A program made the position numbers and the translations under genes. This document shows, piece by piece, positions 1 to 30,990 of a stretch of DNA of 30,990 bases (the stretch's first letter is position 1; the number at the start of each line of letters is the position of its first letter). The notes below the pieces were generated by a model. The model was not told the DNA's origin, did not search any database, and saw only the letters and a program-made list of their open reading frames with translations. The DNA comes from a virus: positions 1 to 30,990 of IMG/VR virus record IMGVR_UViG_3300023444_000303; one strand, 5' to 3'.

Positions 1-762
1 CTACCAATTTTGGATTATCAGCTCCTTCCTCGGGGCCGCCTTGCCACATTTGCTCCCCAGAGAGTAGTTGATGCCCACTGAGCGCATCTTGAGCCCCTTG
101 AAAATGCTCCGCATTAGCGGCACGGCATTCACCGTGATAAGCATCTGTCCCTTTATCGACCGGGCCTTCTCGGCCAGCCTTACATACTCCTCCTCTGGGA
201 AAGGCACGCCGTAACCCTCGGTCTGCCAGTACGGCGGGTCGCAGTAGAACAACGTGTGCTTGCGGTCGTATTTCTCGATGCATCCATGCCATGGCAGGTC
301 TTCGATAAAGACCCGTGAGAGACGTATATGGGCATCACTCAGCTCCTCCTCGATGCGCAGGAGGTTTAGCCTCGGCGGGCTCGTCGTAGCCGTGCCAAAG
401 CTCTGGCCCCGGACCTTGCCTCCGAAGGATAGTCTCTGTAGATAATAAAATCGCGCCGCACGCTGGATATCCGTGAGGGTGTCCGGCGGGGTCTCCTGTA
501 GCCATTCATAGATTTTGCGGCTCGTCAAAGCCCACTTGAATTGACGAAGGAACTCCTCAAGGTGATTCTGAACCACTCGATACAGCGTGATCAGCTCATG
601 GTTGAGATCGTTAATGACCTCAACCTTTGACGGTTCCTTCATGAAGAAGAAGGCCGCGCCACCTGCGAAGGGTTCCACATAGCAGGTATGCTTTGGGAAC
701 AACGGTAGGATATCTTTAGCCAGCCGTCTTTTGCCGCCTATCCAGGGAATAATACTCTTCAT
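1..762 (-). CDS. dam: DNA N6-adenine methyltransferase, D12 class
   Basis: A 253-aa enzyme that transfers a methyl group from AdoMet to adenine in DNA, probably protecting phage DNA or altering gene control. I choose the ATG at 762, with GAGGTG 4 bases before it; a start at 777 would add five residues. The family marks are IIPWIGGKRRLAKDIL near the start, the AdoMet motif VEPFAGGAAFFF (~29-40) and catalytic DPPY in FYCDPPYWQ (~175-183). Length is normal (Dam is 278 aa). The target is unknown; GATC is only one option. It is the last gene of the window, at the place where Mu carries mom. Its stop is the first three bases of the window. Confidence 0.93.
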   Translation of the reverse strand: MKSIIPWIGGKRRLAKDILPLFPKHTCYVEPFAGGAAFFFMKEPSKVEVINDLNHELITLYRVVQNHLEEFLRQFKWALTSRKIYEWLQETPPDTLTDIQRAARFYYLQRLSFGGKVRGQSFGTATTSPPRLNLLRIEEELSDAHIRLSRVFIEDLPWHGCIEKYDRKHTLFYCDPPYWQTEGYGVPFPEEEYVRLAEKARSIKGQMLITVNAVPLMRSIFKGLKMRSVGINYSLGSKCGKAAPRKELIIQNW

Positions 763-910
763 TGCGCACCTCGCCATTGTTTTAATGGGGTGTACCTGCT
801 ACAATTTATCCGCCCTCGCGAGGGTGCGGATGGTAGCGGGTTTGTCCCGTCCTGTGCTGGTAACACAGGGTTCGGGGAGGTGCTTACTCCCTGGACTGCT
901 ATCCGCTTAT
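763..910 (-). promoter_or_regulatory. Gap with dyad symmetries upstream of the methyltransferase gene
   Basis: This 148-bp non-coding stretch separates the tail genes from the methyltransferase. It holds CCTGTG/CACAGG (851-869, 7-base loop) and a larger palindrome at 808-831. No clear -10/-35 pair or T-run is visible. In Mu the late modification gene mom has its own regulated promoter, so separate control is plausible here. Confidence 0.4.
808..831. repeat. Imperfect palindrome around CCCTCGCGAGGG
   Basis: The perfect 12-bp palindrome CCCTCGCGAGGG (813-824) is extended by outer arms ATCCGC (808-813) and GCGGAT (826-831) with one bulged base. It could fold as a hairpin in RNA near the methyltransferase leader or serve as a dimeric protein site. 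Confidence 0.6.
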
Positions 911-1273
911 TTATCTCGCAACAATAAACTCGAAAAGGTCCTTGTGAGTCTTGCCCCAGACTATGCCCCCGGGATATGTCGCACTGAATATTACAAAGCG
1001 CCCGTAATACTTGGCCGCTGTGAGGGGCGTTAAAGCGGCCGTGTCCGGCTTGAAAGTGAGGTTGCCGTTGACTATATCCGTTAGGTCAAAGAGGGCCGCG
1101 TCTGCGACAGAATCCAGCGTTATTGCGGGCGCGACTCGATTTATAGGGTCCTGAGTTGTTGCAAAAAACTCCACGGCGATCTTCGTGGCCCCCGTTAAAT
1201 CCTTAGCGACATTGTCTTCTTGGAATTGGACCTTTATCTCGTTATCATTTTGAGTATAGGCGTACTCTGCCAT
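911..1273 (-). CDS. Small tail/baseplate-associated protein
   Basis: A 120-aa protein from the ATG at 1273, just after the previous stop; an ATG at 1285 in frame would add four residues. The sequence has an N-terminal beta segment (YTQNDNEIKVQFQEDNVAK) and the phrase DLTGATKIAVEFF (residues ~25-37), typical of small beta-sandwich domains at the N-terminus of baseplate and receptor-binding proteins (BppU-like). The rest continues as beta strands, ending HKDLFEFIVAR. It is the last of the tail genes before the methyltransferase. Similarity to a named family is modest. Confidence 0.68.
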   Translation of the reverse strand: MAEYAYTQNDNEIKVQFQEDNVAKDLTGATKIAVEFFATTQDPINRVAPAITLDSVADAALFDLTDIVNGNLTFKPDTAALTPLTAAKYYGRFVIFSATYPGGIVWGKTHKDLFEFIVAR

Positions 1274-1274
1274 A

Positions 1275-1850
1275 TCAGACCCCATTCATCGTGTGGTTTA
1301 TGAAGGTCTTGAGCGTATCGCTGGAGGTCTTGTTGAAGGTCGCGGCAAAAAGAGCGTGCGTCAGAGCCTTCGTTGGCGCGGCGATGTTATCCACCAGCGC
1401 CAGCTCTGCGATGTTATTCCCGTTACCCTCGGTTGTGGCGTGGCTCACGCGCCACGAGACGATATCAATGCCCTTGCCCGCGGCGTTATCGGGGTCAGTG
1501 TCATTCGTCATGGGATAGGTGCCATCCATGGCCTTGCCCGAACCTGCAAGATAGGTCGTTACGTCCGTATCAGTCTTCGTGGCCGCGGCCGTGCCCGTGC
1601 CAAGCCTGATGCCAGCCACGGTCCATGAGGGCGCGCCCACGGCGGCCTCTGCGTAATATTGGTCGCCATCGTTGGTGACGATGTTGGCCAGCCCGATTAT
1701 CCGTCTCTTGCCCGGCCCTTCAAGAAGGGCAAAGCCGTTACACCTACGCAATTTGCCGTCAGGGAAAAGTGTCTTCCCCGCAAGAAGTCTGAAGGCCATA
1801 ATCTTTTCTATAAGGCTCAAGTTCGTGCTTTTTCCTTCCAATATCCTCAT
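1275..1850 (-). CDS. Phage virion-type protein of unknown function
   Basis: A 191-aa protein, soluble and beta-rich. A GGGAGGAG site precedes its ATG at 1850. It has a helical N-terminus (STNLSLIEKIMAFRLLAG), then GLANIVTNDGDQYYAEAAVG and IRLGTGTAAATKTDTDVTTYL. Residues ~115-140 read TNDTDPDNAAGKGIDIVSWR, and the C-terminal region has ALFAATFNKTSSDTLKTFIN. I recall this pattern in many phage genomes near tail fibres, where it is unnamed. A role in the tail tip or fibre is inferred from position and composition. It ends 1 bp before the next start. Confidence 0.75.
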   Translation of the reverse strand: MRILEGKSTNLSLIEKIMAFRLLAGKTLFPDGKLRRCNGFALLEGPGKRRIIGLANIVTNDGDQYYAEAAVGAPSWTVAGIRLGTGTAAATKTDTDVTTYLAGSGKAMDGTYPMTNDTDPDNAAGKGIDIVSWRVSHATTEGNGNNIAELALVDNIAAPTKALTHALFAATFNKTSSDTLKTFINHTMNGV

Positions 1851-1860
1851 TGTCTCCTCC

Positions 1861-2022
1861 CTATTGTTTGCTCTTTTTTAGGACAGCAAGAACCGTCTCA
1901 TGCGTCCTGATTTTTTCGTTTGTACCCGTCGCGCATTTAAACGCTCGAAAGATGCTGATGCCTGCAACAAGCCAAAAAAGGCCTGTGGATAAATATAAAA
2001 AAAGACTCCATATCGTACTCAT
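1861..2022 (-). CDS. Small 53-aa membrane protein
   Basis: This is a short gene read from the minus strand. The ATG at 2022 overlaps the preceding stop by 4 bp (ATGA), AGAGAGG lies 7 bases upstream, and TAG ends at 1861. Residues ~3-27 are one membrane segment (WSLFLYLSTGLFWLVAGISI), and the rest is a basic cytosolic tail (TGTNEKIRTHETVLAVLKK). No family is recognised. A small membrane protein beside tail genes could be a lysis or exclusion protein, but nothing shows which. The coupling and ribosome-binding site make it likely real. Confidence 0.7.
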   Translation of the reverse strand: MSTIWSLFLYLSTGLFWLVAGISIFRAFKCATGTNEKIRTHETVLAVLKKSKQ

Positions 2023-3728
2023 GGTTTAACCTCTCTTTTCGGGGTTTTGCTGATTATGCCTCTCTGGGACGTCATTGATTTAATTCCTCGCGCTACGGAG
2101 CGGACGACAATGGTGAGGTTCTCGCCGAGGACGCCAAGCGTGTCGAGGCCGAGCTTTTTTACGAGGCCCTCAATGAGGCTCAAGCCCTCATTTACTACCT
2201 TGACGATACCGAGGTACTTTAATGCAGCCTCGGCTACGCTCATGGCCTCGGAGACGACTCTCACAAGCCCGGCCCTTTTCAAGGCCGTTTCAACAAGACT
2301 CATGGTCTCTGTAGCTATTCTCACGAGGAAGCGACTTCTTATAATGTCCTCAGTAATATTAACCGTCTCTGAGAGTATGCGGCGTAGATTTCCGCGCCGT
2401 GCGGTGTTTTCAGAAATAGAGACTCCCTCGGAGGCGGTTCTGGTGAGACCAAGCCGCCTGGTTATTGCACCGGCCATTTGCACGCTTTCGTTGACGACCT
2501 TAACGAGGAGCGTGGATATGGACTTCGCGGCGGTCTCTGTCAGGTTCTGTGTCTCTGTAATTATGCGTCGGAGGGTTCCGCGCCGTACGATGCTTTCGGA
2601 AACAGATTCGCTCTCTCCAATAAGCCTATTCAGCGCTCCGCGCCGGAGCAAACCTTCAGTCAAGCTGGCTGTCTCGGCGATGATACGGCGGAGTAGACCC
2701 CTGCGTTGTATGCCTTCGGGGAGGGATTCTGTCTCTGATACTGGCCGTGTCATGGCCATGCGGCGGATATATCCGTCAGAGACCTGCGCAGTCTCTGCGA
2801 TGATTTTAAGGAGAGCCGTCCCGCCGCCGCCCGCCACATACTCATCGGCGCCGATGTCCCAGGGGGCAGTGCGAAGTTGCCCTTCTATGTCATCAGTGAA
2901 CGTAGCGGAAAGGTCTGCGCCAAAGTCCCTTGCTCCCGTATCCGTAGCGGCAAGGTGCAGGTCACGGTTGACTGCGTCTACGAAGGTGAAGGTCTGGCTG
3001 ACTCTGTCATTGGCCCCGCCTGTGGATGTGGCGTCATCCGAGGCGTTGTAATCGCTTGCAGAGTTGAATGTGCCGTTGTAACCGCTCCTCGCAGGGGCAG
3101 CAGAAAGGTTGTTTTTCAGGATTGCATTTGCAGTATTTGTTTTTACATTATAATCCCCGTCATAGAGCGTGTTGTTGTAGAAATAACTCGATGTGGAGCA
3201 GGCCCCTATATAGAGGTTTGCGTTCCATGATTTTTTATGCCCATATATTACATTGTTCCAGACCTTGAAAACATCTCCAGTGCACCAGATGCCATTACGC
3301 AATGTGCTCCCGCCACCATCTACGATGTTATAGGCAAACTGTATCTCTGATGGCGTGCCCATGAAGTGAAAGGATACGTTGTCCCTGCTCGATGTTGGAG
3401 CAATAGCCTTTATCTGAAGGCCGAATATACGAACGTGGTCATCCTGACAATCTATTGCCGTTGCATCGGTGACTTCAAGCCTGTACTTTGTCGCATCCCA
3501 TTTGCCATTGTGTCTCTCGGAGGTGGGTGTGCGGATTTCAATGTAATGTGTGGCATCCGTCGTAAAACCATTTATGGCCACAGCCGTGGTGTCACTCATG
3601 GAATAACACTCGGCAACGGCTATTTCGTTGAGGGTAACGAGGTCTCTCTGCTCTCCCGCTTCCCACGCTGAAAGCGACGTATAATCACCGCCGGAGGGCT
3701 TTATTGTCTTTATTACAATTGTCGCCAT
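2019..3728 (-). CDS. Right-handed beta-helix tail protein with 20-residue tandem repeats
   Basis: A 569-aa protein. Residues ~1-300 look like a parallel beta helix of the pectate-lyase type: GGDYTSLSAWEAGEQRDL at the start, asparagine-rich rungs such as NGIWCTGDVFKVWNNVIYG and SYFYNNTLYDGDYN (~140-195), and a closing segment DIGADEYVAGGGG near 290-303. Residues 306-548 are about twelve ~20-residue repeats (consensus L-x-R-I-x-x-E-T-x-x-I-x-E-x-I-x-R-R-G). The last 21 residues are basic. The beta helix could bind or cut a surface polysaccharide; no catalytic set is evident. It follows the tail hub genes and overlaps a tiny membrane-protein gene by 4 bp. Confidence 0.85.
   Translation of the reverse strand: MATIVIKTIKPSGGDYTSLSAWEAGEQRDLVTLNEIAVAECYSMSDTTAVAINGFTTDATHYIEIRTPTSERHNGKWDATKYRLEVTDATAIDCQDDHVRIFGLQIKAIAPTSSRDNVSFHFMGTPSEIQFAYNIVDGGGSTLRNGIWCTGDVFKVWNNVIYGHKKSWNANLYIGACSTSSYFYNNTLYDGDYNVKTNTANAILKNNLSAAPARSGYNGTFNSASDYNASDDATSTGGANDRVSQTFTFVDAVNRDLHLAATDTGARDFGADLSATFTDDIEGQLRTAPWDIGADEYVAGGGGTALLKIIAETAQVSDGYIRRMAMTRPVSETESLPEGIQRRGLLRRIIAETASLTEGLLRRGALNRLIGESESVSESIVRRGTLRRIITETQNLTETAAKSISTLLVKVVNESVQMAGAITRRLGLTRTASEGVSISENTARRGNLRRILSETVNITEDIIRSRFLVRIATETMSLVETALKRAGLVRVVSEAMSVAEAALKYLGIVKVVNEGLSLIEGLVKKLGLDTLGVLGENLTIVVRSVARGIKSMTSQRGIISKTPKREVKP
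2085..2813 (-). repeat. About twelve tandem 60-bp protein-coding repeats
   Basis: Most units are exactly 20 codons, with one of 22 and a weak last one of 21. Consensus positions: Leu at 1, Arg at 3, Glu at 7, Glu at 13, and basic residues at 17-18. Charge and hydrophobic spacing are regular along the whole array. Copies differ at DNA level, so this is an old repeat rather than a recent slip. Confidence 0.85.
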
Positions 3729-4249
3729 CAGGCCTTGACTCCTGTTATCTTATCTTTCAGGGCTATGCGAAGTTGAGTGAACGGGATGACGGCCCTGCCA
3801 GTTTTGTTGAGGGGCGCTACATTCTGATCCGGTAAGAGACCAAAATCCAGACCCCACCTGCGGCGTGTGTGAGGACGTAAAACCCTGCCGGTGAGAATGA
3901 CGGTGGGCACTTTACGGTGTTTATCTTTGTCATACCGCTTGCCGGATTTACCCTCCGAGGGCGGCTCCATAAAATCCCCGTGGTCGCCCGCGGCCTTACG
4001 CTCCATCCACTCTATGGCGTCTATCTCACGTGTCTCCACCTCAGGGACTTCATGGATGGCAAGAAACCGCTCCATTTGCGCCGCGGTCCTATCTGTCCGT
4101 ATGACGGCAAAGTCCGGAAGGCCCTCGGCGCGGCCCCACTGGTGGCCGTCGGGCATGACCACCACAATGTCGCCACGCTTGTAGCACATCCTGTCCTTCA
4201 CCGCGTCGGGGTGCGTGTTGTTCTTGAGGCGTATTAGAAGCTCAGCCAT
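3728..4249 (-). CDS. Tail-associated protein of unknown function
   Basis: A 173-aa protein. I choose the ATG at 4249, with AAGGAG 8 bases upstream; a GTG one codon earlier is in frame. The first 55 residues look like a compact beta domain (AELLIRLKNNTHPDAVKDR, KRGDIVVVMPDGHQWG), often seen in small phage structural proteins. The rest is charged, with a basic linker (GKSGKRYDKDKHRKV) and a beta end. It lies between the tail hub and the beta-helix protein, with a 1-bp overlap into the latter. It may help attach that protein to the tail; this is inferred. Confidence 0.7.
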   Translation of the reverse strand: MAELLIRLKNNTHPDAVKDRMCYKRGDIVVVMPDGHQWGRAEGLPDFAVIRTDRTAAQMERFLAIHEVPEVETREIDAIEWMERKAAGDHGDFMEPPSEGKSGKRYDKDKHRKVPTVILTGRVLRPHTRRRWGLDFGLLPDQNVAPLNKTGRAVIPFTQLRIALKDKITGVKA

Positions 4250-4261
4250 CACATAATCTCC

Positions 4262-6709
4262 TTAATATTCCCTCGCCCAGAGGGTCATACGGTCGTTTCT
4301 CATCTCACGGCCTGAGCCTGGATGTATGTTGACACGCTCCACCTCTGCGAGGAGGCTTGAGAGCGGAGTTATGGTGATGGCGTCGGCAAATTCCAGCTCA
4401 GAGTTATCGAGGAAGACATCCATGGAGACGAGCTTTTTGCGGTCTTTGTATCGAGTCAGATAAAAATCGCGGAGGTCCAACGCCATTGCCGCATCCACAA
4501 CAAAATCGAAGAAAAAGAGGTCTGGCTTTTCCTTTTCGCCGTATTTTGTAATGGAGGTTGCATCCGAGACCTCGGTCATACCCCGGTAACTGTCCTCTGT
4601 GCCCCCGGAACCCTCCCAGTCGCGGTCATAATGCACCGTGACCTTGTTAATAAGATCGCCCAGAGGCGAGCGTTTTATCCGCGTGGTCGTCTTGGAGTCA
4701 CTCTTCATGCGTACCATGGCGGCCGTAATCGTTTTATCAGATGTAAGGGTGTCCGGCCTGTAGAGCAGATTGGCCTGTGAGTTATAGGAGCGATACCAGC
4801 ACCGGCACTGCCATGCCATGAACTGGAGCCATTCTTTGAGGCGGCGGTACTCGTTGATAACTACGGCGAACTTGTAACCCTTGGCCGCGAAGGATGCTCC
4901 CGCGTCGGTGACGAAGGCCGAGGGTGTCAGGCCTCCATAGGTGGCGACAAAGTGGTTAATTACATGGTCGGGCCTCTCGATGAGCGCCGATGGAGTGCCC
5001 GTGAATGTCCCGGTGCCGTCGTCCTGATATCCTTGCAGGTCTATGACGACACGGTCTGCGACGGTTGTATCTGCAACGGAATTGCCGCTCATGGTCACTG
5101 TCCCGGACTTAGTCACTGCACCTGTTCGGTCTACTGTGCCTGTTTTTGATATCGTGCCTGTCTTGGTAGCCGCTCCGCCCTTTGTGACTCCGCCGGTCCT
5201 GCTTGCGGCTCCTGTTTTTGCGGTATTCTGTGTGGCCGCCACGGGGGCCTGTGTATACCTGACAGACCGCGAGATCACATTTACGGTGGTTCCGAAACTC
5301 TGCCCCCCAGCCCATGTCACGCTCGTGGGAGCGGCGTTAACTCCAGTTTTTGTGAATATGTTTCCCGCGTTATTTGTCATGGCTATGCCGAGAATGCTTA
5401 AGGTGGTCGAACCGCCACCAACGTCTACATTGTAGACCGCATCTATGACCGTGCCGGGCGGCGCAGGGAAAGACCATGCCCCGGAGTTCTTACAACTCGT
5501 TGGCAAGGCCGGCGAAATAGGATACTGCGTAACCGACTGCTCGCTGGAACCATGGTCGTGAGCAGGGTTAGAAACGCCGATGTTATCTGTAACCGTTAAG
5601 AGGTCATTAACGGTGATCGTATCGCTGACTCCAATCCCATCGACGGCCCCGATGGTGTCCACTATGGCTATCGCGTCATTGACCGCTATCCCGTCTTGAA
5701 CCAACAGGTCAACGGCCTGATCTCTTGTAATCTTGGAAGGGATAACAATTATGGCCTTATTCGGCCAGGTAGCATGCTGGCTCCCGGCCTGACCTGTGTA
5801 TTGAGTTACGACACCGGTAATCTTAAGGAGCGTATTGTCGCCCTCGGCATAAATGTCAGTGAATGCTTTTATCGGGTGATCAGCGACCATGTATGTAAAG
5901 TCAGTCCTCTCTTCCCAAACTACGGCTCCCCTGCCATGAATAGCTCCGATTGTGGAGTTCACCCCACGGGTAAGACCTGTTAACTGATTACCCGTTTTCC
6001 CTGTATATGTTAGCTGTTCGGCTTCAATGCCGATGGTTCCCGTTACTGGAAACTCCGTGGCATCGACGAGCATGAGCGTTGTCTGTATATCATCTATGGC
6101 CGCATCGAGATAATCCAGCGCACCGGCTACTATGGCCAGGGCTGGAACCTTCTTGACCGTCCCATAAACGATGGGGCCGACCTTGCCCACATCATCGGGG
6201 TCGGCCAGCGGATAGGTCGTTGTATCAATCTTAAAACCAACGTACTTGTCGAGCCTTACGGACTGATCAACGAGATCAACCGCGTATACAAGCTCATCCT
6301 CCTTGGTCCAGTCAATCATATTGCCTGTCCACATAAGCTGGGGCGGGTCCGTGGCGGCGTTGAGCCCGGTAAACCAGAGATAGAGCTCGCAGTCCGTTGT
6401 CTCCGGGGCGTTTGCCGGGTCGTCGATGATGGTCTCAATATTGGGAACGACCCCAGGGTCAATGATGAGTTTCACCGACATATCCGCCACCATGGGAGCG
6501 GCAATCAGACTGGAGATATTCTCGTTTATCTGTCCCCAGTCGCGCACCCAGGCAAGCGTTGTAGGCCCAGTCTCCCAGCCGGTCACCGTAAAGGTCTGGT
6601 CGGAAAGATAGACCGTGCCCGAGGCAAAGGGGCACTTCAAAATCCATACCGGGGCGATGCCAGCGGGCTTGTTTTTCTCTGTATTAAATAATGCAGGAAA
6701 GGTCTTCAT
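4262..6709 (-). CDS. Large tail tip/hub protein with hexapeptide-repeat arrays
   Basis: An 815-aa protein. I choose the ATG at 6709 (AAGGTGG upstream, 1-bp overlap TGATG with the preceding stop) rather than 6802, which lies in the upstream gene. The N-terminal part is beta-rich (GTVYLSDQTFTVTGWETG), with a phage-type EAEQLTYTGKTGNQLTGLTRG block near 225-245. Two tandem hexapeptide arrays follow: 7 units of D-x-I-x-V-x (5570-5695) and 8 units of x-x-T/S-G-x-V/A/I (5078-5221). The C-terminal ~270 residues have the layout of hub or tip-attachment proteins (INKVTVHYDRDWEG, ELEFADAITITPLSSLLAEV). It lies where siphophages encode the tail hub/receptor proteins. Confidence 0.8.
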   Translation of the reverse strand: MKTFPALFNTEKNKPAGIAPVWILKCPFASGTVYLSDQTFTVTGWETGPTTLAWVRDWGQINENISSLIAAPMVADMSVKLIIDPGVVPNIETIIDDPANAPETTDCELYLWFTGLNAATDPPQLMWTGNMIDWTKEDELVYAVDLVDQSVRLDKYVGFKIDTTTYPLADPDDVGKVGPIVYGTVKKVPALAIVAGALDYLDAAIDDIQTTLMLVDATEFPVTGTIGIEAEQLTYTGKTGNQLTGLTRGVNSTIGAIHGRGAVVWEERTDFTYMVADHPIKAFTDIYAEGDNTLLKITGVVTQYTGQAGSQHATWPNKAIIVIPSKITRDQAVDLLVQDGIAVNDAIAIVDTIGAVDGIGVSDTITVNDLLTVTDNIGVSNPAHDHGSSEQSVTQYPISPALPTSCKNSGAWSFPAPPGTVIDAVYNVDVGGGSTTLSILGIAMTNNAGNIFTKTGVNAAPTSVTWAGGQSFGTTVNVISRSVRYTQAPVAATQNTAKTGAASRTGGVTKGGAATKTGTISKTGTVDRTGAVTKSGTVTMSGNSVADTTVADRVVIDLQGYQDDGTGTFTGTPSALIERPDHVINHFVATYGGLTPSAFVTDAGASFAAKGYKFAVVINEYRRLKEWLQFMAWQCRCWYRSYNSQANLLYRPDTLTSDKTITAAMVRMKSDSKTTTRIKRSPLGDLINKVTVHYDRDWEGSGGTEDSYRGMTEVSDATSITKYGEKEKPDLFFFDFVVDAAMALDLRDFYLTRYKDRKKLVSMDVFLDNSELEFADAITITPLSSLLAEVERVNIHPGSGREMRNDRMTLWAREY
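5078..5221 (-). repeat. Eight tandem glycine hexapeptide codon repeats
   Basis: Eight 18-bp units encode a hexad with a central Thr/Ser/Gly-Gly and final V/A/I (examples TKTGTI, SKTGTV, DRTGAV). The basic residue at position 2 and glycine at 4 recur. It probably makes a narrow fibrous solenoid. The array is separated from the first by about 115 residues. Confidence 0.8.
5570..5695 (-). repeat. Seven tandem hexapeptide codon repeats
   Basis: Seven 18-bp units encode a hexad with consensus D-x-I-x-V-x (examples DGIAVN, DTITVN, DNIGVS). The alternating hydrophobic positions fit a beta-solenoid or beta-prism with short turns. The repeat is at protein level; DNA copies have drifted. Confidence 0.8.
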
Positions 6710-8028
6710 CAGGCCACCTTGAGGAGCGTTAATGAACCCGAATAGCGGCCAAAGCGCACCTGCCTGAAGTCGCGCGTGTCCGATATTAGGCGCACTGTCC
6801 AAGCAGTGCCGTCCTCATCATAGTATGTGAATGTATTCTTTGCGCCAACGGCCACGGTGTCGATAAAGGTCTTCAGTGCGGTCCAATCTGCGAGAGGCAG
6901 GCTCTCCCATTTAAGGACAAACTTCTGTTCCGTGATGCCCTTGTCGTAAACGTACAAAACCCCTCCGTCAGACATATCGCGGGGCTGTCTAAATTTAAGG
7001 GGTGCTTCAAGGTTCCCAAAGCGAGGGTTTTGTGTGAATTGAACCAGTTCCGGAAACTCAACACTATCAACCTCAACCCCCATTAAGTTACCACCGCATT
7101 TAAATTGAATAGCCCTTGCATTTGTAGTTGTTAACGTAGCTGTAAACGGAATGGTGAAAAGTTGCCATGAAGATGTTAAGGTTATATCAGTAGTAGGCCC
7201 ATAAGTAGCCCAAGGCACTGCACCTTCTTGGAAAAGTATCCGCACAGGTTTTGTTACAGGTTCATTGGTATCAGTAGGAAGTACAGAGGAGCCTATTACA
7301 AAGATTGCCTTATCACCATATACAGTGCCACCCCCAGCCAAGATTGGAGTTTTTAATGGAGCTAATCTTACTTGGGTTGCTGCAGCATCTATTGTGCGAG
7401 TGACAGTAAGAAATTCCCAAGAACCTCCTCCTGAATGAAAAGCTGAAAAAGTCTCACCAGTGCCATCATAAATTGTAATGTGCGCTGTGTTTGCCACAGT
7501 GGCATAAACCCATGCGCCCAATGTGACGGTCTTACCCTGCCAAAAAACTAATCCAGTGGGGATAGAAATGTCTTGGAATAAACCATCATTAAACCCTGGA
7601 GCTACGACAATTTTTGCTGAATTTAAGCCATCATGAACAATAGTAGTTTCTTTAGTAATCTGCTGAACCGAGTGAAAATAACCATCAGGTAGCGCCCCTG
7701 CCCACGCCTCATAATCGGGGTTTGATAGCCAATCACCTGTCAGGGTAGTTCTGGCGGCAACCCTTAATAAGTAATCTTGGCCTGCAACAATATTAATAAG
7801 GTTTGCCTCATCAGTATAAAAGAAAACATTTAAAGCAGTATATCCTCCAGTGCCCCCGTTAGTTATATCAACCTTATAATTATAAGCTCCGGCATACGGT
7901 GCGGCAGAAGATATAGATGCCGCTGCCGTAGCACCTCCGGCAAGCTGTAATACCCACCCAGAAGTGTTACCTGTTTCAAAGTTTCCGTTGACTTGGCGGT
8001 TAGGGCCTTCAAACCTTATTAACGACAT
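6709..8028 (-). CDS. Distal tail protein with carbohydrate-binding-like modules
   Basis: A 439-aa protein in two parts. Residues ~330-439 look like the base part of a tail-tip protein (QNPRFGNLEAPLKFRQPRD, then KFVLKWESLPLADWTALKTF and the end RFGRYSGSLTLLKVA). Residues ~12-329 look like CBM4/9-type jelly rolls: VNGNFETGNTSGWVLQ at the start, NPDYEAWAGALPDGYFHS near 103-120, and SSWQLFTIPFTATL near 293. The second module appears to sit inside the first. The DNA for residues ~23-315 (about 7085-7960) is clearly AT-richer than its neighbours, a sign of later gain. Likely role: part of the tail tip that touches the host surface sugars. Confidence 0.8.
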   Translation of the reverse strand: MSLIRFEGPNRQVNGNFETGNTSGWVLQLAGGATAAASISSAAPYAGAYNYKVDITNGGTGGYTALNVFFYTDEANLINIVAGQDYLLRVAARTTLTGDWLSNPDYEAWAGALPDGYFHSVQQITKETTIVHDGLNSAKIVVAPGFNDGLFQDISIPTGLVFWQGKTVTLGAWVYATVANTAHITIYDGTGETFSAFHSGGGSWEFLTVTRTIDAAATQVRLAPLKTPILAGGGTVYGDKAIFVIGSSVLPTDTNEPVTKPVRILFQEGAVPWATYGPTTDITLTSSWQLFTIPFTATLTTTNARAIQFKCGGNLMGVEVDSVEFPELVQFTQNPRFGNLEAPLKFRQPRDMSDGGVLYVYDKGITEQKFVLKWESLPLADWTALKTFIDTVAVGAKNTFTYYDEDGTAWTVRLISDTRDFRQVRFGRYSGSLTLLKVA

Positions 8029-8215
8029 TGTCCTGCTCCATCAGTTCAGGTTCTTTGCAGACCAAGACCAACATACCGGCGCGGGAGCCGTCCTTGTTAT
8101 CGATAAGCACGCCTGTCAGGGCGTGCGTGGCCTTGTGTATCATCGTCTTGTCGGGGCACGCCGCGCACTTAGGGCACTGATTGCACCGATTCATATCCAT
8201 GGTCCAGTGACTCAT
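8009..8215 (-). CDS. Small Cys-rich protein, possibly metal-binding
   Basis: A 68-aa protein with CNQCPKCAAC at residues 11-20, four cysteines that could bind iron-sulfur or zinc, and a later cysteine in LVLVCKEPE. There is no membrane segment. The ATG at 8215 has GGAG 9 bases upstream. It overlaps the previous gene by 47 bp and the next start by 20 bp. No family is recognised. Tail-tip assembly proteins of some siphophages (lambda gpL type) also carry cysteine clusters that bind a metal, so a tail role is possible. Confidence 0.65.
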   Translation of the reverse strand: MSHWTMDMNRCNQCPKCAACPDKTMIHKATHALTGVLIDNKDGSRAGMLVLVCKEPELMEQDNVVNKV

Positions 8216-8444
8216 TGTTTTTTCTCCTGCAATTAATAGTTATGGAGCCGGGCAAGCTCATCACGCGACGGAGCGTGTTGAGACGCGTGGCCTCTGATGG
8301 TCCCGAAAAAAAGACTCCGCCAGAGGTTTTCTCCTCAAGCTGTGCCCACTCCACGCGTAGTCTTTCCAGTCGTCTGCAATCAGCGGCCATGGAGACCGAG
8401 GGGATAAGAAGGATTAGAAAGACTATAATAGAACACCACATCAT
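8169..8444 (-). CDS. Small exported protein of unknown function
   Basis: A 91-aa protein with a clear signal peptide (MMWCSIIVFLILLIPSVSMA, residues 1-20, cleavage expected after SMA). The mature part is basic and short, with two cysteines (AADC near the start and INCRRK near the end), which could form one disulfide. It starts at the tape measure stop with a 4-bp overlap. A periplasmic protein encoded beside the tail tip could block later injection (superinfection exclusion) or aid tail function; neither is shown. Its 3' end overlaps the next gene by 47 bp. Confidence 0.65.
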   Translation of the reverse strand: MMWCSIIVFLILLIPSVSMAADCRRLERLRVEWAQLEEKTSGGVFFSGPSEATRLNTLRRVMSLPGSITINCRRKNNESLDHGYESVQSVP

Positions 8445-11083
8445 ACCCTCTCGTTTAGTCTAAGAAGCTCGTCACGAGTCTCCAGGGCCGTCTCATGGGG
8501 CGACTTGGAGCCGTTGATATTGACAGTCACGTCCATACGGGTAGTGCCGCCGCCGCGTGAGCCGGAGACGGTCTGGCCAAATAATTGTTTGCCTATCTCA
8601 AAGGGCGAGAGCCCCGAGGTAGGCAACTGCCGTGAGATTTCGGACTTCACAACCTGATTATCCAAAAAGGAGAGCAGGTCCGGCGACGCGAGGGAATTCT
8701 GAACATTTGATATCCCCGCCGTAACCGCAGAGAAATCAGCCGTGACCGCAGGGCGTATCGCCGAGATAGAGCCGAACATGGTCTTGATGTCGTTAATCTT
8801 CTCGGAGATAGGCAAGACCGCCGAGCCCTGGCCTTTTATGGGGATGATAACAGGGGCACTTAGACCGGCTAACTCTGCCTTCAGGCTTTTTACGCCGCTA
8901 AGGGCGTCCTCGATGCCGGAGACCTTGACAATCGGCGAGAAGGTCTTACCCGTTGATATGCCGTTAAATGCGCTGGTAAGGTCTTTCAGCCTGTCCTCCA
9001 CGGCCTTTATGTCGTCAGAGGGAGCCTCGGAAAACTTCTTGCTCTTCCAGTAGTCATCCCATTCTTTCTGCCTCTTTGTCTGGAAATCTTGAATGGCTAC
9101 TATGCCGCCTTTGGCCGCGGCATTAAGGTCGTCGGCGAACTTGACTCCTGAGTCCGGGGCCTCAACCTTCTGCCCCTGCTTGCCCTTGAGGTCATCGAGG
9201 ATAGCGTTGATTCCGGTGCTTGCCGCCTGATAGGCGCGGAGGATATCTTCAGGCGTGGCGACACCGCTATCTTTTATGGTTACAAAGGCCGCTACGGCCT
9301 TGTCGGCCATCTCAATAAGCTGAGCAGTGCTGTCTATATTAAGGGTTCCAAATGCGGCTGTGAGATCAGAGAGCGCCTTCTCTCCCGTGCTATCAGGAAG
9401 GTTCGCGCCGGGTGCTTTGTCGGGTGCGGGCTTGCCCTTGGAAGCCTTTTTCTTTTCTTCTTTATCAAGGAGCTCCTTCTGCTTTTTCAGGGCCACATCT
9501 AAAAACGCGGTAAGTTGTTTAACGCCGTCAATGGCGCCCTGCCCCGGAGCAGAAGTAAGCCTTGCTATGGATTCTTTTAAAACCTTTATCTCCGAGTTTA
9601 TATTTTCAAGGGTCCTCGGCACCGGGGCAGCGCTTACATCGATGCCCGTCATCCATGCGGCAAAGGAGCCCAACCCACGACCGAAATCTCTAAATAATAG
9701 TGCGCCTTTTGTTACTTGTGGCAAAAGCACTTTGAACGCCGGGAGTAAAATCTCTCCAAGTTGTTCTCCAAGAATCTTAAAGGCGTTGGTTGTAGATGTG
9801 GCCTCTGATATCAAACTCTTTGATGCGGCCGAGTATTCCTTTTGCAGTGACTTACCAAGCTTGTACTCGCTGTTAGCCCGCGCCAGACTGATATTTAATT
9901 TATCCGTTCCTTTTGCGAGGCCGAGCATTGTCTGAAGCACCCTTCGGCCCTCAAGCCCTAAATCAGAGAGGGCCTGCACGGCCGTGAACTTATCCATCTC
10001 ACTTAATGCCTTTGATAGAAGTTCTATTGCTTTAATGGGATTGTCCTTGACCAGCGCGGTAAATTCTTTTACGGATACACCGGCCGCCTTGGCGAAATCG
10101 GCGGAGTTACTGATTATTTTCGAAAAAACTTGAAGGATAGCTGTGCCGGCCACCTCGGTGTTAAGGCCCATATCTTTCATTGTGGCGCCGAGGGCAAAGA
10201 TTTCAGGAGTTGTAAGCCCGAGGGTTTTGCCCATAGTGCCGGTGATTTTAACGAAGTCAACAAGATCGGAAGAAGATGCGGTAGAGTTATTAGAAAGAAT
10301 GTTCATCACAGAGGCCACTTTTTCAAGGTTGGTAATAGGCTCATCAAGCACGTTGCCCAACTTGGCCAGCCCTTGAGCCGCTTCCTCAGAGGTCAGGTTC
10401 GTAGCCACACCTGTCATGGCAATAACTCTCGTAAATTCAGAAAGGTCCTTTGAAGCCACACCCAACTGTCCGCCTATGGCCGCGATTCCCTGCAGTTCCT
10501 CCAACTTAATGCCCTTCATCTCAACAGAGAGGTCCCTTATTTTTTTCTTAAAAATCTCCAACTCTGTGCCGGCAAGGCCGGTCCGCTTAACAACCTCTAT
10601 CCAGCCCTGCTCGATATCAGCGATGCTCCGTAAAAAAATACGTCCGAAGCGGATTGCGCCGTAGGATATCAGCAGGCCCTTAAGGGTGAAGAGCTTTTTT
10701 ACAACATTACCCGCAGTGACCTTAAGGCGGCTGAAGGCGGAGATGCGCTTTCGAGTTACAGCAAGGCTGTCTTTAGTTGATGAGGCCACAGACTTGTTGG
10801 CCGCTACAACGGTGCGCTTGTACTCTTTCCACTCAGCGGATAGCCGCCGCATGGCAACCGTATGCGCGTCGGCATGGGTAGCGCCGCCCTCCATCGCCTC
10901 TTTCATGGCCGGCCCCATGCGCCCTTTCAGGAACTGGGTCCATGTCAGCGCGGCCTGTTGCGACGTGGTGGCGCTCTCACTTATGCGTTTAAAGGCATTC
11001 TGTCCGTCACGCCCGAATTGATCGAGCTTTACCGAGGCATCCTTTACGTTCGCATTTACGTTGATTCCGACTTCTGTTGCCAC
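8441..11083 (-). CDS. Tape measure protein (TP901-1 type)
   Basis: An 880-aa protein that sets tail length; at about 1.5 Å per residue this suggests a tail of roughly 130 nm (estimate). It starts with the usual VNVKDASVKLDQFGRDGQ-like helical region. Residues ~165-460 are the TP901-1 minor tail core with AIGGQLGVASKDLSEFTRVI, the LTSEEAAQGLAKLGNVL helix and GTAILQVFSKII. A hydrophobic segment LKGLLISYGAIRFGRIFL lies near 135. After ~560 there is a lysine-rich, low-complexity linker, and the C-terminal part ends in a GGGTTRMDVTVNINGS-like strand near ~845-860. The end overlaps the next gene by 4 bp. Confidence 0.93.
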   Translation of the reverse strand: MATEVGINVNANVKDASVKLDQFGRDGQNAFKRISESATTSQQAALTWTQFLKGRMGPAMKEAMEGGATHADAHTVAMRRLSAEWKEYKRTVVAANKSVASSTKDSLAVTRKRISAFSRLKVTAGNVVKKLFTLKGLLISYGAIRFGRIFLRSIADIEQGWIEVVKRTGLAGTELEIFKKKIRDLSVEMKGIKLEELQGIAAIGGQLGVASKDLSEFTRVIAMTGVATNLTSEEAAQGLAKLGNVLDEPITNLEKVASVMNILSNNSTASSSDLVDFVKITGTMGKTLGLTTPEIFALGATMKDMGLNTEVAGTAILQVFSKIISNSADFAKAAGVSVKEFTALVKDNPIKAIELLSKALSEMDKFTAVQALSDLGLEGRRVLQTMLGLAKGTDKLNISLARANSEYKLGKSLQKEYSAASKSLISEATSTTNAFKILGEQLGEILLPAFKVLLPQVTKGALLFRDFGRGLGSFAAWMTGIDVSAAPVPRTLENINSEIKVLKESIARLTSAPGQGAIDGVKQLTAFLDVALKKQKELLDKEEKKKASKGKPAPDKAPGANLPDSTGEKALSDLTAAFGTLNIDSTAQLIEMADKAVAAFVTIKDSGVATPEDILRAYQAASTGINAILDDLKGKQGQKVEAPDSGVKFADDLNAAAKGGIVAIQDFQTKRQKEWDDYWKSKKFSEAPSDDIKAVEDRLKDLTSAFNGISTGKTFSPIVKVSGIEDALSGVKSLKAELAGLSAPVIIPIKGQGSAVLPISEKINDIKTMFGSISAIRPAVTADFSAVTAGISNVQNSLASPDLLSFLDNQVVKSEISRQLPTSGLSPFEIGKQLFGQTVSGSRGGGTTRMDVTVNINGSKSPHETALETRDELLRLNERV

Positions 11084-11708
11084 TCTTCGACTTCCTCTTC
11101 TAATATGGATAGTTTCTCAAACGTGAATCTGTCGGGTCTGATACCATAGCCCTTAAAGAACTCCCTCTTGAATCCCCACTTCCGCACGAGCATGAATACA
11201 TCTATGATCGCCCCATCTTCTTCTGTAAGAGAGGGCTCAGCCGCCTCGCAGTCTCCACAGTTAACGGCCTTATCTACACTGCGGCAAGCGCGGCAGTAGC
11301 CCGGCCCGCCCTCTAAGGACCATCGGACGTATTCGCGGATTTTTTTTTAGACTTTTCTTCTTTCTGCTCGATAAAGAACCTCATCTGCGTGCAGGCAAGG
11401 TTCACAAAATCCGAGAAGTCAAAGCTCCGCCTCATAAGAAGGTCGCAGTGCTCAGGGCTGTAATCAAAGGGTTGGCCGCCTACGGTAAGGTTCCGCCAGT
11501 CCCTTACGGCGGCCCTGCCGAGAAGCCTATTCTGTTCGAGCTCGTCAAGGGTCTCCACGGGCCTGTTTTTTGCCCAGTCGAGTTCCGTCGCCTTTTTACG
11601 CAGTTTGATAAGCTCTTCTTTAGAGACGTAGCGCATGAGTACCTCGCCGTCTTCGCCGAAGGGCACCCAGCGCGTTATGTCCTCATCTGTCAATCTGCCA
11701 AGTTCCAT
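11056..11708 (-). CDS. Tail assembly chaperone G-T (frameshift product)
   Basis: This is the predicted fusion made by a -1 shift on the A9 run. It is 217 aa, with G residues 1-123 joined to 94 residues from the second frame. The extension reads IREYVRW at the joint and has paired cysteine knuckles (CRAC and CGDC, 8 residues between), a helical FMLVRKWGFKREFFKGYGI block, and an acidic end (EEEVEEWQQ) stopping at 11056. Its last 28 bp overlap the tape measure start at 11083, as in lambda. Without it, about 230 bp between G and the tape measure would be empty, so the extension is well supported. Confidence 0.85.
11313..11708 (-). CDS. Tail assembly chaperone G
   Basis: A 131-aa short product of the tail chaperone locus, between tail tube and tape measure, matching the lambda G position. 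The protein is helical and acidic: an N-terminal LTDEDITRWVPFGEDGEVLM, the EELIKLRKKATELDWAKN helix, and a cysteine-containing LACTQMRFFIEQ helix at the end. It ends soon after a run of nine A (11340-11348). Chaperones like this bind the tape measure during tail assembly and are absent from virions. The same locus makes a longer product by frameshift, listed separately. Confidence 0.85.
   Translation of the reverse strand: MELGRLTDEDITRWVPFGEDGEVLMRYVSKEELIKLRKKATELDWAKNRPVETLDELEQNRLLGRAAVRDWRNLTVGGQPFDYSPEHCDLLMRRSFDFSDFVNLACTQMRFFIEQKEEKSKKKSANTSDGP
11340..11348 (-). other. Slippery A9 site for -1 frameshifting
   Basis: Nine consecutive A on the minus strand (T on the plus strand) read as AAA AAA AAA in frame G. 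A -1 slip leads into a frame that stays open for 94 more codons, while frame G ends after 8 more codons. The run gives the tandem slip sites that such chaperone loci need. Confidence 0.8.
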
Positions 11709-11729
11709 AAAAACAATCCCCCGTCTGGT

Positions 11730-12680
11730 TTAGAGCGTGGCCAGCCCGTTTGTTATCGTTACCTGAACGCTCGTGGCCTCCGCCGAGTTATCAAAATAGG
11801 CCTCAAAGTCCATATTGACCTTGATACCCTTGGGGCCTGAAATCTCAGGCCCTGTACGCTTGTACCTCAGCTCGGGGATGAGTATCTCCACCTTGCGCGC
11901 CGGGGCCAGACCCTTGTCGAGGGTTATCTTAAGGCTCGACTCCGTTGATGTGCGCGCCTTGGCAAGGAGCGTGTCGTCCTCGAAAAAGGCCTCGATGGAA
12001 CCCGTCACGGAGACGACACCTTCAGGGAGCTCCGACCGCTCACCGGCATCGCCGATGGCGTAGACATCAGGGTCGAGGTCGTTGTTGATATCTATCTTGA
12101 AGCTCGTCACTGTGGCGATGGCCGCGCCGCCCTCGAGGACGACGGCCTGAAAGCCCGTAAACTTGTCATAGGCGTTGCTCGTTGGCGTGGTGTCGTAGGC
12201 CGTGACACCCTGTGTCTCCTTTGCGCCCATGATGCCCCATGTCGCTTTTATGAGACCTTTGGGCGTGACCTCAAGGCCGAGGGAGTTTATCCGGCAACCG
12301 TTGTATTTGTGATACTGGTTGATGTCAGTGAACTCCTTGTTCACCACGAGGCCCACGGGAAGCGTGCCTACCTTCAGGACGTGCGTGTAGGGGTCTCCCG
12401 CGCCTGTCGTTGTCACCGCGCCAAGGAGGTGCTTGAAGAGGATGGCGTGAGCCGTGGCCGAGAGGTTGCAGACCAGGTCGCCTGCGACGTTAGTATTGTC
12501 CAGCTCCGGTGAAGATTTATTACGACTGCCCGTGAGAGACTCGTCGGTTATGAGCGCCTGCTCGGCCTTCAGGTTGCTGGAGATAAAGGGAATGACGAGC
12601 CCGTTGACGGCTCCGGGGTCGGCCTTATAGGTCGTCTCTTCGTCTACGATTATTCGCGCGTTCGCGCCGGTGGCTTTCAT
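11730..12680 (-). CDS. Major tail tube protein
   Basis: A 316-aa beta-rich protein of the phage tail tube group. It opens with the typical stretch ANARIIVDEETTYKADPG, then SSNLKAEQALITDESLTGSR (~34-53), and contains NGCRINSLGLEVTPKGLIKATWGIMG (the family beta core, ~128-153). The second half has VTSFKIDINNDLDPDVYAIG and EVVSVTGSIEAFFED, and a final sheet. It is longer than lambda gpV, as many have an added C-terminal Ig-like or beta domain. No sheath gene is present nearby, so the tail is non-contractile. It is followed by the chaperone genes. Confidence 0.88.
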   Translation of the reverse strand: MKATGANARIIVDEETTYKADPGAVNGLVIPFISSNLKAEQALITDESLTGSRNKSSPELDNTNVAGDLVCNLSATAHAILFKHLLGAVTTTGAGDPYTHVLKVGTLPVGLVVNKEFTDINQYHKYNGCRINSLGLEVTPKGLIKATWGIMGAKETQGVTAYDTTPTSNAYDKFTGFQAVVLEGGAAIATVTSFKIDINNDLDPDVYAIGDAGERSELPEGVVSVTGSIEAFFEDDTLLAKARTSTESSLKITLDKGLAPARKVEILIPELRYKRTGPEISGPKGIKVNMDFEAYFDNSAEATSVQVTITNGLATL

Positions 12681-12850
12681 TTGTCAGTCCTCCTCTTCTC
12701 TTTTTTAGGGGCCACTGCAAAAACAAACCCCTTGCGTTCAGTGAGTTCCTTTGCGAGTTTTGCGTCCACGTCCTCGGCCTTGCCCGGCAGAAAACGTATC
12801 CCTGCTATGGTGACGCCTTCTGTGGGCAGGTCCTCTCTGACTATCTTCAT
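12677..12850 (-). CDS. Small 57-aa protein between tail terminator and tail tube
   Basis: This is a short gene found by reading the minus strand. ATG at 12850 follows an AGGAGG site at normal distance, and the TGA at 12677-12679 overlaps the tail tube ATG by 4 bp. The product has a small beta-turn-beta (TEGVTIAGIRFLPGK) and a helix (DVDAKLAKELTERKG), with a basic end. No family is recognised. Many siphophages have such a small gene just before the tail tube. The ribosome-binding site and overlap make it a real gene. Confidence 0.78.
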   Translation of the reverse strand: MKIVREDLPTEGVTIAGIRFLPGKAEDVDAKLAKELTERKGFVFAVAPKKEKRRTDK

Positions 12851-12860
12851 AAGACGCCTC

Positions 12861-13316
12861 CTATGGCGTTGTGTTGACGTGCGAGTAGCCGCACTTAATG
12901 CCTATATCTATTGTGACGTATGGAAACTCAGAGACCGCGTCCGCCGTAACCGTCTCGATGAGGGTACTCTCGGCGTTGCCTCCACGGAACATATCCGCGT
13001 AAAGGGCCTTCTTTATGTCCTCAATGAGGCCGTCGGCCTCGTCCATCTCGGAGAGTCCGCGCTCCACCTTGAGAAAACAAAAGAGCATGAACCTGAGCGT
13101 AACGTCTATGTAGCCGCCGTCAACGGTATCGAACTCGCTGGTCTCAGGCGCGCCGTATGTAACGAATACGGCCGGAAACTGGTCCTGACGGAGCTTGTTC
13201 AACTGCTCCCGCTTGTCAGAGACGAACTTTACGGTGTGGTTAAAGCCCGCGCCCTTCTCAATGGCCGTAAGCGCGGCAAGTATGGAGTTCCTTATAAGTT
13301 TGCGTTTACTCGCCAT
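12861..13316 (-). CDS. Tail terminator-like protein
   Basis: A 151-aa protein, beta-alpha in character. The N-terminus is helical (RNSILAALTAIEKG), then beta strands with DQFPAVFVTYGAPETSEFDT and GGYIDVTLRFMLFCFLK. A helical segment DEADGLIEDIKKALY and a final beta segment EFPYVTIDIGIKCGYSH follow. This layout and gene order (after the gp10-like gene and before the tail tube) fit tail terminators such as lambda gpU, which cap the tube. Similarity is structural and positional rather than a strong sequence match. Confidence 0.7.
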   Translation of the reverse strand: MASKRKLIRNSILAALTAIEKGAGFNHTVKFVSDKREQLNKLRQDQFPAVFVTYGAPETSEFDTVDGGYIDVTLRFMLFCFLKVERGLSEMDEADGLIEDIKKALYADMFRGGNAESTLIETVTADAVSEFPYVTIDIGIKCGYSHVNTTP

Positions 13317-13785
13317 TGAGCCGCCTCACGATAGCGCCCTTGATGGCGGCCCGGAGCTTTGGCAGGCCGTCATCTATGGGCTCTCCCATAAAATGTGTTG
13401 CCTTTATCTTCGAGCCCGGATGGTTAATCTTTCTTGCGAAGATTACGTTTCCACCCATCCTGAATTTCAGGGCCTTCTTTATTTTTGGTACGATGACATG
13501 CGCCGGGGTCTTGCCGCCGTACTCGTGTATGGCCGCGTACTCGGTCTTGTTTACGAACTCGGCCCGGATGATGTCACCGCTTTTAGTAAGGAGCGGAAAC
13601 TGCTGTTTGGAGCGGAGCCTGCCCGACCTTACCTTGAGTTTTGCGCCAGTCAGGTTGGCGAGTATCTTGCTGTGGATATTCACCGCCCAGTTACCGAGTG
13701 CCGTGCCCGCAGGGTCGTTAATCTCCTTTACGCGCTTTTGCAGGAGCTCAAGCCCCTTTGTATCGACCTCAACAGATATCTTCAT
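13306..13785 (-). CDS. HK97 gp10-like head-tail joining protein
   Basis: A 159-aa protein of the gp10/tail-component type. The family pattern is the start MKISVEVDTKGLELLQKRVKE, an internal LKVRSGRLRSKQQ segment, and the EYAAIHEYGGKTPAHVIVPK block (~84-103) with the YGGKTP turn. The C-terminus is basic (LRAAIKGAIVRRLNG). It joins head completion and tail, and overlaps its neighbours by 4 and 11 bp. Confidence 0.86.
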   Translation of the reverse strand: MKISVEVDTKGLELLQKRVKEINDPAGTALGNWAVNIHSKILANLTGAKLKVRSGRLRSKQQFPLLTKSGDIIRAEFVNKTEYAAIHEYGGKTPAHVIVPKIKKALKFRMGGNVIFARKINHPGSKIKATHFMGEPIDDGLPKLRAAIKGAIVRRLNGE

Positions 13786-14342
13786 CTTATCTTCCTGTAG
13801 CGATCCAGCACGGCCTTTGTCTCCTTGAGCATCTCGCCCATAAAGAAGGAGACGGACTCGCCGTTAAAAGACCTCGACTCTATGCCCTGGCGAATTTTAT
13901 CGTAGCTGTGATACTTTTGCGCCACGAGCTCAAGGGTCGCTTGTTCAAGGTCCGCAGGCACTGTCACGTAACCGGCGTTGTAGACAACCTGGACGTTCTG
14001 AAGGCCCTCGTAAAAGTAGATGCCGTCGAGTCTGATGATGCCCTCGGCCTTGTCCACGATGTAGTCCGTAGCGGCAATGAGTGTGTCCGCGCCATAGCTC
14101 CTCAGGGGGTCATCATGGAGGGACGTTATGGAGTTCACGGGATACTCGTCAAGCATGAGAACAACCTGTCCATGGATTGTGCTATGCAGTTCCGTCAGTG
14201 CCGTAGCCTCAAGGAGACGGCCGCAGTAGGTCTTCACAAAGGTATCCGCCGCCGAGATGATGCGGTTGAGGATGGCGTCATCCGTGGTCTCCGAGACAGG
14301 GACCTTCAGGAACTCCTTGGCATTGGCAAGCGTCGTGAGCAC
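13782..14342 (-). CDS. Head-tail connector protein (HK97 gp6-like)
   Basis: A 186-aa helical protein of the gp6-like connector group that attaches under the portal. It has the usual N-terminal start (TTLANAKEFLKVPVSETTDDAILNR), with long helices, and the AADTFVKTYCGRLLEAT block. The middle beta segment (HGQVVLMLDEYPVNSITSL) and VVYNAGYVTVPADLEQATLELV (~124-145) are typical of the family. It follows the head genes and precedes the gp10-like gene by a 4-bp overlap, the normal order in siphophages. Confidence 0.88.
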   Translation of the reverse strand: MLTTLANAKEFLKVPVSETTDDAILNRIISAADTFVKTYCGRLLEATALTELHSTIHGQVVLMLDEYPVNSITSLHDDPLRSYGADTLIAATDYIVDKAEGIIRLDGIYFYEGLQNVQVVYNAGYVTVPADLEQATLELVAQKYHSYDKIRQGIESRSFNGESVSFFMGEMLKETKAVLDRYRKIR

Positions 14343-14563
14343 TATTTATTCTCCGGTGCGCCTTTCATGGCCTTGTTGGCCTTTGGCTTCTGCTTCTTTG
14401 TGTCCGGCTTTTTTTCTTTTTTCACGTCCTCGGCCCAGTTTGCGTCAACAAAGGCATTGCGGAGATCACGACCTACGTCATAGGTCTTGCCCTTTTTGAA
14501 CTCCTTAGGATATATTTCCCCGTCGTCTACTCCGGGCTTTGTTTCGAGCATTTTTATTTTCAT
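14342..14563 (-). CDS. Small lysine-rich protein of unknown function in the head operon
   Basis: A 73-aa protein. Residues 1-50 look like a small beta-rich unit (MKIKMLETKPGVDDGEIYP then KKGKTYDVGRDLRNAF), similar in style to small proteins found between capsid and connector genes in many phages. The last 25 residues are lysine- and proline-rich (KKEKKPDTKKQKPKANK), so likely disordered and able to bind nucleic acid. Its stop overlaps the start of the connector gene by 1 bp. The function is unknown. Confidence 0.72.
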   Translation of the reverse strand: MKIKMLETKPGVDDGEIYPKEFKKGKTYDVGRDLRNAFVDANWAEDVKKEKKPDTKKQKPKANKAMKGAPENK

Positions 14564-14588
14564 GCGATATCTCCTTTAATCCCCTCAA

Positions 14589-14616
14589 GCCCCCCTCTTT
14601 TTTAAGGAGGGGGGGC
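14589..14616. repeat. GC-rich hairpin after the decoration-like gene
   Basis: The arms are GCCCCCCTC (14589-14597) and GAGGGGGGGC (14607-14616) around a short T/A loop, with one extra G. It lies in the 70-bp gap before the 73-aa gene. It is a near copy of 15043-15065. Such C6/G6 hairpins resemble intergenic repeats seen in some bacterial chromosomes. Confidence 0.6.
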
Positions 14617-14633
14617 AAAGAAGGGAGTACTGT

Positions 14634-15011
14634 TTAAGCTACGGGCCTCATGTGGGCTATGCCGCGTATGACCGTGGCCGCGTAAACGCCGCCCGTAGCG
14701 GCTCCGGCTACTGTGCTGACGGCCCGGAGATAACGCTTGCCGCCCTTGTAGCCCACCCTCTGATTTGTGTTCGCGGTAAGGGCCACGAGCGCGCCTTCGA
14801 GGTCTGCGGCCGCTACGGCCGTAAATGTCGCGTTGTCGTCGCTCTCTTCAATGGTGGGCGTGTGAGCGCCGTCTGTTATAGCCCCTACTACAAAGGAGAC
14901 GACCGCGCCGTCAAAGCCCTTGATGTCCACACCCGCGCCGTTGAGGCTGGCCGTATGGGCCGCCGGTGCGATGGAGTTTACTTCGTCTATGTTGTTCTTC
15001 AGGTCTCTCAT
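14634..15011 (-). CDS. Probable head surface (decoration-like) protein
   Basis: A 125-aa protein, rich in Ala, Gly, Thr and Val. It begins MRDLKNNIDEVNSIAP and has GVDIKGFDGAVVSFVVGAITDGA and EESDDNATFTAVAAADLEGA, then a beta strand GYKGGKRYLRAVSTV. Proteins of this pattern are frequent immediately after major capsid genes in siphophages, usually labelled hypothetical. The beta-rich composition suggests a small shell-binding or trimeric protein, but the function is inferred from position. It is separated from capsid and the next gene by 70-bp gaps, each with a strong hairpin, suggesting its expression level is set apart. Confidence 0.75.
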   Translation of the reverse strand: MRDLKNNIDEVNSIAPAAHTASLNGAGVDIKGFDGAVVSFVVGAITDGAHTPTIEESDDNATFTAVAAADLEGALVALTANTNQRVGYKGGKRYLRAVSTVAGAATGGVYAATVIRGIAHMRPVA

Positions 15012-15042
15012 CTCTTTTTATCCTCCACAATGCCTTAATGGA

Positions 15043-15065
15043 GCCCCCCTTTTCCAGAGGGGGGC
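15043..15065. repeat. GC-rich hairpin between the capsid and decoration-like genes
   Basis: The arms are GCCCCCCT (15043-15050) and AGGGGGGC (15058-15065), giving a perfect 8-bp stem with a 7-base loop, in the 71-bp gap between a head gene and the major capsid gene. It matches the second hairpin at 14589-14616 in arm sequence. It may stabilise mRNA or attenuate read-through. Confidence 0.6.
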
Positions 15066-15082
15066 CGGGTTGGTTTTATTGG

Positions 15083-16294
15083 TTAGACAGCGAGCTTCTG
15101 TATCTTCAGGGCCTCGAATTTCATAACCCCGCCGCCTGTACGCTTTGTCGTATAGAACGTGATATAGGGCTTAGCGGTGTAGATGTCGCGAATGACCCGG
15201 ATACCGATGCGGTCGACGATCGTATAACCGCGTCTGAAGTCGCCGTAGCAGATGCCCAGGGCGTTTGCCGCAGGCGTTGGCATATCCGAGCCCTTGACAA
15301 TGGAATGGGCCAGGAGAAGGTCCGGCTGACCGGCTACGAGGCCCGGCCTCCAGATGTACTGGCCGTTGGCGTCTTTGAGGAGCATGATATCCCTCACGGT
15401 CAGACGGTTCATGAGCCATGTGGCATTGCTCTGGTATGCCTCCTTAAGGGCAGCCTGTAGTTTTATAAGGCCGTCGCCTGTGACCGCGCCTGCCGAGCCG
15501 GAGTTAACCTGCTCTATCTGGCCGTCTGCTGTACCCGCCGGATAATCGAGCACTCCGCGCGGCTTGCCCACACCGTTACCAGAAACAAAGGCCGTGTTTT
15601 CCGTCACCTGCAATATCTCGGCGACTTCTTCAGCGAGCCACTGCTCTACGTTGACGGCGGCGTCGTCCAGAAACTGCTGTGTGGCGTAGGGCTCGGCGTA
15701 CTGCTCGTGGGCCTCTATCCTTATGACGCCGACCTTGGGTGCGCCTGTCTGGCCACGTGCACCCGCCTCCGAGACCCATCCGCCTGAGACGGCTCCCTGA
15801 GTCTGCCGGGGCTGTTCAAAGGCATTTGTGCTGATGGGTCTGACGGTGGCAATCTGCCTCATCGGCGTGGTCTCGGTAACGTTCTTTATGATGTTGTTGG
15901 CCACCTCGGGCCTGACGAGGTAACCGCCCTCGGGGTCTGAACCCACGGAGAGGGCCTTTGTCTGGAGCTCCTTGAGGTTCTCCTCCGTCCCCTTTCGCAT
16001 GTAATTGACGAAGGCCTCCTTGTACTCCTTCATCTCAGCGGGCTCGTCACTGCCACCCGGCATGCCCTTGGCCGTCCTCTTCAGGGCGGTCTCGGTCTTC
16101 TCAAGCCGCTCTTTTATATCGGATACCGTGTCCATGGCCTCGCTCATCTTGCGGACTTTCTCCTCGAGGAGCGGATCGGCCTTGCCCTTTTCCTCAATCT
16201 GTCTGAGGCGCTCGTCATTGGCGGCTTTGAACTGCTCGAAGGTGGAGCCGAGCTCCTTTATTGCGTCTTTTACTTCCACTATTGGTTCCGGCAT
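15083..16294 (-). CDS. Major capsid protein (HK97 fold)
   Basis: A 403-aa HK97-type shell protein. Residues ~1-110 are a charged coiled-coil delta domain (KELGSTFEQFKAANDERL, RKMSEAMDTVSDIKERLEK) that acts as scaffold and is removed by the protease. The mature shell probably starts near KALSVGSDPEGGYLVRPE (~113-130). The body contains the typical P-domain and A-domain segments: ETTPMRQIATV, QFLDDAAVNVEQWLAEEV, FVSGNGVGKPRGVL (~238-252) and the WLMNRLTVRDIMLLKDANG stretch. The end, GGGVMKFEALKIQKLAV, is a family C-terminus. It is 2 bp after the protease gene. A GC-rich hairpin follows it upstream of the next gene. Confidence 0.96.
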   Translation of the reverse strand: MPEPIVEVKDAIKELGSTFEQFKAANDERLRQIEEKGKADPLLEEKVRKMSEAMDTVSDIKERLEKTETALKRTAKGMPGGSDEPAEMKEYKEAFVNYMRKGTEENLKELQTKALSVGSDPEGGYLVRPEVANNIIKNVTETTPMRQIATVRPISTNAFEQPRQTQGAVSGGWVSEAGARGQTGAPKVGVIRIEAHEQYAEPYATQQFLDDAAVNVEQWLAEEVAEILQVTENTAFVSGNGVGKPRGVLDYPAGTADGQIEQVNSGSAGAVTGDGLIKLQAALKEAYQSNATWLMNRLTVRDIMLLKDANGQYIWRPGLVAGQPDLLLAHSIVKGSDMPTPAANALGICYGDFRRGYTIVDRIGIRVIRDIYTAKPYITFYTTKRTGGGVMKFEALKIQKLAV

Positions 16295-16296
16295 CG

Positions 16297-16980
16297 TTAA
16301 AATCCTCCTGATATTTTTTGTTTGACCTCTCGTATCGCTGAAAGCACCTCTTTATACTCCTTGAGTGCCTGTCCGCTATCAACGTCACGCTGATCCTTGA
16401 AGGCAAGGGAGGCAATACGTTTAGCCTGTTGCTGAGACAGGCCTCCGTCACGGAGGTATATCTCAAGGGTACGAACATTTGTCTTGATATCGTCGGGCGC
16501 AAGGACAACGTGTCCGTGCTTGACGGCAGTTATCCCGGCGCGCGTATTCATTGGAAAAGTTACGAGTGAATACTCGCCAAGGTCTATCTCTTTCAGAATG
16601 CGCACATCGCCCTCATAGGTTGGCCTGATGGCGGCGTAGCCTATGGAGAGCCCCATGCGAGCCCCAACCTCGGCGGCTTGTTTTGCAAGAGCGTACTTCT
16701 CAGAGGCCCGCTGAACCGCAAAGTTCAGCTTGCCATGGACCTTGAGACCGCGCTTGTCCTCCATCGCCTCAAGCCCCCAGCCTATCTGATCGCGGCTGTG
16801 GTGGTCTGCAAGGATGGGGATCTTACCGCCCGTCTTTTTAAGTGTCTTTGTAAAGGCACCGGGGAGTATCCTGTCACCCCCGAGGTCTACGTTATTAAAG
16901 ATAGCCGCGTAGCCCTCAAACTCGCCATCCTCGGAGAGGGCCTTGAACTCAAAATCAAAACTTTTAACTTCCATATCCAT
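16297..16980 (-). CDS. Prohead maturation protease (HK97 type, peptidase family S78)
   Basis: A 227-aa protease that trims the capsid scaffold part of the major capsid protein. I choose the ATG at 16980, with GGAG 7 bases upstream and 2 bp after the portal stop; a longer frame to 17019 lies inside the portal gene. The family pattern is visible: FEGYAAIFNNVDLGGDRILPGAF near the start, histidines at 60-61 in ILADHHSRDQIG, and the nucleophile S112 in GARMGLSIGY. E131 in LKEIDLGEYSLV completes the usual set. Length is typical. It lies directly before the major capsid gene, as is standard. Confidence 0.92.
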   Translation of the reverse strand: MDMEVKSFDFEFKALSEDGEFEGYAAIFNNVDLGGDRILPGAFTKTLKKTGGKIPILADHHSRDQIGWGLEAMEDKRGLKVHGKLNFAVQRASEKYALAKQAAEVGARMGLSIGYAAIRPTYEGDVRILKEIDLGEYSLVTFPMNTRAGITAVKHGHVVLAPDDIKTNVRTLEIYLRDGGLSQQQAKRIASLAFKDQRDVDSGQALKEYKEVLSAIREVKQKISGGF

Positions 16981-16982
16981 AT

Positions 16983-18998
16983 TTATTCTCCTGTCAAATA
17001 ATCCACTACACACCGGCACCTGATAACCTCTTGCGGAGGTCCGTCGGGGTCTCCGGGGCGCATGAGCTTGTAGCCGCCCACGTCAAAGGGCTCGTCCAGG
17101 GCGCGCACCTGCCCATCTGCAAATGAATGTGTGTCCCTCGTCTTCTCGTCGCGGGCCGTAAGCCAGCTCCGTTTAAGCTGAAGCCCAGAGGCCTCTGCCG
17201 CGCCGTCATTGGCCGCCGTGGCCGCAGAATGCGTCTCCGTCATGGCGATAGTGCGGGCGCGGTACTGCGCCACGGCCCCGCCGGACTTCACGCGGATGGC
17301 ATCGGCTATCTTCTCAATGGCAAGCCCCTCGGCCTCGCCGTCGTCAATCGCTTTAACAATAATGTTCCGCGTCGTATCTGTTATCTTGGCCACCTTTTTG
17401 CCCGTGACGCGGGCTATCCAGTCTTTTATAAACCCCGCGAAAAATCCTTCCGCGTCCTTGGTCTCGAAGCCGGTCGCGGCCTTAAGCCCGTCAAGGACCC
17501 TTTTGCCGGAGGCCTCCATGACCACCCTGTAATGAGCCGTCAGCAAGGACTCAAGCCCTTTCGGAAAACCCTTAACCGCCATATCCACGCCCTCACGACC
17601 GCCGCTTACAAAGGCGATGGACGCAAGTTTACTCTGCTCATCGAGGAGGGTGGCCATCTTTGCCCTGATACTCCGCTCGAAGCCCTCGCGCTGGCGCATC
17701 TGCACGGCCCACTCGCGGGCTCTGCGGTCACCGGTGTCGTTGAGGAGCTTGAACTCGTTATCATCATAAGACAGCGCTTTCATCCCTGCAGTGGGGTCGA
17801 ACCCTAACGGCAGAAGCGCTGCGGAGATATAAACCTCATCTCCGCCCGTTACAAGTTCATAGCCAAGGGCCTCGCGTTTTTCGTTAATACTCAAGAAATC
17901 AGCGCCCTGGACGCGCTCCCACTTTTTCTCGCGCCGAGGCGCCAGAGCGCTTATCTTGTCCTCGTCATAGTCGAGCTCAAGGCCATCGCCGAAGAGCGGC
18001 GTTATGGAGTTGTTAAACTCGTCGCGTATGAAATTCATGAGCGGAATGACCGTCTGCTCCCAGAAGGCAAGGCGCGCCTCGCGCTGGTTGCTGTATGTAT
18101 TGTCTCCGGGGATACCAAGCAGGAACGGCGGCACGCCGAAGGCCAGGGCGATATCGCGCGCCGATGTATTGCGTGACTCTATCCAGTCCATGTCTTTTGG
18201 GGACAGGCCCATCTCTTTCCAGTCGAGACCGCCCTCGAGGAGGAGCGGCTTACCTGCGTTTCGGTAACCAGTGTATTTTTCGTCAACCTCGGTTTTCAAC
18301 CGTTTGAACTGCTCGTCCGTAAGGCCCTGAGTGGAGACGAGGGCTCCCGATGGCCTGCCGCCGTTATTGATGAGGGACTTGTTCCAGGCTCCGCTGTCGT
18401 TGTGTATGTCGATTCCGTAGGCGGCCGCCTCGATGGGGCTCATGCCGTACCAATCGTTCAGCGGGTTAAAGGTCTTGATATGAAGGATAGGCCCGGCCCC
18501 GGTAATGGGATCGGAGTCCCATGTCTTTGACTGGCCGTTGACGCTGTACTTGTAACCTGCGGGAAGGCCGAACCTGCCGGGTATCACCTTTATCCGGTCG
18601 GGCCTGTGCGCGTAAAGCTCACGGGGCGGCTTGCGGTCAGGGCCAACGGCCTCGATATAAGAATTGCCCGCTATCTGAAAATAACCTACAAGGGCCTCGA
18701 AAAAGGCCTGCCTTCCTTGCAGAGGGTTCGGCCTCTTCAAGAGGCTGAGGAGGGGATGCTCCTTCAGTTCGATTTTCCTTCCGCCGCGCGTCCTGTAGAG
18801 TATCCAGTGGATGGTGGAGGCGGACTTGGCGACCTCTCGTATGGAGGCGAAAGCGATGACGTTCTTCTGGTAGCCCTCCTCGGCGAACTTGTCGTACTGG
18901 CGCGGCGTCCAGGCGGGCCTGCCGAGGTTGTATAGGCTCACCATGGAACCCACGGCAGACTCTTTGCGGCCGAATATCTTTTTAAAAGGGTTGAACAC
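16983..18998 (-). CDS. Portal protein fused to a MuF-type head morphogenesis domain
   Basis: A 671-aa protein with a GTG start (GGAGAG 4 bases upstream). Residues ~20-400 are an HK97-family portal: AFASIREVAKSASTIHWIL near 50, the HPLLSLLKRPNP block, the SLINNGGRPSGAL stretch, and the conserved AFGVPPFLLGIPGDNTYSNQ (~285-310). The middle (~400-530) is a helical stem region. Residues ~555-670 match the MuF domain of Mu gp30/SPP1 gp7 proteins: RARTIAMTETHSAATAANDG, SWLTARDEKTRDTH and RCRCVVDYLTGE. In Mu the two parts are separate genes. The fusion puts the MuF part at the portal ring, so it may be ejected with or remain attached to the portal. It is 2 bp before the protease gene. Confidence 0.93.
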   Translation of the reverse strand: MFNPFKKIFGRKESAVGSMVSLYNLGRPAWTPRQYDKFAEEGYQKNVIAFASIREVAKSASTIHWILYRTRGGRKIELKEHPLLSLLKRPNPLQGRQAFFEALVGYFQIAGNSYIEAVGPDRKPPRELYAHRPDRIKVIPGRFGLPAGYKYSVNGQSKTWDSDPITGAGPILHIKTFNPLNDWYGMSPIEAAAYGIDIHNDSGAWNKSLINNGGRPSGALVSTQGLTDEQFKRLKTEVDEKYTGYRNAGKPLLLEGGLDWKEMGLSPKDMDWIESRNTSARDIALAFGVPPFLLGIPGDNTYSNQREARLAFWEQTVIPLMNFIRDEFNNSITPLFGDGLELDYDEDKISALAPRREKKWERVQGADFLSINEKREALGYELVTGGDEVYISAALLPLGFDPTAGMKALSYDDNEFKLLNDTGDRRAREWAVQMRQREGFERSIRAKMATLLDEQSKLASIAFVSGGREGVDMAVKGFPKGLESLLTAHYRVVMEASGKRVLDGLKAATGFETKDAEGFFAGFIKDWIARVTGKKVAKITDTTRNIIVKAIDDGEAEGLAIEKIADAIRVKSGGAVAQYRARTIAMTETHSAATAANDGAAEASGLQLKRSWLTARDEKTRDTHSFADGQVRALDEPFDVGGYKLMRPGDPDGPPQEVIRCRCVVDYLTGE

Positions 18999-19333
18999 TA
19001 ATCTCTCCGTTTGAATACCGCGATGAGGTCGAAGTCCATATCCATGTCTTTAAGGCTGATCACGGGCCGTTCCCGACTGATGGAAAAATCAAAATAATGA
19101 GATGTTATGTCCCATAGCCTTTCAAGGCAGAAATCCGGGTCCCTTTCGAGTACTGCTTTCTCAATTTTTGCCTTGAGATTCTCCTCATCTGAGCCGTATC
19201 TCCCGTTGATAAGTTTTGAAACGCTGGAGTGATTGACTCCTACGGCCCGTGCAAGGCCTCTTACGCCCCTGAAAAGCCGTTTTGCCTCATCTCTGAGTCT
19301 GGCGTATTTAACGCCTCTAACTGCCTTACCCAT
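18998..19333 (-). CDS. Helix-turn-helix protein inside the head operon, similar to MuB N-terminal domain
   Basis: A 111-aa protein. Residues ~18-50 are a helix-turn-helix (FRGVRGLARAVGVNHSSVSK), followed by LINGRYGSDEENLKAKIEK, a pattern close to the segment after the HTH in MuB-like ATPases (FINDKYNGDNERV in Mu B). The C-terminal 50 residues (LWDITSHYFDFSISRERPV) show no motif. The MuB-like protein in this genome lacks its own HTH domain. An alternative reading is an ordinary small repressor-like regulator carried as a moron between terminase and portal. The stop overlaps the GTG start of the portal by 1 bp (TAGTG), so it is co-translated with head genes. Confidence 0.8.
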   Translation of the reverse strand: MGKAVRGVKYARLRDEAKRLFRGVRGLARAVGVNHSSVSKLINGRYGSDEENLKAKIEKAVLERDPDFCLERLWDITSHYFDFSISRERPVISLKDMDMDFDLIAVFKRRD

Positions 19334-19371
19334 GCCTTACCTCCCGTTTAGTGGTGCCTTTTTAAAATCAC

Positions 19372-19409
19372 CGCCTTCAGGCGCGTCTGAGGGGCATTCC
19401 TCATGCCCC
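19372..19409 (-). terminator. Paired hairpins after terL, weak terminator candidate
   Basis: Hairpin 1 is GGGGCAT/ATGCCCC (19391-19397 and 19403-19409) and spans the terL stop codon. Hairpin 2 is CGCCT/AGGCG (19372-19376 and 19379-19383), followed in the minus direction by GTGATTTTAAAAAGG, a short T-run. This might reduce read-through from terL into the HTH-portal genes. The stems are short, so confidence is low. Confidence 0.35.
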
Positions 19410-20885
19410 CAGTAACCGTATTTGTGGCCCCGCTACCGCCGCCTCGAGGAGTTTGACTGCTCCTTCGGTGGCATCGGGGCCGTCATCATGGACCGTAGTG
19501 GTTGGAAAATAGATAAATTGCTCCACCAAAAGGTCCTGATCAGAGTGTCCTTTGCAGAAGCGCAACAGCCCCCGCTCTACAAAGGGCGAGAGCCTGCCCA
19601 CGCGGGCCTCTTTTGATATGTGATGCTTCTCTCCCCTGATGGGAAGCTGATAGCCCTTGTCCTTTGCCGCCATTTTGAACGGCCCGGCGGCGTACTCTCC
19701 GAGGGCATTCTCCTCTTGCCCCACGATAAGGGGATGAAATTCCTCATAACGCGAATAGGTCACGCGGGCCAGCGTATCTGCGGAACACTTCCGTATAAAG
19801 GCGTCAAGGCAGTAGTAGATTCCGTCGTTATCCATACCCAGCGTGATGAGGGCCTTGTAATCGTTAGATGCCCCGGATTCGGACGAGGGGTCTATATAAG
19901 AGGCAACCCTGAGGGCTCTGCCCTTCAATTCGTCGGGGTGATAATAGCGGAACCATTCCTCGCGGAACATCCCGTCTTCGTCTCTGGGGTCGTTCTGGAA
20001 CTCCTTGCCAAAACGCAGGGAGCCGATGAGGGCCTTCTTCTGGAGGAGCCTTTCTTTCGTCCAGGCCCCGGGCCAGAGAGGCTCACCTTCTTCAGAGAGG
20101 GCGCGGTAAACTCGTGAGAGGAATCGAGCCTTTTTCGGGTCGTCCTCGGCTGGCATCTTTATCATTGTAGCCAGCACAGACTTTTTAGAGAGGAGCGTCC
20201 CCATCATGGTCATGGACCCGCCCTCGGCCAGGGTGTTGATAAGGGCCGTGAGTATCCACTCCACCGTGTCCTTTACGAGGCGTGGGTTTTTAACGTTCTT
20301 GTCGTTCTCAAGGTCGTCAATTAGAATGCGGTCTACACGATACTGGCGGTTGCGTATTCCCCTTACCTTCTGGCCACGGCCACGGGCCTTGACGCGGATA
20401 CCTGTGGAGGTCGTAAAGTCCGCGCTCGCCCAGAGCCCCTGATTGGTTACGTCGCCGAAGTCCTGTCTCAGGCGCTCGTTCTCTTCAAGCTCAATCTGGA
20501 TAAAACTACAAAAGTCAGCGGCAAGGTCCTCGGTATCTGATACAACAATGATAAAGTGCTTCAGCTTATTGCAGATGTCGTGGACTGGCACGCCGAGGCT
20601 AAAGAAGGTGCTCTTCGTATGCTCACGAGGCGCGGCGATGAAGACGGGCTCGTCCTTTACGTCGGCAAGGAAATTCCACTCCTCGTGAAAGGGGCCGAAG
20701 GGTTTGTTAAAATAATGCGGAAAATAAGTCTTAAAGAACCAGAGGCGATCTTTTTTGCCGCGCTCGCGGCGCTTTCTCCGGGCCTCGGCGGAGTTGTCGC
20801 GAAAGGGCTTTGTCCCCGCCTTCATGCGGGCAAGGATCTCCTGCGCCTTTATCTCAAACTCTCTTCTTGAGAACTTCTTTCTCAT
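19401..20885 (-). CDS. terL: Terminase large subunit
   Basis: A 494-aa packaging motor with ATPase and nuclease. The Walker A-like loop APREHTKST is at 85-93, and Walker B RILIDDLEND at 186-195, with the catalytic acidic residue at the end of the strand. A motif III-like stretch SMTMMGTLLS is at ~224-233. The RNase H-like nuclease has D332 in ASYIDPSSE and a C-terminal PDA motif near D471. Length is normal for the family. It is more like the gp28-type terminases of transposable phages than lambda A. It overlaps the small subunit by 4 bp. A 67-bp gap with two hairpins follows before the next gene. Confidence 0.95.
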   Translation of the reverse strand: MRKKFSRREFEIKAQEILARMKAGTKPFRDNSAEARRKRRERGKKDRLWFFKTYFPHYFNKPFGPFHEEWNFLADVKDEPVFIAAPREHTKSTFFSLGVPVHDICNKLKHFIIVVSDTEDLAADFCSFIQIELEENERLRQDFGDVTNQGLWASADFTTSTGIRVKARGRGQKVRGIRNRQYRVDRILIDDLENDKNVKNPRLVKDTVEWILTALINTLAEGGSMTMMGTLLSKKSVLATMIKMPAEDDPKKARFLSRVYRALSEEGEPLWPGAWTKERLLQKKALIGSLRFGKEFQNDPRDEDGMFREEWFRYYHPDELKGRALRVASYIDPSSESGASNDYKALITLGMDNDGIYYCLDAFIRKCSADTLARVTYSRYEEFHPLIVGQEENALGEYAAGPFKMAAKDKGYQLPIRGEKHHISKEARVGRLSPFVERGLLRFCKGHSDQDLLVEQFIYFPTTTVHDDGPDATEGAVKLLEAAVAGPQIRLLGA

Positions 20886-21319
20886 CCTCTGGCCTTGACC
20901 TCGCTGAAAAAGCCGTGAAGGTGCTCTGTGAACCTGTCCATGAAAACCGTGTCTTTCTCGTTGCGCTGGAGGTATTTTGTAAATTTGTCCATTGTCTCTA
21001 TGGCGCTTCCAAGGGAATCACGGCCACCCTCTATCTTCTCGATGGCGGCGACGATCTTACTGACCGAATCAACAACCTTGGGGTCTATCTCGCCCGTCTC
21101 TTCAAGGAGGCTGTAGAGCTTGTCGCGTAGCCTCTGGGCCGGACCCTGGCGGGTGCGCGTCAAGTAGTCTTTGCGCTTACGGCCCCAGTCGCCGTCCTTT
21201 TTCCACTTTGAGAGCGTGGTCGTGGAGACGCCTACAATCGCCTTTATCTCCTCAAGGGTCTTGCCCTTCCTGACATAAAGCTCCTCGGCTGTGGGATAAA
21301 AGTCGCGGGCCTTGGCCAT
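20882..21319 (-). CDS. Terminase small subunit (DUF1804-like)
   Basis: A 145-aa DNA-binding subunit that would recognise packaging DNA and load the large terminase. Residues ~10-45 hold a helix-turn-helix (AEELYVRKGKTLEEIKAIVGVS then TTTLSKWKKDGDW) of the type found in Mu gp26-like/DUF1804 proteins. The rest is a helical oligomerisation region. In Mu-like phages DNA is packaged by headful from integrated copies starting near the left end, so no cos site is expected here. The gene overlaps terL by 4 bp. Confidence 0.87.
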   Translation of the reverse strand: MAKARDFYPTAEELYVRKGKTLEEIKAIVGVSTTTLSKWKKDGDWGRKRKDYLTRTRQGPAQRLRDKLYSLLEETGEIDPKVVDSVSKIVAAIEKIEGGRDSLGSAIETMDKFTKYLQRNEKDTVFMDRFTEHLHGFFSEVKARG

Positions 21320-21321
21320 TA

Positions 21322-21567
21322 TTAGAGCTCCTCCTCAATGCGCTTAATCTCCCGCTGAAGGGACTTGAACTCATCAACGGTCTTAACGAGGTCATCCATA
21401 GCCTGACGCGCGTGATCTATTTCCAAGCCGTCGATGCCCTCCGTGACAGTAGGAAAAAGATAAAAATTGACATCCTTGACGAGCCTGTCTGCCCGGATGT
21501 TCAGCTCTTTGAGTTTTTCGCGCTTTTCTTCAAGGAGACCTTTTTTGATAAGTCTGTCGCGGTTCAT
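21322..21567 (-). CDS. Small coiled-coil protein before the terminase genes
   Basis: An 81-aa, strongly charged helical protein: KKGLLEEKREKLKELNIRADRL (residues ~8-29) and a second coiled coil near the end (TVDEFKSLQREIKRIEEEL). Proteins of this size and pattern, beginning MNRDRL, are common directly upstream of the small terminase in transposable phages; their function is not known to me. It overlaps the upstream gene by 4 bp and ends 2 bp before the small terminase gene. Confidence 0.72.
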   Translation of the reverse strand: MNRDRLIKKGLLEEKREKLKELNIRADRLVKDVNFYLFPTVTEGIDGLEIDHARQAMDDLVKTVDEFKSLQREIKRIEEEL

Positions 21568-21926
21568 TTGATACTCCAGTAATATTTAAGCCCTTCGATG
21601 AGCGCGAGAAGCGTAACCCATACTCCTGCTATATAATTCTGCTTTGCCTCAACTTTTCTGATTCGTTTGTCCTGCGTATCAAAGCGCTTTTCATGGCCGT
21701 CGATGTGTTCCTTCAGGTGAGCGCACTCCATTTCTTTCTCAATGAGGTCGATCTTGGCTTCGTGGGCGTCAAGCATCTTTACAACGTGCTCATTGAACTG
21801 ATGCTGTTCAGCTCGACTCATACCGACCACTTTATTAAGGGTCTGTATTTCGCCGCTAAGGCCTGCTATGTTGACGGCCAACTCTTCAAACTTTTCGCCA
21901 AGAGACTTAGGGCTTTTTTGAGCCAT
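21564..21926 (-). CDS. Coiled-coil protein with C-terminal membrane anchor
   Basis: A 120-aa protein. Residues ~10-98 are a long coiled coil (EELAVNIAGLSGEIQTLNK, then HLKEHIDGHEKRFDTQDKRIRK). Residues ~98-118 form one membrane segment (GVWVTLLALIEGLKYYW) very near the C-terminus. The layout resembles XhlA-type or spanin-like lysis accessory proteins and also Mu gp25-type proteins, but the membrane end is at the C-terminus rather than the N-terminus. Location directly after the holin supports a lysis role. The exact family is not settled. Confidence 0.75.
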   Translation of the reverse strand: MAQKSPKSLGEKFEELAVNIAGLSGEIQTLNKVVGMSRAEQHQFNEHVVKMLDAHEAKIDLIEKEMECAHLKEHIDGHEKRFDTQDKRIRKVEAKQNYIAGVWVTLLALIEGLKYYWSIK

Positions 21927-22524
21927 TCTTTATCCTCTCGGCAAGCGCTCCGATAAGGCCGTTGCCCTTGACCTCTCCGGCCTGAATCCTCTGCATCTGG
22001 CCCCTGTGCCAGGCGGTCACTCCAAGGATCCCTCCGGGAATCGCAAAGAGGGCGGCCATGGACATGATGATCTGCGGGATGACGGTGATTGCCTGATAAT
22101 CGCCCTTTTTGATGGCAACGGCTGAGAGATAGACGATGCCGCCTACGATGGCTATAAAGGCCAGGGCCGAAGTGATACCCCAGAAGGGCCGCCATGCGGC
22201 GCTGAACCACCACTTTGATTGAGCTTCGCTCTGCATGGTGGCGTTGACTGCCTGAATTCTTTTGGTGTCCTCCGCGAGTTTCTGAGTCTCGGCCTGAAGG
22301 GTGAGTTTCTGAAGTTCCGTCTTGTTATCAAGCTCTATCTGGCGGAGCTTCAGGGCCGCCTCGGGGTCGGCTTTAATGGCCTCGGCGAGCTTGTCGGGCT
22401 CGGCTTTTACACCGAAGACCCCCGCGATAAGAGACCCAACTGCGGCTCCGGGCGGACCTCCTAAAAGAGTGCCCAACATGGGGGCCGTATCTGCTATGGT
22501 GTGTCCCAATTCCTTCCAGTCCAT
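21907..22524 (-). CDS. Three-transmembrane holin (Holin_3TMs type)
   Basis: A 205-aa protein of the 3TM holin group found in gene-transfer agents and many phages. Residues ~10-40 are a glycine-rich hydrophobic segment (PMLGTLLGGPPGAAVGSLIAG). A charged coiled-coil stretch follows (~50-100). The C-terminal half has two strong membrane segments: WRPFWGITSALAFIAIVGGI (~110-135) and IIMSMAALFAIPGGILGVTA (~150-172). The motif WRPFWG at ~111-116 is the family mark. It forms the pore that lets the transglycosylase reach the wall. Its start is 2 bp after the previous gene, and its end overlaps the next start by 20 bp. Confidence 0.88.
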   Translation of the reverse strand: MDWKELGHTIADTAPMLGTLLGGPPGAAVGSLIAGVFGVKAEPDKLAEAIKADPEAALKLRQIELDNKTELQKLTLQAETQKLAEDTKRIQAVNATMQSEAQSKWWFSAAWRPFWGITSALAFIAIVGGIVYLSAVAIKKGDYQAITVIPQIIMSMAALFAIPGGILGVTAWHRGQMQRIQAGEVKGNGLIGALAERIKNGSKKP

Positions 22525-22526
22525 AT

Positions 22527-22730
22527 TCAGGCCTCCGGCCAGCAGTTACCCGCGCAGTGCACACAGCAGACGCGGGTGGGGTAATATTCCTCACTAAAAA
22601 TCTGAGGCTTCTCTTCACGAGGGATGTAATCGAGGACAGCGGCGCAGTAAAAATATCGCCCGCTTTCGTCGACGCGCGGGTCAGCCGCATTGAGGACAGG
22701 GTTCGTTGACATTGTCGATTCCTTCGTCAT
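22527..22730 (-). CDS. Small Cys-rich protein of unknown function in the lysis module
   Basis: A 67-aa protein from the ATG at 22730 (GAGGTG 4 bases upstream); an in-frame ATG at 22712 has an equally good AAGGA site, giving 61 aa. The C-terminus has VCCVHCAGNCW, four cysteines in nine residues, which could bind metal. There is no membrane segment. Its start overlaps the codons for the zinc-ribbon tail of the transglycosylase by 50 bp, and it ends 2 bp before the holin gene. The function is not recognised. Confidence 0.6.
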   Translation of the reverse strand: MTKESTMSTNPVLNAADPRVDESGRYFYCAAVLDYIPREEKPQIFSEEYYPTRVCCVHCAGNCWPEA

Positions 22731-23319
22731 TGTTCACCTCGCCCGCGCCCTTGCACGTCCGGCAGGTGGAGCGGCGGTAACGGGTCCAAATCTTCTCTAC
22801 GTATTGCACCATCTGCTTCCAGTCCGGCCTTCTGCCGTTGACCTCACACAGAGGGCTTGCCAGAAACGCCTTCGTGTAGTCCCATGTCTGCCATTTACCG
22901 TGAAATGCCCCTCTGTGGCCCGGCGGCATATCAGCGCCAATGTCGCTCTCATAGGCAAGCTCCAGGGCCTTGTTTATATAACCGCGTCCGCCGTTATACG
23001 CGCCGAGGCTGAACTTTATCCGCTCGTCATGCGTGCGTATTTCGGGCATGTGGCTGTATTGAATCCTCAGATACTTGACGCCTGCCTGAAGGTTTTGTTC
23101 GGGATCAAAGAGTTCCATCACGTCAAAGCCGAGCTCGTGCGCCGTTGCCGGCATGAGCTGAAGGAGACCTTTTGCCCCAACAGGACTTACGGCCCTGGCC
23201 TCGGCCCCGGACTCCTGAAGCATCTGGGCCTTGATGAGCCGCCAGTCGCAGGCAGGGAAGATGGCTATGGTGATAAACTGGATGAGGCTGTCGAAGCGGT
23301 TGATGTAGATGTTGGACAT
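22681..23319 (-). CDS. Lytic transglycosylase (SLT family) endolysin with C-terminal zinc-ribbon-like tail
   Basis: A 212-aa muramidase-like enzyme that would cut the MurNAc-GlcNAc bond at lysis. Residues ~25-165 are an SLT/goose-lysozyme-like domain. It has catalytic E36 in MLQESGAEAR, the GAKGLLQLMPATA block (~48-60), the AGVKYL helix (~78-83) and SLGAYNGGRG (~104-113). There is no cleavable signal peptide, so it depends on the holin for release. Unusually, the protein ends with four cysteines, C186/C189 and C208/C211 (CRTC ... CPQC), a possible zinc ribbon. The ribosome-binding site is GGGGAG. It begins the lysis module after the control region, and its 3' end overlaps the next gene. Confidence 0.92.
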   Translation of the reverse strand: MSNIYINRFDSLIQFITIAIFPACDWRLIKAQMLQESGAEARAVSPVGAKGLLQLMPATAHELGFDVMELFDPEQNLQAGVKYLRIQYSHMPEIRTHDERIKFSLGAYNGGRGYINKALELAYESDIGADMPPGHRGAFHGKWQTWDYTKAFLASPLCEVNGRRPDWKQMVQYVEKIWTRYRRSTCRTCKGAGEVNNDEGIDNVNEPCPQCG

Positions 23320-23440
23320 GAGGGTCTCCCCTTTAATAGTTGGGGGGACACGCTAAGGCGGGCGCGTCCCCCCACTTACGAAGGAAGTAAGGTACTCTTA
23401 AGATACAAACAAAACCTGCTCGGCGTATAGAGGAAGGACT
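23320..23440 (-). promoter_or_regulatory. Candidate Mor-activated promoter region ahead of the late genes
   Basis: This 121-bp gap is the only sizeable one between the early genes and lysis. It contains an 8-bp perfect palindrome TCTTAAGA (23396-23403), an inverted repeat CTTAC/GTAAG (23375-23391), a long hairpin (23342-23373), and a -10-like TATACG on the minus strand (23424-23429). No good -35 is visible, as expected for an activator-dependent promoter. Mor binds dyads just upstream of such promoters. The precise start site cannot be set from sequence. Confidence 0.5.
23342..23373 (-). terminator. Strong GC hairpin between mor and the lysis genes
   Basis: The arms are GGGGGGACACGC (23342-23353) and GCGCGTCCCCCC (23362-23373), giving a 12-bp stem with a single G-T wobble and an 8-base loop. 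No T-run follows on either strand, so a classical intrinsic terminator is unlikely. It could be a Rho-assisted stop for early transcripts, an mRNA stability element in the leader of the lysis mRNA (about 20 bases from the transglycosylase ribosome-binding site), or an operator. Confidence 0.45.
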
Positions 23441-23746
23441 TCACATCCTCTTCTGTAGCCCAAAGAGGGGAAGGGGGACTTCATCGGTAGTCTCACTTAA
23501 GATTGTTTTTACGGTTCTGTCCGTGAGATGATACCTCCACGCGAGCTCGCGGATGCTGGTCTTGCCCGTGTCATAGTCGCGGCGGATTTCATTGTCACGG
23601 ATTTTTTTTAGTATGGCCTCGCACTTTGGTATTACAAGGTAACCGCCGCCGAAGTGCCGTACCAGCGTAAGGGTGGGCTCCAGGCCGATGAGCTCGGCCA
23701 CACGCTTCAAGTCGCCGGGAAGTTTTCTAATGGCTTCGCTATCCAT
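23441..23746 (-). CDS. mor: Mor-type transcription activator of middle/late genes
   Basis: A 101-aa protein of the Mor/C family of Mu. Residues ~15-45 form the dimerisation domain (VAELIGLEPTLTLVRHFGGGYLVIPK). The beta-strand GGGYLVIPK is the conserved element that contacts DNA in Mor. Residues ~63-90 are the helix-turn-helix (SIRELAWRYHLTDRTVKTIL). Mor binds a dyad upstream of a promoter with a weak -35 and recruits RNA polymerase. The next 120 bp downstream hold several dyads and then the lysis genes, so its most likely target is that region. Only one family member is visible, so it may do the work of both Mor and C. Confidence 0.93.
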   Translation of the reverse strand: MDSEAIRKLPGDLKRVAELIGLEPTLTLVRHFGGGYLVIPKCEAILKKIRDNEIRRDYDTGKTSIRELAWRYHLTDRTVKTILSETTDEVPLPLFGLQKRM

Positions 23747-24149
23747 GGCTTACCTCGACGGGGTCTTTGATGTTCAGTTCCTTGAGGCGGGCTTTAAATA
23801 CCTTGAGGGTCTTCGTCGGCAGAAACTTGTAATGCGTAACCGTGGAGCGGTGCGAATTTACGAACGTATTTAATGGCCCCTCGAACTCCGCGCCCCATCT
23901 TTCGCGGGCCGCGTCCGTGAGTTCGTCAATCAGGCCAGCCCTCGATGCCGCGTATTTCTGGGCACGGTGGCCGGAGATGGTCTCTATGACTTTCATCAGC
24001 TCTTTCGGCGTGGCCTCGGAGAGACGCTTGCCGATAATCCGGGGGGCAATGTGGTCACGTAGCTCATCGCTACCGATACCCTCCTTCCGGGCTTTCAGAA
24101 AGAGTGCCCTTAACAGGCGAGACCTTGTTTTCTTAGATACCGGATTCAT
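23739..24149 (-). CDS. gemA: GemA-like protein (Mu gp16 / DUF1018 type)
   Basis: A 136-aa protein resembling the GemA/gp16 family of Mu-like phages, a host-interaction or regulatory protein whose mechanism is poorly known. The N-terminal half has the family pattern of short basic helices, a 'GIGSDELRDHI' segment and an RLSEATPKELMKVIETISG helix (residues ~43-60). The C-terminal half is basic (STVTHYKFLPTKTLKVFKAR). Position also fits: in Mu, gemA lies shortly before mor, and here it overlaps the Mor gene by 8 bp. Sequence similarity is judged by eye, so the assignment is moderate. The unusually long C-terminal part could hold another function. Confidence 0.65.
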   Translation of the reverse strand: MNPVSKKTRSRLLRALFLKARKEGIGSDELRDHIAPRIIGKRLSEATPKELMKVIETISGHRAQKYAASRAGLIDELTDAARERWGAEFEGPLNTFVNSHRSTVTHYKFLPTKTLKVFKARLKELNIKDPVEVSHG

Positions 24150-24155
24150 TGCCCG

Positions 24156-24383
24156 TCACCTTGGTTTTATTCCGTGCCTCTTCAGCTCATACTCGAAGAG
24201 GCCTTTTTTTATATGCCTGCATTCAATATCAAAGCCATTGGCCCGTAGCTCGGCTATTATGGAATTAACGGCGCAGACGTTCCCCTCGATAACTATCTCA
24301 CGCGTCGTCCGGGGTCTGCCGTCGGAGAGGAGGGCAAGGACACGCTGAAGGCGTGGTGAGCTTTCTATGCGCGCGTAGTGCAT
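24156..24383 (-). CDS. Small winged-helix DNA-binding protein
   Basis: A 75-aa protein that is almost exactly one winged-helix domain. The first helix is SPRLQRVLALLSDG (8-21). The HTH is TTREIVIEGNVCAVNSIIAEL (26-46), and the wing is DIECRHIKKGLFEYEL (52-67). This matches the helix-turn-helix proteins that many phages carry for gene control. It sits between the MazG-like gene and gemA in the late part of the early operon, where it may tune the switch to middle or late genes. The target is unknown. Confidence 0.8.
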   Translation of the reverse strand: MHYARIESSPRLQRVLALLSDGRPRTTREIVIEGNVCAVNSIIAELRANGFDIECRHIKKGLFEYELKRHGIKPR

Positions 24384-24384
24384 C

Positions 24385-24633
24385 TTACTCCTCCGCCGCC
24401 TTCGCCTTCGCTTCCTGTATCATCTTGTTCAACTGGGCGTTCACCTTCCTAATCCTCAAAATCTCGAAGGCCACGTAGTTCATCATATCAAGGAGCTCGG
24501 CCTCGGCCTCGGCAAGGAAGTTCCTCGGGTCTTTCATGATCTCAAGCTCGCCATACTTCTTCTCGCCCTCGCGGTACTTCTGGAGGGCATCATCAAAGAC
24601 CCCGCAAACTTTCTTGTCGATATCACTTTTCAT
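24385..24633 (-). CDS. Small all-helical protein, possibly MazG-like
   Basis: An 82-aa helical protein. The middle part (KYREGEKKYGELEIMKDPR then EAEAELLDMMNYVAFEILR, residues ~19-60) is reminiscent of all-alpha NTP pyrophosphatases, where acidic residues on adjacent helices bind magnesium. Only one clear acidic helix, ExExELLD, is visible, so the enzymatic call is tentative. If correct, it would hydrolyse a nucleoside triphosphate and adjust the nucleotide pool during replication. It overlaps its upstream neighbour by 4 bp and is followed after 1 bp by a winged-helix gene. Confidence 0.7.
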   Translation of the reverse strand: MKSDIDKKVCGVFDDALQKYREGEKKYGELEIMKDPRNFLAEAEAELLDMMNYVAFEILRIRKVNAQLNKMIQEAKAKAAEE

Positions 24634-25064
24634 GGACTCACCAGCTTGAGTTTAAAATTCACGTTCAGGGGCTTGATGGTGTTCACGAGGGTCTCTACGA
24701 ACCTGAAGTCGCCTATGGTTTCTATGATGAGGACTATGCCGGGCTTACGTCCGGTCATTTGGGCGTAATGGAGAGCCTGCCCTATGGCCTCCGCCCATTT
24801 TTTGGCAAAATCCACCTCATAGGCGCGGGTTGCCGTGAGGCAATCGGGCCGAGTCTGGTCAGATAGGATGGTCTCCATCTTGCCGCCTACCTCGGCACAG
24901 AAACGCTCCTGATACCAACGCTCATTGTGAACTACGGCAAAGGCCGAGGTGGTCAAGAGGATGATAAGGATCGCGATGACCAGAGCCGCCTCGATGACAA
25001 GGCCGCAGATGACGCCTCTTGGACCGTCAAGGCCGTCGTCCTGATATTCAAAGATATTTCTCAT
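24630..25064 (-). CDS. Membrane-anchored or exported PD-(D/E)XK-like nuclease candidate
   Basis: A 144-aa protein. I choose the ATG at 25064 over an in-frame GTG at 25076 because GGAGG sits 5 bases upstream and the 4-bp overlap (ATGA) matches the operon style. Residues ~20-43 are a strong hydrophobic segment ending in SAFA, which is either a signal peptide preceded by a long cytosolic stretch or an anchor. The following domain (48-144) has PD at 73-74, ExD at 83-85, lysines at 88-89 and Q at 96 in a beta-strand then helix arrangement, like PD-(D/E)XK nucleases. I recall related small exported proteins in proteobacteria, annotated as hypothetical. The nuclease call is an inference from motif spacing only. 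The substrate is unknown. Confidence 0.7.
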   Translation of the reverse strand: MRNIFEYQDDGLDGPRGVICGLVIEAALVIAILIILLTTSAFAVVHNERWYQERFCAEVGGKMETILSDQTRPDCLTATRAYEVDFAKKWAEAIGQALHYAQMTGRKPGIVLIIETIGDFRFVETLVNTIKPLNVNFKLKLVSP

Positions 25065-25576
25065 TTTTTCCTCCACGGCAGGTTCTTTGTTATCTCTCCA
25101 ATGGACGCCGGGCCTGCGGCCACGTCTCCCCGGCTCCTGACAGGTGCGCCGGGCCGTGTGCCCGAACGGAGGCGTTTCTCTCGCTCCATGAGGGCCTTTT
25201 CTGCCTCCACGGCCTCCTTCTCTGCCAGGGTTATCAGCACCTTTTTCAAATAATTATGATTCGCAAGGGGCTCTGAAAACTGCCTATTATTGACCATCTT
25301 CAGCCCCTCGGCAAAGCCCTTCTTTGAAATCCTGTAAATCCGTTTATGATAGGTGAAGCGTTCGGCCACATAGATATCGCGAACCTCCTTGAGGAGGCGA
25401 AGGAGCTTCAAGGGCCTGATGGGACGGACTGAATCGAATAATGAGACATACTCGAAGATGAGACTGCTGTGCGCGCCGAAGGCCGGAAGGAGTTTAATAA
25501 TATCCACCAGTGCCTCATCCTTGATGGCATCACGGAGGTCGTAGGGCGCGCGGCATTTTGGGCACTTGAGTTTCAT
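25061..25576 (-). CDS. Zinc-ribbon phage early protein of unknown function
   Basis: A 171-aa protein starting with a CPKC knuckle (residues 5-8), which alone is half a zinc site. A helical domain follows (~20-125), including FEYVSLFDSVRPIRPLKLLR and a conserved-looking NHNYLKKVL near residues 106-114. The last 50 residues are basic and low-complexity. Proteins with this layout (N-terminal CxxC, a middle helical domain ending in NHNYLKKVL) are common in early regions of phages of anaerobic bacteria, and to my knowledge they are uncharacterised. A nucleic-acid-binding role is inferred from the basic residues and the CxxC. It overlaps gam by 1 bp (TAATG) and the next gene by 4 bp. Confidence 0.75.
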   Translation of the reverse strand: MKLKCPKCRAPYDLRDAIKDEALVDIIKLLPAFGAHSSLIFEYVSLFDSVRPIRPLKLLRLLKEVRDIYVAERFTYHKRIYRISKKGFAEGLKMVNNRQFSEPLANHNYLKKVLITLAEKEAVEAEKALMEREKRLRSGTRPGAPVRSRGDVAAGPASIGEITKNLPWRKK

Positions 25577-26139
25577 TACGCGTTCTTCAACCTCTTCTTA
25601 GCTTCTTCGAGCGTTTTAGACGAAGCCGTCTCGATCCAGAATGTATCAGCCTGATCGACCTTCAGGCCGCACTTTGCCAGCTCCGGTGCGTCGATATCCT
25701 GTGCTCGTGAATCCGCTAATATCTGCTCTTTATCGAGTGTTGGCTCCCGCCTGACGTAATACGAGAGGTCCGTGCCCTCAAGAAGTTCAATAGCGGCCTT
25801 GAAGGACTTGGCTATCTTTTTAATGAGCTTGACCGTTGGCGGCATGGTGCGGTAACCGAGGCGGCCGGCCGTGAACTCAAGTGTCTTTTTCTTCCAATCT
25901 ATAGAAGCCGTTTTTGCCCAGGCTTCAAGCTCCCTTATGAGCAGGTCCCGCTGGGCCGCAATCTGCTCAAAACTTCCAGCCTTCCTCTCCTCGTTGAACT
26001 TCTCGCGCACCTTCTGAATAGCCTCGGCCTCGGCGATATCCCAGGCTATGAATTGCCCATCCCACAGGTTGATCTGTCTCATGGCCTCTTCGGCCCGAGC
26101 TGTGTTTTTTATGGTGTTCTTAATCTTGATTCTTGCCAT
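25576..26139 (-). CDS. gam: Mu Gam-like host-nuclease inhibitor
   Basis: A 187-aa protein of the Mu Gam family (Phage_Mu_Gam). Gam is the phage relative of Ku: it dimerises and binds double-strand ends to protect them from host exonucleases. The family pattern is clear. A long N-terminal coiled coil (residues ~15-80, RARAEEAMRQINLWDGQ through RELEAWAK) is followed by the signature block KKKTLEFTAGRLGYR (~83-97) and PPTVKLIKK. The C-terminal segment has LSYYVRREPTLDKEQIL and the usual GLKVDQADTFWIE ending. Length is near Mu Gam (174 aa). It sits in the early operon as in Mu, with 4 bp before it and a 1-bp stop/start overlap with the following gene. Confidence 0.92.
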   Translation of the reverse strand: MARIKIKNTIKNTARAEEAMRQINLWDGQFIAWDIAEAEAIQKVREKFNEERKAGSFEQIAAQRDLLIRELEAWAKTASIDWKKKTLEFTAGRLGYRTMPPTVKLIKKIAKSFKAAIELLEGTDLSYYVRREPTLDKEQILADSRAQDIDAPELAKCGLKVDQADTFWIETASSKTLEEAKKRLKNA

Positions 26140-26143
26140 GATA

Positions 26144-26365
26144 TTACTCCTTTACTTCTGAATATGGATGGTACTTCTTCTCCAGTAAATCACTTGTCTT
26201 AATCCAACCGATTCCGCGCACGTACGCCTCCCAACTACCACCGCTACGTGCCAACCTTTCAATTTTCATTTTCGTTTTATCCTCAATCATTGTCCGCAAT
26301 CTGTTCGTATTTCTAATAAGGTATTCCATACGTTCAATAGAAAATAATAGTGAAGGGAGGCTCAT
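26144..26365 (-). CDS. Small protein of unknown function
   Basis: A 73-aa soluble protein with a good ribosome-binding site (AAGGAG, 6 bases before the ATG). Residues 1-38 look helical and basic. Residues 40-62 contain SWEAYVRGIGWIKTSDL, which has the look of a small beta-rich or SH3-like element. No family is recognised. It lies 4 bp upstream of gam, so it is probably co-translated with it. Confidence 0.65.
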   Translation of the reverse strand: MSLPSLLFSIERMEYLIRNTNRLRTMIEDKTKMKIERLARSGGSWEAYVRGIGWIKTSDLLEKKYHPYSEVKE

Positions 26366-26374
26366 ATTTACTCC

Positions 26375-26614
26375 TTAATTGCTATAATCCGGCGGTAAGG
26401 TTACGCCGCTTTGCCGCAAGTTGTTCATCAGGTTATGAGCCTGCCTCATTTCTGCGAGGAATTGGTCAGCTGAAGCCTTGTCTTCAAAGAGCATATAGAC
26501 GAGACCGTTTGTGGTGGAGATATTATTTATCGCCTTAAGGGCCTCGTCGCGGGTAAGCAGGCGCGATCCGTCCTTTTTAAAGAGCCCCTTAATCCTTGCG
26601 AGCAACCGTCTCAT
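26375..26614 (-). CDS. Small protein of unknown function
   Basis: A 79-aa protein. A longer open frame runs upstream to 26761, but I choose the ATG at 26614, preceded by an AAGGTGG ribosome-binding site about 5 bases upstream. The upstream part has a composition unlike a protein and lies wholly within the preceding gene. The N-terminus is basic and amphipathic (RRLLARIKGLFKKDG). The rest looks like a small alpha/beta fold (TTNGLVYMLFEDKASADQFLAEM). No family is recognised. It overlaps the membrane-protein gene by 26 bp and is followed after 9 bp by another small gene. Confidence 0.65.
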   Translation of the reverse strand: MRRLLARIKGLFKKDGSRLLTRDEALKAINNISTTNGLVYMLFEDKASADQFLAEMRQAHNLMNNLRQSGVTLPPDYSN

Positions 26615-26945
26615 ATCCACCACCTTCACCACGCCATGTGGCCATGCACTTGTCCTGCAAGAGACCCGTGAGTTCATTAGTGCCGCCCTTGAGGACTTTG
26701 ACATCACGGCGGAGTTTTGTGATCTCAGCACGCTGAAGTTTACGGCCCTGATCAACACCAAGTTTGCGCCCCTTGTATATACCTGCCTGAACCAAGACGA
26801 TCACAATGGCTAGTATGACAGAAGCATAACAAAGATAATAAGGGAGCCTGTCGAGGCACCAATGACCGACACGCTCAAGACTTTTTATCATCACTGGTTT
26901 CTTGTTGAGGCACCATTGGCCCATGTCTTTAAGTCGTTTCATCAC
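26589..26945 (-). CDS. Small single-pass membrane protein
   Basis: A 118-aa protein with one strong transmembrane segment at about residues 36-56 (YYLCYASVILAIVIVLVQAG) and a basic, coiled-coil-like stretch after it (KLQRAEITKLRRDVKVLKGG, ~70-90). The N-terminus holds two similar units, GQWCLNKKP and GHWCLDRLP, which is a short internal repeat. The function is not recognised. The 3' end overlaps the next gene by 26 bp, and the start overlaps the winged-helix gene by 17 bp. An early phage membrane protein could act in superinfection exclusion or host takeover, but nothing in the sequence shows which. Confidence 0.7.
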   Translation of the reverse strand: MMKRLKDMGQWCLNKKPVMIKSLERVGHWCLDRLPYYLCYASVILAIVIVLVQAGIYKGRKLGVDQGRKLQRAEITKLRRDVKVLKGGTNELTGLLQDKCMATWRGEGGGYETVARKD

Positions 26946-27495
26946 TTGCCTCCTTCAATAGCTGTACTCTTTTTCTGAGCTCCTCCATGGACGGCCGCTC
27001 GGGGCCTATATCCTCTACGAGGCGCCATTCCACAATATGAGGATTGCCCGGCCCTTTATCGTGCGTTACGATTGCGGCGCGGCGGAGGAGTCTTAAAAAA
27101 TATTTAACGTTATTGCGCTTCGCTTCCGAAGTCGCAACGAGGTCACGCACCTTAAAAGACCTCATAACCCTTATGGCCCGCCACATACGGTCCCAGGCGG
27201 TGTCCTTACGCTTAAAATTCAGGACCCTTTCCTTCCGGTCCTTTAGTGAGACAAGGACGAGATACACGATGTTGGCCACCCTTGGCCGCCCGACACGCTC
27301 TTCATTTTCAAAGATGCGGCGGTATCTGATGATATGGCCCTCCCGCACAAGGCGGTTCATGCACCAGTAGACTTTTTTCTGAGGCAACCCCGTCTTGTCA
27401 GCCAACTTGGCGAGGGTAAAAAACTGCCCGCGTCTGGAGAGGCACGCGTCCACAACTTTGACCAAAGGCTTCTTATTCGTGTCAGGCGTACTCAT
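26929..27495 (-). CDS. Double winged-helix DNA-binding protein
   Basis: A 188-aa protein with two apparent winged-helix units. The first spans residues ~10-65, with recognition region FTLAKLADKTGLPQKKVYWC and a wing VREGHIIRYRR. The second spans ~95-155, with VRDLVATSEAKRNNVKYFLR and a wing RRAAIVTHDK. This resembles MarR/ArsR-like folds but lacks a sensor domain or metal site that I can see. It follows B with a 4-bp overlap, a position where transposable phages often carry small DNA-binding regulators. A role in early-gene control or replication is inferred; the exact family is not recognised. The tail (ERPSMEELRKRVQLLKEA) is a short coiled coil that could dimerise. Confidence 0.8.
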   Translation of the reverse strand: MSTPDTNKKPLVKVVDACLSRRGQFFTLAKLADKTGLPQKKVYWCMNRLVREGHIIRYRRIFENEERVGRPRVANIVYLVLVSLKDRKERVLNFKRKDTAWDRMWRAIRVMRSFKVRDLVATSEAKRNNVKYFLRLLRRAAIVTHDKGPGNPHIVEWRLVEDIGPERPSMEELRKRVQLLKEASDETT

Positions 27496-28196
27496 GCTAT
27501 GAGCCTCGTAAGCCTGCGTTTGATGACCTTATCTACCATCTCCGGCCCGGCCTGCGTGCCGCCCTGTGAGCGTACGGCCTTCTCGATATCCGGGACAAAG
27601 TGCTCAATTGCCCTCATGGTGGAGAGGGCCTTTGCCGCGTCATCGCTGAGGGTCTCATCGGGGAGCTCCACATCTGTGAGCTGACGTATAATTTCAAGGA
27701 CCTCGGACTTGTCGAACTCATCGAACTCAACCTTGCGGTAAATGCGGGAGCTGAGCTGAGGATATGTCCTCAGCGATTCCTCTATCTCGCCCATGCCCAC
27801 GAGGACAACGGGGATGCGGCAAAAATCATGTATAGACTGGATGGTCTCAAGTAAGCGGCGGTCGTGGCGTAGCCGGTCGGACTCGTCGATAATGAGGTCA
27901 ACCTTGTCGCGCGCGAGGACTTCCTTAATCTGGCGGCTCCTGCCGCTGAGCTTATGGGCCGGGACAATGCCCATCTCAAAGCAGAGGTCGTCCAAAAACC
28001 AACCTATACTCCAGCCGGGCTGAGCCTCCATGTATAACGCGCCATTCTGAGCTGAATGCCAAGCGCAGGTGCGCGTCTTGCCGAGGCCTACGCGCCCCTT
28101 TACAAAGACTATCTTTGGGCCGCGCTTGGCCCGCGCCGCGTCAACGGCTTCGCGGAACCTTATGACGTTTTTTGTCTCTACAAAATTATCGTTCAT
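27492..28196 (-). CDS. B: MuB-type AAA+ ATPase, DNA transposition target-capture protein
   Basis: A 234-aa P-loop ATPase that in Mu-like phages coats target DNA, stimulates the transposase and gives target immunity. Walker A is GRVGLGKT (residues 34-41), Walker B is LIIDESD (101-107), sensor 1 lies in VVLVGMGE (~130-137), and SSRIYRKVEF (~149-158) carries a candidate arginine finger. The C-terminal ~60 residues form the helical lid and end. Mu B is 312 aa and begins with a helix-turn-helix domain of about 60 residues. Here the P-loop is only 34 residues from the start, so that domain is missing. A separate HTH protein at 18998-19333 resembles the missing part. It overlaps both neighbours by 4 bp, consistent with one operon with A. 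Confidence 0.93.
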   Translation of the reverse strand: MNDNFVETKNVIRFREAVDAARAKRGPKIVFVKGRVGLGKTRTCAWHSAQNGALYMEAQPGWSIGWFLDDLCFEMGIVPAHKLSGRSRQIKEVLARDKVDLIIDESDRLRHDRRLLETIQSIHDFCRIPVVLVGMGEIEESLRTYPQLSSRIYRKVEFDEFDKSEVLEIIRQLTDVELPDETLSDDAAKALSTMRAIEHFVPDIEKAVRSQGGTQAGPEMVDKVIKRRLTRLIA

Positions 28197-28423
28197 AACA
28201 CGCCTCCCTCGGCGGCGCGTTTACAGCGCTCCGTAAATGAGGCCATGATCATACGTTGTGATTTTTCCACCACCCTGAGTCCCTCGTATGTAGCGCCGAT
28301 GTAAAAAATAAAACGGATATCATCTTCCTTTACGTCGAGGTTCATGCCGGCAATGGATTTAATCAGCGCCTCTGCCTTTGGGTCTTTTTTAATATCCTCT
28401 TTCAATTTTTCGTTCTCGTTCAT
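28193..28423 (-). CDS. Small protein of unknown function between A and B
   Basis: A 76-aa soluble protein, mostly helical by eye, highly charged at the N-terminus (ENEKLKEDIKKD), with a hydrophobic middle segment (FIFYIGATYEGLRVV, residues ~39-53). No motif is recognised. It sits 12 bp after the transposase, and its stop overlaps the ATPase ATG by 4 bp, so it is embedded in the transposition operon and probably co-expressed with A and B. An accessory role in transposition is possible but is only inferred from position. Confidence 0.75.
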   Translation of the reverse strand: MNENEKLKEDIKKDPKAEALIKSIAGMNLDVKEDDIRFIFYIGATYEGLRVVEKSQRMIMASFTERCKRAAEGGVL

Positions 28424-28435
28424 GCCTTACCTCCC

Positions 28436-30538
28436 TTATTTGCTCTGCTTGAGGCCACCGTGTTTTGTGACCCATTCCCTCAACATCTCAACCTCTGTAT
28501 CCATACTCGATGAGTAATGAGGGTCGTCTCTGTATTTGACAAAATAGTTGTAGTAATCGCGCTCGTGGAACTCCAGCCGCCCGTTGACGTAGTCGTCGCG
28601 CCATTTCAGAATGTGCGGCTCCAAGGGTATGCCGAGGACCTCGGCCTTTCTGAGATACTGATAGTTGAGATATGCCTCATAAGTCGGGAGCTCTTTAATG
28701 ACCTCGGGAAACTCGTCGTAAGGAGTCTTGGGCTTTGGCGGCTCTTTTATTGAGCACTTTGATATATCGATTATTTTCGTGATGTCCTCTGCGGCGGGGA
28801 ACCTCAGCGGCGAGGCTTCCTCTCTGTCACTCAGGTGCTTTAGCATGCGGTCTTTTACGCCGCCCTGCGCCAGCTTCTTCTCAGCCCGCGCAAACTGCTT
28901 GAGGGCGGATTTCACCACCTTTTTCTCACTTATATATTGCTCCATGGACCACTTTGCGGCCCCATGGGCAATGGCGTAACAATGGAGTTTACTGCCCTGA
29001 TAAACAGCGAGGCGCGATATGTCGTTGATATCGAGGCGCACGGTAACGCGCTTGCCCACGAGGCTTACGAGCTCCGGGGCCGTGTAGAGCCGCGCGTCCA
29101 GAGAGATACCCTTCTTGCCGACACGGCGCGTATACTGCGGGTGAGTGAGCATCTCAAGCTCGCCGGGCGTGACCTTACGCATACGCCAGCCTGGAGCGAA
29201 GAACCGCTCGCGCCGAGGCTGACCCGTTGTGGAGGGCGTGGCCTCGTTATATTCGTGCTCCACCCAACTTTCAAGAATCTTGGCAAACTCCTCGGTCGTG
29301 TAGTTGACCTTGATGACCTCGGGCCGCGTAACAATGGAGTTGCCCACATAACCCGTGAGCTCGGCAAGGAGCTTACGCGATACGTCGCCGAAGAACCGCT
29401 CAATATGCGGCTTTTTCTCGGCGGCCTTGACCGCGAGTTTGGGCACCTCTACGCTGAGGTCGCGAAGGAAGCCGGATACCCACTTCGAGGCGTAGTCCTT
29501 GCCGTTGTCCTTTTTCAAGCGTTCCGGTATGCCGTATTTTTCAAAACCGCGCGCAAGCGTATCCACAACGCCCCAGGCGTTGGACTTCGGCTGTATGGTG
29601 ATGGATGGGCAGAAACGGGCATGGACATCAATGCAGGCGACGAGCTTATGCCGTTTATTATCTGAAGTCATGATGTCCGCCACGGTGGAGTCTATCTCCC
29701 ACGTATGGTTCGGGTATGGCGCCTCTTCCGAGGCCGATCCGAATGCCGCGAGATACTTCTTTTTCCAACGGTGCTCGCCCCAGTGTGCCATACATATCTC
29801 TTGCGGATGCTCGGCGCCCCATGCGTTCAGAAAGCGCACCAGGGCCGCGTATGACGGGACAATCTCCGTCGGAAAGTCGCCCTTGAGGTAATCGAGGATG
29901 CGGCGTATCTTACGGGGCCGTTCGATAAAATAAGCGATGGCCTTTTTGCGCACATCGGGGTGGATATCGCGTTCGCGGCCTTTGTAGTTCGGGACGAGGC
30001 CCCGGAGGCCGTCTTTCTTATAGGCGGCCATCTTGCGATACAGCGTGCCGCGTGATAAACGGCCCGCCTCGGCGCGGAGGCCCGTGTCTATAAAACCGGC
30101 GTTAAAGGCGGCTATGAAGTGCTCCGTACTGCGTGTTCTGTCATTATCCGTAATAGCATTATGAGCGAGCCCTATGATGCGTTCCCAAAGGAAGGCCCTT
30201 CTACGGGCCGTCTCCGAGACATTCACAAGGTCATTTTCAATAAAAGGCGCCGCCAAAGGTTGGGTCAGGCCTCCGGCGGCAGGGTTGCCCGAAGAGGTGA
30301 AGGAGGTCAACGCCTCTTCGGGCAAGGCGCAAGCTGGTGCGGAAGTAGGGCGGGTTTTGAGGTGAGCCATTATGCGTAATTTTATGTCCTCGGGGAGGTC
30401 CTTGATGTCGTAGAGACAACGGCGACCGCCACGGACTGTCTCCGTTGTGAAAGGCCACGACTCGCGGGCGGCCCTACGCCGGACGCTCCGTTGATGAACC
30501 TTGAGCACTTTTGCTATGTCTTCTGCCGTAAAGGTCAT
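28436..30538 (-). CDS. A: MuA-type DDE transposase
   Basis: A 700-aa DDE recombinase that would cut the phage ends and join them to target DNA in integration and replicative transposition. Residues ~1-60 form an N-terminal winged-helix DNA-binding domain (AEDIAKVLKVHQRSVRRRA). Residues ~110-260 are the end-binding helical region, with a GTLYRKMAAYKKDGLRGLV helix-turn-helix. The RNase H-like core follows: D283 in TWEIDSTVAD, D344 in KKDNGKDY and E380 in KPHIERFF, giving the D-x35-E spacing typical of this superfamily and matching the D269/D336/E392 layout of Mu A. Residues ~430-500 fit the Mu transposase C-terminal beta barrel, and the basic C-terminus (~560-700) is where Mu A contacts B and ClpX. 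Length is close to Mu A (663 aa). All three catalytic residues are present, so it looks active. Confidence 0.97.
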   Translation of the reverse strand: MTFTAEDIAKVLKVHQRSVRRRAARESWPFTTETVRGGRRCLYDIKDLPEDIKLRIMAHLKTRPTSAPACALPEEALTSFTSSGNPAAGGLTQPLAAPFIENDLVNVSETARRRAFLWERIIGLAHNAITDNDRTRSTEHFIAAFNAGFIDTGLRAEAGRLSRGTLYRKMAAYKKDGLRGLVPNYKGRERDIHPDVRKKAIAYFIERPRKIRRILDYLKGDFPTEIVPSYAALVRFLNAWGAEHPQEICMAHWGEHRWKKKYLAAFGSASEEAPYPNHTWEIDSTVADIMTSDNKRHKLVACIDVHARFCPSITIQPKSNAWGVVDTLARGFEKYGIPERLKKDNGKDYASKWVSGFLRDLSVEVPKLAVKAAEKKPHIERFFGDVSRKLLAELTGYVGNSIVTRPEVIKVNYTTEEFAKILESWVEHEYNEATPSTTGQPRRERFFAPGWRMRKVTPGELEMLTHPQYTRRVGKKGISLDARLYTAPELVSLVGKRVTVRLDINDISRLAVYQGSKLHCYAIAHGAAKWSMEQYISEKKVVKSALKQFARAEKKLAQGGVKDRMLKHLSDREEASPLRFPAAEDITKIIDISKCSIKEPPKPKTPYDEFPEVIKELPTYEAYLNYQYLRKAEVLGIPLEPHILKWRDDYVNGRLEFHERDYYNYFVKYRDDPHYSSSMDTEVEMLREWVTKHGGLKQSK

Positions 30539-30990
30539 TCGTCCATCCCGGCTAAGAGTTGCTTCTCAATCTCTTTAAGCTCCCTCTGCTTTTTTGATAT
30601 CTCTTCCTTTAATAGGCCCACGCGTGCGCGCACGACGTCGCGGCCCTTGAGGGCCTTGAAGTTTCCGGCCTCGGCCTGTATAAAGAGGGGCTCCCAGCAG
30701 GCCGTGACAAAACAGAAGGCAGGCACTATCTCGGCGGGTATGCCCCACCGCTTGTTGCCGTTATAATCCTCACAGGGGTTTGTCATGCAACGGCTCTCGG
30801 CGGACCAGTTGTCCAGGGTGGACTTGGAGACCTCGATGCCCGTGAGCTTGTAAATCTCGGCGCAGATGTCGATACGGTCTTTACAGCTCTCTTTAATGGC
30901 CGATGAGACTGCGTGCCTGAGGCGCATACTGATGTCAAGGCTCCCGGCCTCAGGCTTGGGCTCCGGGCGGAGATAGGCAAAGATGCTCAT
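30535..30990 (-). CDS. Putative early regulatory protein upstream of the transposase
   Basis: A 151-aa soluble protein whose ATG is the last base triplet of the window, so a longer upstream start cannot be excluded. Residues ~20-65 are a helical region that could include a helix-turn-helix (ISVSKSTLDNWSAES-like spacing around residues 51-68), followed by a segment rich in aromatic residues and cysteine. Residues ~115-148 are a charged coiled coil (KEEISKKQRELKEIEKQL). Proteins with this layout, containing a 'choose a substrate/partner then wait at W-x-A-E-S' helix, occur next to transposases in transposable phages and are presumed to be DNA-binding regulators; that is recollection of the family type, not a proven match. 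Its stop overlaps the transposase ATG by 4 bp, so the two are translationally coupled. It is not the Mu c repressor or Ner by any visible motif. Confidence 0.6.
   Translation of the reverse strand: MSIFAYLRPEPKPEAGSLDISMRLRHAVSSAIKESCKDRIDICAEIYKLTGIEVSKSTLDNWSAESRCMTNPCEDYNGNKRWGIPAEIVPAFCFVTACWEPLFIQAEAGNFKALKGRDVVRARVGLLKEEISKKQRELKEIEKQLLAGMDE

Follow-up and report, generated by a model that had tools for sequence, protein, structure and literature searches.

The stretch of DNA analysed here (the window) comprises 30,990 nucleotides of the IMG/VR virus record IMGVR_UViG_3300023444_000303 and carries on its minus strand a gene, G (11708-11313, minus), that starts with ATG and whose 0-frame product of 131 amino acids matched PHROG 313 'Tail assembly chaperone' in a PHROG profile search (E=2.3e-11). 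Directly 5' of G lies the gene of a tail protein (11730-12680, minus; phrog_290, 2e-61, labelled 'minor tail protein') and on its other side the gene of the tape measure protein (8441-11083, minus; phrog_13339, 6e-42; phrog_28, 1e-39), so that G has a tail (tube) gene on one side and a tape measure gene on the other, as expected of such a chaperone. Judged from its position, the product of 11730-12680 is likely to be the tail tube protein, with which a T domain would make contact. The AlphaFold model of G had a pLDDT of 85.5, and structure searches of the PDB gave no significant match to solved tail chaperone structures for either G or the T part described below. As genes for a transposase (28436-30538, minus; phrog_310, 2e-87) and a DNA transposition protein (27492-28196, minus; phrog_296, 6e-38) are present, the window probably represents a Mu-like transposable phage whose tail genes are ordered as in a long-tailed phage. 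Two further genes located 3' of the tape measure gene, 6709-8028 (439 aa, minus) and 2019-3728 (569 aa, minus), had no PHROG match. The transposable Pseudomonas phages D3112 and B3 were considered as cultured relatives, and a slip site of the kind described below was not found near the end of their annotated chaperones.

Close to its end G reads AAA AAA AAA at codons 121-123 (11348-11340, minus), as the initial annotation had pointed out; this A9, which exceeds every other homopolymer of the window in length, contains, in phase with G, the tandem-slip heptamer A_AAA_AAA (11346-11340). From the slip site a -1 frame, T (11346-11056, minus), which represents a C-terminal extension of G, stays open for 96 codons plus a stop codon. 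Without the two Lys codons that also belong to G these are the 94 codons to 11056 counted initially, and the frame reaches into the tape measure gene, whose GTG start (11083) lies inside T with an overlap of 28 bp, also as reported. The initial annotation had further described an otherwise empty stretch of ~230 bp, and the gap between the G stop and the tape measure start indeed measures 229 bp and is filled by the T frame. The predicted G-T protein has 217 amino acids, 123 residues of G and 94 of T, with the junction ...SKKKIREYVRW.... A TAA immediately 5' of the A-run closes the -1 frame, so that entry into T is possible only within the nine A's. In dinucleotide shuffles the openness of 96 codons was kept in just 90 of 20,000 cases. 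Judged by the codon usage of the phage itself, the T frame scored +24 bits in the part 3' of the G stop and the other two forward frames -17 and -37 bits; one reverse frame in the same stretch reached +24.8 bits but has two stops inside.

The translated T frame contains the motif C-x2-C-x8-C-x2-C at residues 18, 21, 30, and 33 (11295-11248, minus), and its AlphaFold model is helical with a pLDDT of 83.5, which agrees with the CxxC-x8-CxxC plus helices read initially; the cysteine stretch is the least certain part of the model (block means 56-76). No family in PHROGs or Pfam was matched by the window T, DUF1799 (see below) included. A BLAST search of this frame against phages, plasmids, and viral contigs gave no real relatives, and a match in Psp6 sits among non-tail genes. 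Compared with the main group of T domains collected as described below, the window T showed moderate likeness (hhalign E=4.9e-5, probability 68%). Its best-named structural match in the viral library was a 'tape measure chaperone' of Enterobacter phage F20, which was weak.

Relatives were obtained by several searches. Scanning with G led to L002, from IMG/VR, and L004, a Nitrospirae MAG; a PHROG 313 search of 396 Nitrospirota-phylum genomes gave 21 loci, and viral scans gave 18 loci through T and 15 through G, which partly overlap. A T-profile search of the 396 phylum genomes led largely to the same genomes as the G profile, at adjacent places. The window G shares 40-48% identity with those of L002, L004, and L027. 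The layout is repeated at more than 40 related loci from Nitrospirota-phylum genomes and IMG/VR contigs, and a T frame of the window family after G, with an in-phase XXXYYYZ heptamer exactly at the T start, was detected at 20 of the 21 phylum loci and at all viral loci examined. Among 43 distinct loci that were aligned, all keep a slippery run and an open -1 frame, contrary to what the initial annotation had named as evidence against a programmed shift, relatives lacking the A-run or with stops in the second frame. The heptamer is A_AAA_AAC in most of them, A_AAA_AAA in the window, L027, and L015, A_AAA_AAG in L044, and G_GGA_AAC in L042 and L078, and the T frame starts with KK[LIVR] at all A-type sites and with GK at the two G_GGA_AAC loci. 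L027, an independent genome, has an A9 in an SKKK context identical to that of the window. A pattern scan for further A9 sites returned seven chance matches, none of them with a chaperone.

In four close pairs of relatives dN/dS in the T frame was 0.15-0.25, far below the values of both remaining frames. A fifth pair, which is more diverged, had a T-frame value of 0.47, and a sixth pair was too similar to tell. The T frame of the relatives is thus under purifying selection, and the conserved layout together with the low T-frame dN/dS argues that this frame is translated and that the frame change is programmed and not an error. Conservation in the relatives is the strongest evidence that the T frame is real. 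Two loci differ from the general picture. In L009 (~1842-2246, reverse strand of the locus), the one phylum locus outside the 20, a PHROG 313 chaperone is followed by a different -1 frame that has neither a KK start nor cysteines and whose only heptamer is AAATTTT; this second frame is possibly another T type. In L026/L059 (G095 contig C18), which is among the 20, an early stop breaks the G frame 5' of an intact slip site and T frame, which probably reflects a decaying prophage or an assembly error.

With the coliphage set aside, 43 of 44 full-length T domains carry the four cysteines, which lie roughly within residues 17-61, so that two cysteine pairs, as in a Cys4 zinc knuckle or ribbon, are conserved across the family. 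Their usual spacing is C-x2-C-x12-C-x5-C, the spacing C-x2-C-x8-C-x2-C being found in the window and in L015. As one viral T scan used a pattern with one Cys and was therefore biased, conservation was assessed first at loci that had been reached only through G, where the cysteines occurred at 19 of 21 phylum loci and at all six new viral loci; in one of these six, L082, the contig end cuts T and all four Cys are visible. Thus, the homologue search proposed in the initial annotation found both the slippery run (43 aligned loci) and the cysteines conserved, and a zinc-ribbon-like T part, which had been regarded as unusual, turned out to be the norm in this branch. The four cysteines are a family trait of this T branch and not an oddity of the window phage. 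The sole exception among the 44 domains is L017, which keeps the layout without the cysteines, so that not all phages of this kind require them.

Some members of the family connect it to known proteins. The Pfam family DUF1799 (PF08809, cut-off 26 bits) was matched by the T domain of L017 (37.7 bits), that of L015 staying below the cut-off (21.5 bits), and the match lies 3' of the cysteine region; phrog_680 was matched by the T domains of L015, L017, and L023. Through these matches the branch is connected with coliphage HK578 (Dhillonvirus) and its T domain. The gp15/gp16 pair of HK578 has A_AAA_AAC at the equivalent place and a T part that starts with KKLIEAAR, consists of DUF1799, and is a relative of those of L015 and L017. 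However, HK578 has a Pro-rich linker and no cysteine cluster in that region, and its two proteins are annotated as 'tape measure' and 'hypothetical'. Similarly, the pairs of Enterobacter phage F20 and Nitratiruptor phage NrS-5 have A_AAA_AAC or A_AAA_AAG and T parts starting with KKLKRAV or KKVRKYL, but these T parts lack the cysteine cluster. In the helical T part, the Cys4 knuckle sits between the first helix and the DUF1799-like helices, and it is characteristic of one branch within a wider T family, either inserted there or retained. Matches to T domains of this family were obtained for phrog_680 ('tape measure') as well as for phrog_23549 (unknown function), and both look like T parts of chaperones and not like tape measure proteins. 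In Escherichia phage KarlBarth (L029, MZ501088.1) an intact T frame at 1501-1824 is unannotated, only a short 3' piece being called as a gene. BLAST searches of the T domains of L011 and L023 against phages gave no match.

Many relatives with A_AAA_AAC can form a stem of up to 13 bp starting 5 nt 3' of the heptamer; such a stem, at a distance of about 5-7 nt, is present in L002, L004, L008, L010, L011, L013, L016-L022, L024, L025, L030, L032, L033, L038, L046, and others; the stem arms of L011 are GCTCACATCCGGG...CCCGGGTGTGAGC. In 25 ungapped sequences 77% of the cells of the stem are paired, a share that falls to 32-50% if one arm is displaced by 1-3 columns. In the same sequences pairs changed on both sides in a compensatory way amounted to 26 cells, compared with 12.0 +/- 2.7 in shuffles, none of 500 shuffles reaching this number. 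The clearest covariation places the Arg codons AGG/CGG opposite the Pro codons CCT/CCG, both changes being silent, and a second group of sequences with one extra codon likewise shows a compensatory hairpin pattern. RNAalifold gave only a weak consensus for a mixed alignment, since several members do not have the full stem, and the pair counts for the defined stem told more. A Shine-Dalgarno (SD)-like motif 5' of the heptamer was present at 26 of 45 loci, compared with a background of 24%, although the loci are related and the nominal significance is therefore optimistic. Many relatives thus resemble the E. coli dnaX cassette, with an SD-like motif 5', a slippery A-run, and a hairpin 3', whereas the shift at G/T extends the product instead of shortening it and the window lacks both stimulators: folding 3' of its A9 was not above chance (-15.3 kcal/mol vs a shuffled mean of -14.5), with no stem-loop a few nucleotides 3' of the heptamer, and there is no SD-like motif 5' of the run. 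Both A9 sites, those of the window and L027, are without hairpin and SD-like motif, as are some A_AAA_AAC or A_AAA_AAG sites, for example those of L034 and L044.

These data were used to weigh how T is made. That T forms a separate gene and has a start of its own, as some coliphage records annotate it, is hard to reconcile with the window T frame, which has no ATG, GTG, or TTG before codon 52, that is, past the cysteines, and with most relatives, which have no start codon between the 5' T-frame stop and the heptamer. Homopolymer errors do occur and an erroneous run length could hide frames that are truly fused, but the two-frame layout is also found at A6C sites, in which a wrong run length is improbable, and the recurrence of A9 in the same SKKK context in L027 supports the run as real and not as the assembly error that the initial annotation had warned of; taken together, a separate gene or an assembly error is highly improbable. 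Much more weight has to be given to slippage of RNA polymerase instead of the ribosome, which would add one A to part of the mRNA and yield the same 217-aa G-T by ordinary translation. Slippage of the bacterial RNA polymerase is efficient on runs of 9 A or T (PMC5009743), the window has no homopolymer longer than its A9, and the two A9 sites lack the hairpin and SD-like motif that are common in relatives with A_AAA_AAC. However, the family typically has A6C or A7C, which is not long enough for polymerase to slip markedly. The A9 loci known number only two, which is too few to prove a trade-off between run length and stimulators, and L034 and L044 show that such a trade-off is not tight. In addition, A_AAA_AAA is itself a good ribosomal slip site. 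An exclusively transcriptional origin of G-T is thus possible but on the whole doubtful. Tandem tRNA-Lys slippage of the ribosome at A_AAA_AAA is probably what produces the shift, this modest preference for the ribosome in the window resting on the ribosomal form of the family slip site, and it is quite possible, if short of probable, that RNA polymerase slips on the A9, either alone or in addition. Of the programmed -1 shift put forward in the initial annotation, the G-T product has gained support from the conserved layout and from selection on the T frame, while for the mechanism polymerase slippage has become a serious alternative or partner, as in the window the stimulators are lost and the run is lengthened.

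With respect to the cysteines, they might form a redox (disulphide) element or be incidental, and not bind a metal. Searches including the PDB revealed no match of T to a known zinc fold in structure or sequence, and the T domains of L017 and of the coliphage DUF1799 type manage without them. On the other hand, the CxxC...C-x(2-6)-C type of spacing in 43 of 44 T domains of an expected cytoplasmic protein is typical of a zinc knuckle, and the redox or incidental reading is rather unlikely. The Cys4 knuckle is most likely a structural zinc site, zinc binding and function being deduced from the sequence pattern. In the literature searched, which covered few subscription papers, no description of a Cys4 knuckle in a T part was found.

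G/G-T-like chaperone pairs occur in most long-tailed phages, with lambda as the model, where the tape measure protein is bound by G together with a minority of G-T, and tube subunits are brought in by T (PMC5009743). Like lambda gpG/gpG-T, the locus shows the order tail protein, G, T, tape measure protein, with a -1 shift near the end of G that would yield a C-terminally extended product in a minority; unlike lambda, it has a different slip site and T sequence, and for lambda T no Cys4 knuckle is described in the literature found. The frames, the slippery site and its conservation, selection on T, and the conserved cysteines are established from the sequences. We conclude that the locus very probably makes a lambda-like G / G-T tail assembly chaperone pair from one start, with T carrying the Cys4 knuckle. 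Most ribosomes would stop at the G stop and release the 131-aa G, and a minority would enter the -1 frame within the A9 and produce the 217-aa G-T. If lambda is a guide, the tape measure protein would be bound by many copies of G and few of G-T, the T part would recruit tail-tube subunits, and G and G-T would leave before the tail is completed; the occurrence and efficiency of the shift in the window and the contact of T with the tube protein are inferred. A more speculative and unlikely scenario is that G-T production was switched within this one chaperone family, from a hairpin-assisted ribosomal shift at A_AAA_AAC in most members to polymerase slippage on A9 in the window and L027, with a metal-bound T knuckle gripping or releasing the tail-tube protein.

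Programmed G/G-T pairs are known from lambda, and the conserved four-cysteine T part appears, from the literature searched, to be an undescribed variant. T domains with this conserved knuckle are in use in a large branch of the tails of uncultured phages, and they are likely missed or split by standard gene callers. Sequence evidence is supplied here for both the slip site and the stimulator hairpin. With its compensatory silent changes, this hairpin could be turned into a covariance model for detecting chaperones of this kind. The family is a natural set in which to compare ribosomal with transcriptional slippage at one gene, and the poorly understood T part becomes testable through its cysteines.
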